Below are positions 1 through 64,000 of a stretch of DNA of 64,000 bases, in pieces. Below the pieces are notes generated by a model that was not told where the DNA came from, did not search any database, and saw nothing but the letters and a program-made list of their open reading frames with translations. Source of the DNA: Acidobacteriota bacterium (GTDB taxonomy: Bacteria > Acidobacteriota > Terriglobia > Terriglobales > Acidobacteriaceae); assembly GCA_025359885.1 (NCBI GenBank), contig JANYDG010000062.1, positions 1 through 64,000 of the forward strand. Reading direction: 5' to 3'. The translations under genes were made by a program, and so were the position numbers. Every line of letters begins with the position of its first letter. The stretch's first letter is position 1.

Positions 1-11
1 TGGGCTATGGA

Positions 12-42
12 GATGTGGAAAGCAAACGACGCTTCCCACATC
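12..42. terminator. Inverted repeat downstream of acnA, possible terminator
   Basis: GATGTGGAAAGC-aaacgac-GCTTCCCACATC, 11/12 pairing, just past the 3' end of the minus-strand aconitase gene. Confidence 0.4.
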
Positions 43-183
43 CCCACAGCCCCGACGACGGCGGCGAGATCAACACCTCAAAGCAAAACCAAACCCGGAA
101 AACTCCAGTTATAAATGGATGAGAAAAAGGGGGCAGGTCAGCCGGATAACAACTGCCCGACGAAGGTGGGGCAATCAGATTAT

Positions 184-3057
<2,874 letters not shown>

Positions 3058-3238
3058 GGAAAGTAGGCCTTTCTGACATTGAGAATGGTAAGCCGCGGTG
3101 TCTGAGAGAAAGCATCGCTGTCAAAAGCGACGGCGCACAGCAAGGGCTCTAAGAAACTTTGAACCACTTAATTTTAAGGCATACGGAGTCGTAGCAAAGG
3201 GCAAGGGAGGATTCCACTCTGGATATACCGGATGGGCA

Positions 3239-3274
3239 TCGCGCGCGCCCTGCCGTTTGACAAGGTGCGCGCGA
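3239..3274. terminator. GC-rich hairpin, likely terminator of the minus-strand TonB-like gene
   Basis: TCGCGCGCGCC...GGTGCGCGCGA, 10/11 pairing, 23 bp past the stop of 3297..4472. Confidence 0.4.
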
Positions 3275-3296
3275 CGAACTGCTTCATCGGATATGG

Positions 3297-4472
3297 CTAT
3301 TTAGCTGCCGGGGCGGCACCAGGGGCTGGCGCAGGGGCTGGCGCAGGCGGCGGAGGCTGCGAGCCGTACCCGATCTGGCCCTTGAATGGCTTGCCGTCGT
3401 AGACGTAGATGATGGAGTCGGAGACATCGACTGCGTCGCCATCGACTTTGAATGGTTCGAATTTGTAGCCACTGACGCAGTCTGCCGTGGATCGACCGAG
3501 TTCCCAGGGGCCCATGGGGAAGCCGTTGACTTTGACGCTGCCGTCTTTGCGGATGACAACAGGTACAGCGACGGGGCCGCGCTCTTGTTTGTCAAGTGCC
3601 TCCAGGGGTATGGGGCAGCTGGCAATACGTACAGGCACGAGCGGCGGATCTGATGCCTGGTGGACGTACGGCAACGGCACTGCATTTGCGGCCGGCGTAA
3701 GCAACGATTGATCGGCGGCAGCAAGAGGCTCAAGAAGCGTGATCTGTGCCGAGGCAACCAGCCTGCCGTGCACCGCGACATCCATTTTTGTCGCAACGGT
3801 ATGGGTTCCGAGCAGTTTGAACTCGCTGTAGGTGACCAGCGTGTCGGTGGTGAGCAGGTAGTGGAGGCTGGAGTCTTTCACATCAAAGCAGTAGCGGGGA
3901 AAGATCGAATCGGGAGCAACCTTGGGAAAGTAGCGCTCGGGTGCTTCAATGTTGACGCAGTTGAGCACCAGCCCGGAGAAGGTGCCAGCGGTGCCATCCA
4001 TCGCAAATTCTGATTTGAAATTCTCAGCCTGCGAGAGCGGATTGGTCAGGGCGTTTGCGATGCGCTGGTCGAGCTGGCCGTAATCGACGCGGTTGTCATC
4101 GTTGGCCTTGGATTTGAACTGTTTAGTGTGGCTCACACTCCATTCGGTGCCCGAAACCTTCTTTTCTGTATAGTTGCGACGCCAGGCCCACGGAGCGCTC
4201 CACCATTGCTCAAGGACGCCGGTCTCATAGGCGACACCCTTGGGGTCGAAAAGGCTGTAGTTGGCCCTGATGTGCCATGGCTGGGCATCGGGAGCGGAGA
4301 AGCCTGCGGCCTTGATGCCCTTGTCGAGAATGGCGTGAGCCTGTGCATTGATGCTGGGCTTTGAGGGCGCGGAAGGGGCCGCTGCTTGCCCCTGAGCACA
4401 GGCGCCGGCAAAGAGAGCAATCGCGGTGAAAAAGAGAGTGGAAGTGCACGAACGAAAATAGGGGTTAGTCAT
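3297..4472 (-). CDS. Secreted protein with TonB C-terminal-like domain
   Basis: Signal peptide; C-terminal region VPVVIRKDGSVKVNGFPMGPWELGRSTADCVSGYKFEPFKVDGDAV resembles TonB_C; Pro/Ala tail. Confidence 0.6.
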   Translation of the reverse strand: MTNPYFRSCTSTLFFTAIALFAGACAQGQAAAPSAPSKPSINAQAHAILDKGIKAAGFSAPDAQPWHIRANYSLFDPKGVAYETGVLEQWWSAPWAWRRNYTEKKVSGTEWSVSHTKQFKSKANDDNRVDYGQLDQRIANALTNPLSQAENFKSEFAMDGTAGTFSGLVLNCVNIEAPERYFPKVAPDSIFPRYCFDVKDSSLHYLLTTDTLVTYSEFKLLGTHTVATKMDVAVHGRLVASAQITLLEPLAAADQSLLTPAANAVPLPYVHQASDPPLVPVRIASCPIPLEALDKQERGPVAVPVVIRKDGSVKVNGFPMGPWELGRSTADCVSGYKFEPFKVDGDAVDVSDSIIYVYDGKPFKGQIGYGSQPPPPAPAPAPAPGAAPAAK

Positions 4473-4588
4473 CGATGGCTCCTGACAGGCGAGAGCAGTT
4501 TATACCAAACGGGGCCAGGCGCGCAGCGGTGGAGGCGCCGAGGCATATCGATTTACCTCAGGGATCGGGCATCCCGCATCAAAGCGTC

Positions 4589-5710
4589 TTAGTGGGTGTT
4601 GTACTGGAAACGGAATCTCATTTGCAGGTAAGGGCCGTGGAATTCGCGCGGCAGTGGCGGGTAGTCCGCGCCTTCAATTGCGCCCCAGGCGGCGCGGTCA
4701 AGTGCCACATCGCCAGAGCGGCCGGTGAGCATCATGGCGTGCCCCTGCAGGCGTCCGTTGGGCAGAATGGTAAAGACGATTTCCACCTCTCCGCGCTTGA
4801 GAATGGGCGGATTCACCTCTTCGGGAATCAGGGGATCCCAGGTGCGATAAGTCTCGCGAATGACCTTTTGCATGTAGGGGCCAAAGTCGACGCCCTGTGT
4901 GTCTGAGAGGATTTCAGCTCCGCCATCGGCGCTGGGATGCTGGTTGAGGGAGCCTCCTGAAGCGCCAGCCGTTCCCTGGCCGTGATTGTGGGCTGAGTCA
5001 CGCATGGCCTGGCGCAACTGGTCGGCAGGATTCTGGGAGCCCAGAGAGAAATTGGGCCGAGCAGGCACGGGCGCGGGACGAGGCGTATCCAGAGCAATCT
5101 GCGGAGCTGGCTGCGGTGGGGCGACGGAGGGCGGCACTGGAGTCGCCTTCTCCTCGGGAAGCTGCGCGGCAGGCGGCGGCGTCTCCTGCACCGGAGCAGG
5201 CGTTGGAGCCGCGGGCCTGGGCATCGCCTTGAGCGCCTCCAGTGTCTTCTTGTCCACGACGGTCTGGTTTGGCTTGAGGGCGGGCACCTTGGTCTTCTGC
5301 AACTGCTTGAGGGCACTCGGCAACTCGTCGAGGTAGGTCAGGTCTTTGCGCTTGCGGATCGCGTCAAACGGGTCAATCACGACCGGCGTATGGAAAATGT
5401 AGCGAGGAATCCAGGTGAGAGCTGAAAAGAACAGGATGTGGGCAATGATCGAGATCCAGATGCCCTCGCGGATGCGCTGCCAACGGCGCTCGTCCTCATA
5501 CTGCGAAATCTTTTCAAGCAGCTCGTGGCTGTCGTAGTCCACGTAGCGCGAGGTTGAGTATCCCCCACGGCGCTCTTCCCTGTCGGTCGATTCCGGCGCG
5601 GCAGACGCAGCCTGTTCCCTCGGTGTCGGCTCGGTGAGGTTCGGATTGGTAGGCGTTTCGCTGGCTGGCATCAGGCAATCAACGTACGGCGCGGGAAATT
5701 CGCCGGACAA
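4589..5710 (-). CDS. TonB-like energy transducer
   Basis: Single TM near N-terminus, Pro-rich periplasmic linker, C-terminal VEIVFTILPNGRLQGHAMMLTGRSGDVALDRAAWGAIEGADYPPLP. Confidence 0.7.
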   Translation of the reverse strand: MSGEFPAPYVDCLMPASETPTNPNLTEPTPREQAASAAPESTDREERRGGYSTSRYVDYDSHELLEKISQYEDERRWQRIREGIWISIIAHILFFSALTWIPRYIFHTPVVIDPFDAIRKRKDLTYLDELPSALKQLQKTKVPALKPNQTVVDKKTLEALKAMPRPAAPTPAPVQETPPPAAQLPEEKATPVPPSVAPPQPAPQIALDTPRPAPVPARPNFSLGSQNPADQLRQAMRDSAHNHGQGTAGASGGSLNQHPSADGGAEILSDTQGVDFGPYMQKVIRETYRTWDPLIPEEVNPPILKRGEVEIVFTILPNGRLQGHAMMLTGRSGDVALDRAAWGAIEGADYPPLPREFHGPYLQMRFRFQYNTH

Positions 5711-5911
5711 ATTCGCATCGAATCACTTTCTATTCTCTCATTGTCTTGAATCGAGGTCCAAACAGGCCGCGATGGCATCGGCGAGGTGAACAGCTTAGAA
5801 TGACCTCAACCCTGGAATGACACAGACTCTTCCCTGAGCATGGTGGTCACGCGTCCGACTGTCCAATCTATAGGACGTTTCCGGTGAACTGACGTTAACG
5901 AAGGCTCCTTT

Positions 5912-6553
5912 TTGAAAGCATTCTTCACCAACCTCATGGCTCGCTGGAAGTTCTTGATACTGCCGGCGCTGGCCAAGCTCGGCTTCTGGGGCGTTGGCAT
6001 CATTGCGCTGATTGACGCCTCGACGCTGCCAGTACCGATGGACCTGATCCTGGCCGGATATATCTGGGCTGACAAGGCGCATTTTTGGGTGTACTGCCTG
6101 ATGGCTTCAGCAGGGTCGGCTATCGGCGGGCTGCTGCCCTACGGGCTGGGGCGAGCAGGCGGAGAGCTTTTTCTGCTCAAGCGAGTGAACCGCGAGCGCT
6201 TTGAAAAAATGCGCGACCGTTTTGAGCGGCAGGAATTTCTGGCGGTATTGGTTCCGAGCATGCTGCCGCCTCCCACGCCGTGGAAGGCCTTTGTCTTCGC
6301 TGCGGGCGTATTCGAAATGCGGGTTGTGCCTTTTCTGCTGGCAGTCTTCTTTGGCAGGATGGTGCGCTGGCTGGTGCTTTCACTGTTGGTTGTGAAGCTG
6401 GGACCGGGCGCGGTTTCGGTGGTAGGCGAGCTGATTCATGCCCACCTTGGCATCTTTCTGGGGGCACTGGTGCTGATTTTCGCGGCCATCGGAGTGTGGG
6501 CTCTGCGCAAGCGGCGCAACGGCAAAAAGCCTTCGCCTGAACTGCTTCCTTAG
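5912..6553 (+). CDS. VTT/DedA-family (YqaA-like) membrane protein
   Basis: 213 aa; hydrophobic; GxGxxxLIDASTLPVPMDLILAGYIWA and SAIGGLLPYGLGRAGGE typical of SNARE-associated/VTT domain. Confidence 0.75.
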   Translation: MKAFFTNLMARWKFLILPALAKLGFWGVGIIALIDASTLPVPMDLILAGYIWADKAHFWVYCLMASAGSAIGGLLPYGLGRAGGELFLLKRVNRERFEKMRDRFERQEFLAVLVPSMLPPPTPWKAFVFAAGVFEMRVVPFLLAVFFGRMVRWLVLSLLVVKLGPGAVSVVGELIHAHLGIFLGALVLIFAAIGVWALRKRRNGKKPSPELLP

Positions 6554-7857
6554 GCGCATCCAGTCAGCAGGATGGAGACAGTGGAGCCCTCTGCCAACTC
6601 GGTGCAGGTCGATGGGATCATCACCAGGCAATTACAGCGCGCAAAGGCCGCAATGTCACCAGAGCCCTGCCAGGGCACCAGACGCACTTGCGGGGAGAAC
6701 TCGAAATCGCACCAGGCAGGTAAGAAACGGGTGAGTCCGGGCCCACCGCGCCATGTGCCGGAAAACTGCGCAAGGGCAAAACGCGGCACCGGATCAGCCC
6801 TCTGCATGAGCGCGGCCAGCAGCGGCGCGGCAAACAAGTGAAACGTAACCGCGCTGGAAACCGGATTGCCGGGCAGGGCAAAGAAGGGCAGGCTGCCCTG
6901 GGTACGTCGAATTTGACCAAAGACAACCGGCTTGCCAGGCTGCATGGCAACGCCAGTGAAAAAGAACTGGGCTCCGGCTCGGGCCAGGGCGTCCTCTACC
7001 AGGTCAAAGCGGCCTGCGGAGACGCCGCCAGTCATGAGCAGCAGGTCTGGGGTGAGCGCGCGGGCGATGGTCGGGTTGAGGCTCGGGTCGTGAATCGGGT
7101 TGAGGCTCTGGTCGAGAATCTGGCCCAGGGCTCGGTCGAGAGTATCGTTGTCGTCAGAAGCAGTCGGCAAGATGATTGGCTCCCCGCCAGCCGCCAGAAC
7201 CAGCGCAGCGAGCATAGGCGCATTCGAGTTGCGAATTTGGCTCGGGCCGGGCACCTGGTCCACTGCGACTAATTCATCACCGGTAGAGAGAATCGCGACT
7301 CTGGGCCGTGGAGCGACCTGCAGATGCGTCGAACCGCATTGCGCAGCGAGCGCAATCTGGGCTGGGCCGAGGCGCACTCCAATCGGCAAGAGAAGGTCAT
7401 CAGCCCTCGCTTCTGCACCCTGGGGGACGATGTTTTCACCCGCTTCGATAGAGCGTGGCGGGGCGAGGCGCACGAAATTGGACTCCAACTCGGCATGTTC
7501 GACCATAAAAACGGCGTCTGCGCCCGGGGGAACCGGTGCGCCGGTCATAATCTCCCAGACTTCGCCGCTTCCGAGGGGCGCCGACGCAGATTCGCCAGCC
7601 CGGACCCGGCCTGCGAGAAAGAGGAGCTGATGAGTATTCGCCTCAGCGGCTCGGCAGGCAAATCCGTCGCGAGTCGAGCGCGGAAAGGGCGGCTGATCGC
7701 GGTCTGCGCGCAAGCCCTCTGCCAGCACCCGGCCCAGAGCGGCACCCAGCGGAATGCTCTCGGCCGCGGCGGACTGAGATTCGTTTTCTGCGCGGGACAC
7801 GATAAGGCGATTGACCTGCTCCGCAGCCTCAGCATAGCTCAACAAAAGGTTTGCCAT
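6550..7857 (-). CDS. moeA: Molybdopterin molybdotransferase MoeA
   Basis: RSTRDGFACRA, EIMTGAPVPPGADAVFMVE, ILSTGDELV, LLMTGGVSAGRFD, ALPGNPVSSAVTFHLF. Confidence 0.93.
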   Translation of the reverse strand: MANLLLSYAEAAEQVNRLIVSRAENESQSAAAESIPLGAALGRVLAEGLRADRDQPPFPRSTRDGFACRAAEANTHQLLFLAGRVRAGESASAPLGSGEVWEIMTGAPVPPGADAVFMVEHAELESNFVRLAPPRSIEAGENIVPQGAEARADDLLLPIGVRLGPAQIALAAQCGSTHLQVAPRPRVAILSTGDELVAVDQVPGPSQIRNSNAPMLAALVLAAGGEPIILPTASDDNDTLDRALGQILDQSLNPIHDPSLNPTIARALTPDLLLMTGGVSAGRFDLVEDALARAGAQFFFTGVAMQPGKPVVFGQIRRTQGSLPFFALPGNPVSSAVTFHLFAAPLLAALMQRADPVPRFALAQFSGTWRGGPGLTRFLPAWCDFEFSPQVRLVPWQGSGDIAAFARCNCLVMIPSTCTELAEGSTVSILLTGCA

Positions 7858-7920
7858 AGACCGAATTGTAGCGGGGATGCCTCAGCCAATGGGGGAGACC
7901 CGAGAGCCAGGCAAACCAGA

Positions 7921-7954
7921 CGGCCCCCGCTCTCATCGCTGAGAACAGGGGCCG
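7921..7954. terminator. Hairpin downstream of the minus-strand TPR protein gene
   Basis: CGGCCCC...CTCTCA-tcgc-TGAGAA...GGGGCCG between the 7976 gene end and the moeA start. Confidence 0.45.
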
Positions 7955-7975
7955 CGTCGGAGCGATCGGATGGCC

Positions 7976-9133
7976 TTACTTCTTGGCCTTGAACTTGGTT
8001 TCGACCTTGGTACTTGTGGCCGCGATCAATGCCTTGACGTCGGCGACAAACTGGCCCGTCGGAGCAAGTTCGAGGTACTTGTTGTAGGCCTCAAGCATGC
8101 CCGGAGGCGTGATGTAGGCACCAGTTTTGGAATCCACCGTGATCTTGCCTGCCAGGGCCTGACCCTTGAGGTAATACTGGATTGCGTTCTTGGGATCGGC
8201 GGCGATTGCCTTGTCTGCCGCGGCAGCCTGCGCGTCAGAATTACCGACCTGCGAGAAGACAACCGTCTCGTTGCCCAGATAGAAAGCGGCCTTGGCGGGA
8301 AAAGTCTTGGCGGCTGTGTCGTATTCAGTTGCAGCGTCGTCGGGCTTGTTGCTGCGTGCCAGCACTTCGCCGAGAGCCGCATGGGCTCCAGCAATGAGCT
8401 CTGGGCTGGGCTTTTTCGATGCAGCGGAGACCTCGAGCGTCTTCTTCAAAGAGACAGAGGCGTCGTCCCACTTCTTCAGGCCAAGTTGCGCCATACCCAG
8501 CTCGTACCACAGCGTTTCGCCCTGGGGAGGCAGCGGAACGATAGCCGTGTCCTTCAACATGAGGGCTTCGGCATCTTCGTACTTCTTGTCATGATTGGCA
8601 TTCCGGGCTGCGGCCAGGTCGGCGTTGAGGGTCTTGATGACCTGGTTGGTCTTGCTGACCTCAGCGTTCTTCTTCTTGAATTCCTCGACCTGCTTGCGAA
8701 GTTCAGGAGTCAACTTGTCGATGTATTCCTTACGGGACATGTCAACGTCCTGCGCTGTATCTGCGCCAGCCACAATCTTGACCGTCTCGATCTGATCGAC
8801 AAACTGCCCTGCCGGGGTATCCGGCATGCGGAACACCAGTGTGTACGTGCCAGGAGCAACATCGGCACCGGTGAAGTCGCCGGTGGAGGTGACCTGGAAG
8901 GTGTACTTCATGGTGTGGCCCATATCGCCTGACAAGCTCACGGAACCCGTGTTTTTGGGCATGCCCGTGGGGTCGGTAACGCGACCGTGAATCTTGCCTG
9001 TGAGGACCTGGGCGCCAGCCGAAAGCGCACCGAGTGCCAGCACAGAGACCGACAAAAGCACTGCTGCGGTGCGAGAAAGGGTGCTTCTAAGCTTCATTTT
9101 CTTCTCCTTGAAATCGAGTGACGGAAAAACCAA
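7976..9133 (-). CDS. Secreted carboxypeptidase-regulatory-like/TPR-containing protein
   Basis: Signal peptide, GKIHGRVTDPTGMP start of CarboxypepD_reg-like domain, TPR-like alanine-rich C-terminal half. Confidence 0.65.
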   Translation of the reverse strand: MVFPSLDFKEKKMKLRSTLSRTAAVLLSVSVLALGALSAGAQVLTGKIHGRVTDPTGMPKNTGSVSLSGDMGHTMKYTFQVTSTGDFTGADVAPGTYTLVFRMPDTPAGQFVDQIETVKIVAGADTAQDVDMSRKEYIDKLTPELRKQVEEFKKKNAEVSKTNQVIKTLNADLAAARNANHDKKYEDAEALMLKDTAIVPLPPQGETLWYELGMAQLGLKKWDDASVSLKKTLEVSAASKKPSPELIAGAHAALGEVLARSNKPDDAATEYDTAAKTFPAKAAFYLGNETVVFSQVGNSDAQAAAADKAIAADPKNAIQYYLKGQALAGKITVDSKTGAYITPPGMLEAYNKYLELAPTGQFVADVKALIAATSTKVETKFKAKK

Positions 9134-9267
9134 AAATCAAAGGCGGCTCACCGGTAGACCCCATATTGCCTTCAACACGGATTCTGCCGCAATAGTTCTG
9201 TCTGCAGGCGATAGCTCAAGGCGGTCAGCGATTGTCGTATCCATCGGTTCAAGCCTCCTTCGCCAAA

Positions 9268-10002
9268 TCAACTCTTGTTGGGCTGCGCACGCACAGCGTA
9301 GGGTATCGGGTCTGTCACTCCGGCTGACGCAAAAGCCCGTAAACGCAGGATGCAGCTTTCACACAGGCCGCATGCTTCCTGCCCTTCCTTGTAGCAGGAC
9401 CACGTTAAATCCAAAGGTGCTCCGCATTCAAGGCCAAGGCGCACAATCTCCGCTTTACTTTTATCGATCAGAGGCGTGATGATCTCAATTCTGCCGTCCC
9501 GGGTGCCAGTCCGAACCAGTTGCTGAAAAGCAGAGTAATACTCCGGGCGGCAATCAGGGTAGCCGGAGCTATCCTGCTCCACCGCGCCGATGTAAACCCG
9601 CGTCGCCCCCAGCACCTCTGCCCAGCTCACCGCCGCTGACAAAAAGTGCGCATTGCGAAAAGGAACATAGGTCACGGGAATCGCTGCGCTTTCGCTGGCA
9701 GCCTGCGTTTCGTGGCCAAAACCGGGCGCTGCATCGGGGACTGCAATGGCTGCGTCCGTTAACGCTGATCCGCCGATTCGCTGAAAAATGTCGATGCGGA
9801 GATGCATAAAATCTGCCATGTCAAGCCGCTCGGCTACATCCCGCGCCGCCGCCAGCTCGCGGGCCTCTGTCCGCTGCCCGTAGCTGCAGTGCAGCGCATA
9901 GACTTCTGCCTCAGCTGCCGCCAGTGCCGCGGTCACGCAACTATCCATGCCGCCAGAAAGGCAAACAACAGCTCGTCCCCGGTTTGAATCCCAAATCCTC
10001 AC
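9268..10002 (-). CDS. queC: 7-cyano-7-deazaguanine synthase QueC
   Basis: VVCLSGGMDSCVTAALA, HCSYGQRTEARE, and C-terminal zinc site CGLCESCILRLRAF. Confidence 0.95.
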   Translation of the reverse strand: MRIWDSNRGRAVVCLSGGMDSCVTAALAAAEAEVYALHCSYGQRTEARELAAARDVAERLDMADFMHLRIDIFQRIGGSALTDAAIAVPDAAPGFGHETQAASESAAIPVTYVPFRNAHFLSAAVSWAEVLGATRVYIGAVEQDSSGYPDCRPEYYSAFQQLVRTGTRDGRIEIITPLIDKSKAEIVRLGLECGAPLDLTWSCYKEGQEACGLCESCILRLRAFASAGVTDPIPYAVRAQPNKS

Positions 10003-10133
10003 ATACCTATCCTACCGCCCGTATATGGCGCAAACCGTGATTGCCGACACACCGCTTTTCCGGGCCTGAATCAGCCTCCTCCCGCATGCCTCAACCACCC
10101 TCCTCTCGAACTCCGTACGCCTACAATAAGGCT

Positions 10134-10673
10134 ATGCCTACGACGATCCGCAAAGCAGTTGCCGGCGATGTACCTCTGATTCTGGAATTCATCCGCGGCC
10201 TGGCTCTGTTTGAGCGAGAGCCCGATGCCGTCACTGCGACAGAGGCTGACCTGCTGCGCGATGGCTTTGGCCCGGAACCCTATTTCCACTGCCTGATTGC
10301 TGACTATGATGCGCGAACTAGCGACCAGACCGGCAGCCAGCCAGCCGGCTTTGCCTTTTACTTTTTCAACTACTCCACCTGGACCGGGCGACCGGGCCTC
10401 TATCTCGAAGACCTCTTCGTGAATCCCGAGTTTCGCGGATTAGGTATCGGCAAGGCGCTGCTGGCGCAGGTAGCCGCCATTGCCGTCGAAAAGGGCTGCC
10501 CCCGCCTGCAGTGGGAGGTACTGGACTGGAACACGCCCGCAGTCGATTTTTACGCATCGCTTGGAGCCGTCTTTTTGGATGAGTGGCGCAATGTGCGCAT
10601 GACCGGGGAGGCGATTGCCCGACTCGCTGCGCAGGCGCCGGGGTTAACTGAGAAGGCAGAGGCACAGTTTTGA
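10134..10673 (+). CDS. GNAT family N-acetyltransferase
   Basis: LYLEDLFVNPEFRGLGIGKALLAQVAAIAVEKGCPRLQWEVLDWNTPAVDFYASLGA; internal ATG chosen over the ORF start. Confidence 0.9.
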   Translation: MPTTIRKAVAGDVPLILEFIRGLALFEREPDAVTATEADLLRDGFGPEPYFHCLIADYDARTSDQTGSQPAGFAFYFFNYSTWTGRPGLYLEDLFVNPEFRGLGIGKALLAQVAAIAVEKGCPRLQWEVLDWNTPAVDFYASLGAVFLDEWRNVRMTGEAIARLAAQAPGLTEKAEAQF

Positions 10674-12064
10674 AGCCACAAAGAATTCGCGTTATCGGCG
10701 GCGGCCTGGCTGGACCGGAAGCCGCGCTCACCGCTGCCAGCCTCGGCTGCGAAGTTGACCTCTACGAAATGCGCCGCGACAACCCGGACGACCCCGCCAG
10801 GCCGATTCTGACCCCGGCCCACCAGACGACGGAGTTTGGCGAGTTGGTCTGCTCCAATTCGCTGAAGAGTGAGTCGCCAAACACCGCTCCCTGGCTGCTG
10901 AAACAGGAGATGCGCCGGGCCGGTTCGCGGCTGATTGCGCTGGCTGACGAAACTGCCGTCCCGGCCGGGCATGCGCTGGCCGTGGATCGCGTCGAGTTTT
11001 CGCGCCGCATCGCCGAGGCCATCGCTGCCGAGCCCCGCATCACGGTGCACCGCGAAGAGGTAACTTCGTTGGACGCAAACGCCGATGAACTCACGGTTGT
11101 CGCTTCCGGACCCCTGACCTCAGACGCGCTGAGCCAGCAGATTGCGCGGCTTACTGGCGCGGAGCACCTGGCCTTCTACGACTCGATTTCGCCAATCGTC
11201 GATGCGGATTCGATCAACATGGACCGGGTCTACTTTGCCGCGCGCTGGGACAAGGGCACCGCCGACTACATCAACTGCCCCATGAACCGCGACGAGTACG
11301 CCGCCTTTTTGAACGCGCTCACCACCGCCAAAGAAGCCGAGGCGAAGGAGTGGGAGAAGGCGGAGTACTTCGAAGGCTGCCTGCCCATCGAAATCCTCGC
11401 CAGACGTGGCCCCGACACGCTGCGATTCGGTCCGATGAAGCCAGTCGGCCTGCGCGATCCGCGCACCGGGCAAACGCCCTGGGCAGTGGTGCAACTGCGC
11501 AAAGAAAACCTGCGCGCGGACAGCTACAACCTGGTCGGCTTTCAAAATCATCTGAAGTTTGGCGAACAAGCCAAGGTGCTGCGACTGATTCCGGGGCTTG
11601 AAAATGCAAAGTTCCTCCGCTACGGGCAGATTCACCGCAATACGTATATCTGCTCGCCCAAGGTGCTGGATGACCGGCTGCGGATGAAGGAGCACCCCAG
11701 CCTTTTCTTTGCCGGGCAGATTTCCGGCGTCGAGGGCTATACGGAATCCATCGCGTCGGGGCTACTGGCCGGGCTGTATGCTGCCGCCGTCGCCCACGGC
11801 GACGAGCCCGAACCCGCGCCGAGGCAATCTGCCCTGGGCTCGCTGGTCAACTACATCACCCAGGCTGACCCGAAGCACTTTCAGCCGGCCAATATCACCT
11901 TTGACCTGCTGATGCCGCTCGAAGAGGAGATGCGCAAGAAGGTGCGCGACAAGAAGGAGCGCCACAGGATCGTGTGCGAAAGGGCGCTCGCGGCCTTTGA
12001 TGCGTGGTGGGCGAGCCGGGGGTTGGCCAGTTCTGGTAAATTCGCTGCTGAAATCCAAAGTTGA
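10670..12064 (+). CDS. trmFO: Methylenetetrahydrofolate--tRNA-(uracil-5-)-methyltransferase TrmFO
   Basis: RVIGGGLAGPEAALTAASLGCEVDLYEMR, ELVCSNSLKS, YEST-like FFAGQISGVEGYTESIASG; TTG start overlapping the upstream stop. Confidence 0.95.
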   Translation: MKPQRIRVIGGGLAGPEAALTAASLGCEVDLYEMRRDNPDDPARPILTPAHQTTEFGELVCSNSLKSESPNTAPWLLKQEMRRAGSRLIALADETAVPAGHALAVDRVEFSRRIAEAIAAEPRITVHREEVTSLDANADELTVVASGPLTSDALSQQIARLTGAEHLAFYDSISPIVDADSINMDRVYFAARWDKGTADYINCPMNRDEYAAFLNALTTAKEAEAKEWEKAEYFEGCLPIEILARRGPDTLRFGPMKPVGLRDPRTGQTPWAVVQLRKENLRADSYNLVGFQNHLKFGEQAKVLRLIPGLENAKFLRYGQIHRNTYICSPKVLDDRLRMKEHPSLFFAGQISGVEGYTESIASGLLAGLYAAAVAHGDEPEPAPRQSALGSLVNYITQADPKHFQPANITFDLLMPLEEEMRKKVRDKKERHRIVCERALAAFDAWWASRGLASSGKFAAEIQS

Positions 12065-12855
12065 AGAGGTCCGCCATCTCCATTCAAATGAAGTCGAGTG
12101 ATTCCCTCCGATTGTCGCTTCCGATGTTCACCTCGATCGCCGTTACCGTCGCGATGTTTGGCCTGGGTGTGGTCGCGGCGTCAGCGCAGACGGCAGCACC
12201 CGATCCGCTGCGCACCGACTGGCCCAACCTCAAGCGCTTCCAGGCGGAGAACGCCGCCCTGCCCGCGCCGGCCGCCGGAGAGCAGCGGGTGGTCTTCATG
12301 GGCGACTCGATTACCCAGAACTGGCTGCGCAATGGCCAGCCAGACTCCCTGCCCGACCCCGGCTTTTTTCCCGGCAAGCCTTACGTCAACCGCGGCATCA
12401 GCGGCCAGACAACCCCGCAAATGCTGTTGCGCTTCCGCCAGGACGTGCTGGCGCTCAAGCCAGCAGCGGTGGTTATCTTTGCCGGCACAAACGACGTTGC
12501 CGGGAACACCGGCGATATGATGCTCGAGCAGTCGGAGGACAACTTCGCCTCCATGGCCGACCTGGCCCACGCCCACGGGGTTAAGGTTATTCTGTGTTCG
12601 ATCCTGCCGGCCTTTGATTTTGGCTGGCATCCGGGCCGTCAACCCGCGCCCAAAATTCTTGCCCTGAACAAATGGCTCAAGGACTATGCCGCAGCAAACG
12701 GCTATGTCTACGTAGATTTCCATTCGGCGATGGCCGATGACCGCGGTGGGCTTCCGTTGAAGCTGAGCGCCGACGGCGTGCACCCCAACAAGCTGGGCTA
12801 CGACATCATGAATCCGCTGGTTGAAGCGGGCATCGCCAAGGCTCTGGCGAAGTAG
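12061..12855 (+). CDS. SGNH/GDSL-type hydrolase, secreted
   Basis: VVFMGDSITQNW (block I), NRGISGQTTPQML, IFAGTNDV, DGVHPNKLGY; true start may be ATG at 12088. Confidence 0.88.
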   Translation: MKRSAISIQMKSSDSLRLSLPMFTSIAVTVAMFGLGVVAASAQTAAPDPLRTDWPNLKRFQAENAALPAPAAGEQRVVFMGDSITQNWLRNGQPDSLPDPGFFPGKPYVNRGISGQTTPQMLLRFRQDVLALKPAAVVIFAGTNDVAGNTGDMMLEQSEDNFASMADLAHAHGVKVILCSILPAFDFGWHPGRQPAPKILALNKWLKDYAAANGYVYVDFHSAMADDRGGLPLKLSADGVHPNKLGYDIMNPLVEAGIAKALAK

Positions 12856-12917
12856 TAGTTATGGTTTCGGCGCGTCAAGGCGGGTGGCCCCTATCGAAAC
12901 CCGGAAGTACAAAGGTG

Positions 12918-12946
12918 CCCCAGGATCTGGATTTTTAGACCTGGGG
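12918..12946. repeat. Stem-loop, possible terminator after the SGNH hydrolase gene
   Basis: CCCCAGG-a-TCT...AGA-CCTGGGG, 10 bp stem with one bulge. Confidence 0.4.
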
Positions 12947-13089
12947 TTTCCAAATCCCTCAGCAAACGAATCACCCAATCTCTTGCCGGGAATTAGCACC
13001 CATCCGCGTACACTCCAAAGAGTCCAGCATACAAACCACCCGGCCCGGAAACACCAGACCAAACAAGATGGGTCAAAGAGAGGCACTAA

Positions 13090-13198
13090 GGCATTTTCAG
13101 GAATTCTGTGCAATCTCTCGCTTGGGTGAGGTTGTATTTTTCTTGATGAAAAATCCAGTGAGCAAAGCTTCTTCGGTCTACACCATTCCTGAAAACGC
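13090..13198 (-). repeat. Structured dispersed repeat, copy A
   Basis: Terminal inverted repeat GCRTTTTCAGGAAT/ATTCCTGAAAAYGC; minus strand has TGGTGTAGACCGAA and hairpin ATTTTTC-atcaa-GAAAAAT; resembles 21394-21498. Confidence 0.6.
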
Positions 13199-13424
13199 TC
13201 TAATTGCAATTTGCAATAAAAATTGCCAAAAGCCCCAAAAAGGTACCCCCCCTCCCCCCCCCTCAATATTTTCAAAGCCTGCCTGTAATTAAATGGTAAG
13301 CAGGGCGTGCGGACCACGTTTTCCGTCTCACTCACGGGAAGGACGGGAGTCACAAGCCTCGTTCTGCTGTTGCCTTTCACTCCCCTCACTCACACTCGTC
13401 TGTCGTTCGATTACGGCTTCGGAC

Positions 13425-15446
13425 CTAGGGTTTCGGAGGTTCAAGCGACTTCGAGTGAATCGTTACCTGGGTTTCTGGAATCGTGCCATCGTTGAAGCGA
13501 ACCTCCGTCGGTACGCCCTGGAGCAGGATCCGCTGCACGCTCTTTGACCTTGCACCGAGCATCACCCGCTGGGTCACCGAAGACGAATCGCTGATGATCT
13601 GGACCGGCGCCTCGACCGCCGCATAGCCGTTGTTGGTGAGAATGACGCTCACCAGGAACGAACCGGGGACCGAGGCCTTGCTTGAAAAGACGCTCTCAAT
13701 CGCGAGATCAGGCAGTCCCTTGTCCGCGTAGACCCAATCGGCAAAGAAGCTGCCGAGAGACTTGCGCTGTCCGGCCTGCTCGATGAGCTTTTCGAAGGAA
13801 TCGCGCGCGGTGTCAGCGGCAGGATCGTAGGCCCTGAGGGCTGCCGAAAGGGTTGGGTCGCCGACCAGGTCGCGCAGCATCCAGAAGACATAGGCCGCCT
13901 TGGTGCGGTAATAGACGGGTGAGATACAGGCCACCAGCGGTTGCCCATCGCTTGCGCCGGGACTCTCAGGCTCTGCCAGCGCCAGGGCCGAGCGGGCGCT
14001 GTCAAGGGCTGCCAGGGCACGGTCACGCCCCTGCTGCTTCTCGATCCAAAGTGTCCCCATAAAGTGCGCGACGCCCTCGCTGAGCCAGGCGCGCGGCGAC
14101 AGCACCCACGCATGGCTAAGCGCGTGCGCCATGACGCCATCTAGAACCTCAGGCGAAGCGGCGCGGACCGGAGTAGCCAGCATCGCTCCGGTTTCGAAGG
14201 GAATATCGCCCTCCTCTGGCAGCTCAAGGATGGTCAACTGCGAACGGGGCTTTACTCCCAGCCAGCCTTGCAGGAAGGGCGTCACATCGGCGGCCGCGCT
14301 GCTCCAGGCGGCGACGTTATGGTCGGATTCGGGCCTGGTCCAGAGCGTGACATTGGTGGCAGGATGGCTGGTGCGGGTGGCCACAAACAGGCTAAGCGCC
14401 TCAAAGCCCAGGGTCGATTCTTCGACGCGGCCCGTCGCTACACTTGCCACCGAAGCATCAGCACCTGCAAAGTTGGTCAGCGTGACAGGGCGTCCATTGA
14501 CCAGCGCAACGCCGGGGGTGATCCCGCTACCGACCAGCATGGGAGGCGTCTCAATCGTGAGTCCGAGGCGAAGATGCGCACCGGCCAGCCGCAGCTTGTG
14601 GGTGCCGATCTCATCAAAGAGGCGCGCCCCATCCCCCAGAATTACCGGCACGGTGCTTACCGGATACCAGACGACATTGCCAAATCCGCGCAGACCCGTG
14701 AAATCCGGGGCGATGCGGTCCCAATCGGAGTGAGCCGCCGCATCCTCTGGCGTACCAATCGCGAGGAGCCTCTTGGCTGACTGCGCCACCGTGCCTGAGT
14801 AGGTTACATCCAGTTGCAGACTCCCCCCCGGCGTGAGCGGCGCCGCCAGTGCAACCACCGCCTCGTGCAGTTGGCCGGTATGGTCGGCGTCTGAATTCAG
14901 CAAAGCTGTCGAGAACGGTACAGATCGCCCTTGGATTCGAATCGCTTCCCAGGTCAGCGTCGAAGAGAGTTGCAGCGGCAGATGGGACAGCGCCGCCTTG
15001 CCATCATTGCGCACCGTCACCAGCGCACGTACAGCCAGGTAGCTCTCTGCCGGGCGCAGACGGACATCCAAGTCAAAATCAGTGTAGGTCAGCGCAGACC
15101 GCTCGGCATCCTTTGCAATCGGGGCGGCTTCAGGAGCGGTCTTGGTTGTCGGCGGTTCGGGCTGCTTTGAAGCGGCTGCCGGAGAAGGCAGGTCTTTGCT
15201 GAGAGGCAGGTCGTTGGCAGCAGGGCCATCATTTGTCTGCCCGTTTTCATCCGTCGAGCGCTGCAGAATCACTTTGCTCTTCTTTTGCTTGTTCTTGTCG
15301 GTCTGGCGAATCGTCTCGGAAGAGACTGGAGGTGCACTCGAAGACGTCTGCGCCCAGGCAGCTTGCCCGACCGACGCACTGGCAAACTCAGCCACGATCA
15401 AGGTAAAAATTGCAGCCCGTGGACACCAGCCCAAACCTGCTCTCAC
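13425..15446 (-). CDS. Peptidase M1-like secreted protein, degenerate metal site
   Basis: 673 aa; signal peptide; M1-like architecture, VMAHALSHAWVLSPRAWLSEGVAHFMGTLWIEKQQGRDRAL in place of HExxH...E. Confidence 0.55.
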   Translation of the reverse strand: MRAGLGWCPRAAIFTLIVAEFASASVGQAAWAQTSSSAPPVSSETIRQTDKNKQKKSKVILQRSTDENGQTNDGPAANDLPLSKDLPSPAAASKQPEPPTTKTAPEAAPIAKDAERSALTYTDFDLDVRLRPAESYLAVRALVTVRNDGKAALSHLPLQLSSTLTWEAIRIQGRSVPFSTALLNSDADHTGQLHEAVVALAAPLTPGGSLQLDVTYSGTVAQSAKRLLAIGTPEDAAAHSDWDRIAPDFTGLRGFGNVVWYPVSTVPVILGDGARLFDEIGTHKLRLAGAHLRLGLTIETPPMLVGSGITPGVALVNGRPVTLTNFAGADASVASVATGRVEESTLGFEALSLFVATRTSHPATNVTLWTRPESDHNVAAWSSAAADVTPFLQGWLGVKPRSQLTILELPEEGDIPFETGAMLATPVRAASPEVLDGVMAHALSHAWVLSPRAWLSEGVAHFMGTLWIEKQQGRDRALAALDSARSALALAEPESPGASDGQPLVACISPVYYRTKAAYVFWMLRDLVGDPTLSAALRAYDPAADTARDSFEKLIEQAGQRKSLGSFFADWVYADKGLPDLAIESVFSSKASVPGSFLVSVILTNNGYAAVEAPVQIISDSSSVTQRVMLGARSKSVQRILLQGVPTEVRFNDGTIPETQVTIHSKSLEPPKP

Positions 15447-16255
15447 GAACCCAGCCCTTTCTGCTTCTTTGGTTTGGACGCGGCCTTGCCGGATTGGTCA
15501 GGCAATTCCGCCTTTGAAGCGCCTCGTGCTCTCGCCCGCCGCTGCCTGTAGGCCTCAAACAGTACGACCGCTCCTGCTGCCGAAACATTCAGCGAACTGA
15601 CGCCCCCCGCCATCGGAATGCGCAGCAGATGGTCACAGGTGCGGCGGACCAGTTCGTGCAACCCATCGCCCTCGCGGCCCATCACCAGCACACAGTCTCC
15701 GGAAAAGTCGAACTGGTCGTAGTCCATCGTGCCGCGCTCGTCCAGACCGATAATCCACATGTTCTGGCGCTTCAGCTCTTCGAGAGACCGCACCAGATTG
15801 ACCACGCGCGCAATGCGCAGGTGCTCCTGTGCACCGGCTGCAGCCTTGGCTGCGACCGCGCTCAACGGAGCGGCGCGGCGCTCAGTCATCACCACCGAAT
15901 CAACCCCGGCTCCGTCGGCCGAGCGCAGCAATGCGCCCAGATTCTGCGGGTCTTCGACGCCATCCAGGGCCAGAACCAGGCGTGGTTTGCCAGTCGGCGC
16001 AAGCACATCTTCAATCGTAAGGAACTGCTGCGCCCGGACAATCGCTACAACCCCCTGATGGGCCGGCGTCTTTGCCATATCGGTAAGAGTCTCGCGAGGC
16101 TCGGTGCGCACCCTGATTTTCAGTTCCTTGCAAAGCGAAACAATTGCTTCCAACCGCTCATCTCGACGCTCCCGCGCCACCAGCACATGGTCAAAGCGCC
16201 GCTTGCCTGCCTTGAGCGCCTCTTCGACTGGGTGAATCCCGTATAAAGTCTGCAT
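15443..16255 (-). CDS. rlmB: SpoU-family 23S rRNA 2'-O-methyltransferase (RlmB-like)
   Basis: YGIHPVEEALKAGKR, LALDGVEDPQNLGALLRSADGAGVDSVVM, VMGREGDGLHELVRRTCDHLLRIPMAGGVSSLNVSAA. Confidence 0.93.
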   Translation of the reverse strand: MQTLYGIHPVEEALKAGKRRFDHVLVARERRDERLEAIVSLCKELKIRVRTEPRETLTDMAKTPAHQGVVAIVRAQQFLTIEDVLAPTGKPRLVLALDGVEDPQNLGALLRSADGAGVDSVVMTERRAAPLSAVAAKAAAGAQEHLRIARVVNLVRSLEELKRQNMWIIGLDERGTMDYDQFDFSGDCVLVMGREGDGLHELVRRTCDHLLRIPMAGGVSSLNVSAAGAVVLFEAYRQRRARARGASKAELPDQSGKAASKPKKQKGLGS

Positions 16256-16368
16256 CTCTTCAGTTTAGGCCTTTTCGCCTCAGATTCACTCACCCTTCAG
16301 CAATGAATTGGTTCTCGACCGGGTTCCATTATCAGGAGCTGCGCCATGCCTATATGATTGGTCACGCA

Positions 16369-18210
16369 ATGATTCCAACCTTTCCCGTCCCAGCTACCGT
16401 CCGGCATCTCACCCTTGCCGCTGCCTTCCTTGTGCTTTCCCTGCCTGGATTCTGCCAGGTGGACGTGCTCACCCAGCACAATGACAACGCGCGCACCGGT
16501 GCCAATCTTCAGGAGACCGTCCTCACCCCGGCAACCGTCAATCCGCAGCACTTTGGCCTGATTTTCAAACATCTCCTGGACGACCAGCTCTATACCCAGC
16601 CGCTGGTCGCGACACACGTTCGAGTCAAGGGCGGATGGCATGACCTGGTCTTTGTGACCACGGTCAACAACAGCGTCTACGCTTTCGATGCAAGGGACTC
16701 GACTCTCTCTCCGCCGGTTTGGCACGTCAACTTCGGCACCCCGGCCAATCTCAATGACGCCGACTTCGGCTGCCTCGACATCAATGGCCAGATGGGCATC
16801 ATCGGTGCACCAGTGATCAATGCCGAAAAGACCGCGCTCTACGTCGTCGCTCTCACTAAAACCGGCGACAAATTCGAGCAGCGACTGCACGCGCTCGATC
16901 TGGCGACCGGGGCGGATCTGCCGCACAGCCCTGCCACCATCCAAGCTCCCGACTTTGACCCGCTGCTCCAGAATCAGCGCCCAGCGCTGCTTCTTTCCGG
17001 CGGCAAGGTACTGATCAGCTATGCCTCGCATTGCGACAAAGGGCCGTACCACGGCTTTCTGCTTGCCTACGACGCAGCCACGCTCGATCCAGGGGCGGTC
17101 TTCAACACCTCCCCCGGCGGCGATGGCGCAAGCATCTGGCAGTCCGGGCTGGCACCAGCCGTCGATTCCCACGGGAACATTTACTTCGTTACCGGCAATG
17201 GAAGCTGGAACGGCAACACCCAGTTCAGTGAAAGCTTCCTCAAGCTCGACCCATCCCTGCATGTCACCGACTGGTTTACGCCGACCAACCATGTTCAGCT
17301 GGACAAGGACGACAACGACATTGATTCTTCCGGAGCCATTCTCATCCCCGGCAAACATCTCGTCGCGGATGGCGGCAAGGAAGGCTTCCTCTACCTCGTC
17401 GATACCGAAAAGATGGGTCACCTGGGGGACGAGCATGCGGTGCAGCGCCTCTCAGTCACTGGCTCTCACCTGCACAGCCTGGTCTACTGGCAGAGCCGTA
17501 AAAACGGCGAGCTGCTCTATCTCTGGGGCCAGCGCGACAGAATCCGGGCCTACCAGTTCGAAGGCCGCAAGCTCAAGCAGGCCGCCGTCATGTCTCGCGC
17601 AGAGATGAACGAGGGTCACCCCGGCGCGATGCTCTCGCTCTCTGCCAACGGTGACCATGATGGCATCCTGTGGGCGGCCATTCACGCTACGGGCGACTCG
17701 TGGCACGAGTCCCGGCCCGGCATCCTGCACGCCTATGACGCCGACGATCTAAGCCACGAGCTGTGGAATTCTCTTGAGAACTCGGCGCGCGATGACTGCA
17801 ACAACTACTCAAAGATGGCCCCGCCTACCATCGCGAACGGGCGCGTTTATCTGGCCAGCTTTGGCACCGAAAATACCGGCACTGGCCAGCTCTGCGTCTA
17901 CGGCCTGCTGCCCTCCGGGGCCCCTCCTGCCGCGCCCACCAGCCTGCACGCCAACATTGAGGGCCGCTTCGTCTCACTCAACTGGAATACCGTGCCGGGT
18001 GCCGACTCCTATGTGGTCGAGCAGATCCAGGGCACCGAGCGGCGTGTCATCGCTTCAAATTTGACGGAGCCGGGCTTCCAATTCCCCGCTTCAGAAAAAG
18101 GTGCGGTGGAATACTCGGTCTTCGCGATCAACGCGAACGGGAGCAGTACTTCTTCCACCCAAGCGAAGGCGACGGTAAAGCAGGTTCCAGAACCCCGCAT
18201 GCACCACTAG
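16369..18210 (+). CDS. Secreted PQQ/quinoprotein-like beta-propeller protein with C-terminal fibronectin III-like domain
   Basis: DVLTQHNDNARTGANLQETVLTPATVNPQHFG and YAFDARDS propeller features; C-terminal Fn3-like segment. Confidence 0.7.
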   Translation: MIPTFPVPATVRHLTLAAAFLVLSLPGFCQVDVLTQHNDNARTGANLQETVLTPATVNPQHFGLIFKHLLDDQLYTQPLVATHVRVKGGWHDLVFVTTVNNSVYAFDARDSTLSPPVWHVNFGTPANLNDADFGCLDINGQMGIIGAPVINAEKTALYVVALTKTGDKFEQRLHALDLATGADLPHSPATIQAPDFDPLLQNQRPALLLSGGKVLISYASHCDKGPYHGFLLAYDAATLDPGAVFNTSPGGDGASIWQSGLAPAVDSHGNIYFVTGNGSWNGNTQFSESFLKLDPSLHVTDWFTPTNHVQLDKDDNDIDSSGAILIPGKHLVADGGKEGFLYLVDTEKMGHLGDEHAVQRLSVTGSHLHSLVYWQSRKNGELLYLWGQRDRIRAYQFEGRKLKQAAVMSRAEMNEGHPGAMLSLSANGDHDGILWAAIHATGDSWHESRPGILHAYDADDLSHELWNSLENSARDDCNNYSKMAPPTIANGRVYLASFGTENTGTGQLCVYGLLPSGAPPAAPTSLHANIEGRFVSLNWNTVPGADSYVVEQIQGTERRVIASNLTEPGFQFPASEKGAVEYSVFAINANGSSTSSTQAKATVKQVPEPRMHH

Positions 18211-18275
18211 CCTGCATCGTGACTACGATTGGAAAAAAAGTCAACGCCAGTGGCGATTTCTGCGTCTAAGAGTTT

Positions 18276-18953
18276 GTGATGACAAACTTTGCCGCTGCAG
18301 CCATCGCCTCAGTGCTGAGTGCCCGTGAAGCCCAGGACCTGGTGCGCCAGGAGAGTCTTGCCATTGCGCAGGGCCTCAAGCGCCAGGACGCTGGTTTGAT
18401 TGACTCGCTCATCCTGCGCTATCAGCACCGCCTGCTCCGCTATCTGCTCTACCTCACCAGCAATCGAGAACAGGCGGAAGACCTTTTTCAGGAGGTCTGG
18501 ATGCGTGTGCTGGTGCGCGGAGGCCAGTTCAACGGCAAGGCTCGCTTTGATACCTGGCTGTTCACGATCGCGCGCAATCTGGTCATCGATCTTCGCCGCA
18601 AGCGCACCATGGCGAGCCTCGACGAAATGTTTGAGGCTTCAGGAGACGACGACCGCGCCTCTGGGATTGAAATTGCCGCCGACTGCCCTTCTCCCTTCGA
18701 CCAATGCGCGAGCCTTGAGGATAAGGATCGGCTGGCCGTTGCCCTGTTGGAACTGGAGCCGCTGCACCGGGAGGTGCTGGTCCTGCGCTTTCACGAAGAA
18801 CTCTCGCTTGAAGAAATTGCAAAGGTGACACGCGCGCCACTTTCTACCGTAAAATCTCGGTTATATCGAGGCCTTGCTTCGATGAAACCCCAATTGACCG
18901 AGGCCACGCTGCCCGGCACTCGCATCAATGAACTGGCCCTCGCAGGAGACTGA
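18276..18953 (+). CDS. ECF-type RNA polymerase sigma factor
   Basis: LLRYLLYLTSNREQAEDLFQEVWMRVL (sigma region 2) and EELSLEEIAKVTRAPLSTVKSRLYRGLASM (region 4). Confidence 0.93.
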   Translation: MMTNFAAAAIASVLSAREAQDLVRQESLAIAQGLKRQDAGLIDSLILRYQHRLLRYLLYLTSNREQAEDLFQEVWMRVLVRGGQFNGKARFDTWLFTIARNLVIDLRRKRTMASLDEMFEASGDDDRASGIEIAADCPSPFDQCASLEDKDRLAVALLELEPLHREVLVLRFHEELSLEEIAKVTRAPLSTVKSRLYRGLASMKPQLTEATLPGTRINELALAGD

Positions 18954-19370
18954 TTGGACGCTGCTTCCCAACCCGAATTGGCTCCATCTGCGGTTTCCCA
19001 GGGGGAAGGAGCCGGGCATCTTGCTGCTTTGACGGGGGACCGGCAGGCTGGTCTAATTTCGGCTGTCAATGGCCGTGAAGCAAACCGCGAGCGCGCGGTC
19101 GCCCATCGCACCCGGCGCGTTTTGCTAAGCTCCCTCGGCGTACTTCAGCAGAGGAATCAGGACAAAAGCCGCGCTCGTGCACTGGCCGTCGGCATAGCCT
19201 GCGTGGTATGCCTGTTGATCGCTCCCTTGCTGTGGGAGGCGACTGACAGCCTGATTGCCGGCGAGCATCTGGCTGACCCCGGCAGCCAGCTCAGCCTGTG
19301 GGCCTGCATGATGTGCCCCACCCTGCTCGGAGCCGCGTTGCTGGTAGGCTGGTTGCGCAAACGATCGTAG
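18954..19370 (+). CDS. Hypothetical membrane protein, possible anti-sigma partner
   Basis: TTG directly abuts the ECF stop; one or two C-terminal TM segments. Confidence 0.5.
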   Translation: MDAASQPELAPSAVSQGEGAGHLAALTGDRQAGLISAVNGREANRERAVAHRTRRVLLSSLGVLQQRNQDKSRARALAVGIACVVCLLIAPLLWEATDSLIAGEHLADPGSQLSLWACMMCPTLLGAALLVGWLRKRS

Positions 19371-19550
19371 ATCGTGAGGCGCACTTTGCAGGTATCAGAT
19401 TTTCCCTTTTCGGAAGAGAGGCACCCCGCCAGATCGGGCTTGAGAGCTTCCTGCTTCTGCTTCGCTCTGCATCGCAACTTCTTTTCCACCCCGCGCGTCT
19501 GAAACAGTAGAATTGCTCGCCAATCTGGTTTATCGTTGCGGGACACCCTC

Positions 19551-20078
19551 ATGCGCGAACCACAATCCATTCCGGTCAATGAAGACGCGCGGCTGATCCC
19601 CGTTTGGTCGATGATCGCAGCTGGCGTTGCTTTCGTCGCCGTCGAATACTATTTCTGGTTCATCCTGCCGGAACAGCGCCATCACGGGCCTGCGCCGATT
19701 GGTCTGCGGCTGTATTTCAACCTTTCCTGGGGTTTGCTGGCAGCGCTCTACTTCCTGATGGTGGGCTATGTCAGTCGCGATGCCCCGCGGCGCTCCATGA
19801 GCACACGTTTCTGGATGCTCATCTGCTTCGTGCTCCCCGGCGGGATTGGGTCAGTGCTGTATTTCCTTCTCCGCCTGCCTGTCACCTCACAGTGTCCCGC
19901 TTGCAGCACACACGTCCAGAGCGAATTTCACTTTTGCCCGCAATGCGCATACCAGCTCACGGCAAGCTGCGGCAATTGCTGCCGATCGGTGCGCATTACA
20001 GATCAGTTCTGCACCCGCTGCGGACACGAGCTGGCAGAGGATCACATGCCAGCCCGGCTAAGAGCAATGGCCGATTAA
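19551..20078 (+). CDS. Membrane protein with double zinc ribbon
   Basis: N-terminal TM helices followed by CPACSTHVQSEFHFCPQCAYQLTASCGNCCRSVRITDQFCTRCGHEL. Confidence 0.7.
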   Translation: MREPQSIPVNEDARLIPVWSMIAAGVAFVAVEYYFWFILPEQRHHGPAPIGLRLYFNLSWGLLAALYFLMVGYVSRDAPRRSMSTRFWMLICFVLPGGIGSVLYFLLRLPVTSQCPACSTHVQSEFHFCPQCAYQLTASCGNCCRSVRITDQFCTRCGHELAEDHMPARLRAMAD

Positions 20079-20229
20079 ACCGGTTCTTTGGCGCAACCTC
20101 TGCACTTTCCCAATTCGCACGCGTATCCTTCTTCCTGGACGGCTTTTTTCCTCCCGTTGCATTCGCGTTCAGGCCGTTGGAATGCACCCCTGAAATCATC
20201 GAATTTCAAGGGTACGAAAGGCTCTTGTC

Positions 20230-21141
20230 TTGCCTAACCGGATTCTCAAAGACGATTCCATGCAACCGATTGCCCCTCTCAACGCTCCAACTGGTATGTC
20301 GCTGACTGCGCTGATCGTCGATAACGAACAGTTGGCTCGTGAAGAGCTGAAATTCCTCCTGGATTCTTTGGGAAACGTGGACGTTCTTGCCGAGGGTGCC
20401 AACGGCATCGAGGCTGTGGAGCTCATTGAAGAGCATCAGCCGGATGTTGTCTTTCTTGACGTGCAAATGCCTGGCCTTGATGGCTTCGCCGTTCTCAAGC
20501 ATCTGATGGAGCACCGGCGCATGGAGCGTCTTCCCCAGATTGTCTTTGCCACAGCTTATGACCAGTACGCCGTTAAAGCATTTGACGTCAATGCGGTGGA
20601 CTACCTGCTCAAGCCCTTTGACCGCAACCGCGTTTCACAGGCCGTAGAACGCACCAGAGCCCGGCTGCTCGATGTTGGGCAGGATATAGCCGTGTCGGCT
20701 TCAAATGAAGAGGGAGAGGCCAGCGACGGTGCCAGAAGTGGCATGAATACGCTGCTGCAGATGCTGCATCGCCAGCAGATTGCACCGCCTCCGCCCAGCA
20801 AGCTGACGAATAAGCTGATTGTCCAGGTGCAAAGTCGGTTGCTGCTGGTCGACCAGTCGGATATCTGCTTTGCCAGGATCGACGACGGGACGATTCGCGT
20901 GGTGACGCCGACGCTGGACGGACAATCCAAATGCCGGACGCTCGAAGACTTGCTCGAGTTGCTCGACCCTGGCTTGTTCTGGCGGGCACACCGGGGTTTC
21001 GTCGTCAACATCAATCACATCCGCGAAGTGGTGCCGTGGTTCAAGTCTAGCTACCAATTGCGCATGGATGATCGCAAGCAGACCGAAATCCCCGTGAGCC
21101 GCGCCCAGACCAAACGGCTGCGGGAGCTGTTTAATTTGTAA
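20230..21141 (+). CDS. LytTR-family response regulator
   Basis: Receiver (ALIVDNEQLAREELKFLL, PDVVFLDVQMPGLDGFAVL) plus LytTR domain (FWRAHRGFVVNINHIREVVPWFKSSYQLRM); no adjacent kinase. Confidence 0.93.
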   Translation: MPNRILKDDSMQPIAPLNAPTGMSLTALIVDNEQLAREELKFLLDSLGNVDVLAEGANGIEAVELIEEHQPDVVFLDVQMPGLDGFAVLKHLMEHRRMERLPQIVFATAYDQYAVKAFDVNAVDYLLKPFDRNRVSQAVERTRARLLDVGQDIAVSASNEEGEASDGARSGMNTLLQMLHRQQIAPPPPSKLTNKLIVQVQSRLLLVDQSDICFARIDDGTIRVVTPTLDGQSKCRTLEDLLELLDPGLFWRAHRGFVVNINHIREVVPWFKSSYQLRMDDRKQTEIPVSRAQTKRLRELFNL

Positions 21142-21208
21142 TCCGTGGTATCCATCGCGGCGGTTTGACGAGAACGGCCGCTCTGGTGTGACTGGAGCAG
21201 TTCATTTC

Positions 21209-21388
21209 ATGGGTCCATTCAAAATCATCACACGTGCCTTCATTGACTTCTTTAGCATCACGTCTCCAACCCCCGAGCAGGAGCGGCGTGCGACTGTCTT
21301 CATCTGCAGTCTGCTGGTGCTGATTGTGCTGCTGGTGTCGCTGACCTTTTCGATCGTAGTGCTGGCTTTTGGGCACGGCAGCCACTAA
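21209..21388 (+). CDS. Small membrane protein
   Basis: 59 aa with one clear TM segment (VFICSLLVLIVLLVSLTFSIVVLAFG). Confidence 0.5.
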   Translation: MGPFKIITRAFIDFFSITSPTPEQERRATVFICSLLVLIVLLVSLTFSIVVLAFGHGSH

Positions 21389-21393
21389 CAAAA

Positions 21394-21498
21394 GCATTTT
21401 CCGAATTGGTGTAGACCGAAACGAGGACTATGTTGATTTTCACCAGGAAAATCAACATTCTCCGCTTTCAGAAAGTCCATCGTGTTTCCGAAAATGCC
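21394..21498 (+). repeat. Structured dispersed repeat, copy B
   Basis: Inverted termini GCATTTTCCGAA/TTCCGAAAATGC; TGGTGTAGACCGAA; perfect 11-bp hairpin TGTTGATTTTC-accag-GAAAATCAACA. Confidence 0.65.
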
Positions 21499-21574
21499 TT
21501 AAGCGCTGCTACGGACCGCAGGCAATGCATCCTCAAGACAAAGCCGGGTCATGGCGAAAGCCAGTTGACCCGCT

Positions 21575-22411
21575 TTAGTCATACCGTTCAAAAATGATCT
21601 GCTTCTTATGCCAGCCGTAGCCGGTGAGCTTGTCGCGCACTGCAGAGACCATGTTGTTGAGACCGCAGATGTAGGTGTGGATGTCGAAGGCTGGCACATG
21701 GGCAATCAACGGCTCCTCGACCGCAACAGCGGAATGCCCGACGGTACTGTGAAAAGATTCAGCTGCGTGAGCGAGCGTTTTGTTGCGCTCCTCGACAATG
21801 AGGCCGACATATTCCTGGACGTAGCCCCGCAGGCCAGCCCACTCTGCCGGGGCTCGGCTCAGCGTCTTTATATAGTGAAAGTTATGGTGTTCTGAGGCAA
21901 CCCGCTCAAAATAGTCGCGATAGTAGAGCTCGCTTTCGTGGCGTGTGCCATACACAAGCCAGATATCCTTCCCCTCGCTGCGGTCGGCTCCGGCATGCTC
22001 GCCGGTCTCGGGAAAGAGCCACTGGGTAAAGCTGCGCATGGGCGCAATGCCAGTGCCGGTAGCGACAAAAATTGAGTCAGTCAGCGGGGCTCTGAGGGTG
22101 AAGTTGCCGTGGGGGCCGTGGACCTGGATCGTTCCGCCCTCGGGCAAGTCGGCGAGATGGTTCGAGAAAAAGCCACCCTCAACTCGATTAACGCACAACT
22201 CGAACCGGTTTGCGTCGGTCGCCGACGCAATGGAGTACGCTCGGGTCTGCAGTTTGCCGTTCCCATCCACAGCCAGGGTCGAGATAAACTGTCCGGCCGT
22301 GATGTCAAACTCAGCCAGTTCGTCGATCGCAAATTCCAGGTGGAAACACTGGGCGGATTGGGAGATACATGCCTTTTTTACCAGGCGGGCAGTGGAAGTA
22401 GGTCGGGCCAA
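21575..22411 (-). CDS. FAD/NAD(P)-binding oxidoreductase, ferredoxin-NADP reductase-like
   Basis: RAYSIASATD, GPHGNFTLR, FVATGTGIAPMRSF, C-terminal YICGLNNMVSAVRDKL. Confidence 0.9.
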   Translation of the reverse strand: MARPTSTARLVKKACISQSAQCFHLEFAIDELAEFDITAGQFISTLAVDGNGKLQTRAYSIASATDANRFELCVNRVEGGFFSNHLADLPEGGTIQVHGPHGNFTLRAPLTDSIFVATGTGIAPMRSFTQWLFPETGEHAGADRSEGKDIWLVYGTRHESELYYRDYFERVASEHHNFHYIKTLSRAPAEWAGLRGYVQEYVGLIVEERNKTLAHAAESFHSTVGHSAVAVEEPLIAHVPAFDIHTYICGLNNMVSAVRDKLTGYGWHKKQIIFERYD

Positions 22412-22435
22412 AGTCGGTGTCTCGCTTGGAAAGAA

Positions 22436-22465
22436 AATAGGGCCAGTTATACGCCTGACCCTATT
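22436..22465. promoter_or_regulatory. Palindrome/hairpin in the upstream region of the FNR-like gene
   Basis: AATAGGGCCAG-ttatacgc-CTGACCCTATT (10/11); minus strand reads TATAATAGGG, a possible -10 element. Confidence 0.45.
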
Positions 22466-22614
22466 ATAAGACGCTGCATCGTAGAGAATTGTGACCCTGG
22501 ATACATCAGGTTTTGAGAGACTACGGTTTGCGGATACAAACAGTCACTCGGCACGAAACGTTCTCCGCAGGCACGGTGTTTTCTTCGGAGCCACCCCCAA
22601 GGCTGGCACCAGGA

Positions 22615-23139
22615 TCAAACACCGCGGATCGTCTCGAACAGGAACCAGGCACGGCGCTCCGCCTGATCAATCCAGACTTCGAGAAAGCTGGTAGTTGCAA
22701 CGTCATCGTGCCGATCGGCAACTTCGTGAGCCTTCCGCAGATATGCCACCAGCTGCATGTTGTCGTTATGGAGCTCGCCAAGCATCATTTTCGGTGCGAC
22801 GTAGGATTCCGAGTTGTCCGTGAGTCGCTGGAATTTGGTGATCTCGCTGATCGAGTGGAGAGTGGTAACGCCGATCTTGCGGGCGCGCTCGGCGATATCG
22901 TCCGTGATTTCGAAAATCTGGCTCGCCTGCTCGTCAAGCATCAGGTGATAGTCGCGAAAATGAGGTCCGCTCATGTGCCAGTGAAAATTTTTGGTCTTGA
23001 AATAGAGAGCAAATGCATCGGCGAGCAGATGGCGGAGTTGTTCGCCAACCTCGCGTGCGCCCTTACGGTCAAGGTCGGTAGGAGTTAAAAGGTCTTTGCT
23101 TTCGACTGGTTCGAGAGTGGTGACGTGGCGGGGGCTCAT
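22615..23139 (-). CDS. dps: Dps/ferritin-like DNA-protection protein
   Basis: LRHLLADAFALYFKTKNFHWHMSGPHFRDYHLMLDEQASQIFEITDDIAERARKIG; ATG at 23139 preferred. Confidence 0.92.
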   Translation of the reverse strand: MSPRHVTTLEPVESKDLLTPTDLDRKGAREVGEQLRHLLADAFALYFKTKNFHWHMSGPHFRDYHLMLDEQASQIFEITDDIAERARKIGVTTLHSISEITKFQRLTDNSESYVAPKMMLGELHNDNMQLVAYLRKAHEVADRHDDVATTSFLEVWIDQAERRAWFLFETIRGV

Positions 23140-23280
23140 GGTTTGGTTCTCCTTGGAAATGTGGGTGCGCCTGGATGAGGGCAACCGGTTTCTCAAAGCC
23201 ATGATGGCTGATGCCAGCCGCCGCGTCTGAGCAAAGGTGCTCAAGAGGACGGGGGTCGGGTGCGGATAAGCGCATCCCAC

Positions 23281-23307
23281 CCTTGCCGCGATGAGAATGC
23301 GGCGAGG
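23281..23307. repeat. Stem-loop between the M28 peptidase and dps genes
   Basis: CCTTGCCGC...GCGGCGAGG, followed by GATGGGCACCC. Confidence 0.4.
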
Positions 23308-23348
23308 ATGGGCACCCATATTTGTTTCAATGCGATTTTGAAGATGCT

Positions 23349-25079
23349 TCAGTTCTTCTGACTTGCCAGTCGGGCGGGTTCAAACTCATCGCCCTTGTTC
23401 CAGGTGATTGGAGTCTTTGAAGAGACGACCTGCCACCCAAGATCCATGCCAAAGCGAAGCAGCTTGGCATTGCCGGCAAAATCCCACTCAGGACGGAAAT
23501 TGTCGCTGAAGTTGTGGTAGTCGTGGTCTTCAAAGTCCTGGAACTTGTCCACTGCCCACTGGCGCTCATGGCCTTCGTAGAGGGTGCCGGATTCAACCGA
23601 GAACGCAGGAATGCCAACGCGGGAAAGTGAGAAATGGTCCGATCGGTAGTAGCTGCCGGCTTCAGGGCGAGGGTCAGGGACGATAGCCAGGTTGAAGGCT
23701 TTGGCGGTGGCCTGCACGACGGGGAGGAAGCTGGTCCGCTGGGCTCCGTTGACGTTGGTTTCAAGCGGGACGCCAATCGGCAGCACCATGTCGTAGTTGA
23801 TGTCGAGTGCGATCTGAGCGGCGGGAATCGGCGGATTCTGGCCGAGATATTGCGATCCCAGCAGGCCCTGCTCCTCGGCGGTGACGGCAGAGAAGATGAC
23901 CGAGTGGGACAGAAGGGGCTTCATCTGGCCAAAGACGCGGGCCAGTTCGAGGATCATGCCGACGCCGGTCGCGTTATCGGCTGCTCCGTTGTAGATGTTG
24001 TCGCCGGGGAGCTCTGACTTGAAGCCGAGATGGTCGTAATGAGCGGTGTAGAGCACGGCCTGGTCGGGGCTGCTTTTTTTCTCTGGCGACAGGATGGCGA
24101 CGACATTGGGCGACTGGAAGGGCCGGACTGTGCTCTGGACGTGGGCCTTGAGGCGGACGTTGAGCGGCACAGCCTTGAAGCCCACCTTGCCGGCGGCGCC
24201 GAACTGCGCGTCAAAGTCGAGACCGGCGGCGGCGAAGAGTTTCTTCGCCACATCGAATTGAATCCAACTCGCGGCCTGGAGGCGGGGATTCTTGTCGTCG
24301 CGGAGAAACGTCTTTTCGCTGGTGTTGGAGTTTTTGACGACACCCCAACCGTAGCTGGCGAGGTCGGTGCGGTGGATAATCAGAGCTCCGACGGCACCCA
24401 TCCGCGCGGCTTGCTCAAATTTGTACGTCCAGCGGCCGTAGTACGTCAGTGCCTTGCCACCGAAGAATTTGGGATCGTCGGAGGGCGGGTCGCCAACGAT
24501 GCAGACGATGACTTTACCCTTTACATCCGCGCCGGCATAGTCGTCCCAATTGAACTCAGGGGCCGTTGCGCCATAGCCGACGAAGACCAGCGGGGCATCG
24601 ATATCAGCGGCAGGCGTGAGCATCGAGTTGAATACAACGTAGTCTTCCGCGAAAGTGAGCGGTATGGGCGCGCCAGTCGCAGGGACGAGCGTGAAGCTGG
24701 TTTCAGCCGCGATCGCCTTCATCCCGACAAAGTTGATCTGCTGAAAGTAGGTGCCGTTGTCTCCGGCGGGGGCGAGGCCGTCGAGGGCAAATTGGGTGGC
24801 GATATATTTGGCAGCGAGTTCGCCGCCGCGCAGTCCGGGGTAGCGCCCTTCCATCAGATCGTCGGACAGGTACTGGACGTGAGCGCGGATCTTGGCGGGA
24901 TCGATGTTGGCTTCGTAGCTGCGAATTGTTTCAATCGCAGGCCGGGCCGCCGTGAGTACATGCGTGGGCTGAGCGAGCGCGGCAGGCATGTAACCAGAGG
25001 CCAGGACAAGAAAAAGCAAGCGTGCGAGGAGATGGGTAGGGTGCGCGGATTTCAAGGATGCCTCCGTTTTGGAAAGCAT
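23349..25079 (-). CDS. M28 family metallopeptidase with PA domain, secreted
   Basis: VLYTAHYDHLGFK, IYNGAADNATGVGMILELARVF, FSAVTAEEQGLLGSQYL; signal peptide. Confidence 0.92.
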   Translation of the reverse strand: MLSKTEASLKSAHPTHLLARLLFLVLASGYMPAALAQPTHVLTAARPAIETIRSYEANIDPAKIRAHVQYLSDDLMEGRYPGLRGGELAAKYIATQFALDGLAPAGDNGTYFQQINFVGMKAIAAETSFTLVPATGAPIPLTFAEDYVVFNSMLTPAADIDAPLVFVGYGATAPEFNWDDYAGADVKGKVIVCIVGDPPSDDPKFFGGKALTYYGRWTYKFEQAARMGAVGALIIHRTDLASYGWGVVKNSNTSEKTFLRDDKNPRLQAASWIQFDVAKKLFAAAGLDFDAQFGAAGKVGFKAVPLNVRLKAHVQSTVRPFQSPNVVAILSPEKKSSPDQAVLYTAHYDHLGFKSELPGDNIYNGAADNATGVGMILELARVFGQMKPLLSHSVIFSAVTAEEQGLLGSQYLGQNPPIPAAQIALDINYDMVLPIGVPLETNVNGAQRTSFLPVVQATAKAFNLAIVPDPRPEAGSYYRSDHFSLSRVGIPAFSVESGTLYEGHERQWAVDKFQDFEDHDYHNFSDNFRPEWDFAGNAKLLRFGMDLGWQVVSSKTPITWNKGDEFEPARLASQKN

Positions 25080-25134
25080 ACCGCAGCAACGGAGGCCCTG
25101 CAGTGGCGCAGGCCAATCTTCCTGTAAACAGCGG

Positions 25135-25845
25135 CTATTCAAAGAGGCGGGCAAGGTTTGTTACCTGGTCGCGCAACTCGCCTAGTTCGCGGGTAAGGAT
25201 CGCGACTTCCGCTTCGAGCTGGGCCGTGCGCTCCAGGAGTTCCGGGTCGGGTTCGACGTGACTGCTGGCAGAAGATGAGGCATCAGACGACGCATGTGAA
25301 GAGGAAGCGGGTGATTCCGGTGCGGCAAAGCCCTCCACATCGCCCGAGAGCAGGTGAGCGTAGCGGGCTTCTTTCGTTCCCGGCTGGCGGGGCAGCACCT
25401 TTACCAGCGGGGCGGGCTCACGCGCCATAAGCTTTTGCAGCACGGTCTGCACGTCTGACAGCTCGTCGAACTTGTACATCCGCTCGCTCCGGCCGCGCAA
25501 TTCGCCCGGAGTCTGCGGACCACGAAGGAGTAGCACGCACATGACGGCGACCTCGCCGCGGGTAAAGTTGAAGACTTCCTGGCAGCGGTGCTCATACTTT
25601 GAAACGCGTGAGTCTCCCCGCACTGCGCCAGCCAGCCGCTCGGTCTCAAGCCCGTGCAGGGCCTGGCGGACTTCCACATCGTCCAGCGCCATGACAGGCT
25701 CGCGGTTGTTTTTCTGGTTGCAGGCGTTGACCAGCGCGTTGAGCGAGAGGGGATAGTACTCAGGGGTGGTGATTTCCTTTTCGATGAGCGCGCCGAGAAC
25801 GCGGGCCTCAACGGGCGAGAGGTGAATCGAGGGCAGCTGGTTCAT
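25135..25845 (-). CDS. YceH/DUF480 family protein
   Basis: LSPVEARVLGALIEKEITTPEYYPLSLNALVNACNQKNNREPVM, LRGPQTPGELRGRSERMYKF. Confidence 0.92.
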   Translation of the reverse strand: MNQLPSIHLSPVEARVLGALIEKEITTPEYYPLSLNALVNACNQKNNREPVMALDDVEVRQALHGLETERLAGAVRGDSRVSKYEHRCQEVFNFTRGEVAVMCVLLLRGPQTPGELRGRSERMYKFDELSDVQTVLQKLMAREPAPLVKVLPRQPGTKEARYAHLLSGDVEGFAAPESPASSSHASSDASSSASSHVEPDPELLERTAQLEAEVAILTRELGELRDQVTNLARLFE

Positions 25846-25883
25846 GGGAGTATTTTCACAGAATTATCCGGGCTGCGGATTCT

Positions 25884-28655
25884 TTAGTTATGAGGAGCCC
25901 TGGTGGATGGCGCTGCGGCTTCGTCGGCCCGGCCAGGAGCAAGCGGCGATGGGGTAGCTGAGGAAGATCCGTCGACAGCCGTCGCCGAGCTTCCCGTTGC
26001 AGAGTTGGTTCCCGAGCTGATGGGCAGGGTCAGGGTTTGGATCACGTCCGGATCGTCGCGAAGCCGCACGTAAAGCGTGCCGGTGCTGCCGGACCGAGCC
26101 GGGTTAGCCGCCACGTTCGGCACCGGGAGTGAGGTCCCGGCGAACTCCAGCGGCACCTCGACAGCATTCGACATATCGGGCGTGGCGCTCACGGCAGAGA
26201 TGAGAAAGATGTTGCTGGCCGCGAGCAGACAGGGTTTCGCCAGATTGCGCGGGCAGCGCAGGTCATGATTGCCGCTGAATCCAGGCAGCCGTACCAGCGT
26301 CCCCAGCGGAACCCAATCCCCGGCGACCCCCTCTGCGGTGACGGCTCGCAACTGAAGCGGCCCAAAGGCAGAGTGTCCAAAGCGAGCCAGCGGATCGACG
26401 ACGGCGACGGCGGTATGGGTGTCCTCCAGCATCAGGCTGCCGTCGGCCAGCGAGAGGGTGGTCTGGAAGCTGCCATCGACCGCAGCAATTTCCACCGTCT
26501 CGGTGCGCGCAAAGGCCGCAGGAACCCGCGATCGGAGGAAGAAGACCAGGCGGCGCTGCGACGGCAGATCGTTGGAGGAGCCGAGGTGGATGGGCGGCGG
26601 CGCGATGGAAGCGTCGGTGTCTGCCTCATCGTGCTGCACGCCTTTACTCAGCAAATCTACCTGGGGCCGAGGCGGTCCGACCGTGGCGGGTACGTGCAGA
26701 GTTCGACCATCTCGCAGGGTCACACGGGCGGAATAGTTACTGCCGGGCTGAAGCGTGATCGTGATGCCTGTAGCCGAAACGGCAAGCTGGTCAAAGTCCT
26801 GCACACGGTTCAGCGCGGAGGGGGCAAAGGTGATGCCGGCAAGATCGACCGTCGCCACTTCATCGAGACGCTTGCCGCGCAGTACGGCATCCTTGTCGCC
26901 CGCGCTCAGTGTCAGCCGATCCAGGGCAGCCGCCTCGGCGTAGGCGGTCAGCGGCAGTTCTTCGGGTTTGGCCAGGCCATATTGGCGGATTGCGATTGTG
27001 ACCGTGCCGGGATGCGCGTCCTTGAGCGGGACAGAAATCTCAAGCGCATCAGGACGCGCATCAGGATGGGGCGACTTCCAGGTCAAATGGACCGGGGGGG
27101 ATGGAGCAGCTCCGATGGTGGCGGCGGGCAGCGTGGCCTGCACCTCAGCAACGCAGAGAGAGCTCTCTCCCTGGAGGTGAAGCGTATCTTCTCGACCAGT
27201 AATAAGTGCGTTCTGATCCGACGGAGCAACAGCCCAGCCGCCGGGATGAGGAGCGCGGAGGTGGAATTTGGTGCCTTCCCAGCTATCGAAGCCCCATTTG
27301 CCGCGGATCACGCCGAGCACTTCCGATTCAGGAAAAGCGGGCAGCGGCTTTTCGAGAACGAACCCTCCTGCCGATGGATCGGGACGGATAGGAATATCGA
27401 TGCCGCCTTCGGATGGTGCGACGGTTGCGGCGGCAGGCTGAGTTCCAAGGTTTAGATGGGCGACCTCTGAATTTTCATGTTGGTCAGGGGCTGCTGCCTT
27501 GGTCTCGACATGCAGCGTCAGGTCGTGAGCCAGTGCCGTAGCAAAGACCAGGGGAGCACCCTCGACCGGAAAGGCCAGGCTGGGCTTGGGACCGCAATAG
27601 GTCTGTTGGGGATTCTGGGCAAGATCGGCGGGGTGCAACTGCGGCGTGCGGCTGGGCGCAATGGGAGGCAGGGCGACGACGATCACCGATTTGGGATCGC
27701 GAAAAGACGGCGGCACATTGAGGCGCAGGTTGAGGGTGTCGCGCTGGTCTTTCTGAGGGAGCGCGAGCGCTGGAATGTACTGGTAATGGGCGGTATGAAA
27801 AGTGCTGAGAATACGCGCAAGATCAACCACCGCGCCCACATAGGGGCTGAACTGGCCCGCGCCACCGAGGGTCGAGTAGCTGAGCTGGTTCATCAGGTCA
27901 GCAGTTGAGCCGTTGGCAATCTGTGTCACCAGCGACTGGGCGTTCGCGTCGTCAAGCACCAGGCCGTCGGTGTGCTGCACAAGGCAGGGTGCCTGCTGCT
28001 CGGTAGGCTTGTCAAAGCACTCCTGCTCGACGCGGATGCCGAGGCTGCGAGCGGCGAGGGCGGTGCGCTCCTTGAGCAGCTTGGGGTCTCCATTCGAGGC
28101 GATCTTCACTTCAGCCAGAAAACCGTCCAGGCGGAGCCGATCCCAGCTCGCCTGTTGCAAGTCCTGAGTCGCGCGGACAAAAGCGCCAGGGCGTCCGCGA
28201 ACCGCCGAGCGCAGCGTGCTGAAGTCTCCGCCCGTCTCGGGCGCAAGAAAAAGCAGAGCCTGTTGCGCCTCCGTCGGAACAGTGACGAAAACTCCCTCTT
28301 CGCGGACCACGCGGGTCCACGTCTCCACCCGTGTAAACCATTCCGGCGGCGGCGGGTTGGTCGCGCCCCGCAAAAAGGCAACGATCAGAATGTAGTGGGT
28401 GGACTGGCTTTCGGGCAGATCAGGGTGAATCCAGAGGCGGTCGCCGGGTAGCAGGTTGGGCACCTCGGCGATTGAAAGGGTCTTGCCCTGGCGCTGCACA
28501 TGGACATCGACTTTAGGCCCGGCAAGGTCAAATGCCGGGGCATCAGCAAAGAGTGATACCCCGGCACCGAACAGTATCGGCAGGAAAACGACTAGCGCAA
28601 AGAGCCCTGCTCGAAGTTTCTGAGTCATCGTTCCTGTACTGAGAGAACTGCGCAT
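25884..28655 (-). CDS. Large hypothetical secreted protein
   Basis: Long ORF with signal peptide (LRAGLFALVVFLPILFGAGVSLFADA); no family recognised. Confidence 0.6.
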   Translation of the reverse strand: MRSSLSTGTMTQKLRAGLFALVVFLPILFGAGVSLFADAPAFDLAGPKVDVHVQRQGKTLSIAEVPNLLPGDRLWIHPDLPESQSTHYILIVAFLRGATNPPPPEWFTRVETWTRVVREEGVFVTVPTEAQQALLFLAPETGGDFSTLRSAVRGRPGAFVRATQDLQQASWDRLRLDGFLAEVKIASNGDPKLLKERTALAARSLGIRVEQECFDKPTEQQAPCLVQHTDGLVLDDANAQSLVTQIANGSTADLMNQLSYSTLGGAGQFSPYVGAVVDLARILSTFHTAHYQYIPALALPQKDQRDTLNLRLNVPPSFRDPKSVIVVALPPIAPSRTPQLHPADLAQNPQQTYCGPKPSLAFPVEGAPLVFATALAHDLTLHVETKAAAPDQHENSEVAHLNLGTQPAAATVAPSEGGIDIPIRPDPSAGGFVLEKPLPAFPESEVLGVIRGKWGFDSWEGTKFHLRAPHPGGWAVAPSDQNALITGREDTLHLQGESSLCVAEVQATLPAATIGAAPSPPVHLTWKSPHPDARPDALEISVPLKDAHPGTVTIAIRQYGLAKPEELPLTAYAEAAALDRLTLSAGDKDAVLRGKRLDEVATVDLAGITFAPSALNRVQDFDQLAVSATGITITLQPGSNYSARVTLRDGRTLHVPATVGPPRPQVDLLSKGVQHDEADTDASIAPPPIHLGSSNDLPSQRRLVFFLRSRVPAAFARTETVEIAAVDGSFQTTLSLADGSLMLEDTHTAVAVVDPLARFGHSAFGPLQLRAVTAEGVAGDWVPLGTLVRLPGFSGNHDLRCPRNLAKPCLLAASNIFLISAVSATPDMSNAVEVPLEFAGTSLPVPNVAANPARSGSTGTLYVRLRDDPDVIQTLTLPISSGTNSATGSSATAVDGSSSATPSPLAPGRADEAAAPSTRAPHN

Positions 28656-29343
28656 AGCACTATTGTAGTGATGCGCAGGGGCGATCGTGCGTTGCTTGGG
28701 CAGTCGCAATCCTCACCAACGCCGCAATAATCGGATGATTGCCTTTGAATGAGAGACAAACTGCATTGAACCGGGAATCATAAAGCAATTCTGTAGCATC
28801 AAAAACCTCGAGGACTTTTGTTCGATTAGAGGCTCATTCGAAAAGGTTCTCCTACTGACAAGTTGCACAAGCGAGGGTTCGAAGTAAGATAAAAGTGTCG
28901 GTTCCCCGGCTCGTTTGAGCAACCGGCATTGATTTTCTAATACAGAATAGAGTCGCGCGGGTCACTTGGGTCAGTGAGCGCAATCTCAACCGAATATTCC
29001 AGAGCGACTTTCTGCGAGCGGTAAGCAATATAGAAGTTCCTGGTGGCACGGGCAGTTCAATCGCCTTTGCGGATCATGCCTCAATACCCCGATCTGCGAC
29101 AGAATTTCTATCGTAAGTGCGATCGACAATGCTGGCGGTTCGGGTTGTTCTGATTTGTTCCGGTTGTCCCTTCGTTCCGGTTGATAGAAGAATGGAATCG
29201 CAACAAGTGACCAACAGCAACAACGCTGTGTAGAGGATGAGAAAGCCTACGATTGGCTTGATTCAAGGCGGGAAATGACTCTTATTTCGAACAGTCTCGC
29301 TCCTGACTTTTTGAAGCACTGAAGTGGGTCGAGAGATGGACAT

Positions 29344-30105
29344 ATGGAGAGAAAGATGAAAGCAGTACAGAACGCCCCTATGCACGTAGAAATTGAAGAC
29401 CTCACCATTCCCGACGCGGAAGAGATGATCGAAGAAGCTCTCGGAGAGCTTGCGCATTCCCATGATCCTGGCCTGGTTCGCGCCTTGAGATTTCTCGCGC
29501 CTCCGGGGTATCAGGCGATTGTGGAGCTTTGCGGCGAGAATGGCCGCAGCAAACGTCGCAATGCCAACGCGACGAACTGGACGCCGGAAGAGGACGAAAT
29601 CCGCATCTACTTTGAGCGGATCGACGAAAGTGGAGAGGATGAGGACGAGGACTTCGACTCGACCCCGGCAGCCCGTCCGCGTGCCGTATTCCGTCCTGTC
29701 GTTCCATCCACAGAGGATGGGAACGTAGAGGAAGTCAACGGCGGTTTGCCGGCAGATATCGATGACCGCATCCGGGAATTGTGCGCGACCCTGGCCGAGG
29801 CCGAGCGCGGTGGCCACGCATTCATTGCGCTGAAGTGGTTTCGCGACTCGTTTCTGCCCCGGAAGTCCTTCACCTGGAATCAGAACCCAGAGTCCCGGCA
29901 AATGGTGCTGGCAGAGGCGATTCTGCGCGGAGTGGTGCTAACCAGCAAGATCCCCAATCCCAAGACGCCCGCCTATCCAACCACGACAATCCGGCTCAAT
30001 CGTGCCGAGGCTGGCGTTCCCGAAGAGGCGCAGCGCTTCCGCCCGGTTTCTGTCTGTGGCGAATCGCTTTCAGCCTCCATGGACGATGACCGGGGGAACC
30101 AGTGA
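29344..30105 (+). CDS. Hypothetical protein, 5' partner of the PIN-domain gene
   Basis: 253 aa; overlaps the next gene start (GTGA); acidic linker and C-terminal FIALKWFRDSFLPRKSF...QMVLAEAILRGVVLTSKIPNPKTPAYPTTTIRLNR. Confidence 0.7.
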   Translation: MERKMKAVQNAPMHVEIEDLTIPDAEEMIEEALGELAHSHDPGLVRALRFLAPPGYQAIVELCGENGRSKRRNANATNWTPEEDEIRIYFERIDESGEDEDEDFDSTPAARPRAVFRPVVPSTEDGNVEEVNGGLPADIDDRIRELCATLAEAERGGHAFIALKWFRDSFLPRKSFTWNQNPESRQMVLAEAILRGVVLTSKIPNPKTPAYPTTTIRLNRAEAGVPEEAQRFRPVSVCGESLSASMDDDRGNQ

Positions 30106-30551
30106 GCTGCTACTTCCTCGATGCCACCGCCTTTGTGAAGTTATTTGTGCAGGAGGCCGGAACTGATGCGATTATCCGCCTCATGGAAGCCACAGAAGAC
30201 AATCGCAAGCTCATCTCTGCCGGTACTCCGCTGGAGGTCTACGCGGCCCTGAAACGGCGCGAGCGGGATGGAGGCATTTCGGCGGCCGACGGGGAAGCGG
30301 CGCGCAGTATCCTGCGGGTGGAAGCAGCCCGGATGGTGCAGCAACCGCTCAACCCGGCCGTGCTCGAGGCGGCACGCCAACTGCTGGACCGCCATGAGCT
30401 CCGTTCGCCTGAGGCATTGCAACTGGCAGCGGCGGTCGTCGCTCGCGAAATGTTCCAGGGGATGGAAATCACCTTTGTGAGCGCAGACCCACGTTTGCGT
30501 GAAGCCGCTCGAAAAGAACATTTTCAGGTGTTAAATCCAACCGAATCATAA
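30102..30551 (+). CDS. PIN-domain (VapC-like) protein
   Basis: YFLDATAFVKLFVQEAGTDAI, acidic positions, RSPEALQLAAAVVAREMFQGMEITFVSADPRLREAA. Confidence 0.85.
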   Translation: MSCYFLDATAFVKLFVQEAGTDAIIRLMEATEDNRKLISAGTPLEVYAALKRRERDGGISAADGEAARSILRVEAARMVQQPLNPAVLEAARQLLDRHELRSPEALQLAAAVVAREMFQGMEITFVSADPRLREAARKEHFQVLNPTES

Positions 30552-30780
30552 GGCGAACTGGCATCGCTACCGACCGACGATCACGCTGATTTACGGCGGA
30601 ATATTTCGTCTTTTTCCTTGCAGCCACAGGTAGAGCAACTGAGGCAGCAGAAGATCAATACGCCCACACCTGCGGTGATGAGCACCGCGAGCAGGGTTCC
30701 TGAGGAAAATAGGCTATGAGCAAGCGTATGCATGGCTATTTGACCTTATTGAGCGAATCCGTCGAGCGAATTCGTTGAGA

Positions 30781-30816
30781 GAGTCTTGAACCGAGTCTTG
30801 AACCGAGTCCTGAACC
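30781..30816. repeat. 12-bp tandem repeat, three copies
   Basis: GAGTCTTGAACC GAGTCTTGAACC GAGTCCTGAACC. Confidence 0.8.
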
Positions 30817-31004
30817 CGGGCCTGGTGAACAATTTCCGGGGACGCTCGACCGTAGCTCCAGTCCAAGGAAAAAGTTTCACTAAATCGTCTTGGCGTCAAG
30901 TGTAGCATCTGGTTCACTCACTGAATAGTTGGATGTCAACACGAAAGTTGTAGTTGCCTCAAAGCGAAAATAAGGCGAAACTAGAGACACCGGGAGAATC
31001 TCCC

Positions 31005-32357
31005 ATGGCCATCTCAACAGACGCTCCAGCGTCGCCGCCACCCATTTCGACTGCACCGTCGGCCCCGGCCTCGCCTGAGGTCAATTGGCTGTTTCTGGAC
31101 CTGAATTCCTACTTTGCCTCTGTGGAGCAGGAGGCGCGGCCAGAGCTGCGCAATCGCCCAGTCGGTGTGGTGCCGCTGGAGGCAGAGACCACGGTGTGCC
31201 TGGCCGCCAGCTACGAGGCTAAAGCCTTTGGTGTGAAGACTGGGACCATGGTCCGCGAAGCACGGCAGATGTGCCCTGGAATCATCTTTGTCGAGGCGCG
31301 CCACGAGCTCTATGTGCAGTATCACCACCGGATCGTGGCCGCAGTGGAGAGCTGCCTGCCGGTGACGGCGGTGCTTTCAATTGACGAAATGGCGTGTCGG
31401 CTGATGGGCCGCGAACGGCCGCTGCTGGCCGCAATGAAGCTGGGCCGGCAGGTGAAGGAAGCTGTTCGGTCGCAGGTGGGAAGCACGCTGCGCTGCTCGG
31501 TGGGTCTGGCCACCAATCGTTACCTGGCCAAAATTGCCAGCGACATGGAAAAGCCGGACGGACTGGTGGCCCTGACACCAGATATTTTGCGGGAGGCGCT
31601 GCTGGGGCTGACCTTGCGCGACCTGCCAGGAATTGGCGTGCAAACAGAAAAGCGGCTGAACGAACGCGGCGTGCGGACGATGGCCGACCTGATGACCCTG
31701 GCAAGCCGAGAACGGACCCGGGAAGAGACCGGCGAACTCTGGGGTTCAGTGTGGGGCGAGCGACTATGGCATTGGCTCCGCGGCGAAGACTTTGATATGG
31801 GCGACAACGAGCACAGCAAGTCACTGAGCCACCAGCATGTGCTCGGGCCCGAGCTGCGCAACATTGATTCAGCCTGGGCGGTAGCGCACAAGTTGCTGCA
31901 CAAAGCGGCCATGCGGATGCGCGACGAAAAGCTGTGGGCGGGGCGGATCAGCCTGGCGTTGAGCTTTGTTGGTAACGGGCCGGTGCGGGCTCCGTCAGCC
32001 TTTGGTCCCAGCCGGGCCGATAGCTGGACGAGCGAATTGAAGCTGACCGAGTGCCAGGACAATCCCACTTTGATCGCAGCACTCAAAAAGCTGTGGGAGG
32101 GCCGCCCGCAGGGGCCGAAGTACGAGCAGCCGTTTTTTGTGTCAGTGGCGCTGACCGCGCTGGTGCCAGACGCGCTGCATTCGTTGAGCCTGTTTGACGC
32201 GCATGATGGCGGCGCAGAGCGGAGCCGCCTGGCGCAGACGATGGACGCACTCAATCACAAGTACGGCCTGGCGACCCTGGCTCCAGCGACGATGCTGACA
32301 GCGCTGAAGGCTGCGCCAACACGGATCGCGTTTTCGTCGATTCCAGATATGTTTTAG
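31005..32357 (+). CDS. dinB: DNA polymerase IV (DinB/Y-family)
   Basis: WLFLDLNSYFASVEQEARPELRNRPVGVVP, VLSIDEMACRLMG, SVGLATNRYLAKIASDMEKPDGL, DLPGIGVQTEKRL. Confidence 0.92.
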   Translation: MAISTDAPASPPPISTAPSAPASPEVNWLFLDLNSYFASVEQEARPELRNRPVGVVPLEAETTVCLAASYEAKAFGVKTGTMVREARQMCPGIIFVEARHELYVQYHHRIVAAVESCLPVTAVLSIDEMACRLMGRERPLLAAMKLGRQVKEAVRSQVGSTLRCSVGLATNRYLAKIASDMEKPDGLVALTPDILREALLGLTLRDLPGIGVQTEKRLNERGVRTMADLMTLASRERTREETGELWGSVWGERLWHWLRGEDFDMGDNEHSKSLSHQHVLGPELRNIDSAWAVAHKLLHKAAMRMRDEKLWAGRISLALSFVGNGPVRAPSAFGPSRADSWTSELKLTECQDNPTLIAALKKLWEGRPQGPKYEQPFFVSVALTALVPDALHSLSLFDAHDGGAERSRLAQTMDALNHKYGLATLAPATMLTALKAAPTRIAFSSIPDMF

Positions 32358-32450
32358 GGTTTTCTGATCTGTCTGAACATCCCTTCCAAATAAAACGTAT
32401 CGCACTGCATCCTGCAGACCGGTGGGCTGCGGATAAGAGAGTAGAAGCGC

Positions 32451-33017
32451 ATGCGTGAGCGGTGGAACGGAGCGGAGTTGGAAGAACGCAGGCTGGAAGC
32501 GCTTGTGGAGGAGCACCAGTCGATGGTGTATTCAATTGCGCTGCGGATGACGGGGGATGCTGGATTGGCAGAGGAACTGGCGCAAGATGTGTTTCTGGAG
32601 CTGGACCGGAACCTGCCGAAGCTGGGGTCTGCGGCGCATGTTTGCCACTGGCTCCGGCGGGTGACCCTGCATCGGGCCGCAGACGCGCTCCGGCGACGAA
32701 GGGTGCATGCGCCGACGCTGGGCCGGGATGTCTGGGTTGAGCTCGAAGAACGGCATGGGTTGGTTGAGATCAATGTTGATCTGGCGTTAGCGGCGCGGAT
32801 CGAAGCACTGCTGGCCGGTTTGCCGGAGGCGCAGCGCGCGGCGCTGGTGCTGCGCTACCAGGAGGATCTGACCCCAGAGGAGATTGCAGCGACGCTCGAA
32901 GCACCAGTAGCCACCGTAAAGAGCCACCTGCAGCGCGGGTTGCAGCGGCTGCGAACGATGGTGCTTGAAAAGTCGGGCGCGGGGCAGAGATTAAGGGAGT
33001 ACGTGCGTGGAGCCTGA
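32451..33017 (+). CDS. ECF-type RNA polymerase sigma factor
   Basis: LVEEHQSMVYSIALRMTGDAGLAEELAQDVFLELDRNL and LTPEEIAATLEAPVATVKSHLQRGLQRL. Confidence 0.92.
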   Translation: MRERWNGAELEERRLEALVEEHQSMVYSIALRMTGDAGLAEELAQDVFLELDRNLPKLGSAAHVCHWLRRVTLHRAADALRRRRVHAPTLGRDVWVELEERHGLVEINVDLALAARIEALLAGLPEAQRAALVLRYQEDLTPEEIAATLEAPVATVKSHLQRGLQRLRTMVLEKSGAGQRLREYVRGA

Positions 33018-33411
33018 GAATCAGAACCAGCAGAATTGGAACGAGCAGGAAATTGCAGAGTTCGAGCAGAAGGTGCGCGCCGCAATCGAGCGGAAGACGG
33101 CTCCCGCCGGGTTGAAGCAGTGGGTGTTGACCGAGGCGGTGCGGCAACGGAAGCGGCAGGGATGGCTGGTAAGGAGGCGGTTTTCGGAGCACCGAGACAT
33201 GGCCGGCCGCGGCTGGATGCTGCAGCGGATTGCTGCTTCGGCACTGCTGGCCGTGCTATTTGGGGGATTTGCGGTGTATGAGCGGCACCAGAAGCAGGTT
33301 GTCGAGCTGCGCCGGGGTGAAGAGGCACGGGAGCAGGTGCTGACTGCAATGCGAATTACCACGCGGACGCTGGACCGTGTGAATGCGCGGCTGGCGGATG
33401 ATAGCCGGTAA
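33007..33411 (+). CDS. Hypothetical single-TM protein, probable anti-sigma factor
   Basis: GTG start overlaps the ECF 3' end; central TM IAASALLAVLFGGFAVYE. Confidence 0.6.
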   Translation: MEPENQNQQNWNEQEIAEFEQKVRAAIERKTAPAGLKQWVLTEAVRQRKRQGWLVRRRFSEHRDMAGRGWMLQRIAASALLAVLFGGFAVYERHQKQVVELRRGEEAREQVLTAMRITTRTLDRVNARLADDSR

Positions 33412-33493
33412 GCCGGAGAGAGTTTCGATATTCGACAATTCGCAGGGAAACAACAAATCAGATTTCCCCAAAGGGGAGAAAGAGCAGGACAAG

Positions 33494-34081
33494 ATGAAGC
33501 GCAATCGAGTGGGTGCCAGCGTGCTGGCGTTGGGAATGGTGGCGGTAATGGGCAGTGTAGCGCAGGCACAGGATCAACTGCCCGCTCCTTCGCCGATTGA
33601 AAAAGACCTGGCAGCCCGGGCCAGCCATGTAACCGAAGTGACGCTGGACCGCACCATGCTGGAGTTTGCGGCCAAGTTCATGGACGGTAAGGATGGTGGT
33701 GACAAGGGTGACAAGGATGCGCAGGCGGCCATTGCCATGATTCAAAACCTCAAGGGCGTCTATGTGCGGGAATACGACTTTGACAAGGAGCACTCCTACT
33801 CTGCCGAAGAACTGGAGGGGCTGCGGAAGTACTTTGAGAGTTCCGACTGGTCGGCGATGGTACGCGAGCGGACCAAGGGAATCGCGCAGGGGACCGATGT
33901 GTACGTGAAGCTTGTCAATGGCCAGATGCAGGGTCTGTTTGTGCTAGACGCCGAGCCCAAAGAGCTTTCGCTGGTGCTGATTCTCGGCCCGATCGACATT
34001 CACAGCCTGAGCAAGCTGGGTGGCAATTTTGGCATTCCTAAAGACGTAGTGAAGAAGGCACAGAAGGAGGTGACCAAATGA
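33494..34081 (+). CDS. Secreted DUF4252-like protein
   Basis: Signal peptide; LKGVYVREYDFDKEHSYSAEELEGLRKYFESSDWSAMVRERTKG...VYVKLVNGQMQGLFVLDAEPKELSLVLILGPID. Confidence 0.65.
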   Translation: MKRNRVGASVLALGMVAVMGSVAQAQDQLPAPSPIEKDLAARASHVTEVTLDRTMLEFAAKFMDGKDGGDKGDKDAQAAIAMIQNLKGVYVREYDFDKEHSYSAEELEGLRKYFESSDWSAMVRERTKGIAQGTDVYVKLVNGQMQGLFVLDAEPKELSLVLILGPIDIHSLSKLGGNFGIPKDVVKKAQKEVTK

Positions 34082-34689
34082 TGCAAAGCCGATGGAAGGC
34101 GTTGTGGATTCCGGTAGGGATTGCAGCCATCATGACGCCTGCGTTTCTACTTGCTGCCGGTGGCAATGAAGAGGGCTTTGATGCCGTGGTGCACGGCATT
34201 GAATCGCGGTATCACGCGCACGCCACGCGGATTCCTTTCCTCGGGCTGATCAGCGGGTTGGCTGGAATTGCGACCCATGGCGGGGTGCATAACCTGCATC
34301 TGGTCGAGTTTGACGATGTACATGGGGCTGAAAAGGAGCCGGTCAACGGCGAAGAGCTGAATGCGCTGGTGCAGGCACATGTGGGGCAGGGCTGGCAGCG
34401 AATTGTGCGCGAGACCAGCCGCGACGGGGATGAGCAGAGCCTGATCTACGTCCATCCTGAGGGCAGCCGGCTGGGCATGCTGGTGGTGGACCTCGCAGGA
34501 CATGAACTGAACCTGGTGCAAATCTCGATCAATCCCGACCAATTGACCCGGGAAATGCGGGAGCGACATGAGCGGCACCATGGGCATGGTCCAGACTCTG
34601 ACTCGGATGCCGACAAACAGAAGCCTGACGCAAATCCCGACAGCAAACCTGCCGAAAGCAAGCCAGACGAGCCAAAGTCGGAGCAGTAG
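34078..34689 (+). CDS. Secreted protein, possible diverged DUF4252-like paralogue with His-rich tail
   Basis: ATGA overlap with the upstream gene; LIYVHPEGSRLGMLVVDLAGHELNLVQISINPDQL; RHERHHGHGPDSDSDAD tail. Confidence 0.55.
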   Translation: MMQSRWKALWIPVGIAAIMTPAFLLAAGGNEEGFDAVVHGIESRYHAHATRIPFLGLISGLAGIATHGGVHNLHLVEFDDVHGAEKEPVNGEELNALVQAHVGQGWQRIVRETSRDGDEQSLIYVHPEGSRLGMLVVDLAGHELNLVQISINPDQLTREMRERHERHHGHGPDSDSDADKQKPDANPDSKPAESKPDEPKSEQ

Positions 34690-34716
34690 CGACACCTGAA
34701 TCAGGCAAACGCCTAT

Positions 34717-34755
34717 CGCGCAGCTATGGGTAATCAAGTTGCCCATAGCCGCGCG
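34717..34755. terminator. Hairpin after the ECF operon
   Basis: CGCGC-a-GCTATGGG...CCCATAGC-c-GCGCG, 13 bp stem with one mismatch; no strong T-tract. Confidence 0.45.
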
Positions 34756-34781
34756 TTCGACTGTCTGCGTAGACTCATGAG

Positions 34782-35768
34782 GTGGCAACCGACCGATTGC
34801 TGTTGACGGCAGACAACACGGGCAAGCGAGATGTGGCGTACCGGGGGCGCCTTGCGCCCTCGCCAACCGGTCTGCTGCATGTGGGCCACGCGCGCACCTT
34901 TTGGACCGCATACACACGCGCCCGGCAGGCGGTCGGCACGCTGGTGATGCGCATGGACGACCTGGACCCGGAGCGCTGCCGCAACGAATATACGGATGCG
35001 GCAATTGAAGACCTGCGCTGGCTTGGAATTCGCTGGCAGGAGGGTCCCGGAGCAACTGGACTGGGAAGAGCTGGACAAAGCGGCGGGGCTGGTTTCGACA
35101 AATCGGGGATGGGCGGCCCATTTGGACCCTATTTCCAGAGCAAACGACAGAGCTTTTACGAGATTGCCTGGCGCAAACTGCTGCGGCGCGGCTACCTGTA
35201 CCCCTGCCGGTGCACGCGGCGGGAACTAGCTTCAGCAGCTTCTGCTCCCCATGAGGGCGCACCCATTCTCGACGATGAGCCGATCTATCCGGGAACCTGC
35301 CGCCACATGGCGGTGGAAACCTCGCAGTTGCCGGGGCCGACGGCGAGCCGCTACGGGCCAGAGGCGGCGAACTGGCGTTTTCGCGTCAATGACGGAGTAG
35401 CGGTGGAGTTTTACGACCAGCACCTGGGGCCGCAGCGGTTTGTGGCCGGGGTTGATTTTGGAGATTTTCTGGTGTGGCGGCGGGACAACGTGCCCAGCTA
35501 CCAGCTCGCCTGCGCGGTGGACGACGCGGCCATGGCCATCACCGAAGTGGTGCGCGGGGCCGACCTGCTCAAGTCGACGGCGCGACAGATCCTGCTGCTG
35601 CGGGCGCTGGGGGTAGCAGCTCCGAGCTGGTACCACTGCACCCTGGTAGCCGACCATCATGGACAGCGGTTGGCCAAGCGCTTTGATTCCCTGGCCCTGC
35701 GTACCCTGCGCCAGCGCGGGCTGACCCCGATGAATATTCTTTCGGCAGAGCTGCCCGTGATGGCTTAG
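34782..35768 (+). CDS. gluQ: Glutamyl-Q tRNA(Asp) synthetase
   Basis: RGRLAPSPTGLLHVGHARTF (HIGH), zinc motif PCRCTRREL...YPGTC, truncated GluRS architecture. Confidence 0.92.
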   Translation: MATDRLLLTADNTGKRDVAYRGRLAPSPTGLLHVGHARTFWTAYTRARQAVGTLVMRMDDLDPERCRNEYTDAAIEDLRWLGIRWQEGPGATGLGRAGQSGGAGFDKSGMGGPFGPYFQSKRQSFYEIAWRKLLRRGYLYPCRCTRRELASAASAPHEGAPILDDEPIYPGTCRHMAVETSQLPGPTASRYGPEAANWRFRVNDGVAVEFYDQHLGPQRFVAGVDFGDFLVWRRDNVPSYQLACAVDDAAMAITEVVRGADLLKSTARQILLLRALGVAAPSWYHCTLVADHHGQRLAKRFDSLALRTLRQRGLTPMNILSAELPVMA

Positions 35769-35831
35769 CATGGCTTCACAACTGCAGATTGGCAAAACAA
35801 GCGACTAAAACGAAATGGGACGAGGAACTCC

Positions 35832-36101
35832 GTGGATATCAAGACCGGGTGGATTTTTCTGATTGTCGGGTTGTTTGGATTGATTGCAGTTCTGCGCGCC
35901 AGGACATTTTCTGTGACAACCGAATCGGCACATGGCAAGACGGCGACGAGCGAGAAAAAGCAGATCGTTGTCACCCCGATGCGGCGCTTGATCGGAGTGG
36001 TGCTCAGCCTCGCCGTGCTGGGTTACGGCGTTGCCCGCATCCAGATGGACAACGCGTGGAATCCTTTTGAAAAAACATCAACCACAGTGACACCGCAGTA
36101 G
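35832..36101 (+). CDS. Small hypothetical membrane protein
   Basis: 89 aa, two TM segments, GTG start. Confidence 0.5.
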   Translation: MDIKTGWIFLIVGLFGLIAVLRARTFSVTTESAHGKTATSEKKQIVVTPMRRLIGVVLSLAVLGYGVARIQMDNAWNPFEKTSTTVTPQ

Positions 36102-36114
36102 GCCGCTGGCACTG

Positions 36115-37521
36115 TCACTTCATTGGAGCCTCGGTGGGCGCCGAGGTGCCGGTAATCAGGCTGGCGATGCTGTCCGCCAGTTGCGGCTGCACCACCACAA
36201 AAAACATGCCTCCTCGGCCGTTCTGGCTCCGATCACACTTGGGGCCGGCGATGGCACCTTGTTGGTTCATATCACCAAAAATTGCGTAATGCGTGGTACC
36301 AGATGTGGAGACGCCCAGCTTGGCGTGATTGAAACTAGGACCTGAGCCACCGCTAAGGCCAATCGATTTGCCTGCCCACTGGCCGGTGAGTGCTATTTCT
36401 ACCGGGCCAGGCTTGGGCAACGAAGCCAGCGACGGACTCCAGCAGGCGATGGCGGTCGTGGCGTCGGTCGAGTAGATCTGCGGGCTATCCCACCAGCTGG
36501 CCACCCGCAGTGAAACGCCACCGAGTACAGCGGAGACCATCTGCCACGGTGGGACCGGGAGTTGCGACGGCTTGGAGATGAGTTCGACGCCGCTCGAGAG
36601 CACAGTGGTGATGAGCGAAGAGCTGGCAGATTTCTCGCCGAGTTTGGCAACCAATTGCTGCACCTCGGGTGGGCCGCCATTGCTGACCACCTGCGAATTT
36701 GCAGCGTCCGTGACGACGCTGGAGTTGCCCAGGGCAGCAAGCACCTGCATCAGATCAGCTTTGGAGAGACGCAGGGCAAAAAAATGCTGGCTAACCTCGA
36801 TGTTGTCGTCCTTTTTCAGACAGCCCAGGGTGTTGCCCTCTGTCTTGCGCGGGAACCGGGCGCTGCCGGAGGCTGGCCACGAAGGAGTCGAAACCTGCAT
36901 CACCATCCCTTCGCCCGCATCGTTCCAGGCGACCATGCCTTTGGAGTGGCCCCAGGGCTCGTCGCAGCCGTTTCCCGAGCATGTTTTGATGGGCGGGTCC
37001 TGGTAAAACTGATCGTTCCAGACTACGTAGTGAAAGGCGCCGTTGTAGACCTGGTCAAAGGTCGCCCCGACGGGATCAGTCGCGGGAGCGGGAGCGGGGG
37101 CACTGACGGGAGCAGCCGGGCCTGCCCCCGTGACACCCACGCAGCCCGCTCCCTGCTGGAGCGTGGGCGCTTCACTACTGGCGTAGGCGAATTGCTGACC
37201 AAACGCTTTGTAGGCAAACGGGTCGCCGCCAAAGGGGCAGGCGCGGGTAGCGCCGGCGCTACAGCCTGGGAAAGTGGATGCATTGAATTTAAAGACAAAC
37301 CACCAGTCAACCGGGTGCCCTTTGGCGAGCATGGGGTAGGGGGCTGGGCACGCAGGTGAGTCGGGCGAGCCGGCGCCGCATCTGGTCCCGGCGAGGGTAG
37401 CGGAGGGAGGAAATGGTGCTGATGCGGCGGGGCTGGGTGTAGGGGCCTGGGCAAAGGTTGGACAAGCCAGAGCGAGAAGAAGGATTGCACCGCTGAATAT
37501 CCCCATTGTTTTCAGGTTCAT
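36115..37521 (-). CDS. Secreted deoxyribonuclease II-like protein
   Basis: GHPVDWWFVFKF N-terminal motif; first HxK in WGHSKGMVAW; second in FNHAKLGVS...YAIFGDMNQQ...GRGGMFFVV; signal peptide. Confidence 0.72.
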   Translation of the reverse strand: MNLKTMGIFSGAILLLALACPTFAQAPTPSPAASAPFPPSATLAGTRCGAGSPDSPACPAPYPMLAKGHPVDWWFVFKFNASTFPGCSAGATRACPFGGDPFAYKAFGQQFAYASSEAPTLQQGAGCVGVTGAGPAAPVSAPAPAPATDPVGATFDQVYNGAFHYVVWNDQFYQDPPIKTCSGNGCDEPWGHSKGMVAWNDAGEGMVMQVSTPSWPASGSARFPRKTEGNTLGCLKKDDNIEVSQHFFALRLSKADLMQVLAALGNSSVVTDAANSQVVSNGGPPEVQQLVAKLGEKSASSSLITTVLSSGVELISKPSQLPVPPWQMVSAVLGGVSLRVASWWDSPQIYSTDATTAIACWSPSLASLPKPGPVEIALTGQWAGKSIGLSGGSGPSFNHAKLGVSTSGTTHYAIFGDMNQQGAIAGPKCDRSQNGRGGMFFVVVQPQLADSIASLITGTSAPTEAPMK

Positions 37522-37651
37522 GGCAGGCCCTGCTTTCTTGATTCGCGGAGGAACTGAGCCTCGGAATCTCAAGCGAAAGTATGCGGCGGGAAAAAGGACT
37601 CGTCAAGCCATGGTCAGCCACCATTGGTTGTTTGCCATGCAGATCTCCGAG

Positions 37652-38995
37652 CTACTCAAAGACCGGCACGTAGATGGCAAAGCCTCGCGGAGGCGCCGGG
37701 AATTCTGCATTGCCATCGGCGTCGGTGGTGCGTTCGTTGGGAGGTGCCTGATCGTGGCCGTCCCAGGCGGCGGGACGGAATTTCTGGTTGGGCCAGCGAG
37801 TTTTCACCGCGGTGCCGCTCCATCTGTCGCCAAGGTTATTCAAAACGTAAATGAGGCCGGGCTGGTCAATTGACTCTGACTTGTAGCCGACGCGCTGCAT
37901 GACATAGAGGTCGGGATCGGCATGGAGAATCTGCGAGTCACCGCCTGCGTTCTCGTGGTGAACCTTGATGAGAGCGTCTATGCCGTTGGGCGTTCCGGGG
38001 CGGTCAAGCCGGTTGTTGTAGTAGTCGTGCCAGAAGACGCAGGGGTAGCCCTCATGCACCATGATAAACGAGTAGGCCAGCATCTTGTCGTTCACGATTG
38101 CGTTGTCGCCCATGTCGTGGTTATCCACGAAGGTAGCCGCATGCAAGGGCCGCTTCATCACGACCGCGCCGTCATCGGTGAGGTTGCGCAGGTCGTAGTT
38201 AAGAGTGTCACAGACGTCTTTGAGCTTGTAGCGGAGGGGAAAGTCAAAAGCGGTAATCTGATTGTCGGTCATACCGTTGACACGGTCAATCCATTGCTCG
38301 ATGTCATCGGGGCCTGACCAGAGTTCAGCCACGACGTAAGGAGTAAATTCCTTGCCATCTTTGACATAGCGGTATTTGGCGAGCATGCTAATCATCCACG
38401 CGCCGTAGCCCTTGACGTAGTCAAAGCGGAAGCCATCAAAGTCCAGCTCCTCAATGAGCATGCGGGCGTAGTCGAACATGGCCTTGTAGACATCCGGATT
38501 GCGATGGCAAAGGTGAGGAAAGCCGCCGAAGTTTTCACCTTCGATCATGTCTTGCTCATACCGGCAGGGGTGGAAGCAGTTCCAGTCGCGGGGAAAGCGA
38601 CCGCTGGCGGGTTTGAATTTGGTCCAGCGCTTCTGCCCGTCGAGCGGATTCGTCTCTTCCTCGTCAGCGCCGGAGTTGTGGTTGATCACCACGTCGGCAT
38701 AGAGGGTAAGCTTGCTCTTGTGTGCCTTGGCGATCAGCGCTTCGAGCTCTGCCCGATTGCCATAGAGGGTTTTCACGCCGCCTTTCTGGTCAAAATCGCC
38801 GAGATCAAAGTAGTCGTAGGGATCGTAGCCCATCGAGCGATGGTCGGCACCTTTATTGACTGGTGGCAGCCACAGCGCATCGAAGCCCGAAGCGGCAATG
38901 GTTTCGATACGGTCGGCGATCACGTTCCACCAGTTTCCTTCTTGATTCTCGATCGTGGGGGCGTCCCAGTAAAATGCCTGCAACATGACTGCCAT
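37652..38995 (-). CDS. Alpha-amylase, GH13
   Basis: FDALWLPPVNKG, YADVVINHNSG, DGFRFDYVKGYG, FVDNHD. Confidence 0.93.
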   Translation of the reverse strand: MAVMLQAFYWDAPTIENQEGNWWNVIADRIETIAASGFDALWLPPVNKGADHRSMGYDPYDYFDLGDFDQKGGVKTLYGNRAELEALIAKAHKSKLTLYADVVINHNSGADEEETNPLDGQKRWTKFKPASGRFPRDWNCFHPCRYEQDMIEGENFGGFPHLCHRNPDVYKAMFDYARMLIEELDFDGFRFDYVKGYGAWMISMLAKYRYVKDGKEFTPYVVAELWSGPDDIEQWIDRVNGMTDNQITAFDFPLRYKLKDVCDTLNYDLRNLTDDGAVVMKRPLHAATFVDNHDMGDNAIVNDKMLAYSFIMVHEGYPCVFWHDYYNNRLDRPGTPNGIDALIKVHHENAGGDSQILHADPDLYVMQRVGYKSESIDQPGLIYVLNNLGDRWSGTAVKTRWPNQKFRPAAWDGHDQAPPNERTTDADGNAEFPAPPRGFAIYVPVFE

Positions 38996-39231
38996 AGAAG
39001 ACTCCTGGGGCCGGAGATGGATGCTTTCCGGCTTGGAAATGGGGATTGGTTCGTCTTGGTGAACGCCGGCGAAAGGCGTGGCGCGGACGCGATCATCACG
39101 CAGTATGAGCTGCGAGAACGTTGAAGTCTGTGCAGAAAAGAACCCGAGAGTAAAAGCCGGCCGCGCCCGGAAAATTCGCAGGACTCCGGCTGGCTGGGCA
39201 ACCGGAGGGGAGCAGGCACGTTGCCTGAGTC

Positions 39232-39672
39232 TTACTTCATCTTGAGGTCAAACTCCACGATCTTGCGCGAATCAAAGGAGCTGACCGTCTTCACGGGGCT
39301 CTTGGATTTACCTTGTTCGGCCCAAACCTCGTAATCGTCGATCATGCCGACCTGGGCGAAGCGGAAGGCTCCGTCGGGCGTGCTGGTAAAGCTTTTCACG
39401 CTTCGGGTCTTCAGGTTTTTGAGGAAGATGGTGGCCCCGCCGACAGGTGTCTCAGTGTCGTTCAGGACTTTGCCCTGAATCGTGCGCTGGCTGAAGTTCT
39501 GGCCCTCAGCCACGAGCGGACCCAGGCTCGCACGCCCGGCAGCCTGGGTAGAGTTCAAGGTGCCTGTCGGAATGAGACCCAGAACCGCAGCGCCCATCAT
39601 GCACGCTGCGAGCAGGCGCGCGTTGCCGTAGAGCGATCTTCCGGGGCTTGATTTGCGTGTGAGTTGCTTCAA
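39232..39672 (-). CDS. Secreted carboxypeptidase-regulatory-like domain protein
   Basis: QGKVLNDTETPVGGATIFLKNLKTRSVKSFTSTPDGAFRFAQV. Confidence 0.75.
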   Translation of the reverse strand: MKQLTRKSSPGRSLYGNARLLAACMMGAAVLGLIPTGTLNSTQAAGRASLGPLVAEGQNFSQRTIQGKVLNDTETPVGGATIFLKNLKTRSVKSFTSTPDGAFRFAQVGMIDDYEVWAEQGKSKSPVKTVSSFDSRKIVEFDLKMK

Positions 39673-39869
39673 TCTTCTTCCTCTTCCTCGTCAAGAAACT
39701 CGTCGTCGTCTTCGTCGAGTTCGTCACCGTCTACGTTCGCGAGTTCGAGAGGCTCTGTGCCTACGACTTCAAACTCGGTACCGCACTCGTCACAGGCGAT
39801 GATGTCGCCTTCGTCTACCTCATCCACTTCAAAATCAAGCGGGTTCTCGCACTCCGGGCAATTCGGCAT
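39669..39869 (-). CDS. LysW-like zinc-ribbon acidic protein without EDWGE tail
   Basis: MPNCPECENPLDFEVDEVDEGDIIACDECGTEFEVVGTEPLEL; 4-bp overlap with the downstream gene. Confidence 0.75.
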   Translation of the reverse strand: MPNCPECENPLDFEVDEVDEGDIIACDECGTEFEVVGTEPLELANVDGDELDEDDDEFLDEEEEED

Positions 39870-40018
39870 TGCTCATCCTCCTTCAACTGCACCACTCAGG
39901 CCTTATGATGACAGAATCGCGCGGTGCGACTCGCCTAGTTTTAGGGAGAACGGCCATCGAGGTCAAGGGCTTGTGCCCTTGAAACAGGCTGAAACAGGTG
40001 CTGCCAGGAGAAAAATGC

Positions 40019-41503
40019 ATGCAATCACCTCGAATTTTTCGAATCGCTTTCGCTCTTAGAGCTTCGTTTCCGCTTGCCTGCTGCGGCCTGCTTATTCTCT
40101 TGAACACTGGAACTGCTGTGACAGTTGCGCAGGCACCACCGGGCAGCGCGACGGCGGATTACCAGATGGCCGCAAAGCAGGTGCAAACAGCTCCCCCTGA
40201 TCCGGCGATTGCCGAGGCATTAGCCGAGGTTTCAGAGGCACACATACGTCAGACGATTGAGAAGCTGGTTGGTTTTGGCAACCGCAGCACCCTCTCAAGC
40301 ATGGAGGTAAACTTGCCCGCCGGGACGGGCGTAACGGCAGCGGCGGATTGGATCTATGCGCAGTTTGAGGCAATGTCAAAGGAGTGTGGTGGGTGCCTGG
40401 AGATCAAGCGAGACACCTTCACAGAACCCGTGGCGGACCGGATTCCCCAGCCGACGACGATCACCAATGTGTACGCGATATTGCGCGGCAATGACTCGGT
40501 CGCGGCTCAGCGGATGTACCTCGTGACGGGGCACTATGATTCGCGCAATTCAGACACGATGAATACCCGGGCGGCTGCACCGGGGGCCAATGATGACGCT
40601 TCCGGCGTGGCGGTATCGCTCGAATGTGCGCGGGTGCTAAGCAAGATGGCAAGCAAGCTGAATCTGCGAGGGACGGTGGTGTTTGCGGCAGTGGCGGGTG
40701 AGGAGCAGGGGCTGAACGGCTCGGCCCATCTGGCGCATCTGGCCCGGACCGAGGGCCGACAACTGGAAGCAGTCTTGAACAACGATATCGTGGGCGGGAA
40801 CACGACGCCTGGCGACACGCTGCAACTCAAAGACCGGGTGCGCGTCTTCTCTGAGGGGATTCCAGCAGGCGCTTCAGCGGACCAAGCGCGGCGGATTCGT
40901 GCCATGGGGCTGGCCGATGACGCGCCCAGCCGGCAGGTGGCGCGGGCCGTTGCAGATGCAGCGCGTACTTACTTGAGTTCCGCTCGGTTTATGCCCTTTC
41001 TGGTTTCGCGGCCAGACCGCTACCTGCGCGGTGGCGACCACACCAGCTTTAATCGCGAGGGCTTTGCCGGAGTTCGACTGACCGAATGGCGGGAAGACTT
41101 CAACCATCAGCATCAGGATGTTCGAATCGAGGATGGTGTCCAGTTTGGAGATCTGTTGCAGTTCGTCGACTTTGGCTACGTGGCACAGGTAGCCCGTCTG
41201 AACGCCGCGACGCTGGCCACGTTGGCAGCGTCGCCGGGAACCCCGGCAGATGTGACGATTGTGACGGACAAGCTGGAGAACGGGACGACACTGCGCTGGC
41301 AGGCCCCGAAAGGCGAGGCGGCAGGTGCTTCGGCAAGTACGCACTATGAGGTACTGTGGCGAGAAACGACTGCCGCCGACTGGCAGTATGCCTTTGAGGT
41401 GAAAGAAACGGCTGTGACACTTCCGGTTTCAAAGGACAACGTGTTTTTTGGCGTACGGGCGGTAGATGCGGCAGGCCATCGCGGGCTGGTGGCGGTACCG
41501 TAA
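40019..41503 (+). CDS. M28 family metallopeptidase, secreted
   Basis: YLVTGHYDSRNSD, GANDDASGVAVSLECARVL, FAAVAGEEQGLNGSAHLA, GGDHTSFNREGFAGVRLTE; ATG 40019 chosen. Confidence 0.9.
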   Translation: MQSPRIFRIAFALRASFPLACCGLLILLNTGTAVTVAQAPPGSATADYQMAAKQVQTAPPDPAIAEALAEVSEAHIRQTIEKLVGFGNRSTLSSMEVNLPAGTGVTAAADWIYAQFEAMSKECGGCLEIKRDTFTEPVADRIPQPTTITNVYAILRGNDSVAAQRMYLVTGHYDSRNSDTMNTRAAAPGANDDASGVAVSLECARVLSKMASKLNLRGTVVFAAVAGEEQGLNGSAHLAHLARTEGRQLEAVLNNDIVGGNTTPGDTLQLKDRVRVFSEGIPAGASADQARRIRAMGLADDAPSRQVARAVADAARTYLSSARFMPFLVSRPDRYLRGGDHTSFNREGFAGVRLTEWREDFNHQHQDVRIEDGVQFGDLLQFVDFGYVAQVARLNAATLATLAASPGTPADVTIVTDKLENGTTLRWQAPKGEAAGASASTHYEVLWRETTAADWQYAFEVKETAVTLPVSKDNVFFGVRAVDAAGHRGLVAVP

Positions 41504-41571
41504 GCGATGTCGTCAACTCATGCACTGCATGACATGGCCGATGCAAACGATGTAGGCTCAGAGAGACGGCT

Positions 41572-42396
41572 ATGGCTCAGTTCGGTTCCATGCAATTCGC
41601 GTTTCCTGATTTCAGCGGGGCAACCCGGCGGCTGATTCTGTGGAATCTGGGCGCTTATTTTGTGCTGCTGCTGGTGACGTCGGCGCGGCTGGTGGAACCG
41701 GGGTGGGTGATGGCCCACTTCGGGTTGTATCCGCCGAACCTGATGGTAGGGCAACTCTGGCAACCCTTCACCTACAGCCTCGTACATCTCACGCTGGTCA
41801 GCACGCTGCTGCAATTGCTGGGGCTGTGGTTTCTTGCCGGCTTTCTGGAGCAGATGCACAGCGGGAACTGGGTGCAGGGGCTCTATGCAACATCGGTACT
41901 GGGATCGGCTGTAGCGGCTGTTGTCATCTTTGTGGTGGGCTTGCGGCTTGGCTTTCCGCCGCCTCTGGTGTCAATCACAGGCTGCACAGGCGGCATTTTT
42001 GGGATGATGGCCGTCATTGGCCTGCTGCATGGAGACATCGAGTTCCGGCTGATGTTTCTGGTCGGTATCAAGGCCAGGTACCTGGCTGCAATTTATGTGC
42101 TGGTGGCGCTGGCGCAGACATTTGGGGAGCAGCGCATGTACGCCTTTGCGCAACTGGGCGGGGCCCTCGCAGCGGTGTTGTATATACGGTATGCGCCTCG
42201 GCGGGGCTTTGGCGTGCAACTCAGCGAGAGCCTCTACGGAATGCGCAATCGCTACTACCGCTGGAAGCGGCGCCGGGCAGCGAGCAAGTTCCAGGTCTAC
42301 ATGAAGAAGCAGGGCCGCACCGTCCGCTTTGACGGCCAGGGGCGGATGATCGACGAAGACGACGTAAAGCACAACGACCGCTCGCGCTGGAATTAA
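41572..42396 (+). CDS. Rhomboid-family membrane protein, predicted catalytically inactive
   Basis: Multi-TM; LWQPFTYSLVHLTLVSTLLQLLGLWFLAGFLEQ; GxSG position reads GCTGG and TM6 His position reads AQLGG. Confidence 0.75.
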   Translation: MAQFGSMQFAFPDFSGATRRLILWNLGAYFVLLLVTSARLVEPGWVMAHFGLYPPNLMVGQLWQPFTYSLVHLTLVSTLLQLLGLWFLAGFLEQMHSGNWVQGLYATSVLGSAVAAVVIFVVGLRLGFPPPLVSITGCTGGIFGMMAVIGLLHGDIEFRLMFLVGIKARYLAAIYVLVALAQTFGEQRMYAFAQLGGALAAVLYIRYAPRRGFGVQLSESLYGMRNRYYRWKRRRAASKFQVYMKKQGRTVRFDGQGRMIDEDDVKHNDRSRWN

Positions 42397-42457
42397 GGTT
42401 CACGCCCCAGAGCCACGTGCCCTCGTTCAGTGGATTCCGCTAAAATTCAGTTCTGAT

Positions 42458-43426
42458 ATGACGACAAAAAAGATTGCCTTCCTCTTTCCCGGCCAGGGTT
42501 CGCAAACCGTGGGCATGGGACGCTCTCTCGCTGAAATCTACCCTGTAGCAGCGGCCACGTTTGCTGAGGCCGACGAGGCTCTTGGCTTCCCGCTGAGCCG
42601 CGTCTTTCTCGACGGCCCAGAAGACGAACTGCGGCTGACAGAGAACACGCAGCCGGCGATTCTGACCGTGAGCGTGGCTGCGTGGCGCGTGCTGGCCGAG
42701 CATGGCATGACGCCGACGCTGGCGGCCGGACATTCACTGGGCGAATGGTCTGCCCACGTGGCTGCGGGTACGTTGAGCTTCGCCGATGCAGTGCGTGCCG
42801 TCAAATCCCGTGGCCGCGCGATGCAGCGGGCCGTGCCTGCCGGCGAGGGAGCCATGGCGGCAGTTCTGGCCCTGGCGGCAGATTCCATCGCCGAGGCCTG
42901 CCTTGAAGCCGCAGCAGTGACCGGGCAGGTGGTGGCGGCAGCTAACTTCAATTCCCCGGATCAGACAGTGATTTCAGGCGCCAAAGCAGCGGTAGAAAAG
43001 GCTGCGGAGCTAGTCAAGGCCCGCGGCGCGAGGAAAGTGGTGATGCTCCCGGTAAGCGCACCCTTCCATTGCGCCCTGATGCAACCCGCGCAGGACGAGG
43101 TGGCGCGAGTGCTGGGCGGATTGACCCTCGGAGAACCCCAGTTCCCGGTAGCAGCTAACGTCTCCGGTACCATTTTGAAAAACGCAGTCGCTGCACAGCA
43201 GGCGCTGATTGAGCAGGTCACAGGCACGGTCCGCTGGGTGGATTGCGTGCAGGGGCTGGTCGGTGCAGGGGCTGAGGTTTTCCTCGAAGTCGGTCCGGGC
43301 AAAGTACTCTCCGGGCTGCTGCGCCAAATCGACCGCGGGCTCAAGTGCCTGAACGTCGAAGATCAGGCGAGCCTGGAGAAGACCCTCGCAGAGCTGGCGG
43401 CTATGGAGTTACAGGCCGCCGAGTAG
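42458..43426 (+). CDS. fabD: Malonyl CoA-acyl carrier protein transacylase
   Basis: AFLFPGQGSQTVGMG, AAGHSLGEWSAHVAAG, LPVSAPFHCALM, FLEVGPGKVLSGL. Confidence 0.95.
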   Translation: MTTKKIAFLFPGQGSQTVGMGRSLAEIYPVAAATFAEADEALGFPLSRVFLDGPEDELRLTENTQPAILTVSVAAWRVLAEHGMTPTLAAGHSLGEWSAHVAAGTLSFADAVRAVKSRGRAMQRAVPAGEGAMAAVLALAADSIAEACLEAAAVTGQVVAAANFNSPDQTVISGAKAAVEKAAELVKARGARKVVMLPVSAPFHCALMQPAQDEVARVLGGLTLGEPQFPVAANVSGTILKNAVAAQQALIEQVTGTVRWVDCVQGLVGAGAEVFLEVGPGKVLSGLLRQIDRGLKCLNVEDQASLEKTLAELAAMELQAAE

Positions 43427-43428
43427 AG

Positions 43429-43929
43429 CTATTGATTGAGGCGCAGCTCAAACGGGGAGAAATCCAGCTTGTGGTCGTGCTTGTCATAGGCCAGAAAAAG
43501 CGGCTTGCTCTTGCGGCCATTGATCATGGCACCGACGATGAGCATGCTGCCGGAAACTTTTTTCACGACGAACTGGTGGCTGGCAATGGTGCCATAGTCG
43601 TTGGCGGCGCTGTTGGGGCCCCAATCCTCTGAGAAGCGCGCAAAAGGATAGGAAGCGTACCTTTCCTGGTGCTGCTTCCACTCCGGGTCGTTTTGCCAGA
43701 TACCGTAGGCGCTGGGCAGGTCGTTGCTCTCGACCGCTTTCAGAAAATGCTCAGCCGTGCGTTCCCCGCTCCAGTAGGTTGGCCAGGTCCATGGAAAATC
43801 AATGGGGCGGCCAGCGACCAGCCAGCCGGCAAGCAGAAGCACAAAAAGCCCGGTAGCCACGCCTGCAATCAACTGGGTCCGGCGGCGTGAGCCAGCAGAA
43901 TCAAACCTGGGTGCATCCATCAGGGTCAT
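43429..43929 (-). CDS. Hypothetical single-TM protein
   Basis: 166 aa; TM near N-terminus, conserved-looking C-terminal domain. Confidence 0.55.
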   Translation of the reverse strand: MTLMDAPRFDSAGSRRRTQLIAGVATGLFVLLLAGWLVAGRPIDFPWTWPTYWSGERTAEHFLKAVESNDLPSAYGIWQNDPEWKQHQERYASYPFARFSEDWGPNSAANDYGTIASHQFVVKKVSGSMLIVGAMINGRKSKPLFLAYDKHDHKLDFSPFELRLNQ

Positions 43930-44034
43930 CGTGCGTTTTTCCTCGGGCGTTCGAGTTGAGCAGACGTGTCGCTACTCGAAGTCGCTACTAGTAGAGACTA
44001 CACCGGCCAGGAAAATGTTCCCGGAGCAGCATGA

Positions 44035-45240
44035 TCACGCACCGCTCGCGGGAAGATCGTCAAAGGTGAAGCTGGTGCGGCTCCGCTCCTGGTGGCGTTC
44101 GAGGGCCAGTTCAATCAGCCGCGTAATCAGGTCAGAATATTCGAGGCCGGTCGCCTCCCAGAGCTTGGGATACATGCTGATCGAGGTGAAACCAGGCAGG
44201 GTGTTGACTTCGTTCAGGTAGATCCTGCGCTTCCCGTCCGGCTCCATGAGGAAATCAACGCGGGCCAGGCCAGCGAGGTCGCAGGCCCTGAAAGCTTCAA
44301 TGGCCATGGCGCGGATCTGCTTTGACTCGGCAGCGGTGAGCTTGGCTGGGATGATCGGCACCGAGGCGTCGCTCAGGTACTTCGCCTCGTAGTCGTAGAA
44401 CTCTTTCCCAGGAACGATCTCGCCAACCACGCTGGTCTTGGGCGCGTCGTTGCCGAGGACTGCGACCTCCAGTTCGCGGGCCTTTCCGGTACTACCAGAC
44501 TTGCTCGCGCGTGATTTACCGCTACCGCCTGTGACGCCCTCTTCGATGACGATCTTACGGTCAAACCGGGCGGCAAGCGTCAGCGCCGGGCCAAGTTCCT
44601 TGCGGTCGTGCACCTTGCTGATTCCGACCGAAGAGCCCAGGTTTGCAGGCTTCACGAAGAATGGGTACTTGAGCGCGGCTTCAATTGCGGTGACGGTCTT
44701 GCGCGGGTTTGCCTCCCACGCCGTGCGCAGAATGGTCACGTGCTTGACGATGGGCAGCCGCGCCTGGGCAAACAGCCGCTTCATCACGTCCTTGTCCATG
44801 CCCGCCGCAGAGCCGAGCACACCGGAACCGACGTAGGCCGTGTTGGCGAGTTCAAAAAGGCCCTGGATCGTCCCGTCCTCGCCAAATGTGCCGTGGAGAA
44901 CAGGAAAAACCACGTCGAGGGACTTGCCGTCCGGGCTCCCGGCTTCGCCGAGAACTCTGGCATCGGGAATGAGGGCTGTGACGGCGTCGGCCGCGATTTC
45001 CGGGCCCGCATTGGGCAAGGCCGGGCTGAGCAGCGTCGGTGCTGCTGCGGGGCTGCCCCTGAGCAGGGCCTGGGCACCGCCACCGGTAAGCCACTGACCG
45101 GTCTTCGAGATGCCGATGGGGACGACTTCAAACTTCTTCTTGTCGATCGCTTTAAGAATGGAGGCAGCCGAGAGGAGCGAAACTTCATGCTCCCCGCTGC
45201 GGCCGCCAAAGAGGATGCCTACGCGCAGTTTCTTTGCCAT
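44035..45240 (-). CDS. ddl: D-alanine--D-alanine ligase
   Basis: [76 protein letters not shown]. Confidence 0.95.
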
Positions 45241-45333
45241 GTCTGTTTGATTGTAGTTCGCAGAATCCTTCCCCTCGTTTGCACAGAGGGTTCGCGCCTT
45301 GCTTTCCTGCAATCGGGCAGACACCCAAAACGG

Positions 45334-46338
45334 CTAAAGAATCTTCTTCCCAAAAGCAGAGCACGCAAGCTCCACAGCTAACTCCGCCGTTCGGTTGCGC
45401 TCGTCAATGACCGGGTTCACTTCAACGATTTCAAAGCTGAGCAGGTGGCCGTGATCGGCGAGGATTTCCATCGCCAGATGGGCCTCTCGATAAGTTGCCC
45501 CACCCCGCACCGGCGTGCCGACGCCAGGAGCGTCTTCCGGGTCAATCCAGTCCATATCGAGCGAGACGTGGTATCCAGCGGTACCCTTGCTGGCGGCGGC
45601 GATGGCCTCTTCCATCACCGTGCGCATGCCCCGCTCGTCGATGTCGCGCATGGTATAGACGTGGGCAACCCCGGCGCGGCGGATGTTGGCGCGCTCGGCA
45701 GCGTCAATATCGCGGACACCGATAATCACCGTATTTTCTGGCAGGATTTTTGGCGCATAGCCGAAGATCTGGCTGAGGGGATCTAGCCCGGATTCCGCAT
45801 CCAGGCCAAGCAGCGCTGCAAGCGGCATGCCGTGGACGTTGCCCGACGGAGAGGTGGCCGGCGTATTGATGTCAGAGTGGGCATCGATCCAGAGGACGCC
45901 GATTTTCTGCCCCTGACGTCGATAGAACTCAGCCACACCACTGACGGTACCGGCGGCAAGCGAGTGGTCGCCACCGAGCACCAGCGGCGTTTTGCCCTCT
46001 TCAAGAGACTTGACGACGGCCTCGGCGGTGCGGGTGCATGTATCGGCTATCTGCTGCAGAAATCGCGCATTGGCGCTGCCTGCGTTTTGCGTTTCGGCAA
46101 TTTCGACCCGAATATTGCCGCCATCAGTGACTTGATGGCCAAGGGACTCAAGATGCGCTTCCAGGCCCGCAACGCGGACGGCGGAGGGCCCCATATCCAC
46201 GCCGCGGCGGCTGGCACCAAGGTCAAGAGGCACACCGATAACACGAATCTGCCGTGCGGGGAGGGTTTGGGTTCTGACCTCGGCTATTTTTGCGCGATGC
46301 TCAATCGGGGATGGGGAAGCTTTGACTCTGCGTGCCAT
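45334..46338 (-). CDS. rocF: Arginase
   Basis: [71 protein letters not shown] 46338 chosen. Confidence 0.93.
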
Positions 46339-46644
46339 GGGACTGACTCCGGGCGCTTGTTTGCTGTTCTCAGCGCCAATGAGACCGCTGATAAAGATGA
46401 CAGGTTGCGCCGATAGATTAGAGCAGATTCCGCAGAGGGCTGGCATCGCCATCCTGATCACCGGAATACAGGGGGCCTGCACCGAAGCGGTCAACCGCGC
46501 CCGACGCACTCGTTCCAGGGGCCTGCACAAGGATTTGGCATGGTTTTTGCTATCCCTGGCGTGGACACCGCCGATGAAAGAGGGAGAGATTGCATTCGCG
46601 CCTGCGGCATTGCCGGGCAAACGAAAGGGAGAAGAGGCGATCCA

Positions 46645-48990
46645 ATGCGACTGATCTCGTCCAAACCGCTGCGGGGCGCGCTCATTTGCGCGGCGCTATG
46701 CGCTTTGACCAGCTCTCGCAGTGTTGCCACCGTGCCAGCGGTCCTTACCCATACCACGCAAGTCAAGGCTCTCAGCAATCCTGATGCTGCGCAAAAAATC
46801 CCGGTGAATCTTGAGGCGACTGTCACCTATGTGCGCCCCTCCGAAAAGAACCTCTTTGTGATAGAAGACGGTGCCGGAATTTATGTCCGTTTTGGCCAGG
46901 ATATCGGCTTGCAGCCGGGAGACAGAATCGCGATCAGCGGCTTTACTGAACCCAGTTTTCGGCCAATCGTCGTTGCCCGGCAGATTCGCTTTCTCAAGCA
47001 TGGTGCCCTTCCAAATCCGCAGCCAGCCCGCTTCCAGGACCTGATTCGCTCCCGGTGGGACAGTCAGTACGTTCGAATCACGGGGCATGTTCTATCGGCC
47101 GCGCTCGATGACTCCGGGCCCACGCCCAGCCTGCGCATTCGGGTGAAGATCCCGGACGGAACCGCGGAGGGGATTGTTGCACATCCGGGCCATCTCGCTC
47201 CTCAAGAACTCCTCGATACCGATGTTCGCTTGACCGGCGTTGCCGGAGGAGAATTTGACAGCAAGATGCAAATGGCAGGCATTTGGCTGGACATGAACTC
47301 CTCGCGCGATGTGGAGTTTCTGCATCGTCCGGCCAGCAGTCCATGGCTTCTACCCGCCGTTCCCATGGACCAGGTCATCTTCAATTTTCGCAGCAACAAC
47401 CAGAGTCACCGGGTGCGGATTACTGGCACACTCACCTACTTTGAACCGGGTTCCCTCGCCGTGATTGAACACCTGGGGCTATCGATGCTGGTCAACACGC
47501 GGTCGGCGCTGCCCTTGCACGCCGGATCCGGGATTGAGGTGACTGGCTTTCCAGCAATCTCTGAGGAGACGGTCCATCTGGACGATGGCCAACTGCGACC
47601 CATCGAGGAAGCAGCGCCCATGCAGCCGAGAAACATCGGCTGGGAAGATGCATCAGCCGGAAAATACGCCCACAACCTTGTCGCTATGGAGGGCGAAGTC
47701 GTCGGAGCAGTGCATGATTCCCGAGTGGATTTGTTCATCATTCTCACCCAGGGACACCTCTTCGCAGCGACAATGCGGCACAGTTCCTCTGACGCATCGG
47801 TGAAGGTGGAAACCTACCGGACCCCGGCTATCGGCAGCCGTGTGCGCATCACCGGGGTGTGCTTCGTGGATGCCGGCAACCACTGGCGTGACCGAATGTG
47901 GTTTGACCTGCGCATGCGCTCGTTGAATGACATCGTCGTATTGCATGAGCCTTCCTGGTGGACAGTGAAACGGCTGGCGTATATCGTGACGATGCTCAGC
48001 CTTGTCATCGTGGTAGCGGTGCTATGGGTCTGGCAGCTTGATCGTCGGCTGCGTGCACAAAGCGCCATTCTCACCCGCCAAGGTCAGGAAGAAGCCGCCC
48101 GTGAACGCGTTCTGGCGCGGCTGGAGCAGCAGCGCAGCCACATCCTGGAGCTGATCAGCAGTTCAGAGTCACTCCCTGAGGTGTTGCGGGAGATTCGTTC
48201 CATGGTGTCTTCGCGCCTGCATGGAACACCCGTCTGGTGTGAACTGAACCCTCTCGCTGGAGGAACTTCCGCCGCCGAGCGACCATCCAATCCATCGGCG
48301 GTCTTTGAAGAGCTGTTTTCACCAGAGGGCCAGTCCCTGGGCTTCCTGGTGGCGACTCCGTCGGCAAGCGACAGCCTGATGGATCTCTCCGCAGCGATGG
48401 TTGCTGGCGCACGCCTCGCCGAGCTCGCCATCGATACAAGCCGCCTCTACAGCGACCTGCGCCATCGCTCAGAATACGACCTGCTCACCGACATTCCCAA
48501 CCGCTTTTGCATGGAAAAGCACTTAACCCAGTTGCTGTTGAGCGCAGGTCGCTCCGGTGAGGCTTTTGGGCTGATCTATGTCGATTTGGACAAGTTCAAA
48601 GCGGTAAATGACCGCTACGGGCACCGCACCGGCGACCTGTATTTGCAGCAGGTTACACAGCGCATGAAGGCCCAGCTGCGGATTGGCGATATGCTGGCGC
48701 GTATCGGCGGCGACGAGTTCATTGCGCTCACCCCCGCACTGCGCAGCCGCGCCGATGCCGAAGAGATTGCGCTGCGCCTGGAGCGCTGTTTCGACGATCC
48801 GTTTGAGATTGACGGCTACCGACTCACCGGGTCGGCCAGCGTCGGCCTCGCCGTGTACCCCGAAGACGGCAGCAACCAGGAAGAACTGCAACGTGCCGCC
48901 GACACAGCAATGTACGCGCATAAAGATGCCAAGCGCGAACAGGACAAGCTCACCGACATGATGCAACAGGTGGGCGGATTCAAGAACTGA
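46645..48990 (+). CDS. Membrane diguanylate cyclase (GGDEF)
   Basis: Signal/TM, OB-like periplasmic repeats, TM, GGDEF domain (DLDKFKAVNDRYGHRTGD, RIGGDEFIALTP) with RIGD I-site 5 residues upstream. Confidence 0.9.
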   Translation: MRLISSKPLRGALICAALCALTSSRSVATVPAVLTHTTQVKALSNPDAAQKIPVNLEATVTYVRPSEKNLFVIEDGAGIYVRFGQDIGLQPGDRIAISGFTEPSFRPIVVARQIRFLKHGALPNPQPARFQDLIRSRWDSQYVRITGHVLSAALDDSGPTPSLRIRVKIPDGTAEGIVAHPGHLAPQELLDTDVRLTGVAGGEFDSKMQMAGIWLDMNSSRDVEFLHRPASSPWLLPAVPMDQVIFNFRSNNQSHRVRITGTLTYFEPGSLAVIEHLGLSMLVNTRSALPLHAGSGIEVTGFPAISEETVHLDDGQLRPIEEAAPMQPRNIGWEDASAGKYAHNLVAMEGEVVGAVHDSRVDLFIILTQGHLFAATMRHSSSDASVKVETYRTPAIGSRVRITGVCFVDAGNHWRDRMWFDLRMRSLNDIVVLHEPSWWTVKRLAYIVTMLSLVIVVAVLWVWQLDRRLRAQSAILTRQGQEEAARERVLARLEQQRSHILELISSSESLPEVLREIRSMVSSRLHGTPVWCELNPLAGGTSAAERPSNPSAVFEELFSPEGQSLGFLVATPSASDSLMDLSAAMVAGARLAELAIDTSRLYSDLRHRSEYDLLTDIPNRFCMEKHLTQLLLSAGRSGEAFGLIYVDLDKFKAVNDRYGHRTGDLYLQQVTQRMKAQLRIGDMLARIGGDEFIALTPALRSRADAEEIALRLERCFDDPFEIDGYRLTGSASVGLAVYPEDGSNQEELQRAADTAMYAHKDAKREQDKLTDMMQQVGGFKN

Positions 48991-49033
48991 AGCCGCCTCC
49001 CCGTGCAACAGTGATCACCAGAATTCTCCCGCC

Positions 49034-50479
49034 TTATTCAACCGCGTTTTTGGCGATGACCTCCCGATACCACTGCGCGCTCAGCTTAGCCGTGCGCTTC
49101 TGCGTTTTGAAGTCAACATAATGAATGCCAAAACGCTTGCTGTAGCCATCAGCCCACTCGAAATTGTCCAACAGGCTCCAGAGGAAGTAGCCCTTGACTG
49201 GGTAACCTTCCGATGCGGCGCGATGCAGGTGGGTGAGATGATTGCGCAGATACATGACGCGGTCGATGTCTTCAATCTGCCCCGCAGCGTTCGGCACGTC
49301 GTCTGAGGAGCAACCGTTCTCGGTAATGAAGATGCCCTTCGGGTTCCAGAGATCACACGTGTTGCGAACTGCCCAATAGATGCACTCCGGACCGATGGTG
49401 AGCCAGGGCGAAGCCATGTGCGGGTACGAGGTAGGCGCGGGTTCAATGGCGAAGCCTCGCTTTGAGTCCTCCGCGCGGACATAGGTGGGCGTGTAGACGT
49501 TGAGCCCGACAAAGTCGAGTGCGCCGCCAATGGCCTTGAAGTCACCCGCCTCGACCTTGGGCGCGTCCGCTCCCTCACGCTGCAAATACTCGTCGATGTA
49601 CCTGCCTTCCATAAGCGCGGTGAGAAAGGGCGCGTTGCGAACCCGGGTGGCCTTTTGCGCGGCCTTGATGTGTTCTTCGGTCTCGATGACGGGGACGAAG
49701 ACTGCGGCATTTTCTGCCAGGCCTACCTGAACATCGCTCGGGCTGTTGGCGCGCAGTGCCTGCAAGGCAAATCCGTGGGCGAGGATGCCGTGATGCCGCA
49801 CCTGGTTCGCAGCGCCGTTTGCAAGCTTCAGACCCGGCGCAAACTGCCCGATCCGATAGCCAAGGTCGGTAAAGCAGGTAAACTCATTGGTCGTCATGAA
49901 GTGCTTGACGCGGTCAGAGAAATGCTTGCCGATGTAAGCCGCGTAGTCGCCAAACGCCTTGGAGGTATCGCGATTTTGCCAGCCGCCAGCCAGGCCCGCA
50001 GGCGTATCCCAGTGAAAGAGCGTGACGTAAGGTGTGATGTTGTTGGCCAGCAACTCATCGACGACCCGGTTGTAGTAATCCACGCCCTTTGGATTCACCG
50101 CTCCTGCGCCCGAGGGAAAGACCCGCGACCACGAAATCGACATGCGGTAAGTGCTGACGCCAAGCGCCTTGAGCAGTTGAATATCTTCCTTGTAGCGGTG
50201 ATAAGAATCGTCAGCGACGTCGCCGGTTTCGCCGAGATGGGTTTTGCCGGGCGTGTGCGAAAAAGTGTCCCAAAGCGACGGTCCGCGGCCGTCTTCCGCT
50301 GCACCGCCCTCCACCTGGTAGGCCGCCGTGGCGCAGCCCCAGAGGAAGCCCTGGGGAAAGCTCAGCGTACTGACATGCGGCTGGGCCAGGCCAAACTTTG
50401 GCAGAGCAACCCCGGCAAGAGCAGCGGCGGTAGAAAGAGCGGCGGTTTTGCCAAACTGGCGGCGGGTAATGAGTGTCAT
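49034..50479 (-). CDS. Beta-glucosidase GH1, Tat-type signal
   Basis: ITRRQFGKTAALSTAAALAG twin-arginine signal; FPQGFLWGCATAAYQVEG, IFITENGCSSDD, SLLDNFEWADGYSKRFG. Confidence 0.93.
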   Translation of the reverse strand: MTLITRRQFGKTAALSTAAALAGVALPKFGLAQPHVSTLSFPQGFLWGCATAAYQVEGGAAEDGRGPSLWDTFSHTPGKTHLGETGDVADDSYHRYKEDIQLLKALGVSTYRMSISWSRVFPSGAGAVNPKGVDYYNRVVDELLANNITPYVTLFHWDTPAGLAGGWQNRDTSKAFGDYAAYIGKHFSDRVKHFMTTNEFTCFTDLGYRIGQFAPGLKLANGAANQVRHHGILAHGFALQALRANSPSDVQVGLAENAAVFVPVIETEEHIKAAQKATRVRNAPFLTALMEGRYIDEYLQREGADAPKVEAGDFKAIGGALDFVGLNVYTPTYVRAEDSKRGFAIEPAPTSYPHMASPWLTIGPECIYWAVRNTCDLWNPKGIFITENGCSSDDVPNAAGQIEDIDRVMYLRNHLTHLHRAASEGYPVKGYFLWSLLDNFEWADGYSKRFGIHYVDFKTQKRTAKLSAQWYREVIAKNAVE

Positions 50480-50753
50480 GGGCTCGGTACCTTGTGTTTT
50501 TGAATGATGGATTCTCCTGAAGGCGTTTGAACAGGAGCTGCTGAGACACAACCCAGATTATAGGGCACTACTGCAATACTGGTCTTCCGCAAAGCCGGGT
50601 ACGTTATCGAATCAAAGTGGCTAGCTGCCGTCAAGCGACATCATTGATCTTCGAAAAATCAGAAGACTCGCGATTTGTCCCAATTTTCAGCAGCAAAAAG
50701 CCGATTTCCGGGAAGTTTTCGCACAAATTCGCGTTTTTCTGTATCATTCTGCC

Positions 50754-52064
50754 ATGCTCCTTCGATTCAGTTGCAAAAACTTCCGGTCAATTCGCGAAGA
50801 ACAAGAAATTTCCCTCGTCGCCTCAAAGCCACGTAGTGAAAACCCTGATCCTCGGCTCCTCGTGACAGGAATTAAGGACGTTTGGGCTCTCCGTTGTGCC
50901 GCCATCTATGGTCCCAATGGTTCAGGTAAGAGCAATGTGCTGCGGGCAATGTCGGCTTTCAGGCACATGATTCTGGAATCACAGAAAAAATGGGATTCGT
51001 CAGACGGCATTCCTGCGAGCGACCCGTTCCTATTGGATGATTCTTCTGGGAATGAGAACACCGCATTCGAGGCCTCGGTCATGATTGATGCCATAGAGTA
51101 TCGATACGGTTTCAGTTTCAACGCGACAGTGATCGATCAAGAATGGCTGTCTGAGTACTCGCCCCATGAGAGAGTACTCTTCATGCGCAAGACTGTCGGC
51201 AAAGATGTCGAACTGAAATTCCCGGGAAGGAATTTGAAGGGGGCTACGCTTGAAACGATCAGGCAGTTGACAAGGCCGAATAGCTTATTCCTATCTGCAG
51301 CTGCGCAGAACAACTACGAACGTCTGTCGACGATTCATCAGTGGTTTACTAATAGATTTCGTATGATTTCAAGTCTTGAGAGACCAGGTATTCGCCAATT
51401 TACCGCCGAACTATGCAAGCAGGGCGAATTCAAAGATCGGATCATCAAAATGATGGGCTTCGCCGACAGCGGGATTAGTGACATAGTTGTCGAAGATAAG
51501 GAAGCGCCTGAAAGTTTCAAACGTACCTTCGCTGCGATGGCAAAAGCGCTCCAGGGAGAACACCCAGAAATGACGGAAATTGTTCGGATTTCTGACAATT
51601 ACGTGCGGACTGAAGTGTCTATGACTCATAGAGGAATTGGTGGCAAAGGCTATACGCTGTCGTCCAGCGAGGAGTCGGACGGCACATTGGCTTTTTTCTC
51701 AATCCTGGGCCCGCTTCTGGATGAGTTGAAAGATGGATCCATTTTGATGATCGACGAACTTGAATCAAGCTTGCATCCTCTTCTTGCTCGCCAACTGGTT
51801 CGTGTTTTCAATTCGCCGGAACTCAATCCGAACGGCGGACAGGTCGTCTTTACAACACACAACACAAGCCTTTTGGACCTTGGTCTGTTGCTCCGTGACC
51901 AAATCTGGTTTACACAGAAGAACGAGGCTGGCGAAACGGATTTGTACCCTTTGTCCGATTTCCGTCCGAGAAAGGACCAGAACATTGAAGCGGCATATCT
52001 CGCTGGAAGATTCGATGCCTTGCCATTTTTAGATGATCGGCTGCTGTTTGAGTCGTTGAGCTAA
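50754..52064 (+). CDS. RloA/AbiLi-like AAA-family ATPase
   Basis: LRFSCKNFRSIREEQEISLVA, Walker A YGPNGSGKSNVLRAM, Walker B GSILMIDELESSLHPLLARQLV, FTTHNTSLLD. Confidence 0.88.
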   Translation: MLLRFSCKNFRSIREEQEISLVASKPRSENPDPRLLVTGIKDVWALRCAAIYGPNGSGKSNVLRAMSAFRHMILESQKKWDSSDGIPASDPFLLDDSSGNENTAFEASVMIDAIEYRYGFSFNATVIDQEWLSEYSPHERVLFMRKTVGKDVELKFPGRNLKGATLETIRQLTRPNSLFLSAAAQNNYERLSTIHQWFTNRFRMISSLERPGIRQFTAELCKQGEFKDRIIKMMGFADSGISDIVVEDKEAPESFKRTFAAMAKALQGEHPEMTEIVRISDNYVRTEVSMTHRGIGGKGYTLSSSEESDGTLAFFSILGPLLDELKDGSILMIDELESSLHPLLARQLVRVFNSPELNPNGGQVVFTTHNTSLLDLGLLLRDQIWFTQKNEAGETDLYPLSDFRPRKDQNIEAAYLAGRFDALPFLDDRLLFESLS

Positions 52065-52110
52065 GGCTTAATCATGCCAATTTCCGTCATAGATTAGAAA
52101 GGGTTTCCGA

Positions 52111-52755
52111 ATGCCGAAGGGTACACGTTATAGAGCGGGTTCAAACAAGAAGCCACAGAGGGAAAAATTTCTAATTGTTGTCGAGGGCGTAGTAACTGAG
52201 TGCGAATACGTGAACGCAATTCGACGCTCCTTGAGGCTGAGCAGCGTTACGGTTAGAGTAGAGACTGGCCACACCGATCCGATCGGCATCGTCGAGTCAG
52301 CTAAGAAGCTGCGCAAATCCGCCTCCAAGTACGATCGTTACGACGAAGTGTGGTGCGTTTTCGACGTTGAGGCAAAGGTCACGCAGCAAGCGCGGTACGG
52401 GCTCCCTGAGGCAATCGACTCAGCGAGACGATCCAATATATCGGTGGCGATCTCGAACCCCTGCTTCGAGATCTGGCTACTTTGGCACAAGGAATCCCGC
52501 GAGGGCTACACCACTTCGGATGACGCTCAGCAGCGGTGTAAGCAAATTGGGATCACGGATCCCCAAGCCGGGAAGCACATTCAAAACGTTGACGACTTAA
52601 TTGAGAGCGACTACGAGACTGCAAGGGAACGCGCAGTGAAAGTGGACGCTGGGCACGAAAGGAATAACACTTCAACGCCGGAAGGCAGAAACCCGTCTTC
52701 CGGCGTATACCAGCTGATTGAAGCCATTTTCGCTGCGTTCAAGCAGGTAGAGTAG
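52111..52755 (+). CDS. RloB/AbiLii-like TOPRIM-type protein
   Basis: FLIVVEGVVTECEYVNAI, DEVWCVFDVEAK, AISNPCFEIWLLWH, NPSSGVYQLIEAI. Confidence 0.88.
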   Translation: MPKGTRYRAGSNKKPQREKFLIVVEGVVTECEYVNAIRRSLRLSSVTVRVETGHTDPIGIVESAKKLRKSASKYDRYDEVWCVFDVEAKVTQQARYGLPEAIDSARRSNISVAISNPCFEIWLLWHKESREGYTTSDDAQQRCKQIGITDPQAGKHIQNVDDLIESDYETARERAVKVDAGHERNNTSTPEGRNPSSGVYQLIEAIFAAFKQVE

Positions 52756-54495
<1,740 letters not shown>

Positions 54496-55063
54496 ACCTG
54501 GTTACGGTATCGGGAATCTGGCTGAAATTCTTCAGCCGCCGACTTCCGCACAGGCAGAAATGCTCCACAACATCGGAGAGCGATGTCCGGTTGAGTTGCT
54601 CGGATCAGGACAGGATGCGCAATCGGCCAAGGCTGGCGCGCCCCGGAGCCGCAGCTCACGTTTGGGGCAGTCGGACGCATGTCCTTCAGAGAACAGTAGA
54701 ATACCACAGCGCACCTCTCGGATTAACAGCACGACCCCTGCACAAGTCAAGTATTTTCGACGTGCCGGCATTGCTGCTCCGTATCCGCGCGGTCTTACAA
54801 TCTGTTGGATGCGCGGACGGCTGAAATGTTGCTGGAAGAAGCGCAATGCATGTTCAATCGGATACGCCGTGCGACCAAATGCCGTTCCCTCACTGTTTTC
54901 ATTCGACAAAGTCTTGTCGGGCGCGCAGCGAATTTGATGGACTCCCGGCAAAGGTTCGGATATTTATTAGCTGCGTCTGTTTCACGCTACTCACCTGCAA
55001 CGCCTGGGCTCTCGCCCGCACTCTACGGAGTGAAGTGCCAAAAACCGAACAGGAGCTCTTTGC

Positions 55064-57949
55064 ATGTCGACCCCTCTCCGCCCCGATTTCGCCATTTCCC
55101 TTCTTCATGACACTCGGAATCGGGCGTTTACCGCTGCCGCGACTGTCCTCGTGATTGTTGCGCTCCAGATGACTTTGCCGACCCGGATTTCTGCCCAGTC
55201 CTCAACCACCCAGACAGGCCCCGGCGATCGTGCGGTGATAGTGCTGGAGCGAGCGGTCGGGCCCTCGGAAGTAATCGCCGAACTGGCTGCGAAGTCCCCC
55301 GCTGCAGCGCGCGCCATCGCCCAGGGCTTTCACCACTTCGGCACAGCTCGGCCCGAGCACCCGGGCGAGCCGCAGACCCTCACCTTCCGCTTCCAGCAGG
55401 CGACGACACTGACGAGCCTCACGACCAGCGCCGATTTCCAGGTGAAAGGCGGCAGTTGCGCCGAGGGCCGCGCCTACCTGCCGGGCGAGCGCTGCACGGT
55501 GGATCTGGTCTTTACCCCACGGGGGCCGGGCAACCGCACTGGGAAGCTCATTCTGAGCCACTCCGCCTCGACACGGCCGTTCACCGTGCCCATGGGCGGC
55601 GTGGGCCAGGCTCCGGCGCTCAGCTTTATCCCGTCGCAGATCACCACGGTTCCGTCGACAACGGTCAACGGTGACGGCACTGGGGTCGGGATTTTTGGCA
55701 ATCCGCAGGCCATGGCTATGGACGGCGGCGATCAGCTCTACATTGCCGATCTGTTGCAGAATGTCGTCCACACCATCGACATCAACGGGGTCGTCAGCAC
55801 CGTGATCGGAGGAGGTCAGAGCTCTCCCTTCTTTTACAACGACGTACCGACCGACATCATCCTCAACGGGCCACAGGGTCTGGCGACCGACCTTTTGGGA
55901 AATCTCTACGTCGCCGATACCCTTGATCGCTTGGTGCTCCAGTATGACGCTTCGGGAGTCATCTATCCGATCGTCGGTGGAGGGGGACAATCCTTCGATA
56001 CGTGTAGCTACCTTGACCCATGCCCTCAGCCCTCGAATCTCGTCATTACCCTCCCCACCAACCTTGCCACGGACTCCAGTGGCAATCTTTTTGGCAACAT
56101 GCTGGATCTGGCGAGCCCGTTTCTGACTCCCTTTGAATACACCTACACCACGTTCTCCCAGACGCCCGGACTTTTCTGGAATCTGGTCTCCCGTGAAGGC
56201 AACTCCTACAGCAACGCCATTGCCGTTGACCGGTTTGACAACGTCTACTACGGGAAGGATTTTGCAAACGGACCTGTCAACACCTGTGCCATCTGGGCAC
56301 AGGACCCCAACTTCGGCAACTACATTGTTTCCCCCTCAAAGCCAGCGCGTACCTGGAACGTTGCAGGTGGCCACAAATGCGGCTATGCGGGCGACAATGT
56401 GCCTGCCGTGGGAGCCTTGCTGCAGGGCGAGGTGGGCGGCATGACGTTTGATGCTGCCGGAAATCTTTACTTCACCGATTCCGGGAATCGACGCGTCCGC
56501 CGCATCGATGCACTCACCGGCATCATTCATACCCTCGCCGGCAATGGTGACAACGTCGGCTCCGGCGACGGCGGCCCATCGACGGCAGCCGGGCTTGCTA
56601 CCCCGATCGGCATTGCCGTTGATTCCCAGGGCAATGTCTATGCCACCAACGAAACAGACGACTCGAACTCCACAACCAGCATTCGCGTATTTGGCACAGT
56701 GGGCGAAGCGGCATTTCCAGCGCAGACTGTCGCCCAGCCCTCGCCAGACCTCAAAGTGCTGCTGACCAACACCGGAAACGTACCGCTGAAGTTCCTGCAT
56801 ACTGCGATCACTGGCACCAACGCGGCAGAATTTGCCATCGATCCGCTAACCACCAATTGCGACTTCTCGGCCGGACTCGACTCGGGCAAGGTCTGCCAGA
56901 TCAACTTCCGGTTTACTCCAGCTGCACTGGGGCCGCGCTCAGCGAGTCTCGTTCTTGCCGACAACACCCCCGGAGCAGTGCATCAGGTTCTGCTCTCGGG
57001 CACCGGAGCAACGCCAGCCAAGCCGGTTGTTTCGCCAACCGCTCTGGCCTTTGCCTCACACTTCCTGTCTGTCCCATACCCCGCCAAGACCGTAACACTG
57101 TCCAACTCCGGCGGCGTCCCATTTGTGATCCAGGCGATCACCTTGAGTGGGAGCGGAGCGGCGGCATACTCGCAGACAAATACCTGTGGGCTTTCCCTCG
57201 CGGCTGGCGCTAATTGCACCTTTTCCCTGCTTTACTTTCCAACGGTGCTGGGAGCCAGCCCAGCAGCCTTGAACGTCGTAACATCGGTCGGACCAGTCGC
57301 AGTCGCGCTGACTGGAACCAGCATCACCCCAACGCCTGCCAAAGTCTCCCTGACGCCAACCACGCTCGCCTTTGGAGATCAGGGCGTGATGCTCACCAGC
57401 AACGCCCTCACCCTGACTGTGAAGAACGTCGGAGGCACGCCGATGGCCGTCACCGCCGTCACCTTTGCTGGTACTAACTCCACAGACTTCAGCCTGATTG
57501 GCAATGGCTGCATGGGGACCGTCGCAGCACTTTCGAACTGCCAGCTGCAATTGGTCTTCACACCCGCAGCAACGGGGGCGCGAACCACCAGGGTCAACGT
57601 CTTTACCTCTGGCGGCAATGTCCAGGCAGTCCTGACAGGCACAGGCATTGCGGCAGCCAAACCCAAAGTCACGCTGGCCTCGAAGGTGAATCCAGCACCC
57701 AAAGGGAAGCCGGTCGCTCTCAAATCGCAGGTGGTCAGCAGCATTTCCGCAGGAGCCACCGGCAAGGTGCAGTTGCGCGAGGGCAGCAAGGTCATTGCGT
57801 CGGCGGTCCTCAAGGCCTCGGCCGCAAACTTCAGCCTCACCGGCCTGACGACCGGAACGCATACGCTCATCGCCCACTACCTGGGCGACGCGCACCATCC
57901 GGCATCGGAATCGGCACCGCTGAAGCAGGTGGTCACCGCGGCGCCGTAG
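55064..57949 (+). CDS. Secreted NHL-repeat / choice-of-anchor D-type protein with C-terminal Ig-like repeat
   Basis: NHL-like propeller (GNLYVADTLDRLVLQYD, GNLYFTDSGNRRVRRID), repeated LAFGDQGV...NVGGTPMAV modules, C-terminal Ig_3-like segment. Confidence 0.8.
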   Translation: MSTPLRPDFAISLLHDTRNRAFTAAATVLVIVALQMTLPTRISAQSSTTQTGPGDRAVIVLERAVGPSEVIAELAAKSPAAARAIAQGFHHFGTARPEHPGEPQTLTFRFQQATTLTSLTTSADFQVKGGSCAEGRAYLPGERCTVDLVFTPRGPGNRTGKLILSHSASTRPFTVPMGGVGQAPALSFIPSQITTVPSTTVNGDGTGVGIFGNPQAMAMDGGDQLYIADLLQNVVHTIDINGVVSTVIGGGQSSPFFYNDVPTDIILNGPQGLATDLLGNLYVADTLDRLVLQYDASGVIYPIVGGGGQSFDTCSYLDPCPQPSNLVITLPTNLATDSSGNLFGNMLDLASPFLTPFEYTYTTFSQTPGLFWNLVSREGNSYSNAIAVDRFDNVYYGKDFANGPVNTCAIWAQDPNFGNYIVSPSKPARTWNVAGGHKCGYAGDNVPAVGALLQGEVGGMTFDAAGNLYFTDSGNRRVRRIDALTGIIHTLAGNGDNVGSGDGGPSTAAGLATPIGIAVDSQGNVYATNETDDSNSTTSIRVFGTVGEAAFPAQTVAQPSPDLKVLLTNTGNVPLKFLHTAITGTNAAEFAIDPLTTNCDFSAGLDSGKVCQINFRFTPAALGPRSASLVLADNTPGAVHQVLLSGTGATPAKPVVSPTALAFASHFLSVPYPAKTVTLSNSGGVPFVIQAITLSGSGAAAYSQTNTCGLSLAAGANCTFSLLYFPTVLGASPAALNVVTSVGPVAVALTGTSITPTPAKVSLTPTTLAFGDQGVMLTSNALTLTVKNVGGTPMAVTAVTFAGTNSTDFSLIGNGCMGTVAALSNCQLQLVFTPAATGARTTRVNVFTSGGNVQAVLTGTGIAAAKPKVTLASKVNPAPKGKPVALKSQVVSSISAGATGKVQLREGSKVIASAVLKASAANFSLTGLTTGTHTLIAHYLGDAHHPASESAPLKQVVTAAP

Positions 57950-57969
57950 AGGGTTGGCACATCGGAACC

Positions 57970-58009
57970 GGCGACCATCGAAGAGAGAAAGACCTTTCCG
58001 ACGGTCGCC
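57970..58009. terminator. Inverted repeat after the NHL gene
   Basis: GGCGACCATCG...CGACGGTCGCC, 10/11 pairing. Confidence 0.4.
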
Positions 58010-58016
58010 GATTCGA

Positions 58017-58109
58017 TCACACAACGCACTCCAGTTCACGCACCTTGCGCTCGAGTTGCAGAATTTCCTGAGAAACGCGGATGTGCTCCATGGAATCGCG
58101 ATGACCAGA
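58017..58109 (-). pseudogene. Duplicated remnant of the dnaG 3' end
   Basis: Minus strand encodes HRDSMEHIRVSQEILQLERKVRELECVV*, versus DRNSMEHIRVSQEILQLERKLRELECEG* at the dnaG C-terminus. Confidence 0.8.
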
Positions 58110-58151
58110 GGATGACGTTTGAACTCGAACATGGCTGACAAGCAGCCTCGC

Positions 58152-59975
58152 CTACCCCTCGCACTCCAACTCACGCAGCTTGCGCTCGAGCTGCAGTATC
58201 TCCTGGGAAACGCGGATGTGCTCCATCGAATTGCGGTCCGTGGCCTGACCGACGACTGATCGCTTCTGGCCGATGGTGGAGCGCAGCGCCTGAATCTCCA
58301 AATCCCTGACAATTTCCATGTCCTGCTCGTGGCTGCGGGTGCTCTCACCAGCCTCAAGGAAGACCTTGCGCAGCAGGGTGCGCTGCTCTTCGGTGACGCT
58401 GGTGGCCTCGATGTCCTGGCCTTGCTGGCGAAGGACGAGCTGCTCAAAGAGGCCCGCAGGCAGGTTGCGCAGGATTTCCGTTTCCCAATCGGGTCGAGTC
58501 GCCGTGCGCATTCTCTGGTCAAAGTCGCGCAGGTCGGCGTGAAGCTCCTGGTATTCCGCGGGGGACTTCTGGTCGTTGCAGGCAGCTTCGATAAAAAACC
58601 GCTCAAAGGGCAGGATACCGACCTCGGCGCGGACTTCGACATGATCTTGCCGCTTGAGTGCAGCCTGCCGCAGCTCTTCGCGCAGCACCGCAGAATCAAT
58701 GCCCAGCTTCTGCGCGGCATCATGGGCAAATTGATCCCGCTCAAGCTTTTGCGGAATGCGCCGGATATGCGGCAGCAAGTAATTCATTGCCTTGATCTTG
58801 GCGTCAGAGCTGGCGCCGGGAAAGCTCTGCCGGGCTCGCTCGATTAGATAGTCAGACTGACGGCGCGCCGAGCGAATGGCCGCAGCATAAGCCTCGACGC
58901 CGCGCTCGCGGATAAAGCGGTCCGGGTCCAGGCCGTCGTCGAGCGTAACCACCTTGATGGTGAATCCCTCTTCCGTCAGCAGCGCGATCGACTTCTCCGC
59001 AGCGTTGGCGCCGGCCGTATCAGGGTCAAAGTTGACGGCAACGTTGGTCGTCTGGCGGCGAAGCAGCGCGACCTGCATTTCAGTAAAGGCTGTCCCGCTG
59101 GTCGCAATCACGTTCTGAATGCCGCGCATGTACACCGAAATACAGTCCATCTGCCCCTCGACCAGCAGCGCGAAATCCATCTGCCGCATAGCCGATTTGG
59201 CCTTGTCGAGGTTGAAGAGTACCTGCCCCTTCGAATACAGCGGCGTTTCGGGGGAATTGATGTACTTCGGCCCAGCCTTGTCACCAGTGTCTAAAGTGCG
59301 CGCAGTAAAGGCGATCACCTTGCCCGACTCATTCAAAATTGGAAACATCACGCGCTTGCGGAAGCGGTCGTAGAGGCGGCCCGGAACGGCGTTGCCCTGC
59401 TGATCCTCCGAATCTTTTGAGCTGAAGAGACCGCTGGCGCGCAGCGTTTCGGCGTCTGTCAGAGAAGCGAGCTTGTCGCGCAGGCCATTGAAGTTGTCAG
59501 GCGCGTAACCGATGCGGAAAGTGCGAATTGCCTCAGGCGTCACCCCGCGCCCCGCCAGATATTCGCGAGCCAATGCGCCCTCGGGCGAGGCAAGCTGCTG
59601 CTGAAACCACGCTGCAGCGGCTTCGTGCAGGTCCAGCAGCTTGCGGCGCTGGCCGGCTTCGGCAGCTTCTTCAGGCGAGTTGTACTCGCGCTTGGGCAGC
59701 GGAATGCCGCTCTTCTGCGCGACCGCACGAACCGCCTCAGGGAAAGTGAGATTCTCTATCTTGCTGACAAAGCTGAAGATATCCCCAGACTGCCCGCACC
59801 CGAAGCAATGGTAGAACTGACGCCCGGCGTGCACCGAAAACGACGGAGACTTCTCCTTGTGGAACGGGCAAAGGCCAGAGTAGTTCTGAGCTCCGGCTTT
59901 GCGCAGGCGGATATAGGTGCCGATGACTTTGACGATGTCGGCTTGCTGCTTCACGGTTTGTGCAAAATCAGCCAT
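58152..59975 (-). CDS. dnaG: DNA primase DnaG
   Basis: CHC2 zinc finger CPFHKEKSPSFSVHAGRQFYHCFGCGQSGD, TOPRIM VEGQMDCISVYMRGIQNVIATSGTAFT; internal ATG 59975 preferred. Confidence 0.95.
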   Translation of the reverse strand: MADFAQTVKQQADIVKVIGTYIRLRKAGAQNYSGLCPFHKEKSPSFSVHAGRQFYHCFGCGQSGDIFSFVSKIENLTFPEAVRAVAQKSGIPLPKREYNSPEEAAEAGQRRKLLDLHEAAAAWFQQQLASPEGALAREYLAGRGVTPEAIRTFRIGYAPDNFNGLRDKLASLTDAETLRASGLFSSKDSEDQQGNAVPGRLYDRFRKRVMFPILNESGKVIAFTARTLDTGDKAGPKYINSPETPLYSKGQVLFNLDKAKSAMRQMDFALLVEGQMDCISVYMRGIQNVIATSGTAFTEMQVALLRRQTTNVAVNFDPDTAGANAAEKSIALLTEEGFTIKVVTLDDGLDPDRFIRERGVEAYAAAIRSARRQSDYLIERARQSFPGASSDAKIKAMNYLLPHIRRIPQKLERDQFAHDAAQKLGIDSAVLREELRQAALKRQDHVEVRAEVGILPFERFFIEAACNDQKSPAEYQELHADLRDFDQRMRTATRPDWETEILRNLPAGLFEQLVLRQQGQDIEATSVTEEQRTLLRKVFLEAGESTRSHEQDMEIVRDLEIQALRSTIGQKRSVVGQATDRNSMEHIRVSQEILQLERKLRELECEG

Positions 59976-60114
59976 GGTAGGAAAATCTGAAAAACTGGCA
60001 GGCTCCGGGTCTGTCTTCAGCATAGACGCATCCATTGCGCACAGCCAACGATTCCCCAGTCCGCCGGGTTATGCTCGGAATCAGGATCATGAGACAACGA
60101 GATGACTCGACCCA

Positions 60115-61050
60115 ATGAATAGATCGGTTTCACATTTGGGTGCGATCGGGTTTGCGCTGGCAGGGTTTACGTTCTGGGTCCTCGCAGACACCTGCATCAA
60201 GCTGGTCGGGCAGTCCGGACTACCGGCGTATGAAATGGTCGCGTTCCTCGGCCTCTTCATGGCCATCTGCCTCGCGGCCTATGCTGTGGTCCGTGGCCAG
60301 GCGCGGGTGCTGGTGCCGCACCGGCTCGACCGGCAACTGCTGCGGGCCTGTCTCGATATGGCGAACAACGTCTGCGTCGTCGTAGCGCTCCGCCATCTTT
60401 CGCTGACCATGTTCTACATCTTGATCTTTACGGCACCGATGACGATTTCGCTGCTGTCCGCGTTCTTTCTGGGCGAGAGCCTGCCGTGGAAGCGCGCGTT
60501 GGCAATTGCCGCTGGCTTTGCCGGCGTAGTCGTCGCAGTCAACCCCTTTGGCATCGGTCTCTCCGGAAAGACGAGCGATTGGGACTGGATCGGCCTCAGC
60601 GCATGCCTGGTCTGCGTCGCCTGCTTTTCCGTGAACATGGTGTGGTCGCGCGTCCTCACCCGCACCGAGCGGCCAGAAAGCCTGGCATTCTTCTCCGGCC
60701 TGGTGACCTCCGCCATGGGCTTTCTGTGGATGCTCGTAGCCAGAGCCGGCAGCATTGGCGGGCAGGGCGCCAGTCCGTTGACCCCACCGCTGCTGCTGGG
60801 TCTCTTTGGAATGGGCATGTTCTGCGCGCTCGGGACGCTCTGCTTTTACATCGCCGTCAAGCACACCTCGGCAGCGAACGTTTCGCAGTATCACTACACC
60901 CAGCTGATTACCGGCACACTGGTCACCTACCTGGTGTGGCACACCCAACCGGGCCTCTTCGTTCTGCTCGGCGGCGCTCTCATCTTCGGCTCAGGCATCT
61001 ACATCGCCCTCGGTGCCCGCGAAGTCGTCCCCCTCACCGAGGGAAGCTAG
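60115..61050 (+). CDS. EamA/DMT-family transporter
   Basis: 10-TM-like hydrophobic pattern; FLGESLPWKRALAIAAGFAGVVVAVNP. Confidence 0.88.
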   Translation: MNRSVSHLGAIGFALAGFTFWVLADTCIKLVGQSGLPAYEMVAFLGLFMAICLAAYAVVRGQARVLVPHRLDRQLLRACLDMANNVCVVVALRHLSLTMFYILIFTAPMTISLLSAFFLGESLPWKRALAIAAGFAGVVVAVNPFGIGLSGKTSDWDWIGLSACLVCVACFSVNMVWSRVLTRTERPESLAFFSGLVTSAMGFLWMLVARAGSIGGQGASPLTPPLLLGLFGMGMFCALGTLCFYIAVKHTSAANVSQYHYTQLITGTLVTYLVWHTQPGLFVLLGGALIFGSGIYIALGAREVVPLTEGS

Positions 61051-61115
61051 TTGAATTCCCGACTTGTTGGGAAAATCGTTGAGATGGAGCACTGCGTCAG
61101 AATGGGGACAATTCT

Positions 61116-61328
61116 TTGATGAGCGAGATTAACTTTGAAGTACGGGAAGACGAGGCAGACGGCAGCTACACCGCCAACGCTCTCGGCTACGGCATCCATA
61201 CCCAGGGCGAAACCCTCGAAGAACTGCGGGCAATGGCCAAGGATGCCGTGCAGTGCTATTTCGATGAGTCCATGGAAGCTCCCAAGGTCATCAGGCTCCA
61301 TTTTGTTCGCGATGAAGTCCTCGCCTGA
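61116..61328 (+). CDS. HicB-like antitoxin, short form
   Basis: INFEVREDEADGSYTANALGYGIHTQGETLEELRAMAKDAVQCYFDE; no DNA-binding C-terminus. Confidence 0.75.
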   Translation: MMSEINFEVREDEADGSYTANALGYGIHTQGETLEELRAMAKDAVQCYFDESMEAPKVIRLHFVRDEVLA

Positions 61329-61539
61329 TGAGGCTGCCTGCGATATTGACGGACCACAGTTGGCAAAAGACCTTGCTGTCTCGGGCTACGAGACCACCCG
61401 GCAAAGAGGTTCGCATGTGCGTCTCACCACCGAGCGCGATGGGCAAAACCACGAAGTTATTCCATGGCACCATCCAATCAAGACCGGAACACTGGCTGGC
61501 ATCCTCAAGCATATTGCCGCAAACCATTGGCTGACATGA
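61312..61539 (+). CDS. HicA/YcfA-like toxin
   Basis: GPQLAKDLAVSGYETTRQRGSHVRLTTERDGQNHEVIPWHHPIKTGTLAGILKHIA; overlaps the hicB-like 3' end. Confidence 0.8.
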   Translation: MKSSPDEAACDIDGPQLAKDLAVSGYETTRQRGSHVRLTTERDGQNHEVIPWHHPIKTGTLAGILKHIAANHWLT

Positions 61540-61633
61540 GAGGCCCTTCTGAAAATGCTCAACCGGTAATAGACCTGCAACATTCGCAAGCATTTCAGTC
61601 AAGGCCTGATAATCCGTTATCTCTCCCTGCCGA

Positions 61634-62767
61634 TTATCGTTGCGCAGTCCCCGACATCAACTCCACAAACATTCTCTGGAATCGCGGCAGGTCCAAATCC
61701 AGTTGCGCGTGCACCTTCTGCAGCTCAGTTGCCGGTCGCAGCTGGTCGGTCCAGGTAAGCGTGTTGCCGTAGCTCGGGCCGTGGCTCAGGTCAACGTCCA
61801 TCAGCACCTGCTTTTCCCGGGTGATCAGGGTGGGCTCAAGCCACGCGCAGGCAGCAAGTTCGTCCCAAAGGTAATAGCGCTCCTGGGAGTATTGGGCGAT
61901 GTACTGGGCCGCGTAGTTGGTCGGCACCTTGGCGGCGACAGTGATCTGGTCGAGCATTTCCTTTGTAAACATCGCCTTGATGGAGACATCCACCGTCGTC
62001 ACATCGATGCGTGGCCAGGCGGCGCGGAGCACGATGTGCGCAGCCTCGGGGTCAAACCAGAAGTTGAATTCGTGCCGGGGGCTCTCGGCGAACTCCGGAT
62101 CGGTCGTCTCGGGGTTGAGGCTGCCGCCCATGACCACCAGCCCCTGTGTCAGAGCGGCAAAGTCAGGGTCGATGCGAACGGCGAGGGCGATGTTCGTCAA
62201 AGGGCCGGCGGCGTAGACGGTGACCTGATGCGGGTGCGAGTGAACCTCGCGGATGAGGAAGTGGACGGCGTCTTCTGCAACAGGCTTGGTCGTCGGCGCA
62301 CCCTCGGGCATCGGCGGAATCTCATAAGCGCCGTGCGTCTTCTGGTAAATGACTGAGGCTTTGCCCGCCGGGCCTCGTTCTGGCTGCCCCGTCGCGGAAA
62401 GATTTGTCGGTCCGCCACCCCACGCCCCGAGCCAGCTCACGTTGCCCGAGAGCTGGGCATCAATCGCCGTCTCCTGCTGGGTGCGAACAAGCGGAAAGAC
62501 CGCTCCCTGTGCAACCGGAACATCGGTGCGGTGGAGCAGCTCAAGCATGCGCAGCGTGTGCTGGGTTTCTTCGTCCCGCCAGGCATTGCCGGTCACCATG
62601 GTGATGCCCAGCACCTGCACGTTGGGCGCCTGCAGCAGGGCAATCATCGCCATCTGGTTAGAACCGCCGGGGCCGGATCCATCCTGATCAATGAGTACGA
62701 GGCGCTTCTGTGCCGATGCGGGGAGGACAAGGGCAAGAGCTAAAAATACTGGAAATATCGAGCGCAT
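61634..62767 (-). CDS. Nucleoside hydrolase-like secreted protein, atypical metal site
   Basis: LVLIDQDGSGPGGSNQMAMIALLQAPNVQVLGITMVTGN; VTVYAAGPLTNIALAVRIDP; EFNFWFDPEAAHIVL. Confidence 0.8.
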   Translation of the reverse strand: MRSIFPVFLALALVLPASAQKRLVLIDQDGSGPGGSNQMAMIALLQAPNVQVLGITMVTGNAWRDEETQHTLRMLELLHRTDVPVAQGAVFPLVRTQQETAIDAQLSGNVSWLGAWGGGPTNLSATGQPERGPAGKASVIYQKTHGAYEIPPMPEGAPTTKPVAEDAVHFLIREVHSHPHQVTVYAAGPLTNIALAVRIDPDFAALTQGLVVMGGSLNPETTDPEFAESPRHEFNFWFDPEAAHIVLRAAWPRIDVTTVDVSIKAMFTKEMLDQITVAAKVPTNYAAQYIAQYSQERYYLWDELAACAWLEPTLITREKQVLMDVDLSHGPSYGNTLTWTDQLRPATELQKVHAQLDLDLPRFQRMFVELMSGTAQR

Positions 62768-62812
62768 GGCGGGTATTGTCGCATAGACGCAGGGCCCTGC
62801 GAGGGCGGATTT

Positions 62813-63997
62813 TCAGAGTTTGGGGTAGGGGAGACTCTGCAGCTGGTGTATTGCTTCTGCGGCGCGGGCCCGCAGTTGGACCAGTTCGGCGGCCGGCTTT
62901 TTGTTGAGCGAAGCGTAGGGCATCTGGAGGCGGAAGTTTGAGGCCAGCACAGGCTGATTGCGTTCGAGAAATGTCCAGTAAAGAGCGGTAAACGGGCAGG
63001 AATCAGGGCCAGTCGAACGTTTGGGGTCGAACTGGCAGTGGCCGCAGTAATTGGACATGCGGTGAATATAGGCCGCCCCCGAAACGTACGGCTTGGTCGC
63101 GGTGAGGCCTCCGTCAGCGTACGTCGCCATGCCGAGCACGTTGGTTTCGACGACCCAGTCGTAGGCGTCAATGTAGGCGATCCAGAACCAGTCCGTAAGC
63201 TGGCGAGGAGAGAAGCCGCACAGGGTAGCAAGGTTCGAGAGGACCATAAGGCGGGTGATGTGGTGCGACCAGCCCTCTTCGATCACCTGGGCGACAACCG
63301 TGTCGATACAGTGAAGGCCCGACTTCGCCCCCCAATAAACGGCCGGGAGAGGAAGCTCAGCGCTCAGGGCAGAGGGCGTGGCTCCGATGTCGGAGGAGGA
63401 TAGATTTGGCGCTCCGGTGCCTTGGGTGGCATTTTCCTGGAGGACGGAAACGAGCCGGTAGCCATCCGTCTCGCGGTGCAGGTGGCGCATGAATTCGCGC
63501 CAGCCAAGGAGTTGACGGATGAATCCCTCGGCGCTGGCAAGGGGGATTGCACCACTCCCGGCGGCCTGTTCAACGTCGCGGATCAGGTCAGCAGGCAGCA
63601 GGCGGCTAAGGTTGATCAGTGGCGAGGTGCGGCTGTGAAAGAGCTGCAGATGGTCGTCGCGCATCGCGTCTTCAAAGGGTCCGAAGTGGGGTAGCAGATG
63701 CTGCACGGCAAATTGCCATTGCTGGTCCGCTTGCTGCTGGGTTACTGGCAGGCAAAAGTTGTCGCTTGACCCGAAGTGGTTGGGGTAGTGTTCCTCGACC
63801 AGTGAGATGACTTCCAGGGTGAGCTCGTCAGGCAGAAACTCGGGCGGGATGGGCACCGGCAACTCGTCGCGAAAGGGCTTGCGGTTCTCGCTGTCAAACG
63901 AGAATTTGCCGCCATGGGGCCTCGAACCCTCCATGAGGATCTTCGTTTGCTGGCGCATGGAGCGGTAGAAGCGGTCCATGACGTAGCTTCGGCCCAC
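62813..63997 (-). CDS. FeS-BCP-type (6-4) photolyase/cryptochrome-related protein, running to the window edge
   Basis: SHHITRLMVLSNLATLCGFSPRQLTDWFWIAYIDAYDWVVETNVLGMATYADGG; MSNYCGHCQFDPKRSTGPDSCPFTALYW. Confidence 0.9.
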   Translation of the reverse strand: MGRSYVMDRFYRSMRQQTKILMEGSRPHGGKFSFDSENRKPFRDELPVPIPPEFLPDELTLEVISLVEEHYPNHFGSSDNFCLPVTQQQADQQWQFAVQHLLPHFGPFEDAMRDDHLQLFHSRTSPLINLSRLLPADLIRDVEQAAGSGAIPLASAEGFIRQLLGWREFMRHLHRETDGYRLVSVLQENATQGTGAPNLSSSDIGATPSALSAELPLPAVYWGAKSGLHCIDTVVAQVIEEGWSHHITRLMVLSNLATLCGFSPRQLTDWFWIAYIDAYDWVVETNVLGMATYADGGLTATKPYVSGAAYIHRMSNYCGHCQFDPKRSTGPDSCPFTALYWTFLERNQPVLASNFRLQMPYASLNKKPAAELVQLRARAAEAIHQLQSLPYPKL

Positions 63998-64000
63998 TCG

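Follow-up and report, generated by a model that had tools for sequence, protein, structure and literature searches.

The DNA between a glycosidase gene and the sigma-factor gene rpoD of an Acidobacteriota bacterium holds two consecutive genes, one for an ABC-type ATPase and one for an RloB-like protein, which raises the question of what kind of system the pair forms and how it came to lie at this site. The window analyzed here, a stretch of 64,000 nucleotides, covers the pair and both of its flanks. With a probability of about 0.78, we read the pair as an AbiL-type two-gene abortive-infection cassette, horizontally acquired and located in the GH1-rpoD interval. Evidence for this reading includes (i) matches to the AbiLi and AbiLii profiles, (ii) the coupling of ATPase and RloB genes, (iii) carriage on mobile elements, and (iv) the alignment of RloB to OLD-type Toprim domains. 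Defence-system libraries already have models of AbiL pairs, which are widespread, and the window pair is one more copy of this known kind of cassette, real but ordinary, next to an essential gene (rpoD).

Layout and composition of the cassette

The locus comprises the following genes.

49034 to 50479, minus strand: GH1 glycosidase (Glyco_hydro_1, 476 bits), divergent from abiLi and outside the cassette
50754 to 52064, plus strand: AbiLi-like ABC/AAA_21 ATPase, 436 aa, ATG start (PADLOC AbiLi, E 1.6e-93)
52111 to 52755, plus strand: RloB/AbiLii-like Toprim-type protein, 214 aa, ATG start, presumed nuclease effector (PADLOC AbiLii, E 2.5e-23)
52756 to 54495, minus strand: rpoD (sigma-70; Sigma70 regions 1.1-4), convergent neighbour outside the cassette

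The two cassette ORFs lie exactly where the original prediction had placed them, both on the plus strand and 46 bp apart, and they probably form one transcription unit; promoter and terminator scans gave results at chance level. Their predicted AT-richness was also found. The GC content is 48.7% for abiLi (GC3, 53%) and 53.5% for rloB (GC3, 63%), against 58-62% (GC3, 66-76%) for the flanking genes, with the GC3 and codon comparison made against window genes only; the effect is more marked in the ATPase gene than in rloB.

Inspection by eye of the ORFs of 44-60 kb revealed no apparent restriction-modification gene, as the original prediction had also stated. While RloA/RloB of type I restriction-modification loci sit in a restriction-modification operon, the window pair is flanked by GH1 and rpoD instead. 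The description of the pair as a minimal defence island at a core locus holds for its acquisition but not for the word island, as this is a two-gene cassette standing alone. A search for insertion-element ends and target-site repeats at the cassette borders turned up nothing beyond short repeats such as chance alone would produce, and no second copy of the cassette stretch occurs elsewhere in the genome. The entire stretch from the GH1 start to the rpoD stop differs from that of the closest relative; therefore, the empty site is not definable to the base.

The AbiLi-like ATPase and comparison with known systems

The ATPase matches Pfam AAA_21 with 133 bits (E 2.6e-38) and AAA_15 with 44 bits, and it carries the motifs listed below.

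50910 to 50933, plus strand: Walker A GPNGSGKS, residues 53-60 (G53, N55, G58, and K59 invariant in 37 aligned sequences)
51663 to 51758, plus strand: ABC signature-like SSEESDGT (residues 304-311) and Walker B ILMIDE (residues 330-335)

Residues S308, G310, T311, D334, and E335 are invariant in the same 37 sequences, a switch histidine is present at H369, and the Walker, signature-like, and switch motifs are all conserved across relatives. The AlphaFold2 model of the ATPase (pLDDT 92.4) matched JetC and Rad50 in Foldseek, along with PtuA of Septu, PtuA of retron Ec78, and the OLD protein of T. scotoductus, and a profile search with the ATPase likewise reached retron ATPases, PtuA, OLD, and AriA. 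An ABC-type ATPase with Walker A and B followed by a 214-aa RloB-like protein had been predicted from the letters, and both proteins bear this out, with AAA_21/AAA_15 and full-length PF13707 matches and intact motifs.

The closest counterpart is AbiL (AbiLi/AbiLii) of Lactococcus lactis as represented by the PADLOC models, with which the window pair shares the order of ATPase and then RloB-type gene; both profiles match strongly, in agreement with the AbiL-like assignment made at the outset. The window has an AbiLi-type ATPase, an RloB/AbiLii partner directly downstream on the same strand, and intact catalytic residues of both the ATPase and the Toprim type, with E25, E30, and D85 retained and E87 as a conservative change. 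The pair differs in that its ATPase is about 27% identical to a lactococcal phage AbiLi-like protein, in its 46-bp gap, where the genes of most relatives overlap or nearly touch, and in having Glu for the second Asp of the RloB metal motif. OLD and the PtuA proteins of Septu and retron Ec78 have the ABC-ATPase fold in common with the window ATPase and, like Gabija GajA, also have a nuclease domain or partner. They differ from the window pair in that, as is established, the Toprim domain of OLD and GajA is fused to the ATPase and the partner of PtuA is an HNH nuclease (PMC12409363).

The original prediction had compared the ATPase-plus-TOPRIM make-up with both AbiL and PARIS, and only the AbiL half of this comparison stood. 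PARIS (AriA/AriB) is alike in pairing an ATPase with a separately encoded Toprim protein, the ATPase matches the AriA model PDLC02980 (E 9.4e-40), and the AbiL profile weakly reaches a solved AriA chain (E 8e-4). However, PDLC02980 equals Pfam AAA_21 both in length and in the span that it matches and therefore looks like the generic domain model, and the AbiLi model scores far above the AriA model for this ATPase. In addition, AriB is a DUF4435 protein rather than RloB, the ATPases of the two systems are only distantly related, and RloB matches AbiLii while reaching an AriB-like profile at E 0.08 only. It is thus hardly credible that the pair is a PARIS system or a close variant of one, and membership in PARIS was rejected because the genome has no match to AriB (DUF4435).

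RloB and its putative metal site

RloB aligns to PF13707 over 195 of 195 positions, i.e., at full length (129 bits), and three motifs stand out in an alignment of 78 RloB sequences.

52183 to 52200, plus strand: Toprim-like motif 1, E25-x3-T29-E30, with predicted metal-binding/catalytic Glu (78 sequences)
52363 to 52371, plus strand: DxD-type motif D85-V-E87, with Glu replacing the usual second Asp (D85 in 99% of 78)
52468 to 52488, plus strand: RloB-specific motif E120-I-W-L-L-W-H126 (E120 and H126 in 99% of 78)

Among these sequences, E25 is found in 95%, T29 in 85%, and E30 in 87%, and Y33 (100%) and K155 (99%) are conserved as well; all five are kept in the window copy. The alignment thereby names the residues to mutate in RloB. 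In the AlphaFold2 model (pLDDT 87.5), strands and helices follow each other in the order E20-24, H29-40, E46-50, H57-70, E79-85, H97-107, and E111-116, with E25 directly after strand 1 (20-24) and D85-x-E87 at the end of strand 3 (79-85), an arrangement that is Toprim-like. A profile-profile alignment (hhalign) of RloB with OLD-type Toprim domains from genomes of the same family gave an E of 1.9e-4 at a probability of 48%, with the metal-binding motifs in register, and the reversed control gave an E of 0.77. In Foldseek searches with the model, the best PDB matches were lumazine synthases (TM about 0.36, E about 2e-3), with no Toprim match in the PDB that was convincing or significant, and the sole significant match in a viral library was an RloB-like phage protein; a sequence-based search also found no relative of RloB among solved structures. 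Since Foldseek offers no convincing Toprim structure, we base the Toprim reading on motifs, topology, the profile comparison, and a published HHpred result (PMC10440598), which together suggest that RloB has a Toprim-like metal site.

The window RloB departs from the consensus at three positions: position 87 is Asp in 96% of the 78 sequences and Glu in the window and one Actinomadura copy, Ala replaces a Tyr found in 96% at position 153, and Ala replaces an Arg found in 90% at position 9. Because of these departures, the window RloB could have altered or reduced activity, and the pair might be a decaying remnant, intact in frame with an effector that is functionally altered or inactive. The copy in a genome of the same genus (G210) would fit such decay: its rloB (L047, C86, 8955-9580) is broken by a stop, with the halves in different frames, while its ATPase is intact, as if the effector had been lost first. 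Against decay in the window, E25, T29, E30, D85, E120, H126, and K155 are retained, the Actinomadura copy with Glu at position 87 has both genes open, and both window frames are open with the ATPase motifs intact. We therefore consider a remnant unlikely. Separately, three family copies (L044, L045, and L046) carry CDDTYAP where RloB usually has CEGxxTEP and possibly represent a sub-type with an altered metal site.

Gene-pair coupling, distribution, and acquisition

When about 85,000 species genomes were scanned with the ATPase alone as the query, 80 loci were kept, and 75 of them have an RloB ORF directly behind the ATPase on the same strand, mostly at a spacing of -16 to +3 bp. Of the other five, one is fragmented (L116) and four show no RloB; two of these four (L079 and L125) break off shortly after the ATPase. 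The hosts include Bacteroidota, Cyanobacteriota, Actinomycetota, Myxococcota, Campylobacterota, and Bacillota. The coupling of the two genes is therefore very strong, and the window cassette, as a clean stand-alone AbiL, is an example of a tight ATPase-RloB association that extends across many phyla.

Within the family, 11 of the 300 genomes sampled, the window's own among them, encode RloB, and a related ATPase lies directly upstream of it at each of the 10 other loci. The closest relative compared (G102) has an rpoD that is 99% identical in protein and 91% in DNA, and its GH1-rpoD interval, about 0.9 kb long, holds no AbiL; the remaining rpoD loci in the genus lack the pair as well, so it is not conserved as core at this locus. 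In the copy of G210, the ATPase is 46% identical to the window abiLi, whereas rpoD is 91% identical. The two copies group together in the ATPase tree (SH-aLRT, 99), in which the family copies need four label changes at the least-cost reading; a single origin within the family is compatible with this tree but does not follow from it. A 110-aa ORF without a Pfam match lies in the interval of the closest relative (L026, 6067-6399).

Related pairs are also carried by mobile elements. On a 5.2-kb mobilizable ColRNAI plasmid of Klebsiella, of which there are many near-identical records, the AbiL pair (L131, 2728-4696) is cargo beside little else but mobilization genes, and in a P2-like Klebsiella phage (ST13-OXA48phi12.1), the pair (L132, 2644-4630) is flanked by the genes for the replication endonuclease and the portal protein. 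Both proteins of each pair match AbiLi/AbiLii, and the gene order is that of the window; they differ from the window pair in being on mobile elements and in sequence (37% identity for the phage ATPase and about 29-30% for RloB). A Lactococcus prophage protein annotated as "abortive phage resistance protein" aligns to the window ATPase over its full length. The horizontal acquisition proposed in the original prediction agrees with the absence of the pair from the closest relative's interval and from other rpoD loci of the genus, its patchy distribution, and its plasmid and phage relatives.

The family AbiL loci are scattered across different sites, singly beside ordinary genes rather than in large defence islands. 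From their ORF translations, we take such neighbours to be, e.g., relA/gltX-, glmS-, pgm/topA-, and ligA-like genes. This setting could also suit an ATPase-nuclease pair that serves housekeeping or stress responses and has no anti-phage role, and a different class of OLD-family ATPase is reported to have a cell-cycle role in an archaeon (PMC12796447). Nevertheless, the patchy occurrence among family genomes, the low identity of abiLi to its nearest same-genus copy compared with that of rpoD, and the carriage of relatives on plasmids and phages make a purely cellular role very improbable. From the family to which the pair belongs, we infer an anti-phage function.

Possible mechanism

As an AbiL-type cassette, the pair most likely acts in three steps: (i) the ATPase would assemble into an oligomer and either keep RloB inactive or sense a phage product, (ii) upon infection, RloB would be released or activated by its ATPase partner, and (iii) the RloB nuclease would cut host or phage nucleic acid, so that growth and phage production stop. 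As the target of RloB, we tentatively favour RNA such as tRNA, by analogy with AriB of PARIS, over DNA, which is only a slightly less likely candidate. AriB is a Toprim tRNase that is kept sequestered by the ATPase AriA (PMC12409363). Related AAA proteins neutralize TOPRIM_OLD partners, and AAA/TOPRIM_OLD pairs act as toxin-antitoxin systems (PMC10440598). In Fusobacterium, AbiLii was toxic in E. coli and was not neutralized by its AbiLi (PMC3985639). This finding speaks against AbiLi being a simple antitoxin, so that it may be either an inhibitor or an activator.

The junction of rloB and rpoD

No spacer separates the two stop codons at this junction: the TAG of rloB occupies 52753-52755, and the stop of rpoD, which reads CTA on the plus strand, occupies 52756-52758. 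In all 12 genus relatives read, an intergenic hairpin lies at most about 85 nt from the rpoD stop, and in the GH1-rpoD interval of G102 a terminator-like hairpin lies at most about 70 nt from it. This intergenic DNA is gone in the window, where the sole comparable hairpin downstream of rpoD is the following.

52675 to 52706, no strand assigned: 12-bp inverted repeat within the rloB coding sequence, candidate terminator of the convergent rpoD, 49 nt past the rpoD stop

The fold z of this repeat is -4.8 on the plus strand and -2.1 on the minus strand, and the U tract that the hairpin has on its rpoD side is weak. If the rpoD terminator now lay in the rloB coding sequence, convergent rpoD transcription would run antisense into the nuclease gene and couple effector expression to housekeeping sigma-factor transcription, a scenario that we regard as improbable. 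On the other side of rpoD, dnaG lies close upstream in five same-genus relatives (L030-L033 and L035), where a 961-aa ORF with NHL and Ig-like domains was not found; in the window, this ORF (55064-57949, plus strand) sits between the minus-strand dnaG and rpoD.
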